Part shown: in pieces, positions 1 to 64,000 of the stretch
How positions within the stretch are numbered: the first letter of the stretch is position 1
Layout: each line of letters begins with the position of its first letter
Assembly: GCF_026151205.1 (NCBI RefSeq)
Contig: NC_087084.1
Coordinates: 4,333,538-4,397,537 of the forward strand
Source of the DNA: Bolinopsis microptera
Taxonomy: Eukaryota > Ctenophora > Tentaculata > Lobata > Bolinopsidae
DNA length: 64,000 nucleotides
Direction of reading: 5' to 3'
The notes under the pieces: model-generated
Databases searched by the model: none
What the model was told of the DNA's origin: nothing
What the model saw: the letters and a program-made list of their open reading frames with translations, nothing else
Translations under genes and position numbers: made by a program

Positions 1-1969
1 AAATTGGGTTTTTTTCCAAAAACCCACATAATAAACAGATTTTTGTCACCCGAAACCCTTTCCCGAAATTCCGGGGACGGGGGCCTCATGTATTGAAACG
101 AAAATCACGAGAAAAAACACAGACCTCCGCCCCTGTTGGATACTGCTGTTAAACCCCGACATTTCAAGCTTTTTCTGAAAAGAACAATTTGCTTTGTAAT
201 AGTATCCCAAACCCACCCCCCTGAAGATGGTTAAAATTTTTACCCTTTTACCCAACTGTTGAACTGGTGTCCCTTTTAACTTTTTTAAAAAAAATTTCAA
301 ACCCATTGATAAAGGAACCCGGGTTAACATTTTTTAAAAGGGTTTTTATAAAAACTGCAGTTTTCCTCCGGGCTTCAAGTTATCATTGCCATTTCATATC
401 CCCCGGGAACTTTTTGCCGTTTTTGGACGTGAAAGAAGAAAGAGGGGCCCAGGGAGAAAATTTCGGTCCACAGAGATCGGCCCCTTTAGTATTTTATTGT
501 GCAGGGGTTTGGTTTGGGAAATTTTTGGGAAAAAGCCCCTGCATTTTTAAGCATTTCTTCCCTTTTTCTCTACAGGTTTTGGTGGGTTTTGTGCATTGGG
601 GATAAAGTTTACCCAAAAAAATTTTTTAAACGTTTGTTCCCTGTCCATTGGGCAATTTAAATTTGTAAATTTTCCTTTAATTTTTTTCGTTTTTTTGAAT
701 TTTTTTTTCCCAAAAATTTAGAAATTTTACCAAGAATTTTCCCCCATTTTTCCCCTTTGGTATTCAGTTTGTCAAGAAAATTTTTTTTTTTTAAAACGGG
801 CAATTTTTTAATTTTTTTACGTATTTTTTACTTTGGTAAAAATTTTTTCGAAATTTGTTAACCCCTATTGGGGGGGAAATCAAGAAACAATTTGAGCTTT
901 TTGCATCCGTTGTTAAAAAGGGGGTTTTTTTCTTCCCCTATTGGCTTTTTTTGGAAAACCCTTTAAAAGGGTTGTTTTTTTTATGGATCCCCTTTTTTTG
1001 GGGGGTTTAAATTTTGGGATGTTTTGGTCTTTTGGGCATTTGTCTGCTTTTTTTTTTGTTTCAAGGTTTTAACTGTGTATCTTCGTTCAATTTGTAATTT
1101 TTACCTAGGAGATCTTCGGGGAAAAATTTTTTCTAAAAAGGGGGTTTTTGGGAAAATTCTTCCCCAAGTGGGTCCAAACATTTGTATCCCCTAAAACTTT
1201 AAAAAGGCATCGGATTTATTTTGTAAACCCACGTGGGGCTGAGCGTAAGTTTCATGGGAAAAAGCCTTTGTGGGTTTTCAAGAAAGTTGGAAGGAGAGAA
1301 GTTGAGTGCCCCGGGTAGTGGTTTATGATCGAAAAAACCCCAAAGGGAAAGGTGGATTTGGGCATATGGCCCTACTAAATTACTGCAGTTTGGTGATCTA
1401 AATAAGTAGTCAACCAACGCTTGGCCCCCCCGCCGGGGGTTTTGGATACAAAAGGGGGGAAGGGGCCCCAAAAGAGGTTCCTAAAGTTCTCCCCTTTAGA
1501 TTTTGGAGTTCATTATTTTCCCGCATTTTTTAGAAAAGGGTTTTTTGTTTTTTTGTTCGACTTTTTGGCCTTTTTGGGTTTCCCGGTTGGGAAATTCTTG
1601 GAGGGCCCTTTGGGGTGGGGTTGTCTTTTTGGCAGGGGAAAGAAGCTCTCCCTAGCCACATTTCCCCCCTTTTTATGAAAATCAATGTCTTTTGGCCCAT
1701 ACGCGAGTTGAAGTCAACCCCAGGTAATAAAAATTCGCCTTTACTAGAAAAACATTTAAAAAAATTGGTCAGTTTCCCGGATGGGGTCAAAGCCCTGAAA
1801 TATTGGTTTTTTTTAGAGGAAGGGTTACTTGGGGTTAATGTTTTTAGTTTAACAATAATTATTTATCTTTCCCCCCAAAGTAATTTTTTTCCAAAATTTA
1901 CAGGGGAAAAAATATCTTCAATTGTGGATTTTTCCCGGGTTTTTCGCCTTTGGGGTATTTCGTTTTGGA

Positions 1970-2004
<35 letters not shown>

Positions 2005-2035
2005 GAGGCTGGGCCAAATTAAGCCCACGAGAGGA
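1..2035. other. Homopolymer-inflated low-quality sequence
   Basis: Nearly every base sits in a run of three to ten identical bases, and the block ends in a T-run of about 25 near 1974-2000. After about 2035 the sequence looks normal. Short reading frames exist on both strands but are dominated by Phe, Pro, Lys and Gly from the homopolymers and match no family I know. I read this as badly called sequence at a contig edge rather than biology. No gene is supported here. Confidence 0.6.
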
Positions 2036-2223
2036 TAGCATTGGAGATGCTTGCCTACCTCTGGGGTGTGGCAACCTTTGGGGGAAAGGTTGCGGTGGAA
2101 TTCAGAGTGATTGGTGGGTGGATGGGTAAGATGATATTATGGTCAAACTGTTACGATTAAATGCCAGCTGGGGTTTGGAAAAGTAAAACGAGACGAGACA
2201 GGCATATGAAATAATACTTTAAG

Positions 2224-3443
2224 TCACCCGGTCTGATCCAGCTCTTCCGGCACAATTAAGCGTTTGGTTCGGTTTGCGAAATTGACAATTGTGGTGATGT
2301 GTTGGTTGTCGAATATGTCATGACAGAGGAGGTAGTAGTCCAGGAAATATTGACCTCTATTTTGGGCAATAGCTGGACACTGTCCAAGGAAGTGTGAGAC
2401 TGTTTCCTCTCCGTCGCCGCACATAGGACAAGCACTGGTGTTTGATTTGCAAATGGTGTGAAGGTGTTGTGTTTAAGCCGCAGTGACCCGTGATGAGGTG
2501 AACTGCAGTTCTGTAATCTTGGTCTGTTTTTGCTGAGTGTAGTGTTGAGGTTTTTGATGATTTTTGGCATGCTTGTGGCCGAGTGTCAGTTTGGTGTGTC
2601 TGGGACCGTCAGTTAACCAAGTTTCCTGATTCAGTCTGTTGACTTTGTTGTCGATTTGACGCTTGATGTAGGATTGTGGAATTGGACACTTCAAAGTGGA
2701 TTCACTGGTTGTACCAAGCTTGGCCAGCTCATCTGCTTTTTCGTTCCCCCACAATCCGATGTGTGCTGCAATCCATCGTATCTCTAGCGTGTTGTTGGAT
2801 CCGAGTGCATTAAGAGAGTCGTAACAGTCTCTTGTAGTTCTACTCCGCGTTGAAAGCGCAGAGATAGCTTGTATAGATGAGAGACTGTCAGGACCATATG
2901 ATGATATGTGTGTTGGTATAGGTAGAGAGATATTTGCAAGCTTCAATGATGGCGGTGAGCTCTGTTTGGTAAACAGTGCAATAATCAGGGAGCTTGAATG
3001 ATCTTTCTTCAAGGGTGGTGTTATTGTTGTCAGTTGTGATGATATAGCCAGGCCCCGCATCCTGAGTCTGTGAGTGACCCGTCAGTGTAGCAGGTGATCG
3101 TTTCACTGGTAATGTTGTCAATGGTGTTTTGAAGTGAATTTCTATATTCAGTGTTATCGGCTCCAGGAGTTGTGACGGTGAAGTGCCGTCCCAGCATCAT
3201 GGTTGGTGTTGTTAGGTCTCTCGTTGCTCTAGGTGGAATAATGAGATCTGCTATGAATTGTTTGTTGATAGTGGTATGATTTTTGATAGTTCCCTTCCTG
3301 AAGGCGATAGTTTCAAGAGTGAGGCTGCCATAAGCTTGTAGCCTGGCCGCACCCTTTGCTGCTTCGCCTTGCAGGAACAGTATGATGTCAGAAGTGTCGG
3401 TGAGGTGATTCAATGCGATAAAAAGGTGTGCTTGGCATGGCAC
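2224..3443 (-). pseudogene. LINE 1 RNase H and C-terminal zinc-knuckle part of ORF2, frameshifted
   Basis: This is the 3' part of the ORF2 polyprotein, spread over four overlapping frames. The RNase H acidic residues are all present across frames: YTDGS near 3090, YQTEL near 2975, PDS near 2890 and NEKADEL near 2745. The final piece (2224-2424) has a CPMC...HFLGQC knuckle typical of this part of I/R1/Jockey-type proteins. The frame changes near 3440, 3057, 2900 and 2480. These could be real decay or sequencing indels, since base quality collapses just to the left of 2035. Alone it could not give one continuous protein. Confidence 0.8.
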
Positions 3444-5960
3444 CAGACATCATTCTGAGTGCCAATGCCTGAACACGTTTGAGTTTCTTCGCGTTATAGT
3501 CTGTTTGAGTGGCCCTGATCCATATACTACAGCAGTAGGATAGGATTGGACGGATGACAGCCGTGTACATCCATTTGCATGTTTTGGGGCTCATACCCCA
3601 TGTGGGGCCGACAGCTCTTCGACATTGCATGAGGGATGCCGTGGCTTTTTTGGTGGTGTTGATGATATGTTCATTGAAGTTGAGTTTGCTGTCCAAGGTC
3701 ACTCCTAGAAATTTAGCAGACTTGGAAAGACCTATAATGTTGTTGCCAACTGTTATAGGTCTTAGAGTCCACTTACTATTCCAGGTAAACATGACTATCT
3801 GAGTTTTAAGGGCGCTAATAGATAGCTCTTTGGTTCTGCACCAATTTTCTATCGTTTTAATAGTTTTGCATGTTCGGTCCCAGATGATGTCTAAATCATC
3901 CCCTTCCGCTAGAGACAACAGATCATCCGCAAAGGCTTGCAGGTAACCCGGGATGTCTTTTGCGGTAAAGGAAAGGAGATCGTCGACTACCAGGTTCCAG
4001 AGAAAAGGAGAGAGAATGCCTCCTTGGGGGCAACCTCGCCTGATCCGTACCCTTCTCGACTTATCCTTATGATTTAGTGTGATGAATCGATTGGTTACCA
4101 TGTTGATGATCCACTGCGCTGTAGCCAAGTCCACTTTCGTAGCCTTGACTGCTTCAGAGATAGCCTTGAACGAGACATTGTCGAAGGCGCCCTCTATATC
4201 TAGAAAGACACCTAGGACATATCCTTTCTTGGCTATTCTGCGCTCAATGGTGTGAGTAACTTTATGAAGTGCCGCTTCTGTGGAGCAGCCCTTCTTAAAG
4301 CCGAATTGTCGTTTGTTGATATCATTAGCTATGTTAAGGTCATGTTGCATATGCCATAAGATCACTTTCTCCTGCAACTTTAACATCACAGGCGAAAGAG
4401 TGATCGTTCGAAATGACTTAGCTTTGTTGTAGTCGGTTTTTCCAGGCTTAGGGAGAAAGATTCCAAGAGAGTCCCTCCACAAAGTTGGGATGTGTTGCGT
4501 TTCATGGTTTTTTGTCATAATGTTTTTTGTTATGTCTTTGATATGAGCCCAGGCTTTCTGGAATATGATAGGTTTTAGAGTGTCAGGTCCTGCAGCCTTC
4601 AAGGGATCGAAGGATAGGAGAGCCTTTTCGATTCTTTCAGGGCTGTAGATTTTGTCTAGTAAGTCTGTGGAGATGGGTAAGGGGCAGAGAGGCGGAACTG
4701 GCGGATCAGTAACACTCTCCTTGAAGTGGGTTTGTGTCATGACCTCCAGTGTTTCCTCTGCGTTTTTGGTGAGTTCGCCATTTGGTTTATAAACGGCTTC
4801 AAGTTTGTTATTGGTGTCAGTACAGGTTTTCAGAATCTTGTTCATCCTTCCAGATTCCTTAACCGATTCTGTGTCTGCGCAGAATTTCCGCCACGCATTG
4901 CGCTGGGAGTTGGACAGGATCTTGTTGTATTGCTTGTTGCTTTCTCTAAGAGCGAGCCACGAAGCATCAGTTTTGATTCGACGAGCTGTGATGAGTTTGC
5001 GTCTTATACCCCTCTGTGCTTCCTCAACTTCTCGAGTTAGCCAGGGTGGTTTTCTGACAGCGCTGGAGATGTAAGTAATGGGACATGCCTCCTCGAAGGC
5101 CGCTCGGAGAGCAGTATTAATGGTGTTAACTTTGTGATCAATGTCGTGTGGTGTGTTAACGCAGGTGTTGTGGAGATCATTGTTGTTGTAAAGAATCTCG
5201 TCAAATTTCGCCCAGTCAGTGTTCTTGACTAGGCGTATTTGTCTTGGTTCTTTTTTGGGACCAGAAGTAATGTCGAACATGATATATCTGTGATCGGAGT
5301 TTGAGTAAAGATCACTAACGTGCCAGTTACTGATCAGTTCAGCCCCCAGTTGGTTGGTAATAGTGAGGTCAATGATGGAATTATGACCTCGTGAGTTGAG
5401 GAATGTTGGAGTTGAACCTTTGTTGGAACAGGAGAGCCCTAGCGACGAGAGGAAATCAAGTAGTTCCTCTCCTCTTCTATTGCACAACCTGTTACCCCAA
5501 AGAGTGTGTTGGGAGTTGGTGTCAGAGCCTATTATGAGTGGTATTTTGTTGTCTATAGCGTATTTGGCTAGAGGTGTGGTTTCGTGGGATGGAGCTGGTC
5601 CATTAATATCCATGTACGAAGCTGCCAGAATTACTTCTGTCGAGCTAAGTTGAATCTTAATAGCAACTTGATCCGGGGTTGTGAATTGCGATAGTTCCCA
5701 ACTTTTTTCAGCTAGGTTTTTGTGTATTACTATGGCGGCACGGGGCCTAATGTCCCCAACTTTGTAATAATACTCGGTTAGTTCTTTGCTTATTGGTGGA
5801 ATTAGGTGTTTGTTATTAGTGTATGGTTCAGTCGCTAGTACAATAGGATTTTTCCTGCCATGAGTGTTCACCAGCAGGGTTTTCCAAGCGTTGTACTTGC
5901 GTTTAAGGTTGATTTGAGTAACAGAGTAATATTCATGATGAGTTTTACCTGTTTTTTGGT
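3388..5960 (-). CDS. LINE 1 ORF2: AP-type endonuclease and reverse transcriptase
   Basis: Nicks target DNA and reverse-transcribes element RNA at the nick. From the GTG at 5871 there are 827 codons, but the frame stays open upstream to at least 5960 and there encodes an endonuclease start (QINL motif), so the true start lies further 5' and overlaps the end of ORF1. Numbered from 5871: endonuclease TEPY (E15), SDTN (D117) and SDH (192-194); RT motif with FLDIEGAF (D558), GCPQGG near 613, and FADD (647-650, catalytic Asp pair). The RT core looks intact. The frame ends at 3388, where the protein continues in another frame toward RNase H. Probably defective as a whole because of the downstream frameshifts. 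Confidence 0.85.
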
Positions 5961-7097
5961 ATTGGGGACGTGGCGTGCAGCACCTGCAGTTACCCTCACC
6001 GGTCGGGTACTAGGACCTTTTGGATTGGGCACTGTGTCGGGGGGCTGGTCGAAGTCGAATAGCAGCAGCCAGCGTTTCCGGGAGAAACTGTGTTTCTCTA
6101 AGAATGTCTCACCCGAAGGTGAGACATCCACCCAGATCCGCTGCCTCTGTTTAAACTCCGTCGACGGGCCCCCACCTTCATGTAGCTGCACAGCCACTGC
6201 CTCCCAGATGTTGGTGATCTGTATCCTATTCCACGGTGGGGTAGGATTGAGAGATAATGTGTTGTTGTGTATCAGTATATGGGAGATTATGTGCGCGTTC
6301 CCGCGCAATGTTGTTGAAATAGGTCCTTTAATCACAATAATGTCTGATGTTAAACGTAAATCAGGAAACCTGATCCGCCCTGCGAAAATCAATGTCTCAT
6401 CTGTGTGATACATCTCATTACCGCTATCAGTCATGATTGTTTTGTAAATCCGGAGTTGTAGTATAGGGGTAATAGTGGTGGATTCCTTGGTGGTTGCTGA
6501 ACGAGCACAGCCCCGATTGAAACCAGCACCCTCGCAACAAGGCTGTGAAGCCTGTGCAAGTGTGCTAATCCCACACGAGGCCGGCTCAGTCCCGCCTCCT
6601 CCACTGGTAATCCGGTGTTGTAGTGTAGGTGTAGTAGTGGTGGATTCCTTGGTGGTTGCTGAACGAGCACAGCCCCGATAGGAACCAGCACCATCGCAGC
6701 AAGGCTGTGAAGCCTGCGCAAGTGTGCCAATCCCACACGAGGCCGGCTCAGTCCCGCCTCCTCCACTGGTAATCCGGTGTTGTAGTGTAGGTGTAGTAGT
6801 GGTGGATTCCTTGGTGGTTGCTGAACGAGCACAGCCCCGATAGGAACCAGCACCATCGCTGCAAGGCTGTGAAGCCTGCGCAAGTGTGCCAATCCCACAC
6901 GAGGCCAGCTCAGTCCTGCCTCCTCCACTGGTAATCCGGTGTTGTAGTCCAAGTGTATTAGTGAGAGTTTTAACACTTTCTGCGAATCGTAGAAAGATGT
7001 TTGTTTTACTACCGCGACAGTAATGATATGCCGCTAATAAGGTAAAGGTAAAACGGGTGCTAATGATCGGTATTAAGGGCCCGACCTTGAAGTACAC
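5868..7097 (-). CDS. LINE 1 ORF1 with three 54-residue repeats
   Basis: A 409-residue frame just upstream of ORF2 in the same orientation, overlapping the ORF2 frame by roughly 90 bp, so ORF2 may need re-initiation or a frameshift. The N-terminal half is three tandem 54-residue repeats rich in Ser, Thr, Gly and Cys. The C-terminal half (about residues 225-400) is non-repetitive and holds no motif I can assign; I see no CCHC knuckle or RRM. Position implies an ORF1/gag-like RNA-binding role, which is inference. The repeats contain no stop in a second frame either, so the exact frame used is uncertain. Confidence 0.55.
   Translation of the reverse strand: MYFKVGPLIPIISTRFTFTLLAAYHYCRGSKTNIFLRFAESVKTLTNTLGLQHRITSGGGRTELASCGIGTLAQASQPCSDGAGSYRGCARSATTKESTTTTPTLQHRITSGGGGTEPASCGIGTLAQASQPCCDGAGSYRGCARSATTKESTTTTPTLQHRITSGGGGTEPASCGISTLAQASQPCCEGAGFNRGCARSATTKESTTITPILQLRIYKTIMTDSGNEMYHTDETLIFAGRIRFPDLRLTSDIIVIKGPISTTLRGNAHIISHILIHNNTLSLNPTPPWNRIQITNIWEAVAVQLHEGGGPSTEFKQRQRIWVDVSPSGETFLEKHSFSRKRWLLLFDFDQPPDTVPNPKGPSTRPVRVTAGAARHVPNTKKQVKLIMNITLLLKSTLNASTTLGKPCW
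6470..6955. repeat. 162-bp tandem repeat, about 3 copies, inside LINE 1 ORF1
   Basis: Three head-to-tail units of 162 bp (54 codons), the first and third a little diverged. The period is a multiple of three, so copy number changes keep the ORF1 frame. Confidence 0.85.
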
Positions 7098-7130
7098 ACC
7101 CTGAACTTCTAAAACCCTATATGCTCAGGT

Positions 7131-7682
7131 GTGAGTGAAGGCTGTGAGAGCTCCAAAAGAAAAAGGGATCAAATGAGGTAAAGGAAGACGGTTGGCACGT
7201 GCGACCTACGTTCAGTTTTGCTCAGCTGAACAGTACAGCTTAGTCTCGGCTGGTCTTGTGATGCCGATTAAGCCCCCTTACCACGGCAAGGTCATTTGCT
7301 TTGGATAAAGCACCATTACCAATCACTATAGGTGAGAGAAACAGGATAGGATTGGGTCCTGGGCAGTAACTCCAAAGCAAATGGGCAGAGTCATAAGTGG
7401 TGCTCTAGTGCTCAGGATTGACTCTGCCGCTGTACTTTAAATCAATAAGTACCTACACGTGTGACAGACGCCCCAGCCGACAAGCCCCCTGACGCGATGC
7501 ATGCGAGCCCAGAACAGAGTGCCTACACCCAGTGTCACGCCATGCTAAGACAACGCCGCCAGCTATCGACCCGGATGCTATCCCCATGAGCTACCTAGCG
7601 ACTTTCGTCGCTTGGGTGCTCAATGTGGACTGCCTCCGTTACGACCACCAGCTTCGCCACTCAGCACAGCGGTCCCCTGGCT
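7131..7682. other. Region between LINE 1 and LINE 2, no gene seen
   Basis: Moderately GC-rich DNA without a recognisable gene. It probably holds the 5' UTR of LINE 1 and the breakpoint with the truncated LINE 2. Short plus-strand frames at 7532-7985 overlap the LINE 2 endonuclease antisense and look spurious. Confidence 0.4.
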
Positions 7683-8036
7683 TCAGCCATCCACCCCAGT
7701 CTCAGCACACACCACACTGGGAACCACCAACCAGCACATCCAGACCCACATGCCAGGCCTCATCGAAGCTACCTGGTCTTTTGCCCGGAACCAGACAAAA
7801 GGGGGGTTTTGGACCATGATGCATACGCCACCATGTTTTTTGTCCCGGCGGGTTTTATTGAAGGACCTGAAGCCCGAGTGTTTGACCGGTTGTCTTATTT
7901 CTTGAAGGCAGACAAAAGGAAACTTGTCAAAGACGGCACAAAATTGAGGGTCATCAAACTTAGAGCCAAAATTTGTATTTGTTGATTGGATGTTCCAGCT
8001 TATAATTTTGGATTGTAAATTCATAGTATTTTCCAA
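7683..8036 (-). pseudogene. LINE 2 ORF2, N-terminal endonuclease fragment only
   Basis: The frame starts at 8036 and reads into an AP-endonuclease beginning: SWNIQS supplies the early Asn and CLQEIR the catalytic Glu. Similarity ends near 7795 (about residue 80), after GGVCIMVQN; the remaining codons down to 7683 do not look like endonuclease. No RT follows, so this is a truncated copy. Confidence 0.8.
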
Positions 8037-8067
8037 GAGGTTGGGTTGGTGGTTTGAAGACTAAAAT

Positions 8068-9849
8068 TTAGAATGGAAGCTCAAACTCTCTGAAGATCTT
8101 GTCGAGGGTGTCTCTCATGGTGTTGGTGATTACATGCATTCCTCTGTCTGACAGATGGAGATTATCGCGGAAGTACATCGAGTTCTGCTTGGGAGTGGAC
8201 TGCGTGTTAATGAAGAACTTATCATTTCTCTGAAGGAAAATCCTTTTTGTTTTAGGGTCCTCGTCTTGCTGCTGATTGACCAATAAGGACAGGGATCTCC
8301 TCAAGGAAAAGACGTGTCGGTTCTGATAGGTGTTTCCGTTTAGTAGGGGGCAAGAGATGATCAGTCTGGTGGTGGGAGATACTAGTTCTAACATTTCATT
8401 AAAGATCTTGAAGTTGTCGACGATTTTGGTGATGTCCTCTCCTTTGTGTATATCATTGATGCCGAGATGTACATATATTAGTTGAGGCTTCTCTGTTGCT
8501 ATTTGACTCCCCATCATGTATTCTCCGGTCAGTGATTCACTACATGTAAAGTCAATTCTTTTGAAATTCAACCTATATTTCCTAAATTCCAAGCATGACT
8601 CATCGATGTGTCTCATAATTGAATCGGTAACGAGCCAAACGTTGATGGGTTGACCACTTTCGACCATGACTTTGAGGGAGGGCTTTATTGGATCGGGGAA
8701 ACCAAATTTAGGAGAAGGCGAGGCTAGGTTCGGTTGTTCTCCTAACGTTGCTATTTCTTTTATCAAAGGGTCAGTTTGAGTTGCAACCTCGCACATTCGG
8801 TGTGTTACAAACGCGTGGATATCTTTAATTTGTTCCCTTGTTTCATCGCAGAAGACACTATTGTAGTAGCTCCCCATGTCTTCCACCGATTTCTTCATGA
8901 TGTCTACTCCATTTTGACTAAGGTTGTTCAGAATCTTCCTCATTGACTGAAGGTCATCTTTCGTGCCGTTTATGTTCTCCACAAGGTCATCAATCTTACC
9001 ATTGCACTCCTTTATCGTTTGTGTGAACACATTTGTCTTGCTCAGATTTTCGATTCTGTTGTTGCAATCACTCACTGCACTTTTCAAATCACTAATCGCA
9101 TCCAAAACGTCGGTGTTGCTGGTTGGGTGAGGCGAGATGTCTTTTGGAGTTTGTTGTTTGGTCGCTTCCTGGAGAGTTGCTACATTCGCTTTGACAGAAA
9201 CGATGGAATCCACAACATGCTTTAGAGAGTTCTCCACACATTTTTGAGCATTACGCACTGATGCAATGTCATCTTTCATTTCCACGTCTTCGATCCTCGG
9301 GGATTCACATCGTGAGAAGTTCATGCCGTGAGACATCGAGTTATTGGCTGCTGACATGGAGAGTTCCCCGATTGACATACACATTTTGTTCTGAAGTCTT
9401 GTCCGCTTTTCAGATAAAGATCCTGTAGTTGAGACTTGACTCCTTATGAGCTCCTTATCTACTGTTCCCTCATCCATCTTCCCTACAACTGCGCTGATCG
9501 TTGATGCAAGCAGGAGTCCTCCATCTGCTTCATAATCCAGGTTCTCTGCTACAGACGTTACTCGAACAACAGTGGGGGGAGACTTGAGGAGGGGTAAGTT
9601 CGTTTCTTCAGTCTGTTCCGAGGTGATGTCTGACTGGGAGTTCTTCTGCGAACCTTTGGGGGTGCTGTCAGTTTCTGTTGGAGTTTTTTGTTCAAATATC
9701 AGGAAGTACTGTTCTTCTTCTTTTCCCCAACCTCTAGGTATCGAACGTTTGTATCTCAACTCTGTCTTGCCACTGAGTACGCACAACGTGCCAGACATAA
9801 GGGCCGCTTTGTGGGTTACTTGACTCCCAGCTTGGGTCTTGATGTACAT
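8068..9849 (-). CDS. LINE 2 ORF1: coiled-coil protein with SGNH/GDSL-type esterase domain
   Basis: Uninterrupted 593-residue frame. Residues about 1-55 form a basic and aromatic N-terminal part; about 185-345 is charged and helical with long coiled-coil-like stretches; about 402-590 is an SGNH hydrolase fold with TDSIMRHI (408-415, nucleophile region, Ser410), GIND (463-466) and DNLH (Asp562, His565) as the catalytic Asp-His pair. Esterase-type ORF1 proteins are known in CR1-group LINEs, where they bind RNA in the retrotransposition particle; the lipid or ester substrate is unclear. ORF2 begins 31 bp after its stop. The ORF is intact although its partner is truncated, so it could still supply protein in trans (inference). 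Confidence 0.85.
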   Translation of the reverse strand: MYIKTQAGSQVTHKAALMSGTLCVLSGKTELRYKRSIPRGWGKEEEQYFLIFEQKTPTETDSTPKGSQKNSQSDITSEQTEETNLPLLKSPPTVVRVTSVAENLDYEADGGLLLASTISAVVGKMDEGTVDKELIRSQVSTTGSLSEKRTRLQNKMCMSIGELSMSAANNSMSHGMNFSRCESPRIEDVEMKDDIASVRNAQKCVENSLKHVVDSIVSVKANVATLQEATKQQTPKDISPHPTSNTDVLDAISDLKSAVSDCNNRIENLSKTNVFTQTIKECNGKIDDLVENINGTKDDLQSMRKILNNLSQNGVDIMKKSVEDMGSYYNSVFCDETREQIKDIHAFVTHRMCEVATQTDPLIKEIATLGEQPNLASPSPKFGFPDPIKPSLKVMVESGQPINVWLVTDSIMRHIDESCLEFRKYRLNFKRIDFTCSESLTGEYMMGSQIATEKPQLIYVHLGINDIHKGEDITKIVDNFKIFNEMLELVSPTTRLIISCPLLNGNTYQNRHVFSLRRSLSLLVNQQQDEDPKTKRIFLQRNDKFFINTQSTPKQNSMYFRDNLHLSDRGMHVITNTMRDTLDKIFREFELPF

Positions 9850-9879
9850 GGGGCGTGGATCCTTCAGACCAAGCTAGTA

Positions 9880-10365
9880 ACTTACATTACTAGTTACCAT
9901 AGTTACACTACTAGTTAATATGGTTACACTACAAGTTACCATAGTTATAATACTACTAGTTACCATAGTTACACTACTAGTTACCGAAGTTATTGTAGTT
10001 ACACTACTAGTTACCGTAGTTACACTACTAGTTACCATAGTTACACTACTAGTTACCATAGTTACACTACTAGTTACCATAGTTACACTACATGTTACCA
10101 TAGTTATACTACTAGTTACCATTATAGTTACACTACTAGTTACCGAAGTTATTGTAGTTACACTACTAGTTACCATAGTTACACTACATGTTACCATAGT
10201 TATACTACTAGTTACCATTATAGTTACACTACTAGTTACCGAAGTTATTGTAGTTACACTACTAGTTACCATAGTTACACTACATGTTACCATAGTTATA
10301 CTACTAGTTACCATTATAGTTACACTACTAGTTACCGAAGTTACTGTAGTTACACTACTAGTTAC
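9880..10365. repeat. Minisatellite of short TTACYATAGTTACACTACTAG-like units
   Basis: About 490 bp built from 21-bp units of the type ACTACTAGTTACCATAGTTAC, with a higher-order period of roughly 95 bp visible from 10090 on (units with CATG or ATTATAG variants recur in order). Both strands are open for about 150 codons, a by-product of the repeat. It lies directly upstream of LINE 2. Confidence 0.9.
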
Positions 10366-10429
10366 TTTTTATAGCTTTATAGATAAGAGTGAGATGTTGC
10401 GTTTAAACTAAATAAAAATACAAAGTGTA

Positions 10430-10870
10430 ATGCAAAAGTAGTGCTGCACTAATAAAACAGTAAAGCGTTTCACGGCTAAAATTTGCAGATGTTTTTGCAA
10501 ACTGTCATGACATTTATAGGTAGTTGAAGGATTTAATTTAACTTCATTATTCAAAGATAAACTCTCAAATTAAAATGTGAGCAAACCTGGGTGGAAGCTG
10601 ATTTTGATTGAGATCCTTTAGTTATAACAAATAGTGATCTTTGACTCAATGATGCATTTAACCTGAAATAAAAAGTGTGGTTTCTTAATCCAAAAAAGTT
10701 TGGAACTATAACGTTTTACGACTAAAATGTGCAAAAAATGTAACGGAAACTTTAATTCTATAGCTTCATTATCCAAATATAAACTCTCAAATTAAACTGT
10801 GAGCAAACCTGGTTAAAAGTTTATTGATATTCATTTATTATAGTTATCTGTTAATCTTTTAGTCTTGATA
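10430..10870. repeat. Diverged tandem duplication, about 230-bp units
   Basis: Two diverged head-to-tail copies: the segment with CTCAAATTAAAATGTGAGCA near 10565 recurs with CTCAAATTAAACTGTGAGCA near 10793, and both are preceded by related ACGTTTTACGRCTAAAAT sequence. No coding signal. The rest of 10870-11490 is AT-rich with no recognisable feature. Confidence 0.6.
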
Positions 10871-11490
10871 AAATCGGCCTTTTTGGTATACTTCACTTGA
10901 AATATGATAAAAACAGTTGATTGATATCATGCGGTCGATCACCTTAAAGAAAATACTCTCAGGACCCACAGCCGGGGTTAGGTCCTTCCACCAAAGGAAA
11001 GATATTGATTCCATAAATTTTAATTCAGTTTCTCAGTTTGACAGTTTGTAGACATTGATAATTATTGTAAATGAAGGATCATGATTCATGTGATGATGAA
11101 TCACGTAATGATGGATCACGCTCCTGAACGGTATTGGAAAATGGGCGTACTATTTACCGAATTGCCGAATCGCAATTTTTCTGTGCTGGAATATTTGCTA
11201 AATTAATAATTAATGTACAATCCTTAAATCATACACAATCAACCATCAAAGCATCAAAAATTAAGGTTTCAAAAACATTGACGAATTTTTCAAACATTTT
11301 TTTTAACGCTTCCAGTCTGTAAAAATTAGAATTTAGATTGCATTTTCAAGTTTTGAGGATTTTATTTTTAAACTAAATATAAAGCCTTTTATAGTACTTG
11401 GAAGTTGGAACTTTAAAACTAGTTTGTTGTTTAACTTTTGAAAGTGCAAATTCCCGGTATTTTATGGTGTCGGTGTTTACTGTTTAGCTC

Positions 11491-12089
11491 TGTAAGCCGT
11501 GACCGGGCAAGAGATATGGTCTATAGTAAGAGATTTTCCATTAAATTATTGTACCAGTATAGTAAGGTTCTAAGAAAGAACATATTTTGTAAAGTTGTGT
11601 AAGCAGTGATTAATTGAGATGAATTTAGGGTAATATTGTGTAATATGTAGATAGTGTAATGATTATAATAAGGCGGTCGTGGGGTCCAGTATGTGACGGT
11701 AGTATTTTGGGCATATATTAGTAGTCGACAGTTATTGCAGTTTAAGTGCAGAGAGGTCAGTTTAACATATGTTTGGTCAGTACGAGGTTGAGTTATGGAG
11801 TGTTTACAGAATACTAGTGTTACAATGTTGCGGCTATCGACAGGATAGTTTGAGATTCCCGGGAAATGGTAGATTGTTTAGACTATCAGGGGCGAGAGGA
11901 AAATACGATTAGCCTTTTGAGATAGGGAGTGCCAGTTTACCCGATCGAGAGGGGGGTCATTTTGATACCGGGCAGGTTCTGTAGCTAGAACTTGTTAAGG
12001 TTAGGTCGTTTAGTTAGGTAGATGGTTATAGTGGTAAGTATAATATTGGCGGCCGTAGAATAGTGGAGCATTACGTAGTTACTATTATC
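11491..12089 (+). repeat. 5' LTR-like direct repeat
   Basis: Starts TGTAAGCCGTGACC and matches 18345-18949 almost base for base, the main difference being a 6-bp gap near 11990. Identity stops after TACTATTAT. It contains only one copy of the 107-bp unit that is expanded in the 3' copy. Confidence 0.75.
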
Positions 12090-12171
12090 AGGCTTGGTTG
12101 TGGCCGGGGTCAACAATGGTTGGTCCGACACCAGGGGATGTCTTGACAACACTGGGCTCTGGCAGAGCGAG

Positions 12172-12535
12172 AGTCAGCAATGGTTGACTCAGATAGGTAA
12201 AGCGAGACTAAGAGTAAGAGCCCGGGAGAAATAGTCAGCACTGGTTGACTTAGACAGATAAAGCTAGACTAAGAATAAGAGCCCGGGAGGAATAGTCAGC
12301 AATGGTTGACTCAGATAGATAAGGCTAGACTAAGAGTAAGAGCCTGGGAGGAATAGTCAGCACTGGTTGACTCGGATAGGTAAAGCTAAATTAAGAATAA
12401 GAGCCCGGGAGGAATAGTCAGCACTGGTTGACTTAGACAGATAAGGCTAGACTAAGAGTAAGAGCCCGGGAGGAATAGTCAGCAATGGTTGACTCAGATA
12501 GGTAAAGCTAGATTAAGGGCAGGATTAACGGCAGG
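12172..12535 (+). repeat. 61-bp tandem repeat, about 6 copies
   Basis: Units begin AGTCAGCAMTGGTTGACT and end GCCCGGGAGGAAT, recurring every 61 bp in the leader of the LTR element. Non-coding. Confidence 0.9.
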
Positions 12536-14049
12536 AAGTGTGTTGCGTAATATTTGAGGCAGTATGAATCGGAATAATTAGGAATTTGTTGCATAGTATT
12601 TGAGGCAATATGAGTCTAAGTGACTAAGCGTTTGGTTGAGCAAATATTCGATTATTCATTGTTCAGTTAAATACCTTGGGCACCTTTATTATACCCCTTG
12701 TTTGCATTCTCACCCTATTCGATAGAAGGTCATGGTTGATACCGGACTAGTGTAAGGGACCAGGACCAGTTATGGTTGGGGCCTGGTGAGCACGGATGGA
12801 ACGTGTCGTTAGAGGTTTAGAATCGACAATGGTTGATTCAGGGCGTCTAGATCAGGCACGGTCAAGGCGAGTTGACCGTGCTATCCGTGTTTTAGGTTGC
12901 AGCGCTAGATCGCTGGGCGTTTATGGGCGATACGAGTCTGGTTAATTAGGATTTGAAGTAGAGGTTGTCGAATTATTCATTGGGTTGTTTCATAGTTTAA
13001 TTTTGTTTACCCTTTATTATCCCGCTCGTTTCCATTGTCCAAACCCTTAATTAAATGCAAATAAACTTCGAACCGGGAAGCAAGTGTCCACTGCTATTTT
13101 ATTATAGGATAGTTTGTTTTGTATTTTAATTAAGGTAATGGAGACTATTTAGTATGTGAGAGTGAGACGACAGAGGTCAGGAGTATTTGTTTATATGTAC
13201 GTAAACGTAATATAATACAGTGTTGTCAGTTGCCGTTGCTAGACTAGTGCAGTGCAAGAGCAGTAAATGAATGCTCGGTGAAGTGTAGAGTTTAAATGGT
13301 ATTTTTGGGGTTTCTTTCATCATGGAGGGGAAAGGGGGTTAGATACCGGAGAGGCACAGTTTAGGAGGGGTTATTTTGAGGAGTATATGTCCGTCCGTTG
13401 AGGGATTGGTTCGACAGAGTGTTTGATGAGTTGATTCAAGGATAACCGGGTCTTATTTTAAGTTTAAGACGGCAGACTTGACATCCTTTCAGCCACCAGA
13501 GCCTCAGTGGGAGTGGCTGCCTGCTGAACCGTTCTGTAGTGTGTCGGACTTGTTTTCTTTTTGTAGCGCTACGTATTGTGATATCACGAGAGAGAGCGAG
13601 AGGGGGAGTTTGGAGTGGGCTGGCGAAATTGTGCGACCAACACTTCAAGGATAGAGGTAGAGATAGAGGAAGAGATAGAGGAAGAGATATTATATAAATA
13701 AGACCCAGGTGATGCTAGCATTGGAGGTTGAGGAGAGGTTATTCAGAGAGTGGTGACGTCACTTGTAGGGAATTAGAGCGGTGTATTATTTGAAAACTTG
13801 GAACGTTTTGAAGGGGTTTTGAAATTTGAGGGGTGCCGGGGTATGGTATTATGATGAAAGAAACTAGGACTACTTTTCTGCGAAGAGAGTGTTGAATTGA
13901 CTGTCCGAATATTTGAATATGGGGAACTGACTGAGATTATGTCATGGAGTGACGGTGTGAGACACTGATTTATCAATTAGAGTAAAAACCGAGCAATAGA
14001 GAGCTGATAAGCGAGAGCTTTAATTATTACATTTGACCTGTACACGTCT

Positions 14050-14600
14050 TGCATTTTAATTAGTACATTGTTGAAGAGAGAGACAGTGTTTGTATTTTAA
14101 TTAGTACATTGTTGAAGAGAGAGAGACAGTGTTTGTATTTTAATTAGTACATTGTTGAAGAGAGAGACAGTGTTTGTATTTTAATTAGTACATTGTTGAA
14201 GAGAGAGACAGTGTTTGTATTTTAATTAGTACATTGTTGAAGAGAGAGACAGTGTTTGTATTTTAATTAGTACATTGTTGAAGAGAGAGACAGTGTCTGT
14301 ATTTTAATTAGTACATTGTTGAAGAGAGAGACAGTGTTTGTATTTTAATTAGTACATTGTTGAAGAGAGAGACAGTGTTTGTATTTTAATTAGTACATTG
14401 TTGAAGAGAGAGACAGTGTTTGTATTTTATTTAGTACATTGTTGAAGAGAGAGACAGTGTTTGTATTTTAATTAGTACATTGTTGAAGAGAGAGACAGTG
14501 TTTGTATTTTAATAAGTACATTATTGAAAAGAGAGAGACAGTGTTTGTATTTTAATTAGTACATTGTTGAAGAGAGAGACAGTGTTTGTATTTTATTTTA
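14050..14600 (+). repeat. 41-bp tandem repeat, about 13 copies, just upstream of gag
   Basis: Units of TGTATTTTAATTAGTACATT followed by GTTGAAGAGAGAGACAGTGT repeat every 41 bp (43 in two places) and stop about 40 bp before the gag start codon. Units are contiguous with no unique spacers, so it is not CRISPR-like. Confidence 0.92.
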
Positions 14601-14638
14601 ATACTTTCAACACTACTATATAACAAATAATTTGAATC

Positions 14639-15457
14639 ATGGAAGCGGCACTGAGAGAGGAATTGGCAGAGATAAAGATAGCTAATGAGGTAATGATGAG
14701 AGCGCGGCAGGAGGCTGAGCTAGCAAACGAAGAGTTAAGGACTCAATATGATGAATTGAGGCAGCAGGGAGCACAGCTAAGAAGAGATGGATTCAGAGAG
14801 GGTAAGTTAGAAGCTATGCAGGAGAATGACATTCTGAATGAGACCGAAAAGAGGAGAATCAGAGAAGCGAACAGAGCAGCGGGTAAGAAATACCCATTAA
14901 TGAAACCTCGGTTGTTTGTGCTGGGGAAACACAGCTTTAGAACCTTCCTGAGCGGGCATAAAATATTTGCCAATGCTGCGGACATCTTGGATGAAGACTT
15001 AGTGGACATGATCATGACGTACTTGGACCCCAAGGCACAGAGGAGAGTGGAGACTCTACGATTAACCCGGGACGAGAAGAGAAATGTAGAGGCGAGTTTG
15101 GAGAGGAGGACAGAGATGCTATGTGATGTGCATTCAAAGAATGGGGAGGAACTTTTGTTCCAAATCGAGGAGGATATAGAGATGGATGAGGGAGTGATAA
15201 ACCGAGTGATGGAAGAGAACCGGCCGAGAAGAGACATCGGTGCCTGTTACACCTGTGGACAGCATGGACATTTCGCAAAGGAATGTAGAAATACCCCTAC
15301 TTGTTATGGATGCGGGAGACAGGGTCATATTGTAATGGATTGTACGCAAGGACACGGTGGCCAAGGAGGTCTTCAAAGAGGGCAAGATCCTCTTGTACAG
15401 AAAGCTATGGACGAAAGAAATTTATCATTGGTAGCAGGTAGAAGAACTGATAACTGA
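14639..15457 (+). CDS. Gag-like protein with two CCHC zinc knuckles
   Basis: 272-residue frame beginning 40 bp after the 41-bp repeat array. Residues 1-60 and 115-190 are charged and helical; two knuckles lie near 203-233, CYTCGQHGHFAKEC and CYGCGRQGHIVMDC, both with C-x2-C-x4-H-x4-C spacing. This is a nucleocapsid-type protein expected to bind element RNA. The order is odd: capsid-like gag sequence of a different style follows downstream (15705-16040), so this frame may be an additional or captured gag. The knuckles are intact. Confidence 0.75.
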   Translation: MEAALREELAEIKIANEVMMRARQEAELANEELRTQYDELRQQGAQLRRDGFREGKLEAMQENDILNETEKRRIREANRAAGKKYPLMKPRLFVLGKHSFRTFLSGHKIFANAADILDEDLVDMIMTYLDPKAQRRVETLRLTRDEKRNVEASLERRTEMLCDVHSKNGEELLFQIEEDIEMDEGVINRVMEENRPRRDIGACYTCGQHGHFAKECRNTPTCYGCGRQGHIVMDCTQGHGGQGGLQRGQDPLVQKAMDERNLSLVAGRRTDN

Positions 15458-15463
15458 TAAGAC

Positions 15464-16400
15464 ATGGGAGGAGACCAACCGCCTTTGTCGACAGAGGGGA
15501 TGGATTACTTGAAGGGGATACGTGAAGTCGGCATCTGGGAGTTGGGAACTTCGATAGCAGCTGCTAAGCAGGCTGCAGTGTGTGTCTTGAGAATCCAGGA
15601 TTTCAAGGCAAGAGATTTTGCAACACGCTTAGAGTATATGTATATATACTCAGAGTATATTTCTAGGTATTGATGATCTAGAAAAGTTTGTTAGACCGGA
15701 ACAAATGCAAATGACAGAATATAGCGCTGAGTTCAAGAGACGATTGAACCGGATCGGAGAGTTGTTTAATGACAAGAAAGAAATTTATCATGATGGTATG
15801 TTGACATACAGGTTGTTAACTCAGGCCAACCTGACCAAAGATCAACAGATATTGATCAAAGCTGCAATGGGGACTCAAGAGTTGACAAGTAAAGCAATTA
15901 AGGAAGGTTTGAAGAGGTGTTTCGGTGACGCTGTTTTCTGTCGTAGATCCAGACTGGAGTTAGACACAGTGAAGATTAAGGTAGAACCTGGATCGGATGT
16001 GCATTACCATAGGGGTCAGTTTGATGAAAAAGGATACTGACATCAGTGGTGATAACGGAGAATATACATTCTATCAAGGCTACAATAATTGAGGACAAGG
16101 AGGAAGGAAATCGTTCTCTTCTGGCGGTTATAACAATTACTCCAATGGCAGAGGGAGATCTGGAAATGACAGCAGACCATGGGAAAGAGACAAACAGCTC
16201 AATTCAAAAGAAAGGAATAACTCAGACTACAAAGATGAGTTAAATGCTATCAGTCACAAAACAGGCGATGTAGCAAGATGTTCAATTTGTGATTCGAATA
16301 AGCATTTCCGGGCAGATTGTCAACAAATCCCAATGTTAATGATGTTCGAAAGAAGGATTCGGGCTCAGTGTGTATGTATCAGTCGTGCAGGAATGGTAAA
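15464..16400 (+). pseudogene. Gag capsid-like segment and a third zinc knuckle, broken into several frames
   Basis: Frames at 15464-15673, 15705-16040 and onward together read like one gag: a segment around 15670-15940 with MTEYSAEFKRR, LLTQANLTKD and IKEGLKRCFGD fits the capsid region I recall from metazoan LTR polyproteins, followed by a Gly/Asn/Arg-rich stretch and a knuckle near 16278-16320 (CSICDSNKHFRADC). Stops and frame changes separate the pieces, notably near 15673, 16040 and 16243. Therefore decayed, or sequenced with indels. Confidence 0.65.
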
Positions 16401-16436
16401 GAATCAAACAAAATTGACAATGACTACTGAGAGACA

Positions 16437-17165
16437 GTGCTGTTAGTCAATGAGACATTGAACAAGGTGTTGATTGACACTGGTACAACCAGTAATGTGT
16501 GTGGTGATGTTTGGTTGAACACATTCTTAGAGTCAATGCCTGAAGAGTTGAAGAAAAAGGTCAGCGAAGTCGAGAGAAACTTGAGTTTTTGTTTTGGAGA
16601 CGGACACGCAGTTAAATCTATCAAATGTGTCATGTTACCCGTCAAGTTGTGTAACAGAGATTTCATGTTAGAAACATTTGTGGTTCCAGGAGAATTACCC
16701 TTTTTGTTTTCTAGATGTAGCATGAAGCAACTGGGGGTATCATTAGACATAGAGAATGATCAGATTATGATTGGCGGAGAACGGCAACAACTGAAAGTGA
16801 CCAAATCAGGTCATTATGTGGGAGATATCATGTTATGGGAAAATATGAAATCAGAGAAATATACCATTGAACAAACTGGTAGGGAAGAGAGTGTAAGGAA
16901 AGAGGAGATTGTTGATAGTGATAGTGACAGTGAAGATGAAGTCTGTCCGAATGAATCAGAGGAAGTAAGCAATGAACCATCAGCAGAAGGAGTGGAAGTT
17001 TCGAGTGGAACTGAAACTTCAATAGAAGAATCTGGTAATGTAGAGACCAGTAGTGAACAAGTGAAGTCAGAAAGTGTCGGTGATGAAAATAGAGACACAA
17101 GTGAGCCTGATGAATTTCAGAGTGCTTCTTCCTTTCTTCGTCTGATGAGAATCAAGACTGGGTAG
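16437..17165 (+). CDS. Retroelement aspartic protease
   Basis: 242-residue frame. LIDTGTTSNVCG (around residues 12-23) is the catalytic Asp-Thr-Gly of a retropepsin; the partner pattern FLFSRCSMKQLGVSLDIEND about 85-105 and SGHYVGDI near 123 agree with the protease end I recall in this element family. From about 145 the protein becomes acidic and Ser/Glu-rich without domain. It would process gag. The frame ends in W-coding sequence that continues in another frame at 17162. No RT follows. Confidence 0.75.
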   Translation: MLLVNETLNKVLIDTGTTSNVCGDVWLNTFLESMPEELKKKVSEVERNLSFCFGDGHAVKSIKCVMLPVKLCNRDFMLETFVVPGELPFLFSRCSMKQLGVSLDIENDQIMIGGERQQLKVTKSGHYVGDIMLWENMKSEKYTIEQTGREESVRKEEIVDSDSDSEDEVCPNESEEVSNEPSAEGVEVSSGTETSIEESGNVETSSEQVKSESVGDENRDTSEPDEFQSASSFLRLMRIKTG

Positions 17166-17485
17166 AGGTTGTAGTCAAGAGGAATAAGGTATTAGACTTT
17201 AAGAGTGAGGATGTCATTAGGTATAAGTCAGCAGATCATACCAACGATGTGTGGCAGAGAGCAAGTGTAATTGGACCTGGATGGAAAGAAAATTCTGTAA
17301 GGAAGGAAGACATCAACGTCTGGAACTTGGTGAAAGAACCAGAAGATACAACAATTCAATTGCGTCTCAGTGAGTGTCAAGTGCAGAAAAAATCACATGA
17401 TTCTCTAGACACAGAGTCTAGTATTGATACGGTGATGATACCAAAGGAGAGATATGGTGAGGTGGGATGTGTAATCAGTTTATAA
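17160..17485 (+). pseudogene. Post-protease polyprotein remnant
   Basis: The reading frame entering from 17160 contains WQRASVIGPGWK and NVWNL, similar in spacing to the W-x-RG-x-V-x-x-RAGK ... WxN segment I remember from related LTR polyproteins. That recollection is moderate evidence only. It ends at 17485 with no enzyme domain after it. Confidence 0.4.
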
Positions 17486-17835
17486 TTTTGTGGAGGCACA
17501 GTACGGAGACAAGTACTGATAAAGGGAGACACAGTACGATATATAACAGTCAGAATGAGTCATAAGATTTATATAACAGTAGTTATATCGAAATAACAGT
17601 GCAACATCATTGATCACAAAAAATCAGATAAATCAGAAATTACTTGGAACTGAAAGAACTGTCGATATTGAAATGAAAATTAAAACGAAGTCTTAATAAA
17701 TAACTATCGGAGAGTATCACCCAACAGGGGCGGTGAGGAGAAGATGGTTAACATACCTGGAGTACAAGAAAGACAGTGACACTAAACCCACGGATTGAGA
17801 TGCGTAGTACATCAACTTGTATTCTGAACAGAGAC

Positions 17836-18015
17836 ATCGAACGAGATCCAGAAGAAGATATCTGGAAGGAGAAAAGAGACATGAAACGAGATCCAAAAGA
17901 AGATATCTGGAAGGAGAAAAGAGATATGGAACGAGATCCAGAAGTAGATATCTGGAAGGAGACAAGAGACGTGGAACGGGATCCAGAGGAAAATATTCAG
18001 AACGAGGAGCGGAGA
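17836..18015 (+). repeat. 45-bp coding-type tandem repeat, about 4 copies
   Basis: Units of GAGATCCAGAAGAAGATATC plus TGGAAGGAGAAAAGAGACAT recur every 45 bp, translating to a 15-residue charged repeat (RDPEEDIWKEKRDME type). It lies between the protease remnant and the 3' LTR, in a purine-rich stretch that may include the polypurine tract before 18148. Confidence 0.8.
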
Positions 18016-18147
18016 CCTGGAGCGAGAGCCAGAAGAAGATATGTTGAACAACAAACGGAGACTCGGGACCGGATCCAGATGAGGATGTTCGCAACGAAGA
18101 ATGAGACGGGGATAAGAAGAGACGAAAGAGAAAATGGACAGATAAAG

Positions 18148-18949
18148 TAAGCCGTTAAGTTTGGATATTGTGAAACTTTATTAAATTATTGTACCAGTAT
18201 AGTAGGGTTCTAAGAAAGAACATATTTTGTAAAGTTGTGTAAGCTGTGATCGGGCAAGAGATATGGTCTATAGTAAGAGATTTTCCATTAAATTATTGTA
18301 CCAGTATAGTAAGGTTCTAAGAAAGAACATATTTTGTAAAGTTGTGTAAGCTGTGACCGGGCAAGAGATATGGTCTATAGTAAGAGATTTTCCATTAAAT
18401 TATTGTACCAGTATAGTAAGGTTCTAAGAAAGAACATATTTTGTAAAGTTGTGTAAGCAGTGATTAATTGAGATGAATTTAGGGTAATATTGTGTAATAT
18501 GTAGATAGTGTAATGATTATAATAAGGCGGTCGTGGGGTCCAGTATGTGACGGTAGTATTTTGGGCATATATTAGTAGTCGACAGTTATTGCAGTTTAAG
18601 TGCAGAGAGGTCAGTTTAACATATGTTTGGTCAGTACGAGGTTGAGTTATGGAGTGTTTACAGAATACTAGTGTTACAATGTTGCGGCTATCGACAGGAT
18701 AGTTTGAGATTCCCGGGAAATGGTAGATTGTTTAGACTATCAGGGGCGAGAGGAAAATACGATTAGCCTTTTGAGATAGGGAGTGCCAGTTTACCCGATC
18801 GAGAGGGGGGTCATTTTGATACCGGGCAGGTTCTGTAGGCGTAGCTAGAACCTGTTAAGGTTAGGTCGTTTAGTTAGGTAGATGGTTATAGTGGTAAGTA
18901 TAATATTGGCGGCCGTAGAATAGTGGAGCATTACGTAGTTACTATTATA
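18148..18949 (+). repeat. 3' LTR-like repeat with 107-bp internal expansion
   Basis: Begins GTAAGCCGT after a purine-rich stretch (GAAGAGACGAAAGAGAAAATGG) and then matches the 5' copy, but the first part is repeated at a 107-bp period (units near 18180, 18287, 18394). A 6-bp insertion near 18838 also distinguishes it. The different copy number means the two LTRs have diverged since insertion or were never identical. Confidence 0.7.
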
Positions 18950-19815
18950 GTATAAATAATATAAATAATTAAAATTGTACTTGTGTCTGGAGGACATATT
19001 GATATTATTACTTTATTAATGCCTTGATATGATCACGTTGCCAATAAATTGTTTGTGAAAATGGTATTCAAGATAGCATTTAACTTTATTTGTAGCTAGT
19101 GCTCTCCTGAACTTATATACAAATTTTCATCAAATTAATGGCTGATCATATCAGTGCAGTTATAATTAGTAATTACCCCCCGGCTCCCCGCGGACCAAAC
19201 TTTAAGTTCCCCGGCCCCCTTGCCCTATGCTAGTTGCGTCAGCCAGCAACCAAAACGCGCGCCGAGTTGGACTCGATCGTATGTCGACGGTCTTATTCTT
19301 AATATTTGAAACAATTATTTTACGATTATCACCCGTTAAGCATTTGCTTACCTGGGGACCTCAGGCTATTATATTTATGTTCATAATCATAGAGATTCGG
19401 CGGAATGACAGGCTGACTGACGCAGTGACGCGGCCCATGCCCAGTAAGCATTTGCCAGACCCTCCACCCCTTCACTTAATAGTAATACTGATCCCTCCAA
19501 CATCCCGTGAACCAACGCAGCAAGGGGTTTTGTAACACTAACGGCCGGTGGAGGCCGGCGCGGAGGGGTCACGCCTGGCCGCCAATTCGTGACGCTACCA
19601 AAAATACCTAAATTTGGCTCTACAGTCTACCCTCCCAACCAATTACCATTCAGCTTTTAACAGTTGATCGTCAACAAAGTTCGGTTCACCGACACCGTAC
19701 CATGCAAAGTACTTATTGAGTAATACCATAAATATTTAAAAAGTTAGCAAAATGTTATTGTTAATGTTAATGAATTTTATTTGAAACAAAAATGTTTGCC
19801 AAAATTCACGAGCCA
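18950..19815. other. Interval with two dispersed-repeat fragments, no gene
   Basis: 19093-19150 resembles the repeat at 60375-60430 (GTAGCTAGTGSTCTC then GAACT..TATA..AATTTTCATCAA). 19240-19345 resembles 34940-35020 (GCGCGCCG..TTGGACTCG ... TACGAKTATCACCCG). Otherwise I see no gene. Confidence 0.5.
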
Positions 19816-19961
19816 CAAGGAGACAAAGTGCAGAAAAACTGCTGCTGTTGCGCGAGCGCCATTTGCAGCAGTTTGAAAATTGAGTTAGCAGCAATCAGCA
19901 TGAGCAGTCAGCAGCAGTTAGCAGCAGTCAGCAGCAGTTTCTTTGCACTTTAGTCTCCCTG
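19816..19961. mobile_element. MITE-like palindromic element
   Basis: About 30-bp terminal inverted repeats: left AAGGAGACAAAGTGCAGAAA, right (reverse complement) AGGGAGACTAAAGTGCAAAG, both running into ACTGCTGCTG. The interior is a run of CAGCAG/AGTCAGCAG units. No target duplication seen. Confidence 0.6.
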
Positions 19962-20999
19962 TACGTGGAGCGTGCTAAAATTATATTAATTTACACTCGA
20001 ACTTCGAAATTTTTCTAAAAGAGCTCCTGACAGTTGGCGTTGCACTTGCAGCCAACTTGAATAGATGTACGCTGATTTCAAATCGCCCCACATCAACATG
20101 ATAATTGATAATGATGAAGGGTTACGTTAAAATGCTCCCTGGAGAGATATCGACGAAAACATTGTCTCCATCACGTGAATATGATATAGATACAGCCATA
20201 TAATTATAACTATGTAAGATTTTAGCAAATGCTTCAGTCTATAGGGATTAGGGTCGTAGTATATATTATACTAGTATAATAGTAGCGTAACGAAAGGCCC
20301 CACTTACACCTTCATTGTGGGGGGGGGGGGTAGGGACATCTTATAATTCAGAGAACTCCCAGTAGTATGTAAGTTGTGAAGGCCCGCCATCAAGTGGCAC
20401 CCAGCCACTCACAGCACGCCCCCAGGTCACGTGACAGCACGTCACGTGACAGATCACATGTCATGTAACCACGTGACAAGCTCGTCAATCAAATGTCAAG
20501 GTCACGTGACAAGATAATTGACCAATGAGGAGCCAGAACGTCATGACGAATCAATCAATAATCCCGACTAAAGGATCTAAAGTCTGATTAAACGGTTGCC
20601 AAGCAGGTTCCTGTCACTTGATTACCGGTCACGTGTTTAGCTTAAGCATCATGTGACATGAATGTTATTTGAACCTCGAGATCACATGACAGGAGTCACT
20701 TGATTACCCGTCAGAACGTCATGATGAATGAATCAATAATCCTGTCTAAAGGATCTAAAGTCTGATTAAACGGTTACCAAGCAGGCTCCTGTCACTTGAT
20801 TACCGGTCAAATGATTCTTCACGATTTACCCCGGTCCAGTCACCACTCCAAATAAACAGAGGGTGACATAACGAAATGTGGTGTAGGGTTACCATCGCTC
20901 GACCTCCTGGAAATTACAAGTCTTATCATCAATTTTCTGACATTTAAGCAATAGCTACAGTATCTGAACCACATTTTCACCCTTTAAGATATAACAACT

Positions 21000-21090
21000 G
21001 TTAGGTAGCCTAGTGGTTAGAGCATTCGCCTTCTGCACAAAAGGTTCAGGGCGAATCGAACCCCATTGTCACCCTGCAGTCTAGGGGGTA
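21000..21090 (+). repeat. tRNA-derived SINE-like unit, left arm copy
   Basis: GGTAGCCTAGTGGTTAGAGC resembles a pol III A box and the following segment a tRNA body, with a degenerate B box (GGGCGAATCGAACCCC) about 40 bp further. Further copies lie at 28455-28540 and 31560-31648 on the other strand. Not a functional tRNA: the arms do not fold well. Confidence 0.55.
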
Positions 21091-21393
21091 GCAAAGGCTC
21101 CATACCATTGACTATTATTAACTACTAAATTTGCGTGTTATAAATTTGGTGAATTTCAAGAGACGAATAAAACTACCGTTTAATTGATATTTTTTTTTGT
21201 TATCACCATAATCATAAATTGAAATCATCAAGAGTAAGATTGGGTACATAAATCATTGTATAACAGTTGCAAGTTCCACCAACTACTTATTCAGATAAAG
21301 TTTGAGAATCTTATCGACAATAGTTGTGTTTTCGTTCATCAGTTTGTTTACATCAGATAGACTTGTAGTGTTGATAACTGCATCCAATAGAGC

Positions 21394-21972
21394 TCATTCT
21401 TCCAAACTTAAAATACCTGTTATGTCTTTTCCGTTGTCAATGAAACGCTGCTTCAAGTCCACAAACAATTCGGTTTTCATCATGTATGAGAATAACATGT
21501 CAAAACATTTATCTTGCTCTTTACACAATTTACTTTGTAACAGGACGTCTATAGATTTAAGTAATTTCGATATCTTTTTCTTGTTTGGTTGTTTGATTGG
21601 TACACCTTTCCGCTTGCCTATGTGTTGCCAGTCAGTATCAGATTCTAACACTTTAGCACTATATTCTTTGTTGGAGTCATCATCGCTACTTGTTACACCA
21701 CTAAATTCATCATCACCACTACCTGGTACATCAGAGTTAGAACCACCTTGCTGAGATTCTTCAGAAACTATTGTATCAGCATCTGAACATACAGAATAAG
21801 GACCCTCCATTTTGACATCAGTCGCATCTGAGTTAGCTTTTGACAGTGGCTGTAGAATTGCAGAACTTTCATCTGACTCTCGGTTCTCTCGATGATACCT
21901 ACTAATGTGTGAGGACAGACTATATTTATTGGCAAAATACTTGTCACAGAATGAGCAGGTTACAGAATTCAT
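21394..21972 (-). pseudogene. C2H2 zinc-finger ORF, left-arm copy with premature stop
   Basis: Identical in layout to the 229-codon ORF at 27567-28256, but codon 193 is TGA (21394-21396) where the other arm has CGA, a CpG-type transition. The following 37 codons are still present and open in frame down to about 21283. The zinc finger and acidic region are intact. Confidence 0.8.
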
Positions 21973-22020
21973 AACTGCAGTACAAACGTTTTATAATGCT
22001 ATGCAACAACCATTATATAG

Positions 22021-22240
22021 CAATAATCGCATAAAATTGCAAATAATCGCAAAATAATCGCATATAATAGCATATAATAGCATATAATCGCATATAATCG
22101 CATATAATCGCATATAATAGCATATAATAGCATATAATCACATTTAATCACATATATAATCACGTATATTATCTCTTAAAATCACATTTTGTTATTTATA
22201 CTCGCAAATAATTGCATATAATTGCACATAATCGCATATA
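22021..22240. repeat. 10-bp periodic AT-rich array (GCATATAATM units)
   Basis: Tandem GCATATAATC / GCATATAATA units at a 10-bp period. More blocks of the same unit occur at 22771-22862, 23563-23610, 23780-24075, 25141-25250, 25675-25970, 26665-26770 and 27297-27520, in both arms and in the loop. Short Met/Leu/Tyr/Ile-rich frames over them are by-products. Confidence 0.9.
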
Positions 22241-22954
22241 GTAGCAGGGTGAATATGATCCAACTTATGCATTCAACCTATTAAAGATTTTTTCAAAGAT
22301 TTGTTTTCATGCTGATTGCCAAGCATCATCCTGGAGATGGAACTGTAACTCTTGAGTCTACCAAAGACTGCACCCAACATGTAGGAATACTTCCTAGTGG
22401 GGACATTAAAGGACCACACCAGACAGGACAAGGAGATCATGGTAAATTCTAAGTCAACTAGTCAGACGGAAATCATCTTCGAGATCTATCACTTTCTGGA
22501 TTATCATTCATAACCAGTAGTCAGCGCACCATTGATTTCTGCTTTCAAATGATAACTGCTAATACTCTTGTCGATTTTATTGCACAGAAACCAGCATTTG
22601 ACCGGGACCGGGACCGGGATAGCTCAAAATTGCCAATCCCGGTCGATTACTGGTGCATGCAACTGACCAGGTTTAGGTATCAGGTGATTTTTCCTGCAAT
22701 TTGGTAGTTGTGAAACATCACCTTGGATTTCTGTTGTCACAAAACGTACCTTTTTAGACCTTTTTCTCAAAGCATATAATAGCATATAATAGCATGTAAT
22801 CGCATATAATAGCATATAATAGCATATAATAGCATATAATCGCATATAATCGCATGTAATAGCATTCGATCACATATATAATCCATTGGGTGGGCGAAAA
22901 TTGTCCCCCCGACAATTGACCCCTCGAAAATTGACCCCCCGACAATATAATTTA

Positions 22955-23169
22955 ATACAGCATCACTTCATACCATACTCCTCACGGTGCTCTTGATCTA
23001 GGAAGAATGCACCTTTGTTGTGGTGTGCCGCACTCCACATGAATAGATTCCCGGAAAATTCAGATGCTCTCCCCATAGCTAGTGGCACAGACGGGAATCG
23101 AACCTGGGACCCTGTGAATGCGAGGCATTTCACAAGCAGGCAGACTAACAAACTGTGCCACATAGCCAT
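22955..23169 (-). repeat. tRNA-derived SINE, left-arm copy
   Basis: Reverse-strand copy of the SINE at 26370-26585; see that entry for the promoter boxes. The tail part (GTGGAGTG..GGCACACCACAA) is also found separately near 24890-25050 and 25385-25540. Confidence 0.65.
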
Positions 23170-23335
23170 TTATAACTATAATGTATTATTTTAAACTGAC
23201 AAGCTCGTAAATGAAATGTCAAGGTTACGTGACAAGTTAATTGACCAATAAGAAGCAAGTACGTCATAATAGCATCCGTTACGTGATATTCATAACGATC
23301 TTGTTAAACATGTTCATATTTTCATTTTAACAGCG

Positions 23336-23415
23336 GTCCAGCTGGAGCCTCAGGTTAGTGAGTTAACGGCAACTTTCCTATGCAGGACAATGCGGGTTCA
23401 AATCCCGCCTAGCCT
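23336..23415 (+). repeat. tRNA-like SINE head, left-arm copy
   Basis: GCCTCAGGTTAGTGAGTTAA followed 35 bp later by GCGGGTTCAAATCCCGCC, a perfect T-arm with B box. Mirrored at 26126-26205. The anticodon arm is not convincing, so I treat it as a tRNA-derived repeat. Confidence 0.55.
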
Positions 23416-24084
23416 ACTTCTCCAGATGGATCGCTCTTTTAAAACATTTAATTTTATCTATTTAAACGTAACAACCATTGGCATTCATTTAAATGCGATT
23501 ATAAGATATTTTATGCGATTATATGAATATATGTTGGAGATGGAACTATAACTCTTGAGTCTACCGAATGCGATTATATATGCTATTATATGCTATTATA
23601 AGCTATCATACTTACTATCATACTTTATCAAACTTACAGTTCAGTTACTTTATTTCACCAGGTCTACCTAAGGATCAATTATTCTTTGGTGGGGTTTCAC
23701 TTCTGGTATTGGCTTCATTCCCGTTCCTTTTCCTTATTCTTTATACTTATTTTTTATATAGTTTAATGAGATATCTTCATATGCGATTATATGATATTAT
23801 ATAATGCTATTATATGCGATTATATGATATTATATGCTATTATATGCGATTATATGCTGGCGATTGAACTGTAATTCTTGAGTCTACCGAATGCGATTGT
23901 ATGTTATTATTATATGCTATTATATGCAATTATATGCAATTATATGCTATTATTTGCTATTATATGCTATTATATGCTATTATAAGCTATCATATCTTCA
24001 TATGCGATTATATGATATAATATAATGCTATTATATGCGATTATATGATATTATATGATATTATATGCTATTATTTGTGATTAT

Positions 24085-24220
24085 TTTCAGTATTCATTCA
24101 GTATTCATTCAGTATTCATTCAGTATTCATTCAGTATTCATTCAGTATTCATTCAGTATTCATTCAGTATTCATTCAGTATTCATTCAGTATTCATTCAG
24201 TATTCATTTAGTATTCACTC
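24085..24220. repeat. 11-bp tandem array (CAGTATTCATT), left
   Basis: About 12 perfect CAGTATTCATT units. The mirrored array is at 25565-25670. Confidence 0.92.
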
Positions 24221-24785
24221 GGAAGCTTGCAGCTTCCGATGACAGTGTATCCAACCTGTTATCATGCTTGAATTGGTTTTGGACCTCTTCAATGCTTTTA
24301 ATTTATTTATTTATATTGTTATTTGGTACTATGAGCTGATATGTATATATACATACCGTATCTAAAATTAAGCGTATAGCGAGCATATTTAACCATTTTT
24401 AAACAATAATGTATTGCGAGCAGCTGTAACTTAATAAATATCGCATAAAAATCACACAATTATAAGTCAAAACTAAAATTTTATTGGAGTATAGGTTAAA
24501 CTAAGATAAAATTAATGTCAGACCAGTCGCCACTCTCAGCAGTCAACCAGAGCTCATAAAAGCTTAACAGCGCCTGGGTCCGTTCACCAACTGTGCTAAT
24601 GTGAGTGGCGGTGTGGTAAAACCCATTTCAACAGCGTGAATATTTATCAAATACAAGCGCGCTAGCTGCTAGCATACTTGTATCATTTAATTCTAAATTA
24701 AATTTATTCGGATATATATTTATTGATTATGTATTGAATTGGTGATAAATAATAAAATTGTCTTTTCTCAAAAAAAATTGTCTTT
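24216..24785. other. About 570 bp present only in the left arm
   Basis: Non-repetitive AT-rich sequence that interrupts the 11-bp array relative to the right arm. It holds no recognisable gene or transposon ends. Confidence 0.5.
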
Positions 24786-26369
24786 TCTCAGTATTCAATC
24801 AGTATTCGGCATTTATTCAGTATTTAGCGGACTTGTTCATGTGGAGTGTGACACATCACAACAAAAGTACCTCCTTCCTAGATCAAGAGTATCGTGAGAT
24901 TTGTCCATGTGGAGTGTGGCACATCACAAGAAAAGTGAATTCTTCCGAGATAAAGAGTATCGTGAGATTTGTCCATGTGGAGTGTGGCACACCACAACAA
25001 AGGTGCATTCTTCCTAGATCAAGAGCACCGTGAGGAGTATGGTATGAAGTAATGCTGTATTAAATTATATTGTCGGGGGGTCAATTGTCGAGGGGTCAAT
25101 TGTCGGGGGGGGGGACAATTTTCGCCCACCCAATGGATTATATGTGTGATCGAATGCTATTACATGCGATTATATGCGATTATATGCTATTATATGCTAT
25201 TATATGCTATTATATGCGATTACATGCTATTATATGCTATTATATGCTTTGAGAAAAAGGTCTAAAAAGGTACGTTTTGTGACAACAGAAATCCAAGGTG
25301 ATGTTTCACAACTACCAAATTGCAGGAAAAATCACCCGAGGACAATTTTCGCCTCGACAATTGACCCCCCGACAATATAATTTAATACAGCATTACTTCA
25401 TACCATACTCCTCACGGTGCTCTTGATCTAGGAAGAATGCACCTTTGTTTTGGTGTGCCACACTCCACATGGACAAATCTCACGATACTCTTGATCTAGG
25501 AAGGAGGTACTTTTGTTGTGATGTGTCACACTCCACATGAACAAATCCGCTAAATACTGAATAAATGCCGAATACTGATTGAATACTGAATGAATACTAA
25601 ATGAATACTGAATGAATACTGAATGAATACTGAATGAATACTGAATGAATACTGAATGAATACTGAAAATAATCACAAATAATAGCATATAATATCATAT
25701 AATAGCATATAATAGCATATAATAGCATATAATAGCATATAATAGCAAATAATAGCATATAATTGCATATAATTGCATATAATAGCATATAATAATAACA
25801 TACAATCGCATTCGGTAGACTCAAGAATTACAGTTCAATCGCCAGCATATAATCGCATATAATAGCATATAATATCATATAATCGCATATAATAGCATTA
25901 TATAATATCATATAATCGCATATGAAGATATGATAGCTTATAATAGCATATAATAGCATATATAATCGCATTCGGTAGACTCAAGAGTTATAGTTCCATC
26001 TCCAACATATATTCATATAATCGCATAAAATATCTTATAATCGCATTTAAATGAATGCCAATGGTTGTTACGTTTAAATAGATAAAATTAAATGTTTTAA
26101 AAGAGCGATCCATCTGGAGAAGTAGGCTAGGCGGGATTTGAACCCGCATTGTCCTGCATAGGAAAGTTGCCGTTAACTCACTAACCTGAGGCTCCAGCTG
26201 GACCGCTGTTAAAATGAAAATATGAACATGTTTAACAAGATCGTTATGAATATCACGTAACGGATGCTATTATGACGTACTTGCTTCTTATTGGTCAATT
26301 AACTTGTCACGTAACCTTGACATTTCATTTACGAGCTTGTCAGTTTAAAATAATACATTATAGTTATAA

Positions 26370-26585
26370 ATGGCTATGTGGCACAGTTTGTTAGTCTGCC
26401 TGCTTGTGAAATGCCTCGCATTCACAGGGTCCCAGGTTCGATTCCCGTCTGTGCCACTAGCTATGGGGAGAGCATCTGAATTTTCCGGGAATCTATTCAT
26501 GTGGAGTGCGGCACACCACAACAAAGGTGCATTCTTCCTAGATCAAGAGCACCGTGAGGAGTATGGTATGAAGTGATGCTGTATT
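26370..26585 (+). repeat. tRNA-derived SINE, right-arm copy
   Basis: Starts TGGCTATGTGGCACAGTTTG with an A-box-like stretch; a perfect B box GGTTCGATTCC lies at 26435-26445, about 55 bp downstream, followed by a non-tRNA tail to about 26585. The 68-codon frame covering it is spurious. Confidence 0.7.
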
Positions 26586-27566
26586 AAATTATATTGTCGG
26601 GGGGTCAATTTTCGAGGGGTCAATTGTCGGGGGGACAATTTTCGCCCACCCAATGGATTATATATGTGATCGAATGCTATTACATGCGATTATATGCGAT
26701 TATATGCTATTATATGCTATTATATGCTATTATATGCGATTACATGCTATTATATGCTATTATATGCTTTGAGAAAAAGGTCTAAAAAGGTACGTTTTGT
26801 GACAACAGAAATCCAAGGTGATGTTTCACAACTACCAAATTGCAGGAAAAATCACCTGATACCTAAACCTGGTCAGTTGCATGCACCAGTAATCGACCGG
26901 GATTGGCAATTTTGAGCTATCCCGGTCCCGGTCCCGGTCAAATGCTGGTTTCTGTGCAATAAAATCGACAAGAGTATTAGCAGTTATCATTTGAAAGCAG
27001 AAATCAATGGTGCGCTGACTACTGGTTATGAATGATAATCCAGAAAGTGATAGATCTCGAAGATGATCTCCGTCTGACTAGTTGACTTAGAATTTACCAT
27101 GATCTCCTTGTCCTGTCTGGTGTGGTCCTTTAATGTCCCCACTAGGAAGTATTCCTACATGTTGGGTGCAGTCTTTGGTAGACTCAAGAGTTACAGTTCC
27201 ATCTCCAGGATGATGCTTGGCAATCAGCATGAAAACAAATCTTTGAAAAAATCTTTAATAGGTTGAATGCATAAGTTGGATCATATTCACCCTGCTACTA
27301 TATGCGATTATGTGCAATTATATGCAATTATTTGCGAGTATAAATAACAAAATGTGATTTTAAGAGATAATATACGTGATTATATATGTGATTAAATGTG
27401 ATTATATGCTATTATATGCTATTATATGCGATTATATGCGATTATATGCGATTATATGCTATTATATGCTATTATATGCGATTATTTTGCGATTATTTGC
27501 AATTTTATGCGATTATTGCTATATAATGGTTGTTGCATAGCATTATAAAACGTTTGTACTGCAGTT

Positions 27567-28256
27567 ATGAATTCTGTAACCTGCTCATTCTGTGACAAGT
27601 ATTTTGCCAATAAATATAGTCTGTCCTCACACATTAGTAGGTATCATCGAGAGAACCGAGAGTCAGATGAAAGTTCTGCAATTCTACAGCCACTGTCAAA
27701 AGCTAACTCAGATGCGACTGATGTCAAAATGGAGGGTCCTTATTCTGTATGTTCAGATGCTGATACAATAGTTTCTGAAGAATCTCAGCAAGGTGGTTCT
27801 AACTCTGATGTACCAGGTAGTGGTGATGATGAATTTAGTGGTGTAACAAGTAGCGATGATGACTCCAACAAAGAATATAGTGCTAAAGTGTTAGAATCTG
27901 ATACTGACTGGCAACACATAGGCAAGCGGAAAGGTGTACCAATCAAACAACCAAACAAGAAAAAGATATCGAAATTACTTAAATCTATAGACGTCCTGTT
28001 ACAAAGTAAATTGTGTAAAGAGCAAGATAAATGTTTTGACATGTTATTCTCATACATGATGAAAACCGAATTGTTTGTGGACTTGAAGCAGCGTTTCATT
28101 GACAACGGAAAAGACATAACAGGTATTTTAAGTTTGGAAGAACGAGCTCTATTGGATGCAGTTATCAACACTACAAGTCTATCTGATGTAAACAAACTGA
28201 TGAACGAAAACACAACTATTGTCGATAAGATTCTCAAACTTTATCTGAATAAGTAG
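27567..28256 (+). CDS. C2H2 zinc-finger protein of unknown family (repeat-encoded)
   Basis: Uninterrupted 229-residue frame. Residues 6-27 form one C-x2-C-x12-H-x4-H finger; 30-110 is acidic and Ser/Asp-rich; 115-130 is basic (KRKGVPIKQPNKKK), a possible nuclear signal; 130-229 is helical. I do not recognise the family. It occurs in both palindrome arms and, 5'-truncated, in the third copy at 31191, so it belongs to a mobile or amplified unit rather than a single-copy locus. DNA binding in the nucleus is the natural inference; a transposon accessory protein or domesticated fragment are both possible. The start at 27567 follows the 10-bp array by about 50 bp and precedes the finger by five codons. 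Confidence 0.6.
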   Translation: MNSVTCSFCDKYFANKYSLSSHISRYHRENRESDESSAILQPLSKANSDATDVKMEGPYSVCSDADTIVSEESQQGGSNSDVPGSGDDEFSGVTSSDDDSNKEYSAKVLESDTDWQHIGKRKGVPIKQPNKKKISKLLKSIDVLLQSKLCKEQDKCFDMLFSYMMKTELFVDLKQRFIDNGKDITGILSLEERALLDAVINTTSLSDVNKLMNENTTIVDKILKLYLNK

Positions 28257-29456
28257 TTGGTGGAACTTGCAACTGTTATACAATGATTTATGTACCCAAT
28301 CTTACTCTTGATGATTTCAATTTATGATTATGGTGATAACAAAAAAAATATCAATTAAACGGTAGTTTTATTCGTCTCTTGAAATTCACCAAATTTATAA
28401 CACGCAAATTTAGTAGTTAATAATAGTCAATGGTATGGAGCCTTTGCTACCCCCTAGACTGCAGGGTGACAATGGGGTTCGATTCGCCCTGAACCTTTTG
28501 TGCAGAAGGCGAATGCTCTAACCACTAGGCTACCTAACAGTTGTTATATCTTAAAGGGTGAAAATGTGGTTCAGATACTGTAGCTATTGCTTAAATGTCA
28601 GAAAATTGATGATAAGACTTGTAATTTCCAGGAGGTCGAGCGATGGTAACCCTACACCACATTTCGTTATGTCACCCTCTGTTTATTTGGAGTGGTGACT
28701 GGACCGGGGTAAATCGTGAAGAATCATTTGACCGGTAATCAAGTGACAGGAGCCTGCTTGGTAACCGTTTAATCAGACTTTAGATCCTTTAGACAGGATT
28801 ATTGATTCATTCATCATGACGTTCTGACGGGTAATCAAGTGACTCCTGTCATGTGATCTCGAGGTTCAAATAACATTCATGTCACATGATGCTTAAGCTA
28901 AACACGTGACCGGTAATCAAGTGACAGGAACCTGCTTGGCAACCGTTTAATCAGACTTTAGATCCTTTAGTCGGGATTATTGATTGATTCGTCATGACGT
29001 TCTGGCTCCTCATTGGTCAATTATCTTGTCACGTGACCTTGACATTTGATTGACGAGCTTGTCACGTGGTTACATGACATGTGATCTGTCACGTGACGTG
29101 CTGTCACGTGACCTGGGGGCGTGCTGTGAGTGGCTGGGTGCCACTTGATGGCGGGCCTTCACAACTTACATACTACTACTCCCTCTGTACATCACTACAA
29201 TCTTTGTACGTACGACCGCCCACGTGCAAATTATACGAGAAATAAGTGGTTACAAAGTATAACCATGGTATTGGTAACGAGGGTTGTTACACGCACGTCA
29301 CGACTCACACGTGCACGTGCAAAGATTGTTAAAACGGCATTTTTATTGGTTTTGTTGATATTACGTTGTGTTTAGTGCGAGCAACATTTTAATTTTCGGT
29401 TGTGTATGATAATTTTGACTCGATTTAAACTTACTAACAACAAAATACTTCCTCCC

Positions 29457-29981
29457 TTGTATCACGTGCATGGTGACCCCCACTGTCGCTTCACTGTAGA
29501 GTTTCGACGATACAGGGGGAGCCGCGCACTCGTGCGCGGCGGGTCATACAACGTACGACAATTCCTCCCTAGCTGTAACCACGGGTTTTCTAGTCTATAT
29601 TATATTTTAAACTTGACGAAATCCCCCCGGCAACGGAAAAATTACCAAAAAATGACTCAGGTAACACTATAATTGTAGCTGATTGCAAATGGAGTTGTAT
29701 TGAAACCTCGTATGATATAAAACACACTTTTTCAATATTACCTTGTCATACGTTGTATGACCCGCCGCGCACTTGACGGATGTTACTCGTCTAAATTTCT
29801 TCGAAGTAGCGCGCGCCGCTTTCTTCTCGAAATGTGCCCGATGGCAAGTGCTACGAAGTAGCGCGCGCCGGGCCAGATCATTAACAATGGTCAACCGCGC
29901 ACGAGTGCGCGGCTCCCCCTGTATCGTCGCGTCGAAACTCTACAGGGGTGAAGCGACCGTGGGGGTCACCACGTGATACAA
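29457..29981. mobile_element. Foldback MITE-like element, copy A (second copy 32561-33085)
   Basis: Termini of about 85 bp are inverted: TTGTATCACGTG..GGTGACCCCCAC on the left and GTGGGGGTCACCACGTGATACAA on the right, both continuing to a CCGCGCACGAGTGCGCGG palindrome. A second, inner inverted pair (GTCATACAACGT near 29545 and its complement near 29750) gives a nested hairpin. No coding capacity. Confidence 0.75.
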
Positions 29982-30100
29982 ATATTACCGTCGTATCCTC
30001 TAAAATCACCTAATTTGTCCAATTTTCAAAGGTTATGCCACTGTGTCTGTAGCATGTAGGGTCAGTGTCTGTGAAGTAGCTGTAGAAGGTGTCTGTAGAG

Positions 30101-30257
30101 CAGCTGGACAAAGGATTTCGCGATTATTTTTGTCAAAATTCGCGATACCGCGATTTTTAACAGACTATACAATATACATTAAACTATAAATCAAATTTGT
30201 CGCAAATAATGGGAAAAATCGCGATGCCGTACATGCCGCGATTTCCTTTTGTCCCTG
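30101..30257. mobile_element. hAT-type MITE with 8-bp target duplication, copy A (second copy 33205-33361)
   Basis: The 157-bp element begins CAGCTGGACAAAGG and ends CCTTTTGTCCCTG, imperfect terminal inverted repeats starting CAG as in hAT elements. It is flanked on both sides by CTGTAGAG (30093-30100 and 30258-30265), a perfect 8-bp duplication, the hAT length. Confidence 0.85.
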
Positions 30258-30290
30258 CTGTAGAGTGTGTCTGTGTTATGTAGAGGGTTA

Positions 30291-30482
30291 CTGTCACCAA
30301 GATGTAATTAGATCGAACGCAGAAATTAGATCTAACCGGTTCGATCTAGGAATTAGATCGAACGCGCGGCGCGGCGTTCAATGTATTTGTATATGTATCT
30401 CGCGCGAGCGTTCGATCTAATTCCTAGATCAAACCGGTTCGATCTAATTTTTGCGTTCGATCTGATTACATCTTGGTGACAG
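30291..30482. mobile_element. 192-bp palindromic MITE, copy A (second copy 33395-33586)
   Basis: Nearly a full palindrome: TGTCACCAAGATGTAATTAG at the left pairs with CTGATTACATCTTGGTGACA at the right, with repeated TTAGATCGAAC motifs inside and an ACCGGT core in each half. No target duplication found. Confidence 0.8.
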
Positions 30483-31132
30483 TGCGGGTTTCGAATAATC
30501 ATTTAGGGCCACCTATAGAACGTGTTAGAAAAGTCAAGTGGCAGTTGAGCGTAGAGTGATTGATCATCATTAAAAATTCAGGTATTCACTATTCTAGGTA
30601 GTGCGCCATCGACAGTGAGCCGCGCGTGCCGACTGTAGGATGGTTTTTTAGCGCTAATTTCGGCCAGCACAATTTTCTTCAAACAAATAGATATTGAGTA
30701 TCGTTCCCGACCTCCGATTGCAACAAAAATTGGTGAGCTTACTCATAGACTTACAAGGAAAGTGTCCGAAAAATTTAAAGCATATCCAACCATCAGACAT
30801 TATGTTACAGCTAAAAGCAGCGTATTTTGCCCCATTTTGATCATTATATCAACTCTGATATCCACCAAATTTTTCGGACAGTTGTAAAAGCCCTATTGGA
30901 AGGTCGTCGTCAATTTTCAGAATGATCTCATTCAAGGAACTGAAGACATATTCAAATAATACGACAAAAATCAACGAATTTGGTCAAATTTGGTCAAATT
31001 ACGCGACTTTTACAGCTAATTTTGCTCCAAAAGCCGCGCACCATCAAATATGGCACCTAGGCGAAACTCACTGATCTTTCCAAAAAGGTATGACAAATTT
31101 GGTATTGTGAAAATTCTCACAGTCTCTAGAAA

Positions 31133-34100
31133 TAGGAGGTGCACCATAAAAATAAACTTGCTCGGATTTCAAAATTTTTTGTACCATTGTAGCAGCGTTT
31201 CATTGACAACGGAAAAGACATAACAGGTATTTTAAGTTTGGAAGAACGAGCTCTATTGGATGCAGTTATCAACACTACAAGTCTATCTGATGTAAACAAA
31301 CTGATGAACGAAAACACAACTATTGTCGATAAGATTCTCAAACTTTATCTGAATAAGTAGTTGGTGGAACTTGCAACTGTTATACAATGATTTATGTACC
31401 CAATCTTACTCTTGATGATTTCAATTTATGATTATGGTGATAACAAAAAAAATATCAATTAAACGGTAGTTTTATTCGTCTCTTGAAATTCACCAAATTT
31501 ATAACACGCAAATTTAGTAGTTAATAATAGTCAATGGTATGGAGCCTTTGCTACCCCCTAGACTGCAGGGTGACAATGGGGTTCGATTCGCCCTGAACCT
31601 TTTGTGCAGAAGGCGAATGCTCTAACCACTAGGCTACCTAACAGTTGTTATATCTTAAAGGGTGAAAATGTGGTTCAGATACTGTAGCTATTGCTTAAAT
31701 GTCAGAAAATTGATGATAAGACTTGTAATTTCCAGGAGGTCGAGCGATGGTAACCCTACACCACATTTCGTTATGTCACCCTCTGTTTATTTGGAGTGGT
31801 GACTGGACCGGGGTAAATCGTGAAGAATCATTTGACCGGTAATCAAGTGACAGGAGCCTGCTTGGTAACCGTTTAATCAGACTTTAGATCCTTTAGACAG
31901 GATTATTGATTCATTCATCATGACGTTCTGACGGGTAATCAAGTGACTCCTGTCATGTGATCTCGAGGTTCAAATAACATTCATGTCACATGATGCTTAA
32001 GCTAAACACGTGACCGGTAATCAAGTGACAGGAACCTGCTTGGCAACCGTTTAATCAGACTTTAGATCCTTTAGTCGGGATTATTGATTGATTCGTCATG
32101 ACGTTCTGGCTCCTCATTGGTCAATTATCTTGTCACGTGACCTTGACATTTGATTGACGAGCTTGTCACGTGGTTACATGACATGTGATCTGTCACGTGA
32201 CGTGCTGTCACGTGACCTGGGGGCGTGCTGTGAGTGGCTGGGTGCCACTTGATGGCGGGCCTTCACAACTTACATACTACTACTCCCTCTGTACATCACT
32301 ACAATCTTTGTACGTACGACCGCCCACGTGCAAATTATACGAGAAATAAGTGGTTACAAAGTATAACCATGGTATTGGTAACGAGGGTTGTTACACGCAC
32401 GTCACGACTCACACGTGCACGTGCAAAGATTGTTAAAACGGCATTTTTATTGGTTTTGTTGATATTACGTTGTGTTTAGTGCGAGCAACATTTTAATTTT
32501 CGGTTGTGTATGATAATTTTGACTCGATTTAAACTTACTAACAACAAAATACTTCCTCCCTTGTATCACGTGCATGGTGACCCCCACTGTCGCTTCACTG
32601 TAGAGTTTCGACGATACAGGGGGAGCCGCGCACTCGTGCGCGGCGGGTCATACAACGTACGACAATTCCTCCCTAGCTGTAACCACGGGTTTTCTAGTCT
32701 ATATTATATTTTAAACTTGACGAAATCCCCCCGGCAACGGAAAAATTACCAAAAAATGACTCAGGTAACACTATAATTGTAGCTGATTGCAAATGGAGTT
32801 GTATTGAAACCTCGTATGATATAAAACACACTTTTTCAATATTACCTTGTCATACGTTGTATGACCCGCCGCGCACTTGACGGATGTTACTCGTCTAAAT
32901 TTCTTCGAAGTAGCGCGCGCCGCTTTCTTCTCGAAATGTGCCCGATGGCAAGTGCTACGAAGTAGCGCGCGCCGGGCCAGATCATTAACAATGGTCAACC
33001 GCGCACGAGTGCGCGGCTCCCCCTGTATCGTCGCGTCGAAACTCTACAGGGGTGAAGCGACCGTGGGGGTCACCACGTGATACAAATATTACCGTCGTAT
33101 CCTCTAAAATCACCTAATTTGTCCAATTTTCAAAGGTTATGCCACTGTGTCTGTAGCATGTAGGGTCAGTGTCTGTGAAGTAGCTGTAGAAGGTGTCTGT
33201 AGAGCAGCTGGACAAAGGATTTCGCGATTATTTTTGTCAAAATTCGCGATACCGCGATTTTTAACAGACTATACAATATACATTAAACTATAAATCAAAT
33301 TTGTCGCAAATAATGGGAAAAATCGCGATGCCGTACATGCCGCGATTTCCTTTTGTCCCTGCTGTAGAGTGTGTCTGTGTTATGTAGAGGGTTACTGTCA
33401 CCAAGATGTAATTAGATCGAACGCAGAAATTAGATCTAACCGGTTCGATCTAGGAATTAGATCGAACGCGCGGCGCGGCGTTCAATGTATTTGTATATGT
33501 ATCTCGCGCGAGCGTTCGATCTAATTCCTAGATCAAACCGGTTCGATCTAATTTTTGCGTTCGATCTGATTACATCTTGGTGACAGTGCGGGTTTCGAAT
33601 AATCATTTAGGGCCACCTATAGAACGTGTTAGAAAAGTCAAGTGGCAGTTGAGCGTAGAGTGATTGATCATCATTAAAAATTCAGGTATTCACTATTCTA
33701 GGTAGTGCGCCATCGACAGTGAGCCGCGCGTGCCGACTGTAGGATGGTTTTTTAGCGCTAATTTCGGCCAGCACAATTTTCTTCAAACAAATAGATATTG
33801 AGTATCGTTCCCGACCTCCGATTGCAACAAAAATTGGTGAGCTTACTCATAGACTTACAAGGAAAGTGTCCGAAAAATTTAAAGCATATCCAACCATCAG
33901 ACATTATGTTACAGCTAAAAGCAGCGTATTTTGCCCCATTTTGATCATTATATCAACTCTGATATCCACCAAATTTTTCGGACAGTTGTAAAAGCCCTAT
34001 TGGAAGGTCGTCGTCAATTTTCAGAATGATCTCATTCAAGGAACTGAAGACATATTCAAATAATACGACAAAAATCAACGAATTTGGTCAAATTTGGTCA

Positions 34101-34300
34101 AATTACGCGACTTTTACAGCTAATTTTGCTCCAAAAGCCGCGCACCATCAAATATGGCACCTAGGCGAAACTCACTGATCTTTCCAAAAAGGTATGACAA
34201 ATTTGGTATTGTGAAAATTCTCACAGTCTCTAGAAGTAGAAAACAATGGTACACAAATTTTTAAAATCCGAGCAAGTTTATTTTTATGGTGCACCCCCTA
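31133..34300 (+). mobile_element. 3.2-kb element bounded by 58-bp terminal inverted repeats (copy B)
   Basis: The left end 31133-31190 starts TAGGAGGTGCACCATAAAAA; the right end 34243-34300 is its inverted counterpart ending TTTTTATGGTGCACCCCCTA, with a handful of mismatches over 58 bp. Between them lies copy B of the 3.1-kb repeat (31192-34235). The interior starts abruptly inside the zinc-finger ORF, as expected for an internally deleted DNA transposon. TA at both outer edges could be the target duplication. No transposase is present, so it would be non-autonomous. Confidence 0.65.
31191..31375 (+). pseudogene. 5'-truncated zinc-finger ORF fragment
   Basis: Encodes only about the last 60 residues of the 229-residue protein, joined directly to the left terminal inverted repeat at 31190. 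Finger and acidic region are lost. Confidence 0.8.
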
Positions 34301-35224
34301 ACTATTCTAATTCAGCAACCGCACAAATTTGAACGGACATTGACTTTGAGTTAGACGGATTGTTAACGGATAAATCTAGAGCGGAATTTATTGCCATATA
34401 CATATTTTGGCTGTACAGAAAATTTTCAAATATTTGTGGTTTTGTTAATTATAAAATCACGAATAATGATTAGAAAGAAATAAAATAGATCTAGTAAATG
34501 ATTTCAATTGGTAAAAATAAATACAAACAAGCATAAAATATTAACATTAGATTATGAACTAACAATAACATGGCGGCAGATAAATCGCATTGTTTGAACC
34601 GTTAAACTTTGAAGAATGCTATGGTTTGGTAAACATTCAATTTTTCTTGCTAGGGGTAAAAGTTTCAACCATGACGAAAATCATTTTACTTGTTTATACA
34701 TAAATTATTTTCAAACATCATTAAGACACTAACTTCCAAAAATCAAAAAATTATTTTCACCAGCCAAAAGCAAAAGCTGTCATTCCAACTTAATATCATT
34801 ATCATTATCAGATCAGATGAAACAAAGTTTGATTCGGCGGAAGGCAGTCTCCTATACAATTACTATTGCTAAAACTCTTACCCCACGGTCATTTTATTTA
34901 AAGTATCCTTGTTTATCTTTGTAGGTTTATAATCTACCAGTACCAGTACCAAGACGCGCGCCGGTTTGGACTCGTCGACGAACTAATATTTTACGAGTAT
35001 CACCCGATAATGTTTATCTGTGTTGTACCAGCTGGTGAATAATGAATATTTGAATCGGTCTGCAATTCAAATCCTCGATATGCTTCAGTGTGAAGTTGTC
35101 AGAAGCTATTTTGACGTTTCTTATGTGATAACCTAGTCGGACAAATGCTCCTCCGGGTTTCCAGCGGCTAACAACCCAAGAAATAAGACATTCAAATGTT
35201 CAATGTCCTATTGAAGCTAGGGAA
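34301..35224. other. Interval without gene
   Basis: AT-rich. 34940-35020 is a diverged relative of 19240-19345. No coding signal. The 3' UTR of the EF-hand gene probably occupies the right-hand part. Confidence 0.4.
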
Positions 35225-38084
35225 CTACTGCTGATGCATCATTTTGATGAACTCATCAAAATCTATTTTACCATCTCCATTTTGGTCCGCTTCTTTGATC
35301 ATGTCTTCAATGTCGGATTCAGCCAGTTTTGAATCCACCGTGTTCATAATGGTTCGTAATTCTGTCCTGAGTGAGGAATATAAAAGTGAGGACACTTAAT
35401 TTAATCAATTAATTTAATTATTATTAAATTAATAATTAAACAGTTAATTGGCTCGATATAGCACGAACACTATCTAATCGCCTAAGCAATACGTTTATAT
35501 TATGCTAGACAAAATCGGTGTAAAAGATATGCTTAAAAAGATGTAAAGATCATCACATCATTCAAACTACTACAGAATTTTTGATCATTTCATTTCCAAT
35601 TATTCCCAAAAAAAAAGAAAATTAGAAGCAATGTTAAACTTGTGCTTATTAATAAGATTAATAAAGTAATAAATACAGAAAATATAGCAATGAAATTTGT
35701 GGGTAATTGCAGGAACTGTCGAATGTCATAATATATCGGGTTTTCAGAGATTGATTAGTGATCGCTGATCAGTCCTATTTTAACATGGCGAATCTGCGAG
35801 TGATGTGAGATATACGTGTAGGTGTTGTGTTTTAACAATAATGGAGTGGGTTATCAGGCGTAACTCATTACAGATCATATTGATCAATACATTCCAAATC
35901 TCAACCTCCACGGTATTCGATTACTTATTAGAGATAATTTGGACGGTCTTAAACTTAATCGTGACAAGATGAAGTGTTGGAAGGATAGAATAAGACTGTT
36001 TACAGTTTTTAATCATCCTGCACGACGAAAAAGAGTGGTTCTTTTAGGAATTTGTATTATAACCTTCCAAATTGTCGCGAATATCGACGGTATTTATCAA
36101 ATACATACAAGGATTTGAATAAAATAGCGAGAAAATAAATTTAAAACAATGAAATATACTCAAAAAATGGATTTTACCTTGATATGAAGCCATCCCCATC
36201 CTTATCAAAGAAGTTAAAAGCATCAATATAATCCTCTGGTGGCTTTTCCTTTTGAAAGTGGGGCCCTATCAACGTTTTAAACTCTGAAATACATTTAAGA
36301 ATAAAATATTTCCAGGAATTTTTCATCGTATGAAATACCAATTTTGACTCTATATCCACAGTTATTCACCATGGATTTGTTTGTTATTAAATAGTTTTTT
36401 ATAAATTTTTGGATTTAGATTAATTCGATGTAATGGGTCCAAGTTACTGCGGACATAGTTCACTATGTGTTTACCGTGTTTGGGTGCCCATCATATTTTA
36501 CAGATGGGGGCGATATTTTGAACGATTCTATTTTATATTCATCTATTGCTGTACTCTGTAAAATTTGAAAAGTATTTAATAAAAATTTTAAAAAAATCAC
36601 GACAACCATTAATTGCTGCTAATACAAAAAGGTCAGGCCGATTCCGATTTAGCGATTAACCTACCATCAAATTCTATCGTTCCAGACTTATCGATGTCTG
36701 CTTCTGCGATCATATCGTTTAGGTCTTCTTTAGTTGCGGTGATTCCTGAATGTTCATGTTATCAGGTATATTTTCGATATTTAATTAGCAGTTTATACTG
36801 GTATATACTGGTAAATACTGGTATATACTGGTATGATATTGAGGACGTTACAGAAGGAATATATTTGATATAGTTTGAAAAGTCCTCACACTCCTCACGC
36901 CCGACAATGGCGTTTCTCTTGTCGCTAATATACTGGTACATACTGGTAAATACTAGTACATACTAGTATGATTCTAGATTCTTCGGAATTTTGCTGAATT
37001 GCACAGCTTTCGTCTTGGTTGATTCCGAACACAAGGAAATTTTCCTTTTTGTTGTATATACAAAGATGAAGTACGTTGTATTGGCAGCACTCCGCTTACT
37101 AGTTTGGCTCTATGTGGTCCCCTGCTACACGGCATGTAAACAGGGATTGGCCAGTTAGAAGGGGTCCGTGGTGTAGGTCATGCACTGTTATGGTTTGGTA
37201 AATACCAACTATTAACTTTTAATCTGCAGATTAATAAAATCATAGTCGGTACTTCATTCCAAGTCCAAGGGACTCATTAAATATTCAGTCAGAGTTACAC
37301 TTATTATAAATCAATATTGCTACGAACTGTAAATATCTACGCTTGTATCAAATATAACCAGACAAAAGCAATTATGGAAAAAAACTGTTAACTCAAAGGA
37401 AATAAGTAAAAGTAAAAGTAAAAGTAAAAGTAAAAGTAAAAGTAAAAGTAAAAGTAAAAGTTCTTAAAACCCACCTAGTGATGAAACCATGCTTTCCAGC
37501 TCATTAACATCAATACTTCCACTATTATCCTTATCAAACATGGCGAATATATCTTTTAACTCGGCCAGTTCAGCTTCTGACAGTTTCACCTCTCCCATCA
37601 TACCACCTGAAGAGAGACAGTCTTAGACGCAAGATAATATTATAAAGGAGTATTATTGTAAAGGAGTAATATTGTAAAGGAGTATAATTACTGCTGCTGA
37701 ATTGGGCAAAGCTTTGTTAGAAATCGTCCATATTCAAATTTTCATTATCCATTTCTTCAAGTTAAACACGGTAACATGACTGGTGTGATAAGTTTGTGTG
37801 TCGCTATCACTAATGAAGCGTTGTAGTTAGTTGTATAATATGTTTCAGATACGATTGATCTGTTTATAGTTATACAGATCAATCGTTACAAATGTATGTC
37901 TTGTTTAAACATGGAAAGGTTGACCGTTAATATAAATGAAAATTCCAGCGATGGAATCAGTCACGAAGGATAGGATAACTTACATATATAATGCTTTTGG
38001 ACACGAAGGGAAACACACAACGTAAGGCTTGAAATCTTCGTAAAACTACATTATTAGAGCCTGTAATAACTTACATTCACTCAT
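35225..38084 (-). CDS. Calmodulin/troponin C-like protein with four EF-hands, five coding exons
   Basis: Calcium sensor; the only clear host gene. I assembled the exons by splice sites: 38075-38084 (10 nt, ATG), 37475-37606, 36665-36745, 36178-36283, 35225-35366 (stop TAG at 35225-35227). All four introns are GT-AG (donors GTAAGT, GTGGGT, GTAGGT, GTAAAA), phases agree, and the total of 471 nt encodes 156 residues. The EF loops are complete with acidic positions 1 and 12: DKDNSGSIDVNE, DIDKSGTIEFDE, DKDGDGFISRTE and DQNGDGKIDFDE. The linker between lobes (TLIGPHFQKEKPPED) differs from calmodulin, so this is a calmodulin-like or troponin C-like paralogue. The 10-nt first exon is inferred from its frame and perfect donor; a start at the ATG ATG pair 37596-37601 is the alternative. 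Confidence 0.88.
37403..37461. repeat. (AAAAGT)n microsatellite in intron
   Basis: About nine perfect AAAAGT units, immediately 3' of the exon at 37475-37606 in gene sense. A looser TACTGGTAWA repeat lies at 36785-36840 and again at 36930-36968. Confidence 0.95.
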
Positions 38085-38930
38085 ATCAATAACTTTGTAT
38101 AGTATCTGCAAAACCATTTTATCGAGTTACTCAGACCACAACACTACTAAGATACTGAGAACACAACCACGGACAAAGCTACAAACTACACAAATAATAA
38201 AGCAGTTGCTGGAATACTGGATTAACTTTAATTTGTTTCGTTTGCCATACACAGTGAACCAGCAGTGTAAATTAATTATTCGCTTTTAGAAAGAGTGTCT
38301 TGATAAGATGTACTATTATGTGTTTTAATTTATTTCACAGGAAAATTCTCACATCTGCTGCAATTTATCCTAGCAATTTTTTTTAATTACAATGGTGTTC
38401 TGCGTTGAAATAATAAATTATGACAGGAGTGTTTTTGTTGTTTCTCAAAGTAGATACGCCTTTCTTAAATCTAATTTCCGCAAATTTAACCAGTTGTCAT
38501 TATAATATAATCATAAGACCACAGTGGTAAGACGATACTTCAAAATTATGTATTTACTAATTTCTGAAGACGGCTTCTGCAAATGGCAACGTAGTGCAAT
38601 TCAAAATATTGTATAATTGTTCGTTCTCTGTGCTTACATTTTCCTTGATTGTTGAATATTTTTTGATGATTCATAATTCAAAGACTCAACATGGAAATAG
38701 TTCTTTGATTTATCAGTTAATTATACCAACTCATTCTAGCGTCACTCGAGTTCAGTGTTCACTGAAGTCTGAACCATTATGTATACAACAACTCAAGCTC
38801 GATACTCAAAACAGTATGACAGGAATTTGTAAAACACGAACCAGGAAATGGCAGGTCAAGAAAGAAGTTACCTTATCTGTTATTGGACGTTATTGGACGT
38901 TATTAGACCGGTCACTGGACATTGTGTGAA

Positions 38931-39008
38931 CGGGCTTTATTTGAACGGACACTAAAATGAACGTTAAGGTCTCCAGCGTCCAATCAATGTCCGTTCAAAT
39001 AAAGTCCG
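38931..39008. mobile_element. Short palindromic MITE-like element
   Basis: CGGGCTTTATTTGAACGGAC at the left is inverted as GTCCGTTCAAATAAAGTCCG at the right, with about 36 bp between. It is upstream of the EF-hand gene. Two TATTGGACGT repeats sit just outside. Confidence 0.6.
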
Positions 39009-39486
39009 ATAAGGTATATATGGAAGGTCGTGAAAAAGAATAAAAGCCTAGACGCCTAGTAAAAAAAGATAAAGCAATTATTTTGTAAGTATGGTTTATA
39101 ACGTCCATAAATTAAAGATATCTCAAAAACACCAGCTGACAATAATGAATATTTAACCAAACACAACACAACTACCGGAAACGTACATTCATTACCCGTT
39201 ATATCAGGCAACATGTGAATAACAACAACCACCACAATCCTCACCCAGCCAAGTAGTGAATCACAAGATTACAACCCCTATAATGAAGCTATCACAGTAT
39301 ATCAGCATATATAGGTAGGTACTGAAGTTAGAGACAACCACTGGGCTACAAGTAATGACTCTACAGGGCGACACACTGATTATTATTGCTCTCTCTCTCT
39401 CCATCATGGATCTGCCAGTAGGGCTGTATACCGTCAATATCAGTAGTGGTGTCTCACACAGCAGCTCCTAGCACTCTGCTAATGTA

Positions 39487-39708
39487 CGTGAAGTAGATGT
39501 CAAGTAGATTTCAAGTAGATTTCAAGTAGCGGTGAAGTAGATTTCAAGTAGCGGTGAAGTAGATTTCAAGTAGCGGTGAAGTAGATGTCAAGTAGATGTG
39601 AAGTAGATGTCAAGTAGATGTCAAGTAGATGTCAAGTAGATGTGAAGTAGATTTCAAGTAGCGGTGAAGTAGATGTCAAGTAGATGTGAAGTAGCGGTGA
39701 AGTAGAGG
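39487..39708. repeat. 12-bp minisatellite (AAGTAGATGTCA type)
   Basis: Tandem units of GTCAAGTAGAT, GTGAAGTAGAT, TTCAAGTAGAT and GGTGAAGTAGC for about 220 bp. No coding value. Confidence 0.92.
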
Positions 39709-39814
39709 TCCACTGTGCTCTGTGGTGAAGACTAATATTTAAAACGTGTAATATGACACGTGGGCGTAGTAATTATTATGCATGTTCATTGTTCAGGTGG
39801 TTTTGTAGAGGAAT

Positions 39815-40876
39815 CAGATGGTCCTGAATACGAACATAGCAGAGTAACGGCCCTGTGAGGGAGTGAGATGGTCCTGAATACGAACATTGCAGAGTAACGG
39901 CCCTGTGAAGGAGTGAGATGGTCCTGAATACGAACATTGCAGAGTAACGGCCCTGTGAAGGAGTGAGATGGTCCTGAATACGAACATTGCAGAGTAACGG
40001 CCCTGTGAAGGAGTGAGATGGTCCTGAATACGAACATTGCAGAGTAACGGCCCTGTGAGGGAGTGAGATGGTCCTGAATACGAACATTGCAGAGTAACGG
40101 CCCTGTGAAGGAGTGAGATGGTCCTGAATACGAACATTGCAGAGTAACGGCCATGTGAAAGAGTGAGATGGTCCTGAATACGAACATAGCAGAGTAACGG
40201 CCATGTGAAGGAGTGAGATGGTCCTGAATACGAACATTGCAGAGTAACGGCCCTGTGAAGGAGTGAGATGGTCCTGAATACGAACATTGCAGAGTAACGG
40301 CCCTGTGAAGGAGTGAGATGGTCCTGAATACGAACATTGCAGAGTAACGGCCCTGTGAAGGAGTGAGATGGTCCTGAATACGAACATTGCAGAGTAACGG
40401 CCCTGTGAGGGAGTGAGATGGTCCTGAATACGAACATTGCAGAGTAACGGCCATGTGAAGGAGTGAGATGGTCCTGAATACGAACATTGCAGAGTAACGG
40501 CCATGTGAGGGAGTGAGATGGTCCTGAATACGAACATTGCAGAGTAACGGCCCTGTGAAGGAGTGAGATGGTCCTGAATACGAACATTGCAGAGTAACGG
40601 CCCTGTGAGGGAGTGAGATGGTCCTGAATACGAACATTGCAGAGTAACGGCCCTGTGAAGGAGTGAGATGGTCCTGAATACGAACATTGCAGAGTAACGG
40701 CCCTGTGAAGGAGTGAGATGGTCCTGAATACGAACATTGCAGAGTAACGGCCCTGTGAAGGAGTGAGATGGTCCTGAATACGAACATTGCAGAGTAACGG
40801 CCCTGTGAGGGAGTGAGATGGTCCTGAATACGAACATTGCAGAGTAACGGCCCTGTGAAGGAGTGAGATGGTCCTT
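39815..40876. repeat. 50-bp satellite, about 21 copies
   Basis: Perfect 50-bp period; units contain GATGGTCCTGAATACGAACA and AGAGTAACGGCCCTGTGAAG with few variants (CCATG for CCCTG, ATAGC for ATTGC, GAGG for GAAG). All three minus-strand frames are open for over 330 codons because no unit contains a minus-strand stop and 50 is not a multiple of 3. A further block of four units lies at 47948-48147, on the other side of LINE 3. Confidence 0.97.
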
Positions 40877-41238
40877 TTTATCAATAAACTTTCAAATTGT
40901 TACACAAATACATCATTTTATTTCAAAGAAAATATCGCCGAATGACCTTACATGCCTTGACAAGTGACCGAGTGTAAACAAAATAAGGGACACCGAAACA
41001 CCAGTTGACCAGTAAACTGATCATAGCAATTACATCGGGCCCTAAATGCACCTATAAGTGAAGCGATGCTGCAACCAAGGCATGCTAGGTTTATTCCATT
41101 GAACTAATAAGGTTACAGCCTAAAATATAAATATAATAAATAACAATGTACCATAAATCATAATTATAAACACACTTTATTTAACATATTTTATTAATTA
41201 TACTTCATATCAATTTATATTTAGACAATATAGTTACA

Positions 41239-44200
41239 TTAAGGTAAATTGTCAGAGGATGTTATATGGTCGTTTAGAACTGTCCAGAGGTACTTAATTA
41301 AATGGGTTTTAAACACGGATGGCCTTGAGATTTCCCTTAATTCATAAGGGAGTTTATTCCAAAGAATGTGTGCTCTGTAAAAGTAAGACTTAGATATGCC
41401 TGAACATCTGGTCTGGCTTGACGTAAGGTTTTGTGGAACTTGAGGAGAAATGTCACTAATCATACTGAGATCGTCTAGATGTGATCGCCTTAACCTACTT
41501 CCCATGAAACGTCGTAAGTAAGGTGGAAATGTCACAACTGACATGTCATAAAAAATATTATGAAAATATAATATATCCTTGTAATCAAACCTTACCGAGA
41601 GTGGAAGGATATTTAGTTCCTTACACGCTATGAAATACCTTTTTTTGTCCCTAAGGCTCAAGTAAATATCATTAAGGATCCACTTGATACCTCTTTTTTG
41701 TATCGATTCAAGTTTCTCCACCGAGGTTTCTGAATGAGGCCGCCAGACAATTGTGCAGTGTTCGAAATGACTTCTAACCTGAGATAGATAGAAGGCCCGA
41801 CGTTTTTTAGTGTTCTTGGTGAAGTAACATGTTCTTTTTAGAAGGCCTAACCTCTGACTAGCCTTAGAGTATATCATATCACAGTGATGTGACCAATCTA
41901 ACTTACTATTGATATGTACTCCAAGATCTTTTTCAATGTCTGTGTATTCGATAGCCGTTTCATTCATTGAGTACACAAAATTAACACTACGATTCATAGA
42001 ATATGCTCGGGTAATAGAAAGAACGTGACTTTTTGAAGGGTGAAACACCATCTTATTATGATGAGCCCAATTTTGAAGACTGTTAATATCCCGCTGGAGC
42101 AGCCAATGGTCATCCTGGGACGTGATTCTACGCCATATTTTTGTATCATCAGCATACATGGTTATATTTGTTTCCGGTGACAAATCCTCTGTAATGTCAT
42201 TAAGAAAAAGTATAAATAAAGTAGGCCCTAAAATTGAGCCCTGGGGGACACCTGATCTAACCTGACAGGGAGCAGACATTTTATTTCCAATGACAACCCT
42301 TTGGTATCTGTTTTCAAGGTAGCACTTGAAGAATCTCAGTAGAGATGCATCAATGTTATATTGTTCTTTGAGCTTCAACAGAATTATGTCGTGGTTGACA
42401 GAATCAAAAGCTTTTTGGAAATCAAAGTATATTATGTCAGTGCGAACATTGTCATTGAGAGATAGGGCTAAGCTGTCACAGAAATTTACTAGCTGAGTTG
42501 TACATGATTTCCTACTCATAAAACCATGTTGACGTTGATCAATAAGATGTTCACATCGATTGAGCAATTCATCCCGGATTACTTTTTCGTAAACTTTCAT
42601 AATAATGCTTGTCAGAGAAATTGGCCTATAGTTGTTAACTTCAATTTTAGAGCCTTTTTTATGAACTGGAACAACGTTTGCCATTTTCCAATCTGCTGGA
42701 ATACATCCAGTTTTATAAGAAGCTTCAAAAAGGATAGCAAGAGGCTTAGACAGGCTCACTGAACAGTACTTTAAAATTCTTCCATGGATATTGTCGGCCC
42801 CTTGCGCTTTACTTGGATCAATATTTTCAAGTAAACCTTTGATTTTACAAGTGTCGAAATTGACCTGAAAATCACGGTCACTGGAAAAGTCGATATCTAT
42901 ATCATAATCACTACCCTCTGTAAACTGTTCGTTAAAATATTTATTGAATAACTCACACTGTCCTTGCGGATCGGACCGTAGGCAACCATTGTAGCTGACT
43001 GTTTCAGGAATGCGATTAGAGTTTGATTTAGATTTCACAAAAGACCAGAACTTTTTGTTAATGAGATTTCTGTTATCATCATCTTCAAAGTTTGCGTCCA
43101 ATTTTGCATCAACGAGATTTTTAAAATCCCTCCTAGCTTTGGAAAATTTTAAATATTTTTTTGGATTAGAAGACTGTTTCCATTCGTCATGTAGTCGCTC
43201 CTTTTTTCTACATAAATCAAAGACATCTGAGTCAAACCATGGGGGTTGAAATTCATCGGAGACAGATATCTTAGGAATATGTGAATTACAACGAGAAGTG
43301 AAAATAGTATTGAAAACTGACCAGGCCTCTTCGACTGGTTTACCACTAAGTAGATGTTCCCAGTTTTCAGAATTCAGTGCATTATTTAAATTGGTCCAAT
43401 TGGCCCTTTTGAAGCTATAGATTTTTCGTTTGGTAGACTTTTTCTTTCTAGCGTTAAGTCTTATGTCAAATCTTATCGCATAGTGATCCGACCCACAAAT
43501 ACCATGTTTACTGTCAACAATTAATTCTGATATAATTTCTGGCTTATCCGTCAAAACTACATCTAGAACATTTCCCCTGTAATGTGTAGGGTCTGTTACC
43601 AGCTGCTGTAAAGATAAATCATTAAACGTATCAATGAATGCTTGTTCAATAGGAACAGAGGAGGAGCCCTCATCCCATCTGACCTGGGGCATATTCAAAT
43701 CACCAACCAAGGTAATGCTCTGTACTCTTCTACGCCTACGGATGTTATGTAGGTATTGCTTGACTCTATCATGGTTATCATTGCCAAGTGTGCCAACTCT
43801 GTAGAACGAGCTTAATATGGATTTTCTTCCTAACTTGTCAGAAAGCTCAATACTCAAAATCTCGGCTCTACATTTGACAGGAATGATTTTAGATTCTATG
43901 TCAAGACAATGTTTTATGGCAATAAGGACACCACCCCCATTTACTCTGAATTTCCGACTATTCTGGGGGTCCGGGGGATGAGTAAAGCTAGAACGGTCAA
44001 GTCTAAATACTTTGTAATCAGCTGTCGAGATGATTTCACTATCATGGATATTGTCCTTTAACCATGTTTCATTATAAACTACAATATCTGGTTTATTGAT
44101 ATAAATAAAATGGTTTAGTTCGTGAATTTTTGTAGAGTGGAGAGTGGGATTTGCATCTCCAAGTTCACCAAAAGGGATCAAGCCCTGAACGTTACAATAA

Positions 44201-44829
44201 AAAACTGAGCAGTTTCCCGGGGGTCCTGGATTTTTCATGCTAGGGTTACAAATAAAGATAAGGAGAAAGTTTATGAGTAGTATCCAAAGGTAAAGTGATG
44301 CAGTTATATTTTGTAGATATGGGATTAAGCCTCGTTTGGAATTGTATTTAACAAAGAACGTATGTAGTGTTTTACCTCTAATAGATAAGCTACTCATTGT
44401 ACGTCTAATTGCAATACCAAAGATAACAAGGTAGAAATTGCAAAGTAAATTACCAAGACTGTTAATATTTAGTAGGAGTGGAGATTTAATAAGCTGTATC
44501 AGTTTAGCAGGGTTTGTAGGTGGGTTTTCCAAAATACAGGTGGTAAAACAGAGTAACATAACAAGGACGAAATAATAGTACATAAAAGCAAGACATATGT
44601 GATGTGGTTTGAATGAGTTTTGAACGGGTGTGGAGTGTATTACTGAATTCTTTGTTCTCTTCTTGTTTGAGTGGCTATTATTAAAGTAGCCAATACGTTT
44701 TCTATATGTTTCTAACTCAATCATGTGAAATCTAACAATAAAACGACCAACTGTGGAGCAATAATTCCCTTTACGGTGTGTAATTTGTACTTGTATTATT
44801 GTCCGTGTCCAGTTTGTTTGCGTGATCAA
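41239..44829 (-). CDS. LINE 3 ORF2: hydrophobic leader, 2A-like NPGP, endonuclease, reverse transcriptase
   Basis: Continuous 1196-codon frame without stops. Residues 78-98, about 118-140 and 177-194 are strongly hydrophobic; NPGP at 200-203 follows the last one. Endonuclease 207-455: CNVQG (N213), YNETW (E254), VGDLN (D377, N379), SDHY (447-450). RT about 680-960: VPVHKKG, NNYRPISL, YFDFQKAFD (D803), GVPQGSILGP, YADD (892-895). The C-terminal 240 residues hold the usual thumb region and no RNase H. All catalytic residues are present, so this copy may be active or very recently so. The NPGP core recalls 2A peptides known at the N-terminus of some LINE proteins, but the preceding D-x-E positions are not conserved here. 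Confidence 0.9.
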   Translation of the reverse strand: MITQTNWTRTIIQVQITHRKGNYCSTVGRFIVRFHMIELETYRKRIGYFNNSHSNKKRTKNSVIHSTPVQNSFKPHHICLAFMYYYFVLVMLLCFTTCILENPPTNPAKLIQLIKSPLLLNINSLGNLLCNFYLVIFGIAIRRTMSSLSIRGKTLHTFFVKYNSKRGLIPYLQNITASLYLWILLINFLLIFICNPSMKNPGPPGNCSVFYCNVQGLIPFGELGDANPTLHSTKIHELNHFIYINKPDIVVYNETWLKDNIHDSEIISTADYKVFRLDRSSFTHPPDPQNSRKFRVNGGGVLIAIKHCLDIESKIIPVKCRAEILSIELSDKLGRKSILSSFYRVGTLGNDNHDRVKQYLHNIRRRRRVQSITLVGDLNMPQVRWDEGSSSVPIEQAFIDTFNDLSLQQLVTDPTHYRGNVLDVVLTDKPEIISELIVDSKHGICGSDHYAIRFDIRLNARKKKSTKRKIYSFKRANWTNLNNALNSENWEHLLSGKPVEEAWSVFNTIFTSRCNSHIPKISVSDEFQPPWFDSDVFDLCRKKERLHDEWKQSSNPKKYLKFSKARRDFKNLVDAKLDANFEDDDNRNLINKKFWSFVKSKSNSNRIPETVSYNGCLRSDPQGQCELFNKYFNEQFTEGSDYDIDIDFSSDRDFQVNFDTCKIKGLLENIDPSKAQGADNIHGRILKYCSVSLSKPLAILFEASYKTGCIPADWKMANVVPVHKKGSKIEVNNYRPISLTSIIMKVYEKVIRDELLNRCEHLIDQRQHGFMSRKSCTTQLVNFCDSLALSLNDNVRTDIIYFDFQKAFDSVNHDIILLKLKEQYNIDASLLRFFKCYLENRYQRVVIGNKMSAPCQVRSGVPQGSILGPTLFILFLNDITEDLSPETNITMYADDTKIWRRITSQDDHWLLQRDINSLQNWAHHNKMVFHPSKSHVLSITRAYSMNRSVNFVYSMNETAIEYTDIEKDLGVHINSKLDWSHHCDMIYSKASQRLGLLKRTCYFTKNTKKRRAFYLSQVRSHFEHCTIVWRPHSETSVEKLESIQKRGIKWILNDIYLSLRDKKRYFIACKELNILPLSVRFDYKDILYFHNIFYDMSVVTFPPYLRRFMGSRLRRSHLDDLSMISDISPQVPQNLTSSQTRCSGISKSYFYRAHILWNKLPYELREISRPSVFKTHLIKYLWTVLNDHITSSDNLP

Positions 44830-45241
44830 CGCCCGTCCGTGATTAGTTATACTATCATAATCAGTTATGTGATGTAATCACGTAACTGTAGAATTCATTT
44901 TCATCTATTTAAATTGAGAAAATAAGCAATATTCTGAGAAACGGAGATAACTCGTCTTAGATTAGATAAGATGTGATCAGCCAATCAGCTCATTCGAAGA
45001 GTGATGGACATAGATGCTGGACTAATATTGAGGCTCATGATGAATTAAAATTATACGTGATATTATTTAGGTATAACTTAGGCTGAAATTTGTTCGAATT
45101 TAGTTTACAGGTTATTATGGTGGATTTATAAGGTGACCATTTCCGCAGTTTGTTCTGTCAGCTACATGCTTGTTTAGTCGGTCTTGTTCTGTTCTTGAGT
45201 GAAATTGTTAAGTAGTGCAGCAATTCTATCATAAAGATTAA

Positions 45242-46828
45242 TCACTTAACACGAAAAGAAAACTGACATAATAAATTTCTATACTGGCGCCGCAGGGGCA
45301 GATATCCTCTCTTTAGTCCTAGAGAAAGTAGAATGCAGTGAACCCAACACTCAGATAGCACGGATTGACCAGACAAATTAAAGTGAAGGCCATCTCGTGC
45401 CAGGTGTGAGGTGCCAAATTTCAAGTTATCAAACAGTTTGAAGTTAGAAGTATGAACTGAAAGTTCGAACAATGTCATGTTCAGCTGGTCGATAGATTTG
45501 TTCATGTTGTTGAATCTGTCGGCGCTCATGTTGAGAGGTGAAATTGAATCAAAAATGAACTTAGTGTTTTTATATTGATTCACTGAGCGTTCAACAAAGT
45601 TGTGTAGAGTCGAGGGGTGAACGCGGTGTTTTCTGAGGTCGTTGATGCCCGCAGAGAGGAGAACAACATCAGCCTGCTCAATGGATCTGCAGTGCTGGTG
45701 TAGATCCCGCAGATGAAAGAGATCCTCTCTGAAGGCAACAACTGGCTCATGCAATGTGGAACAATCAAACGACTTATTCTTCGAATCTGAAAGAATCAAC
45801 ACCCTTTTAGGCCGAGCATGACTAGAATTACCCCTCTGGTATGGTGCTGATGCATGGCGAAGGACCCTGCAGGTAATGCTAATTCTAGTGCCAGAGAAAT
45901 CTTGTTCCTTGACCCGGGGTACACTGTGGTCAAACACATCCTGGCTAGCCCGAGTCATCGTGTACATTGACCCATGTTCTGGGGTCAGGGAGAACCGCTT
46001 ATAGCTACCAGGTGGTTTTATTCTGAACACTACGGGGCGAGGGGCACCCAGCGTGATGGTTAGAATGGTGCTTTCTGGGTCTATTGATGGCTCGTTATCA
46101 CTGTGTGGCGGGATGTGTGAGATATGGTTATCATATTTGGTCACGAGGAAACTGTTGAACGGTTTGGCCTGGTCAGGGAATAGGGAGTTCAAATGATCAA
46201 CAATATTCGCCAGATAAGTGTTGGTGCTGATTTCACGTGCCACATGGCGGCCTCCAGCATACTCATAAGGCATGTTCCCATAGTGGGCAACTTTCCTATT
46301 TCCAAAATTGCGGTCATATGTTGTGTTGTTGTCCAAATGCGCAGCTTGAAACTGTTTAAATAAATTTTCTGCATAAAGTGTATAAGGCATGATACCTTCA
46401 GGCTCCAGGTTACTAGTACTGCGAGTTGTTGAGGATGGTGTAGGTAGGATGGCAGGAGTCGGCAGGAGGGGGACGTCACGGGCTGCAGGAGCTGCTGGCT
46501 GTTGTAGGTCTTTAACGAGCGTCTGGGCACGGACTACGTTCTCCTTCAGCTGCTCCAGTTGTTTGTTTGCTTCCGACACGTGCCTCGCAAAATTAGAGGT
46601 TAATTTGTTGAGATCGTGTGTTAAGTCGGTGCTGTCTTCTATGACTACTTGTTTAAAATGTTCAGTAAGCGAGTTACTTTTACGTATTTTGCCTCGAGCT
46701 TTGATGAACTTCTCATTACAAGTTCTTTCGAGTTCAAGTGTCATTTGATCTTCCGAGAGCTGATCAACAAGGTCAAGGCAGAGTTGTGGGCAAAACAAGA
46801 AAATGAAAATTAATGTAATAAGATACAT
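45242..46828 (-). CDS. LINE 3 ORF1: AlkB-type 2OG-Fe(II) dioxygenase fused to SGNH esterase
   Basis: 528-residue frame. Residues about 14-110 are helical and charged (coiled-coil-like), 111-145 Pro/Ala-rich. About 147-325 is AlkB-like: HYGNMPYEY lid-type motif (182-190), YDN (232-234), PHSD with iron ligands H242 and D244, distal ligand H301 in DHSVPR, and RISITCR (R315, R321) matching the AlkB 2-oxoglutarate-binding signature. About 340-500 is SGNH: LSDSKNKS (S349), SAGIND (392-397), DGLH (D479, H482). AlkB enzymes remove alkyl groups from nucleic acids; in a LINE the likely substrate is element RNA or cDNA (inference). The first 13 residues (to about 46790) come from a rearranged flank, not from the true N-terminus, which lies in the copy at 47684-47845. 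Confidence 0.85.
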   Translation of the reverse strand: MYLITLIFIFLFCPQLCLDLVDQLSEDQMTLELERTCNEKFIKARGKIRKSNSLTEHFKQVVIEDSTDLTHDLNKLTSNFARHVSEANKQLEQLKENVVRAQTLVKDLQQPAAPAARDVPLLPTPAILPTPSSTTRSTSNLEPEGIMPYTLYAENLFKQFQAAHLDNNTTYDRNFGNRKVAHYGNMPYEYAGGRHVAREISTNTYLANIVDHLNSLFPDQAKPFNSFLVTKYDNHISHIPPHSDNEPSIDPESTILTITLGAPRPVVFRIKPPGSYKRFSLTPEHGSMYTMTRASQDVFDHSVPRVKEQDFSGTRISITCRVLRHASAPYQRGNSSHARPKRVLILSDSKNKSFDCSTLHEPVVAFREDLFHLRDLHQHCRSIEQADVVLLSAGINDLRKHRVHPSTLHNFVERSVNQYKNTKFIFDSISPLNMSADRFNNMNKSIDQLNMTLFELSVHTSNFKLFDNLKFGTSHLARDGLHFNLSGQSVLSECWVHCILLSLGLKRGYLPLRRQYRNLLCQFSFRVK

Positions 46829-47224
46829 TTGATTATGGCACAGTCAATCTGTCTCAGTTACTAACCATACCAAGAAGACGATGAGCCGGCCAAAATGATA
46901 AATGTTCAGACCAAACGGACGAAATAATCAAACATCTAGAGATCTAGATTCTAGAGCTCATGAATTCTAATGAGAGCAGTAGGGGTGTCAGTCAGCTGAT
47001 AATAGAACTATTTTATGATATCATTCCCATATGAGGAGGTAATAATGGGTAATTATATCACACCGGGATCAATAAGTCTTATATCTGACAATGTCTTGTC
47101 CTTTGTTCATATTGAAATGAAGCAGTCCCGTGTTATAAATAGAGGTATTATACTGAGTACCGGTATCTTGGCCATCATTAAATCTTTTCGAAGTACGGAA
47201 ATTTGTAAGAGAATGGAATCTAAT

Positions 47225-47845
47225 TTATTTTGTACCCAGTGGAGATTTAAAAAATAAATTTTCTGCATAAAGTGTATAAGGCATGATACCTTCAGGCTCC
47301 AGGTTACTAGTACTGCGAGTTGTTGAGGATGGTGTAGGTAGGATGGCAGGAGTCGGCAGGAGGGGGACGTCACGGGCTGCAGGAGCTGCTGGCTGTTGTA
47401 GGTCTTTAACGAGCGTCTGGGCACGGACTACGTTCTCCTTCAGCTGCTCCAGTTGTTTGTTTGCTTCCGACACGTGCCTCGCAAAATTAGAGGTTAATTT
47501 GTTGAGATCGTGTGTTAAGTCGGTGCTGTCTTCTATGACTACTTGTTTAAAATGTTCAGTAAGCGAGTTACTTTTACGTATTTTGCCTCGAGCTTTGATG
47601 AACTTCTCATTACAAGTTCTTTCGAGTTCAAGTGTCATTTGATCTTCCGAGAGCTGATCAACAAGGTCAAGGCAGAGTTGTGGACTAAATGACTTCATGG
47701 TAGTTTGAGTGCCCCTATCTACCGTACCTGTGTAAAGGGGGTCTGCCAGGTAGCCCTTAGAGTCTGCGGTAGCGGTGGGCGTGCCGCTACCTGGCAGCCC
47801 GAGAGTCCGTTGAGAAGAAGTTGGAGTGTTTGTAGTGGTATCCAT
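47225..47845 (-). pseudogene. LINE 3 ORF1 N-terminal half, separated by duplication
   Basis: Starts at 47845 and supplies a 52-residue Thr/Ser/Gly-rich N-terminus absent from the main ORF1, then repeats its helical and Pro-rich region up to ENLF before running into unrelated sequence (stop at 47225). Where they overlap the two copies appear identical. It shows what the native ORF1 start looked like. It lacks the AlkB and SGNH domains. Confidence 0.8.
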
Positions 47846-47947
47846 GGTCAGTCAGCAAGGAATAATTCGCGTCGCACAGTCGGTCTTCTTATCAGTTTTA
47901 ATCCATTAGCGAATTTAAACAAACGTATTTAAAAATTGCAAATGAGT

Positions 47948-48147
47948 ATCCTGAATACGAACATTGCAGAGTAACGGCCCTGTGAGGGAGTGAGATGGTC
48001 CTGAATACGAACATTGCAGAGTAACGGCCCTGTGAAGGAGTGAGATGGTCCTGAATACGAACATTGCAGAGTAACGGCCCTGTGAAGGAGTGAGATGGTC
48101 CTGAATACGAACATTGCAGAGTAACGGCCCTGTGAAGGAGTGAGATG
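47948..48147. repeat. 50-bp satellite, 4 copies, 5' side of LINE 3
   Basis: Four units identical in sequence and orientation to those at 39815-40876. The array starts at TCCTGAATACG directly after the LINE 5' leader and ends at GAGTGAGATGAG. Confidence 0.95.
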
Positions 48148-48879
48148 AGTGAACTAATGAATTGTGCTATTAGTGACTTGACAAATGTGGAGTTAACCAC
48201 TGTTAGGATGATTGCAAGTAAGGTAGCGGTGTTATATTATACCTGTCCCCTATAATAATGATATACTGCAGCTAGTTATTATGTTAATTATAAATTCAGC
48301 TGTCATAATGTGAGTTATGATTTGCCAGTTTGCCACTGTGAGGAGGCTGGTATTGAGCAATTCTCACTGGCCAATGTGTGTATGTGCTCCTTCAGCAAGA
48401 TGATTGTTGAGGGCAAAACAAGAAAATGAAAATTAATGTAATAAGATACATTTGATTATGGCACAGTCAATCTGTCTCAGTTACTAACCATACCAAGAAG
48501 ACGATGAGCCGGCCAAAATGATAAATGTTCAGACCAAACGGACGAAATAATCAAACATCTAGAGATCTAGATTCTAGAGCTGATGAATTCTAATGAGAGC
48601 AGTAGGGGTGTCAGTCAGCTGATAATAGAACTATTTTATGATATCATTCCCATATGAGGAGGTAATAATGGGTAATTATATCACACCGGGATCAATAAGT
48701 CTTATATCTGACAATGTCTTGTCCTTTGTTCATATTGAAATGAAGCAGTCCCGTGTTATAAATAGAGGTATTATACTGAGTACCGGTATCTTGGCCATCA
48801 TTAAATCTTTTCGAAATACGGAAATTTGTAAGAGAATGGAATCTAATTTATTTTGTACCCAGTGGAGATTTAAAAAACA

Positions 48880-50150
48880 AAAACTTTAAAATTGCTATAA
48901 TATTATACATATGAAACGGAATCAAGTCAGTCCGCTATTGCCTTATCAAAATGAAATGCAAATTGTAAAAGCAAAAAGATTTACACTGGCGCTGCATCGA
49001 TCCCTCACACTGCACCTTTACAATTCAGCTCATTACATTAATTTCAGCATGAACCTTATATATCTAATCTACACTTGGGGTCTATCATCCACAATACCGT
49101 ACCACCATGAAGCATTCCTTCCTTATACGCGATGGTATTTTAACACGAGTTTTTAATCAACTTTTAGTAAGTCAGCGTTTTGACAGCGATAATATGTTTT
49201 ACCATTATATTTGTACCTGCAGAATTTCTACGTTGTCTTGGAGCACCTCTGGTTCGGGTTCTGGTGGTATTCGCAGGCCTGGTGGCTACTTCCTTCGTCT
49301 CCATGCCTTTGAGTTGGCGATTTGTATTAATTGTGTATGATCTGACCTTCGAGGTTAATCCAAAAGTTAGAAATATCTTATTAATCTCCATGGAGATCGT
49401 TGATTATTCAAGAGCTTCATGCATTTATTTAAATCGAATCAACCCTACTTGATTCAGATCAAAATATATTAATTATGGAAATTCAACACTATAAATGAAG
49501 AGGAAACTAGATCATCAAGACAATCTAGATCTCCTATCTACGATTATACCACATCTTAAGTCTAAAACAAGCGATAGCACATTCCACGCTTAATAACCTA
49601 AACCAAACAACCACGCTCGGGAAAGATAACCCAAGCGGGAAAGAAGTGATGATCATCTTTACAGAAGAGAAGAAAAATAGGCCAAATAAGCTAATCGACA
49701 GCTGCGCTCAGAACATAAACGATATGATCTGAATTAAAAGATGTCAACATTAACCCTGACAATGTGTATGTAATCGGCAATTTGAGCACCGCGTGCTAGG
49801 AACAGCCCGCCAGTATCCTGTCTGGACACTGGTCACGTGACCAATCAGCCCACGTGGCCAATCAGCCGGATTTAAACATGTGTAGTTCTACTGGACAAGT
49901 GCTTGGTTATTTAGGAGTAAACACGTGTGGAAGGAGTGAGGTCAATTAGCAGAAGGGAGGGTTAATGGAGTCATGATCACACCAGGAGTAGGATAATTCA
50001 TCTTCCTACAGGGTGGCAAGGAGGAGTAACAACTGTGAGCACTCGGCAAGGAGGAGTAACAACTGTGAGCACCTTAGGTTCATTTTAGCCAACTTTACGT
50101 CAGGGCGTACGTGTTTCCCTTCTCTTTGATATGATATCGTGCTGTTTAAC
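48880..50150. other. Interval without supported gene
   Basis: A GC-richer block at 49217-49335 preceded by a good acceptor (TTGTACCTGCAG) might be an exon, but no frame in it matches a family I know. A 30-bp unit (GGCAAGGAGGAGTAACAACT plus GTGAGCACT) is present twice at 50014-50075. Confidence 0.35.
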
Positions 50151-50154
50151 TGGA

Positions 50155-50465
50155 ATTAGGTCTAACCGAGCACTGATCTAGAGTCGGCTAAAAACCGGTC
50201 TGTAGCCGCCTAAGAGTCGGTCGAGATCAGCCGAACTATAGCCACCTAAGAGTCAGTCTAGAGCCGAGCTATAGTCGGCTAAGAACCGGTCGAGAGCCGA
50301 ACTATAGCCACCTAAGAGTCAGTCTAGAGCCGAACTATAGTCGGCTAAGAACCGATCTATAGTCGGCTAAGAACCGGTCTAGAGTCGACTAAGAGCCGAT
50401 CTATAGATTCGGCTAAAAGAGCCGGGTTATGACCGATTTACACCGACTAAGAGTTGGCAGTGAAT
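50155..50465. repeat. Degenerate 33-bp repeat (AGTCGGCTAAGAACCGGTC type)
   Basis: About nine diverged units with alternating TATAGTCGGCTAAGAACCGG and TATAGCCACCTAAGAGTCAG forms. CCGGTC/GAGCCG motifs make it locally self-complementary. Sequence from 50465 to 51160 shows no feature. Confidence 0.75.
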
Positions 50466-51439
50466 ATATTATTCAAACCAGCTGCTTACCATCTTTAAAA
50501 ACAGCTCATGTATATTATATATGTATGTAGTAAGCTAATCCTTTTTAAGAAACAACTCTTAGAAGTGCCGGAGTCATGTGAACACCACGCGTGTTATGTG
50601 AACACGTGGTATCAGGATTATAAAGGAGTTGACTAAACTTAATTGTAGAGAAGTAGGACGACCCAATCTTACAAACGGTTAGGAAAACTAAAAACACAAC
50701 AAGTCGGAAGAAATAAATGTAAAATTAATATTTTCACTGGATAAGCTGAACCATCCCGGAAGTTAAGTGAAATTAATGACGGAATGATAAGAAGACACGT
50801 ATATTATATAACGAGAGTAAAACTAAGAGAGTAAAATTAACGTGATGCATGTAACTGTGTGGGGAGCAGGGTAGAAGGAGGTGGTGAGGTTTGTTTAACC
50901 CGGCCCCTGCTACCTGGATAGTAATCTAATTCTACTTACGATAGACACGTATTAAATTCCACTGATCTAACCATCTCAAACCGTTATAAAACTACCTAAT
51001 AGACCGATATTTAATGTTAGTATTACGTTACTAGTGTATTTTGTGTTAGAAAATAGACAGTGCATTTATGTTGATGTTATGTATTGTGAGTTACGTGATA
51101 TGAGTAGTTTCTGTTGAGTGGTATGACGAATGCGGTAAATAATTTGATAATAATGGCTCTTTTAAAGCCCCCTCCCGGGTTGCAACATTGCCATGTTACG
51201 CAAATAATTGCCGCGCTAACGAAATATTTGCCATCTTAGCAAAATATGCGCCGTGTTATGATGTATTTGCCAGGCTGCGCGTGATGATGCAAATATTTCA
51301 TAAGGAGGCGAATTTTACGTTAGGAAAATGCGCATTCTTAGCAAAATATTTGCCAAACGGTCAGACGCGCGCTGCACGCTCCTTTTTAGTTTGTTTACGC
51401 GAGAATGAAATCTTCGCATTCTTAGCAAAATATTCGCCT

Positions 51440-51700
51440 CCTTATAATTTATTTGCGCGAGAGTTAAATCTACGCTTTCTTAGCAAAATATTCGCCACCT
51501 TATAATTTATTTGCGCGAGAGTTAAATCTACGCTTTCTTAGCAAAATATTCGCCACCTTATAATTTATTTGCGGGAGAGTTAAATCTACGCTTTCTAAGC
51601 ATAATATTTGCCGCCTTATAATTTATTTGCGGGATCAGAGTCAAATCTAGCTACGCTTTCTTAGAAAAATCTTTGCCACCTTATATTTTACATAACTTCA
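51440..51700. repeat. 58-bp tandem repeat in left arm (mirrored at 58255-58515)
   Basis: Four units of CTTATAATTTATTTGCGCGA followed by GAGTTAAATCTACGCTTTCT at 58-bp spacing, the last diverged. AGCAAAATATTYGCC motifs recur through the whole arm. A 105-codon frame crosses it in both arms, but it reads the repeat and matches nothing known. Confidence 0.85.
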
Positions 51701-52729
51701 TTTGTGATAGGAATTAGGATCATATGCTGCTTACGACTCTGCAGTGGATCACATACTGTAGGTATACGTGGATTGAACTGACCCGAAGGAATTATGATCA
51801 GTGGATCGAAATACATAACGTGACCGACGAATCGCGTCCACAAGATCACTTCGAAATAAGTAACGTGAACCGGCCTGACGAATCACTTGATGAGTTTATG
51901 ATCCAAAAGAAGGATAGAATCTGACCTGAACTTGGAAATAAGATAGGATATTGTGTCGCACTGAATATAATAGAGTACGCTACCTGGATTGTAGTGCGAC
52001 ACATACTGTAGTCAGTGTAGTGCGAAAGATTACTTTTATAGTGTTAGCAGTTAAAATTCTAAACTTCATCCCGTTTCAAATATCAAACCACAGTACGAAT
52101 TATTGCACTAATGCCGGTTATAATGAGGTCTAAAACACACGCTCAAAGTTAAAGTGTGTTTATATTTACCAATTAAACTTTAGTTGATGTTAACTTGTTA
52201 ATTATAACTGTGTACGAGTACGACTACCTACCTACCTAACAGTAACCGCTTCGATTTGTTTAACAAAACATCATTTTCCGAACTAGAGTGCGGTACCTAT
52301 GACTTAGACTTTACTCCGCTAGAAACAACAAAATTTAAACAATTGGACAGTAGCGAATCTACCTAGCGAACTTTAGTGTTAGAACTTAGCGGTGACCGAC
52401 AACTAGGAACCTCTCATTCCGGCCTCCCACAGCTAGGTATCACATGACATGGCCCAATCAGTGACGTATCATTTGTGATGTGATCCATATTATTCACATG
52501 ACAGTTTAGTAAGTAGTTGTGTCTGAGAAGTGTTTGAGCTCTCGGCATGTGTTCACATAACGGACGTGAGCCAGGTCCAAAAGGGGCTGGTTCTCGTATC
52601 CAAGGATGTGAGCCGAGCATGCACTGAAGCGGAAAGCTGCTGAACAGCCCAAGGCAGTAGAGCCAAGGCGTCCGGATCTGCACAGCACTCTGAAGCGAAG
52701 ACCTCAGAAGAATTCCTCCTTCCTTCTAC

Positions 52730-52936
52730 ATGCACCTCCACGAGACGGGCCCTTTGTTATCTTCGGCGGGAAGACAGATCGGAATGTACGAGTCGTTGCC
52801 TTCTTTACAGCCCGGAACCTTGCTACGCTGGCATGGTAGCAACTGGATTGCAGACGGCACGTTTTACGTCGCCCCGAATATATTCACCCAGAGCTATACG
52901 ATTCATGCTGTTATTGACCAGAAATTTTTGCTGTGA
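52730..52936 (+). pseudogene. MULE-transposase-like fragment, left arm
   Basis: 68-codon frame ending NWIADGTFYVAPNIFTQSYT then IHAV. The DGTF-x3-P-x2-F-x-Q-x-YTIHA pattern is the start of the MULE transposase catalytic domain as I know it from animal elements; the D of DGTF would be the first catalytic Asp. Nothing downstream continues the domain: the frame stops after QKFLL. Confidence 0.6.
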
Positions 52937-53924
52937 AATCAGTGGATACCTGAAGATTGAGAGATGGACGCCTCGAGATTGTTCTACAAGGGCCCCCGAC
53001 TGTTTAAACCAACAAACTTTTTGTGAATTACCTAAGTTATGTTTGTAAACAGTAAAATAACTAATTCGTCAATCATGGATATGCAGATGATCCATTTTCT
53101 CTCAAAACTTAAAACTCCGTAATATTTTAAATCGATTTACTCGCGCATTCTTGGAAAAATAATTGCCAAACAGTTTTACGCGCGTTGCACGCCCCTTTTT
53201 GGTTTGTTTACGCGAGAATGCAATCTTCGCATTATTAGCAAAATATTCGCATCCTTATAATTATTTGCGCGACGCAAATAAATCTTCGCTTCCTTAGGGA
53301 AATATTCGCCACCTTATAATTTATTTGCGAGAGGATTCAATTTGTGTTTTTTATGTTCGCGCAGTTCTTAGCAAAATATTTATCTGAACGAAAGCTCAAA
53401 ATTTACCGAGAAATTGACCGTCTAATTAATCTATTTTGATGACTGTTTCTGACCTCAAAATTTATGTTTTATAGTTAATACGAGCAACAAGCAACGCCAA
53501 CATGTAGGTATATTGTATTGATTCTTCGGTTCTACAGCTCTTGACCTAGGGCTGAAACCGTAAGATCGAGGCAATCCTCATCTCAACTGATCGAACTTGA
53601 TCGGAGAGCAGAGTACGACAAAACACAGCAGGTACCTAAGCAATTCATTTTTGTGACTGTTCCTCACCTGTACAACGTTGCACGAGAAATCGATTTAAAT
53701 TGGTTTTACAGCCCTAATCATGACCTACGGAGTTGAACTTAAGCTGAGACCGAAAGATCGAGGCAATCCTCACCTTCAATGATCGAACAGGTACTACTAA
53801 CATCGATCACGTGATATGACCGTAAGTTGACCCGAACTAAAGTCAACTACCTTCTGAACACGCACTAAAGTCCACCAGGGAAATATATTGAAAAATATAT
53901 TTTGTCAAACTCGAAGAAAACTTC

Positions 53925-54745
53925 TTGTGAATTACCTAAGTTATGTTTGTAAACAGTAAAATAACCAATTCGTCAATCATGGATATTGGATATGCAAATG
54001 ATCCAGTTTCTCTCTAAACTTAAAACTTCGTGATATTTCAATCGATTTTACTCGAATTCTTTAAAAAATATTTGCCTAATAACGGTCTGACGCGCGTTGC
54101 ACGCTCCTTTTTAGTTTGTTTACACGAGAATGAAATCTTCGCATTGTTAGCAAAATATTCGCCTCCTTATAATTTATTTGCGCGAGAGTTAAATCTACGC
54201 TTTCTTAGCAATATATTCGCCTCCTTATGATTTATTCGCGCGAGGATTGAATATGCGCGTTTTTAAGTTCTTACTTCTTAGCAAAATATTTATTTGAACG
54301 AAAACTCAAAATTTACCGAGAAATCGACCTTTTTATTAACTCATTTTGATGACTGTTTCTGATCAGAAATTGCACGAAAAATCGATTTAACTAGGTTTCA
54401 GAACCTATAAACAATTCTTTATCCGTCAAAATTGATTTTTTATAGTTAATACGAGCAACAAGCAACATATATTTTGATCCTATTATATGGTTCTACTCAT
54501 GGTATGACCTAGGGAGTTAAGCTGAAACCGAAAGATCGAGGCGATCGAACAAGTAGGTACTAACACAATTTTCAGATAGAAATGTTCGTTGCAATATTAT
54601 TTTTATTGCAGCTTTGCAACTTGAGCGAAGTAAAGAACAAAGTACGAAAAAACACAGCAGGCAAGCAACTCATTTTGGTGACTATTCCTCATTTAACTGC
54701 TAACGTTGCACGAGAAATCGATTTTAGTTGGTTTTAAAGCCCAAT
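53925..54745 (+). repeat. Direct copy of inner arm sequence in the spacer
   Basis: Diverged repeat of about 53018-53740 (shared GAATTACCTAAGTTATGTTT and GAAACCGAAAGATCGAGGC). It preserves a stretch that the left arm has lost but the right arm keeps, so it records an older arm version. Confidence 0.75.
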
Positions 54746-54769
54746 AACGCTTTTACGCTTCATTAGAGA

Positions 54770-56245
<1,476 letters not shown>

Positions 56246-57175
56246 AGCATTAGTACCTGTTCGATCATTGAAGGTGAGGATTGCCTCGATCTTTCGGTCT
56301 CAGCTTAAGTTCAACTCCGTAGGTCATGATTAAGTGATTAGGGCTGTAAAACCAATTTAAATCGATTTCTCGTGCAACGTTGTACAGGTGAGGAACAGTC
56401 ACAAAAATTAATTGCTTACCTGCTGTGTTTTGTCGTACTCTGCTCTCCGATCAAGTTCGATCAGTTGAGGTGAGGATTGCCTCGATCTTACGGTTTCAGC
56501 CCTAGGTCAAGAGCTGTAGAACCGAAGGATCAATACAATATACCTACATGTTGGCGTTGCTTGTTGCTCGTATTAACTATAAAACATAAATTTTGAGGAA
56601 CAAGGATTTGTTTATAGGTTCTGAAACCTAGTTAAATCGATTTTTTGTGCAATTTTAGGTCAGAAACAGTCATCAAAATAGATTAATTAGACGGTCAATT
56701 TCTCGGTAAATTTTGAGCTTTCGTTCAGATAAATATTTTGCTAAGAACTGCGCGAACATAAAAAACACAAATTGAATCCTCTCGCAAATAAATTATAAGG
56801 TGGCGAATATTTCCCTAAGGAAGCGAAGATTTATTTGCGTCGCGCAAATAATTATAAGGATGCGAATATTTTGCTAATAATGCGAAGATTGCATTCTCGC
56901 GTAAACAAACCAAAAAGGGGCGTGCAACGCGCGTCAAACTGTTTGGCAATTATTTTTCCAAGAATGCGCGAGTAAATCGATTTAAAATATTACGGAGTTT
57001 TAAGTTTAGAGAGAAACTGGATCATCTGCATATCCATGATTGACGAATTAGTTATTTTACTGTTTACAAACATAACTTAGGTAATTCACAAAAAGTTTGT
57101 TGGTTTAAACAGTCGGGGGCCCTTGTAGAACAATCTCGAGGCGTCCATCTCTCAATCTTCAGGTATCCACTGATT

Positions 57176-57358
57176 TCACAGCAAAAATTTCTGGTCAATA
57201 ACAGCATGAATCGTATAGCTCTGGGTGAATATATTCGGGGCGACGTAAAACGTGCCGTCTGCAATCCAGTTGCTACCATGCCAGCGTAGCAAGGTTCCGG
57301 GCTGTAGAGAAGGCAACGACTCGTACATTCCGATCTGTCTTCCCGCCGAAGATAACAA
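57176..57358 (-). pseudogene. MULE-transposase-like fragment, right arm
   Basis: Inverted copy of the left-arm fragment. A 4-5 bp insertion near 57365 changes the upstream frame, so its start differs, but the DGTF...YTIHAV block is identical. Confidence 0.6.
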
Positions 57359-58794
57359 AGGGCTCGTCCCGTCTCGTGGAGGTGCATGTAGAAGGAAGGA
57401 GGAATTCTTCTGAGGTCTTCGCTTCAGAGTGCTGTGCAGATCCGGACGCCTTGGCTCTACTGCCTTGGGCTGTTCAGCAGCTTTCCGCTTCAGTGCATGC
57501 TCGGCTCACATCCTTGGATACGAGAACCAGCCCCTTTTGGACCTGGCTCACGTCCGTTAAGTGAACACATGCCGAGAGCTCAAACACTTCTCAAACACAA
57601 CTATTTACTAAACTGTCATGTGAATAATATGGATCACATCACAAATGATACGTCACTGATTGGGCCATGTCATGTGATACCTAGCTGTGGGAGGCCGGAA
57701 TGAGAGGTTCCTAGTTGTCGGTCACCGCTAAGTTCTAACACTAAAGTTCGCTAGGTAGATTCGCTACTGTCCAATTGTTTAAATTTTGTTGTTTCTAGCG
57801 GAGTAAAGTCTAAGTCATAGGAACCGCACTCTAGTTTGGAAAATGATGTTTTGTTAAACAAATCGAAGAGGTTACTGTTAGGTAGGTAGTCGTACTCGTA
57901 CACAGTTATAATTAACAAGTTAACATCAACTAAAGTTTAATTGGTAAATATAAACACACTTTAACTTTGAGCGTGTGTTTTAGACCTCATTATAATATAC
58001 ACAATATCCTATCTTATTTCCAAGTTCAGGTCAGATTCTATCCTTCTTTTGGATCATAAACTCATCAAGTGATTCGTCAGGCCGGTTCACGTTACTTATT
58101 TCGAAGTGATCTTGTGGACGCGATTCGTCGGTCACGTTATGTATTTCGATCCACTGATCATAATTCCTTCGGGTCAGTTCAATCCACGTATTATACAGTA
58201 TGTGATCCACTGCAGAGTCGTAAGCAGCATATGATCCTAATTCCTATCACAAATGAAGTTATGTAAAATATAAGGTGGCAAAGATTTTTCTAAGAAAGCG
58301 TAGCTAGATTTGACTCTGATCCCGCAAATAAATTATAAGGCGGCAAATATTATGCTTAGAAAGCGTAGATTTAACTCTCCCGCAAATAAATTATAAGGTG
58401 GCGAATATTTTGCTAAGAAAGCGTAGATTTAACTCTCGCGCAAATAAATTATAAGGTGGCGAATATTTTGCTAAGAAAGCGTAGATTTAACTCTCGCGCA
58501 AATAAATTATAAGGAGGCGAATATTTTGCTAAGAATGCGAAGATTTCATTCTCGCGTAAACAAACTAAAAAGGAGCGTGCAGCGCGCGTCTGACCGTTTG
58601 GCAAATATTTTGCTAAGAATGCGCATTTTCCTAACGTAAAATTCGCCTCCTTATGAAATATTTGCATCATCACGCGCAGCCTGGCAAATACATCATAACA
58701 CGGCGCATATTTTGCTAAGATGGCAAATATTTCGTTAGCGCGGCAATTATTTGCGTAACATGGCAATGTTGCAACCCGGGAGGGGGCTTTTTAA

Positions 58795-59220
58795 TTGGTA
58801 TGTAATTAAAAGCTGTGCTAATGTTTCCTTTGAAAATAGATAATTTGCAGAAATCTCCGTTTTTCATTTTGTCAGTTTGGTTTAAAAGAACATATCTTTT
58901 GTAATGGTATTATGTTAATGCGGAAAATAAAGATATCACTGCATATAACAGTGCTGTATTGATCGTTATAGGTATTGAGGTATTTGTAGGTACATGCCAC
59001 TCGCAAGATGTTTTAATTATTAGTTTTATCGTTTTTGCCATGATATGAATATTTCAGAGACGAGATTTTCTTCTATATCTTTTAACAACAGCTTCACTAT
59101 TTATCCTTTTGATTTTAAAACATAAACCAGCAGCTGTAGCTGGTAGCTATCCCGATTGGTTCACATGATAGGTGATTATGATGAGCTATACAGATGGATA
59201 ATGTGCAGCCATATGGAATG
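58795..59220. other. Interval without gene
   Basis: AT-rich single-copy-looking sequence. I see no gene or repeat in it. Confidence 0.4.
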
Positions 59221-59221
59221 G

Positions 59222-59301
59222 AGGAGGAGGAGGAGGAGGAGGAGGAGGAGGAGGAGGAGGAGGAGGAGGAGGAGGAGGAGGAGGAGGAGGAGGAGGAGGA
59301 T
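59222..59301. repeat. (AGG)n microsatellite, about 26 copies
   Basis: Perfect AGG trinucleotide run, flanked on both sides by near-identical sequence (GATTATGATGAGCTA...ATGGATAATGTG, near 59172 and 59306), so the run sits inside a small duplication. Confidence 0.97.
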
Positions 59302-60197
59302 GGGTGATTATGATGAGCTACGGATGGATAATGTGTAGCCATATGGAATGCAAATGGCCGGTGGGTTTGAAAATTGCACTCAATAAATTTACTGCAAAAT
59401 ATTATTACAGCGAGACGCTTATAACTTGTGTTGTTCTTCATAATTGACTAAATGCTCTCATCAACAAATTTTAATCGATCTGTAGCTTCACTTGATGAGC
59501 CTAACTGGGATGAAGTCTGTGCTAATTAGAGGTTGTAGAGTGGCATGGTGGTGATTTAGGTGTATTTCTTGGCAAACACTCTCACAATATCAAGAAACAC
59601 GCCAGTCTGGCAGCGAGGAAGTTTGGGATTTGATAGGAAATTTAGTGTCAAAGAGGAAATTTTTTCCCGATCCATAACTCCTGCGCCAAAGGCACAAAAG
59701 AGTCAAGGACAAGGGTTAGCGAATGAGGTTTTTTTCGTAAGTGGTAGCTTGCGACCGTCGTGCCTGTGTTCTTCCATATGTCGCTCACGTTCCTAATATA
59801 ACTGCGCAAAGTTATTTTGCGAGATATGAATTAAATTATTATTTGTTATTGGCGCGCGGCGCTGAACTGATCAAGTAAATCAGTAATTTCACCATGTACA
59901 TATCCCACTAGGCACTAATTGATAGCATATTATTTCAAGTTATAATTACTATTTTGCACAGATCCGTGTCATATCAGGTTGCATAAACAATAAACATATT
60001 GCATATGGGTACAATGTTACATACGTCTTGGTATGTTATCTTAGAGTCTTAGAATCATTGCCAAGTAGATTAGGCTGTTATCACGACTCACTATGGCGAT
60101 TAAAACGGTTTTTAAAAATCAATGTTGATCATAATCAATTCGAAATGCCTTCACTTTGAAGCTTCAAATACTGCCTGATGATGTTTTATCGAGTTAA
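59302..60197. other. Interval without gene
   Basis: AT-rich; no recognisable coding region. Short frames such as 59560-59796 have no family signature. Confidence 0.4.
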
Positions 60198-60249
<52 letters not shown>

Positions 60250-61715
60250 GGTGACCGAACTTTTGAGGGGGTCCCGGACCCCAACCGCCAAACGGTGCCC
60301 ATATTTGGTCCAAATTAGGCTCAATTTAGCCAAATACCCAGAGCATGCCCAAAACCGAGATTTATGTGCTCTTCTTGTAGCTAGTGGTCTCTTGAACTCG
60401 TATATGAATTTTCATCAAGATTGGACAAAAAATGACTGAGTTATGAGCCAAAAACCATATGACCATATTTGGGCATACGCACCAAATTTGATGCCAGGCA
60501 AATTTTGGAATTTGGCCGCCAAATTTTTTTAAAGGCCTAACTTAAAATTCCAATACAAAACTTAAGGTCGAAATGCGATTCTACGTTGATTCTGAAAATT
60601 TCATGTAAAAATATTGAAACCCTATTGAGTTCTATTGTTTTGAGCGAAATCAGTTTTGCAAATATCGCGAACTGAGATATGGGCGGTTTTGTTCATTTTT
60701 TGCGATTATTTAAACACAGAATCCACATAGAGAATGTGTAGTATAGGCTTACCTTCCATATAAAGTTGGTTTCATTCAAAAATATTGATATTTGACCAAT
60801 TTATGGGCCAAAATCGATCAGGGGGGGGGGGGGGGGGGGGGGCCGGTGACCGAACTTTTGAGGGGGTCCCGGACCCCAACCGCCAAACGGTGCCCATATT
60901 TGGTCCAAATTAGGCTCAATTTAGCCAAATACCCAGAGCATGCCCAAAACCGAGATTTATGTGCTCTTCTTGTAGCTAGTGGTCTCTTGAACTAGTATAT
61001 GAATTTTCATCAAGATTGGACAAAAAATGACTGAGTTATGAGCCAAAAACCATATGACCATATTTGGGCATACGCACCAAATTTGATGCCAGGCAAATTT
61101 TGGAATTTGGCCGCCAAATTTTTTTAAAGGCCTAACTTAAAATTCCAATACAAAACTTAAGGTCGAAATGCGATTCTACGTTGATTCTGAAAATTTCATG
61201 TAAAAATATTGAAACCCTATTGTATTGAAACCCTATTGAGTTCTATTGTTTTGAGCGAAATCAGTTTTGCAAATATCGCGAACTGAGATATGGGCGGTTT
61301 TGTTCATTTTTTGCGATTATTTAAACACAGAATCCACAGTTAGTTAGATACTGAGCTGATAATCATAGAGAATGTGTAGTATAGGCTTACCTTCCATATA
61401 AAGTTGGTTTCATTCAAAAATATTGATATTTGACCAATTTATGGGCCAAAATCGATCAAATTTGGTGCGTATGCCCAAATATGGTCATATGGTTTTTGGC
61501 TCATAACTCAGTCATTTTTTGTCCAATCTTGATGAAAATTCATATACGAGTTCAAGAGACCACTAGCTACAAGAAGAGCACATAAATCTCGGTTTTGGGC
61601 ATGATCTGGGTATTTGGCTAAATTGAGCCTAATTTGGACCAAATATGGGCGTGGCTGCCCCGCGGGCACCGTTTGGCGGTTGGAGTCCGGGACCCCCTCA
61701 AAAGTTCGGTCACCG
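60198..61715. mobile_element. Poly-G-headed foldback repeat, two direct units and an inverted end
   Basis: Each direct unit starts with a G-run (60198-60247, 50 G; 60821-60842, 22 G) followed by CCGGTGACCGAACTTTTGAG and about 570-600 bp of body ending AAAATCGATCA. The sequence after the second body (about 61459-61715) is the inverse of the first 245 bp without a G-run. So one complete foldback unit spans 60821-61715 and a partial unit precedes it. No coding capacity. A diverged piece occurs at 19093-19150. Confidence 0.8.
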
Positions 61716-62194
61716 GTCCTAGTTTGTTGGTCAGCTGCTATCTCGAAACCAAGTTTCACAAAAAAATCAGGGTGAACCCCCCCTTTTAAGTAGCCCAGTA
61801 TGAGAGCTAGAGAGTATTTAAAAAAAAAGAAAAGTTATACGAAATGTTTGTTTAGCAGGAGCTTTCAAAATACACGTATAAATCGTCTTCAGCTTAGATG
61901 GGAGATCAAATGCTTGTTGGACATGTCCATATAAGATGGGGTAGCAAACGCACGAAAACTTCATAATAAATCTAATATGTGTAGTGTGCTAGTAATTCCA
62001 GTAAATTTTGCGATTTTAGCTTCACAAATACAATGTCATAACTTAACCAATTAAATGCAGCTGAAGTTAGAGAGTTAAAGGTTTGGACAAAAATATGGAC
62101 AACAGTACAGGACACAGGTGGTCCACAGTGCATTTGGGTCATTATTATAACGGAAAGTAGGGTCGGAGAGAGAGGTCGGACTTGTTCTAGCAAC

Positions 62195-62275
62195 TCCCTA
62201 GCAACTCCCTAGTCAAGGCAGCCTAGCAACGGCAGCCTAGCAACGGCAGCCTAGCAACCTAGTCACGGCAGTATT
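62195..62275. repeat. Short tandem repeat (GGCAGCCTAGCAAC)
   Basis: Three GGCAGCCTAGCAACG-type units preceded by two CTAGCAACTCC units. Confidence 0.85.
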
Positions 62276-62316
62276 CAAGCAGCCCGACAGGTGTTCCAGA
62301 ACTAAATGTGTTAATG

Positions 62317-62406
62317 TTAACCCTAACCCTAACCCTAGCTAACCCTAACCCTAACGTTAACCCTAACCCTAACCCTAACCCTAACCCTAACCCTAACCCT
62401 AACCCT
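62317..62406. repeat. Interstitial telomere-type repeat (CCCTAA)n
   Basis: About 14 CCCTAA units interrupted by GCT and CGTT variants near 62337 and 62355; the complement is TTAGGG, the common metazoan telomere motif. It lies within the window with non-telomeric DNA on both sides. Confidence 0.93.
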
Positions 62407-62531
62407 GTTCGAAAACACTTGTTCGGGAACACCTGTCTGGCTACTTGGATACTGCCTAGTTTTAACATTAACAAATGCGTAATAGCTCCGCACAACAAGG
62501 TTGTGATTAGGGGAACTATTGGAGATGTTCG

Positions 62532-62670
62532 TGTTAACTATACTAGTGTTTTAGTTAACTATACTAGTGTTTTAGTTAACTATACTAGTGTTTTAGTTAA
62601 CTATACTAATGTTTTAGTTAACTATACTAGACAGCAGAGTGTAGGCACTGGTGTTTTAGTTAACTTTCTG
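62532..62670. repeat. 21-bp tandem repeat (GTTAACTATACTAGTGTTTTA)
   Basis: Five 21-bp units, the last diverged, with one more partial unit after 24 bp. It contains palindromic GTTAAC and ACTAGT sites. Confidence 0.9.
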
Positions 62671-64000
62671 AAAATAACTAATGTCTAGATTGAAAGAATG
62701 GAAAAATGTTTTTGAGAAAGGAAGCACCTTAAAAGGTAAAGGATGATCTTTCCAATTATCTACGATCGTCGATTATACGACAAATCCTTTGATGTTAGAG
62801 GGGTAAATATATTGCAAGAAATTCACTTATAAAATATCGCATGATAAGAGCCTTTTCCTTGTCGCAACAAACGGGAACACTAAAACGTTTGCCCCAGAAT
62901 CATTACAACAATGCGACTAATAAATAATGTTCCAATCCGGATATTACAAAAAATCACAATTATATTGTCGCACGGAATTGGCAGATCTCACAGCATGAAA
63001 ATGGTAATGTCTTTCTCAGAATGATTAGAGTAACTAAAACGTCAAGCTAAACGTCCAACTAAAACTTCTTCACTCTGGACAGGATCTGGGGTTTAAGTAA
63101 CGAGTGGGCTGTGACGTCACACGAGCCTATGATTATCATTTCAACCTGCCAAAACTCACCGGGGTTAATTTAGAAAAAGTGGTCAGTTTCAATTAAAAAG
63201 CTTGAAAATCTTAATTGGTTTGTTAATGGATCTTAATTGGTTTGTTAATGGATTTATGAGTGGTTGAAGTTTAACAAGATCTTAATCCTAATGCATTTAT
63301 TAATTATCAATATAGATCGGAAACAAGGGCATCATACCTTTTCCGACTCAACCATAATAGAATAAGCAAAATAAGCGTCGAAAAAATGCAAACCACGGAC
63401 ATTGCTCTTGCTGTTCCACTCCTCCGGGGAAAACTAATATTGATTAGCCAGATCAGAGTTTACCCTGCGCATGATCGCAACTTGTCATTATCCAAATCAA
63501 TATAATATCTGTGTGGAACATTACAAAGATCTGGCAGCACAATCTTTATAATCATATGGTTGCTTAGTAACCGTAGACTCACCGAATATGTTGACAAACT
63601 TGGATCATGCGTATTTACAAGATTGCTTGTGTATTCATGTTGGTTTGTTGATGAGCACGTGTTAATATCGTGATCGTTCCGTCCTTATGCTATTATACCA
63701 AATACTCATTTTGTCCGGTCTCATATTAACGGATATCCTAAAATAATGATCAACTTTCATGAAAACATTGTGTTATTACTTTGATTCGTATTTAGCGATA
63801 GTATGATCAGAGTTAGGACGATTGCCGGTGGAGAACCGCAGATAACCGAGAAATTGCAATGTGGTGATATTTCTACAATACTATCAGTAAATTGGAAGCT
63901 CCCACTCCGCTCCCTGTTTTAATTTGTATGTGTTTTAATAATGGAAACCATAAACTACTAATAATATAAGCTTATAAGCGCATATAATATTGCCAAAAGA
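62671..64000. other. Interval without recognisable gene
   Basis: AT-rich sequence to the window end; apart from a small duplicated TCTTAATTGGTTTGTTAATG motif at 63210-63252 I see no structure and no coding signal. Confidence 0.4.

Follow-up and report, generated by a model that had tools for sequence, protein, structure and literature searches.

A LINE ORF1 joining an AlkB-type dioxygenase domain to an SGNH esterase part, with relatives in several retrotransposon lineages of the same genome and in Helitrons

Results

A LINE in the analysed stretch of Bolinopsis microptera DNA (the window; 64,000 nucleotides of contig NC_087084.1) encodes an ORF1 that fuses an AlkB 2OG-Fe(II) dioxygenase domain to a weakly matching SGNH esterase part. 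The earlier note on this DNA had read the frame in this way from its letters, and Pfam, PDB and fold matches as well as the linkage to pol now support that reading. We propose that the ORF1 protein (ORF1p) of this APE-type LINE combines an RNA coat, a lipid-directed SGNH part and an AlkB domain that would clear m1A and m3C from the template, an account that we regard as evenly balanced between right and wrong.

The window element is an APE-type LINE with an interrupted ORF1

The window element is an APE-type non-LTR retrotransposon (LINE), with endonuclease and reverse transcriptase (RT) detected by Pfam together in one pol frame, downstream of ORF1 and in the same orientation, as had been stated before. 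Its features are as follows, in window coordinates.

47949..48147, no strand: 50-bp satellite, 4 copies, 5' flank (TRF)
47949..47952, no strand: target-site duplication (TSD) TCCT, 5' side (sequence reading)
40876..47948, minus strand: entire LINE insertion, about 7.07 kb with its internal duplication
47225..47851, minus strand: native 5' part of ORF1, N-terminal region; 208-codon frame, start codon at about 47845
46783..47258, minus strand: inserted copy of flanking DNA interrupting ORF1, 99% identical to 48406-48881
46358..46789, minus strand: duplicated ORF1 segment, 432 bp, 100% identical to 47252-47683
45242..46843, minus strand: remainder of ORF1 (the reported ORF), 533 codons, stop to stop
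41239..44877, minus strand: ORF2 (pol) frame, 1212 codons
43474..43788, minus strand: APE-type endonuclease match, pol residues 364-468 (PF14529, Exo_endo_phos_2, 1.6e-10)
41995..42663, minus strand: reverse transcriptase match, pol residues 739-961 (PF00078, RVT_1, 4.4e-29)
40872..40875, no strand: TSD TCCT, 3' side (sequence reading)
39809..40875, no strand: 50-bp satellite, 21.3 copies, 3' flank (TRF)

We placed the limits of the insertion at 47948 and 40876 because the satellite abuts both ends, the TSD TCCT flanks them and dispersed copies share a common 5' limit. The 4-bp TSD lies within the satellite unit (...GATGG TCCT / element / TCCT GAATACG...), and five dispersed copies (L010-L013 and L023) align up to window 47942-47949, a spread of at most 8 bp; for L018/L020, which represent one place, the match stops at 47920, and for L014 it is shorter still (L009 is the window itself). 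The 3' terminus, as read in the window copy only, is ...ATTGATAAAA.

The ORF1 of the window copy is broken by an internal duplication, in which the 476-bp copy of flanking DNA (46783-47258), without counterpart in copies L010-L014, sits between two copies of the 432-bp ORF1 segment; the duplication may be an assembly error. Elsewhere in the genome, four copies (L010-L013) read through as a single 571-aa ORF1 that shares its N terminus with the 47225..47851 frame and matches the reported ORF at 98-99% identity from residue 16 onward. The reported ORF therefore opens with 15-18 codons that are non-native, since positions 46843 to about 46790 lie within duplicated flanking DNA, and the start at 46828 given in the earlier note falls there as well. 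The open frame itself exists as described, on the minus strand, the plus strand of the interval being full of stops. The spacing of 412 bp between ORF1 and pol, which depends on the start codon chosen, was not reproduced; 364 bp separate the ORF1 stop from the point where the pol frame opens.

The pol N terminus contains hydrophobic stretches at residues ~92-117 and 188-220 (window 44218-44604, minus strand). The second is followed, just before the endonuclease, by NPSMKNPGP, a degenerate 2A-like motif in which the canonical D-x-E is absent; NPGP was seen in the window family only, among the frames of at least 250 aa compared. 2A motifs occur in LINE pols. Near the element we also observed tandem arrays at 39488-39710 (11/22/44-bp units) and 50203-50416 (22/33/66-bp units) and a 793-bp inverted pair of 99.6% identity (51164-51956 and 58790-57999), probably another repeat family. 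No tRNA genes were found in the window. Elsewhere in the genome, the PDB hits of L047 included Mnemiopsis iGluR chains, ranked after kainate receptors of vertebrates, and L050 and L048 yielded no match under strict cut-offs.

The AlkB domain retains its catalytic residues

The domains and key residues of ORF1, numbered from the stop that opens the frame, were located as follows.

45866..46306, minus strand: AlkB 2OG-Fe(II) dioxygenase domain, residues 180-326 (PF13532 9.1e-16, phmmer, fold, conservation)
46105-46097, minus strand: AlkB H247/D249
45928-45926, minus strand: AlkB H306
45886-45884, minus strand: AlkB R320
45868-45866, minus strand: AlkB R326
45344..45811, minus strand: SGNH (GDSL-like) esterase domain, residues ~345-500 (sub-threshold Pfam match and invariant residues)

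The AlkB signature noticed earlier is thus present and matched by Pfam, and the residues then named H242, D244, H301 and R315 are all in place, corresponding to H247, D249, H306 and R320 in the numbering used here. The PDB sequences nearest to the window ORF1 by phmmer were human ALKBH3 (7.6e-9) and ALKBH2 (8.5e-7), with others weaker, and a profile of five ORF1 subfamilies likewise retrieved ALKBH3 (2.1e-17) and ALKBH2 (6.1e-15). The domain is predicted by AF2 to adopt an AlkB fold, with ALKBH2/ALKBH3 as best matches and ALKBH6, E. coli AlkB, ALKBH5 and FTO behind them, a likeness that is partly built into the model since its alignment was made of prokaryotic and viral-contig AlkBs.

The AlkB family signature reads HxD...H...RxxxxxR (PMC544882). 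The HxD is kept in 51/51 transposon AlkBs, and the distal His and both Arg in all 49 that reach this region, in a set that counts the window twice (again as L009), holds L018/L020 from one place and omits L023 as too partial. The distal His is retained also in 87 of 88 prokaryotic or viral-contig AlkBs. Two residues after the first Arg, all 49 transposon AlkBs reaching the position carry Ser (RxS), whereas Asn (RxN) is found in 3/3 cellular ALKBH2/3-like proteins and in 83/88 prokaryotic or viral-contig AlkBs. Furthermore, the Gly-Trp preceding the iron His is absent in most transposon AlkBs, which mostly show P-x-H versus G-W-H, the 88 being a non-neutral sample at the two columns before the His because they were fetched by peptide patterns allowing P/G and P/W. 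Substrate choice may therefore differ from that of ALKBH2/3, given the Ser in place of Asn and the mostly missing Gly-Trp. Some AlkB family members act on other substrates, and the Ser-for-Asn change that marks the transposon AlkBs would suit a domain that modifies another target, for example a protein or tRNA of the host; as the best matches are nucleic-acid dealkylases, we consider such a role exceedingly improbable.

Substitution rates indicated constraint on the domain. Rates were obtained by Nei-Gojobori counting, with dS past saturation in most domain-level pairs. For L010/L015 (dS 2.28 and dN 0.36), dN was 0.27 in AlkB, 0.46 in the N-terminal part and 0.34 in SGNH; the corresponding values for L029/L150 were 0.28, 0.52 and 0.34, and for L007/L055 dN was 0.23 in AlkB and 0.44 in SGNH. 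The AlkB domain thus had the lowest dN, below SGNH in all three pairs and below the N-terminal part in both pairs measured. L153/L154 gave a dN/dS of 0.24, and close-copy pairs ranged from 0.08 to 1.21, with one undefined, on very few changes. With catalytic residues kept and an AlkB dN of 0.23-0.28 at dS near or past saturation, the family is under constraint. The same observation speaks against the AlkB fold serving as an RNA-binding scaffold with catalysis secondary or lost. Esterase ORF1s are not known to contain an RNA-binding domain, and such a scaffold would replace the one they miss; binding alone would not need the metal and 2OG ligands that are kept across deeply divergent copies, which makes this role very unlikely.

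A chance motif was ruled out by the Pfam, PDB and fold matches together with conservation across divergent copies. PF13532 was unreported for L010 and L015, though the L010 AlkB is identical to that of the window (9e-16); we take this as an effect of the HMMER filters, since our own profile finds both with filters off.

The SGNH part and the N-terminal region

The SGNH signature described earlier is present as well, with a weak Pfam match in the window (PF00657 E 0.0017, PF13472 E 0.002; under the Pfam cut-offs). A sub-threshold SGNH match was obtained in 6/6 aligned relatives (window 4.3e-4, best 1.2e-6), and S354, G399/N401 and D484/H487 are invariant in all six; which of these are catalytic we assume from SGNH enzymes. 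By its motifs, the window ORF1 carries the SGNH signature (Ser, Gly/Asn, Asp, His) of esterase (type IV) ORF1s. AF2 on the SGNH part, run from a single sequence, gave a pLDDT of 39, no SGNH chain was found in the PDB by sequence profile, and viral_contigs yielded no SGNH match. Coil-like families matched ORF1 weakly in Pfam and in profile searches, and the N-terminal region is probably a coiled coil.

AlkB-bearing ORF1s are widespread and accompany five RT lineages

PF13532 gave at least 151 matches in the 264.65-Mb genome, with 150 of 587 candidates scored; all were above the curated cut-off and 150/151 were free of stops. Three of them (L001-L003) we read as cellular ALKBH genes based on their placement in the tree and, for L002 and L003, on the lack of any other Pfam domain in frame. 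The window ORF1 as query matched at least 82 places (81 of 801 candidates scored), grouped at ~95-100, 59, 54, 49, 46, 43, 40 and 30% identity. A one-off capture of a host gene was ruled out by the at least 151 places across several families. Within the flanks of the AlkB loci L004-L038, a pol of a known family lies directly downstream on the same strand in 31 of 35 cases, so that the linkage of homologues to RT raised in the earlier note holds in this genome; the loci without a matching pol are L005 (Helitron-type), L016, L031 and L035.

The AlkB-bearing ORF1s accompany five RT lineages. The first is the window type pol. The second joins a PHD/C1 zinc finger to endonuclease and RT in ~1200 aa (L040-L044, L046 and L146, with L040 and L146 placed here without a Pfam test of the finger; L045 has finger and endonuclease only). 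Pols without this finger form the third (L054, L055, L145), and L056 with L147-L149 the fourth. In the ORF1 of the fifth and distant lineage (L153 and L157), AlkB is followed by a coil-like part and then an SGNH-like part; the pol of this lineage matched our own RT profile less well than the rest (E 4.6e-32). In an RT tree of 15 rows, which leaves out the L153/L157 pol, lineages 1-4 were separate (three starred groups and the window).

The SGNH part is backed by Pfam, mostly below cut-off, in the window type, the PHD-pol group, the fingerless group, L056 and L148. In L147, L149 and L157 it was read from motifs by eye, PF13472/PF00657 being unreported for L147 and L149. The ORF1s of L147-L149 bear a PHD-like finger, joined with AlkB and the SGNH-like part in a single ORF1 (L147:4723-6600, L148:114-2450, L149:178-2424); finger and AlkB are a potential reader plus eraser combination. 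Many more SGNH frames in the genome (426, 455, 485, 502, 513 and 521-523 aa) may be other esterase ORF1s.

Helitrons carry the same domain

Locus L053 (L053:1-8946) contains a 2982-codon frame with AlkB, Helitron_like_N (4.7e-22) and PIF1 helicase (9.6e-22). In its relative L005 (L005:223-3402), whose AlkB is 93% identical, an SGNH match (4.2e-7) precedes AlkB. Six AlkB matches among those listed fall in frames of more than 2000 codons. Judged by eye, the listed SGNH matches include one ~1 kb before AlkB, in a frame equal in length to that of the AlkB match, at each of C9:15868177, C3:14441692 and C12:2469580, and one near C9:11092850; none of those listed belongs to C10:16875843 (the L053 copy) or C12:8338315.

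Helitrons move through single-stranded DNA and are DNA elements without an RNA intermediate. The presence of the domain in them, and the annotation of ALKBH2, the top structural match, as a DNA repair protein, would fit an AlkB acting on DNA in the LINEs too, either repairing m1A/m3C or removing host marks on the single-stranded target or cDNA. Since ORF1 proteins are thought to package RNA (PMC3905857), we judge this quite unlikely.

Trees suggest exchange of ORF1 between RT lineages

In a tree of 47 AlkB domains, including 24 prokaryotic or viral-contig rows picked from the 88, 16 LINE and 2 Helitron AlkBs were separated from all others by a branch of 100/99, with the bootstrap not fully settled; upon removal of L158, 15 LINE and 2 Helitron AlkBs stood apart at 99/99. 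Instead of grouping with cellular ALKBH2/3, the main transposon AlkBs were thus separate. L153/L157 are the exception, their AlkB lying outside the main transposon group, and one common group was not rejected (AU p 0.265). AlkBs from Helitrons were nested among those from LINEs (88/85), and a LINE-only group was likewise not rejected (AU p 0.11).

The window family showed a contrast between its two ORFs. Its ORF1 shares 58-59% identity with the ORF1 of LINEs that reach no more than 35% in RT, and the AlkB of L015, the ORF1 that precedes pol L040, is the sister of the window AlkB (100/88; 64-65% identity). No other RT in the 15-row tree exceeds 35% identity to the window RT. In the reverse comparison, pols at 19 places share 47-51% identity with the window pol along most of its length, and 13 of these places have an SGNH match directly upstream (by eye). 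The ORF1 of this sister pol lineage at L158 (G000:C4:14127600-14128600) carries an AlkB (E 4.7e-27) that is only 25% identical to that of the window. An ORF1 without AlkB in these pol kin was therefore ruled out at L158, the one such ORF1 that was read. Absence from the PF13532 table proves nothing, given L158 and the scoring of 150 of 587 candidates, and AlkB ORF1s are probably more numerous because the divergent L158 AlkB is absent among the Pfam matches listed.

Holding the window RT with L040 and L041 gave an AU p of 0.040, and with the whole PHD-pol group 0.276; grouping the AlkBs without the window gave 0.048 for L040-L044 and 0.097 for L040 and L041. These groupings were chosen after viewing the trees and the sister pol was left out of the RT tree, and AU support for a chimera is only modest, the contrast in identity being the stronger indication. 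Based on pol kin with a distant ORF1 and ORF1 kin with a distant pol, the window family looks chimeric by an ORF1 swap, and there are strong signs that RT lineages have exchanged the ORF1 module.

Discussion

Our analysis shows the domains, the conservation of catalytic residues, the constraint on them and the link with pol, and on this basis we propose what the protein does. By likeness to other ORF1ps, it would coat the element RNA in an RNP. Its SGNH part may bind or cut lipids, by analogy with the zebrafish esterase ORF1. The AlkB domain would oxidatively demethylate A and C at their Watson-Crick face (m1A, m3C) within the packaged RNA, and the RT of the element could then copy through the cleared template at target-primed reverse transcription. 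We favour template clearing because the fold is nearest to enzymes that remove m1A and m3C and because of data on the R2 RT from OTTR. In the report on that method, modifications such as m1A impede its LINE-type R2 RT, and AlkB treatment removes m1A and m3C with more capture of most 3' tRNA halves, the effect on capture of intact tRNA being modest (PMC12140624).

As the main alternative, the domain might erase m6A or another mark and thereby hide the element RNA from host surveillance or stabilise it. The AlkB of an orchid Ty3/Gypsy element demethylates m6A on ssRNA in vitro and the same role is proposed there (PMC9289625), and ALKBH5 and FTO share the fold of our model. However, the closest structural and sequence matches are ALKBH2/3 and not ALKBH5/FTO, and for L1 retrotransposition the abstract of PMC7873242 describes the m6A writer METTL3 as helping and the eraser ALKBH5 as suppressing. 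We therefore think that an m6A eraser is unlikely.

Returning to template clearing, the recurrence of the AlkB/esterase pair in other lineages suggests that the elements may clean up their nucleic acid ahead of copying. For Helitrons, such chemistry would shield single-stranded DNA. AlkB and SGNH may form a swappable ORF1 module, common to many LINE lineages of this animal, exchanged among unrelated LINE pols and between LINEs and Helitrons, with one dealkylase protecting single-stranded intermediates, a generalisation to which we grant slightly less than an even chance. If it holds, target-primed and rolling-circle elements would share, as part of their own make-up, the equivalent of the AlkB treatment applied in RNA sequencing. 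The ORF1 proteins of LINEs have been seen above all as coats of the RNA. If ORF1 holds a second, conserved enzyme that modifies nucleic acids, the chemistry of the template would seem to limit reverse transcription in vivo strongly enough for selection to act, and one could directly test what m1A/m3C (or m6A) do in retrotransposition. The window family would moreover exemplify the swapping of ORF1 among RT lineages, and animal LINEs and Helitrons would join the AlkB-carrying mobile elements alongside plant RNA viruses and the orchid LTR element.

The earlier note had held that AlkB is not known as a standard LINE ORF1 architecture, and in agreement with this no earlier description of AlkB in a LINE ORF1 or a Helitron was found in open-access full text, a scope that leaves most subscription journals and Repbase outside; an unnoticed database entry for an AlkB LINE is possible. 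The main text of a 2014 survey of ORF1s contains neither 'AlkB' nor 'dioxygenase' (PMC4120745).

Among known systems, the esterase (type IV) ORF1 of zebrafish ZfL2-1 resembles ours in having a C-terminal SGNH-type domain with endonuclease-RT downstream (PMC3905857; PMC4120745), whereas the window element adds AlkB ahead of the SGNH part. In a 2013 account esterase ORF1s were the sole ORF1ps with an enzymatic function (PMC3905857). Plant RNA virus replicases (PMC544882) and other RNA-virus polyproteins are alike as nucleic-acid parasites with a built-in AlkB, and BFVD matches to AlkB reached 17-30% identity with E down to 4.2e-13 (among 50 matches listed). In contrast to the LINEs, these viruses carry AlkB in polyproteins without RT. 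The Phalaenopsis Ty3/Gypsy element is a retrotransposon with a conserved AlkB domain; it is an LTR element with an ALKBH5-like AlkB in a separate extra ORF (PMC9289625), whereas here the domain sits in a LINE ORF1, is nearest in structure to ALKBH2/3, is fused to SGNH and occurs in several lineages. Human ALKBH2 and ALKBH3 are the best fold and sequence matches to the window AlkB; the main group of transposon domains nevertheless differs from them in standing separate in the tree and in carrying RxS in place of RxN and mostly P-x-H in place of G-W-H.
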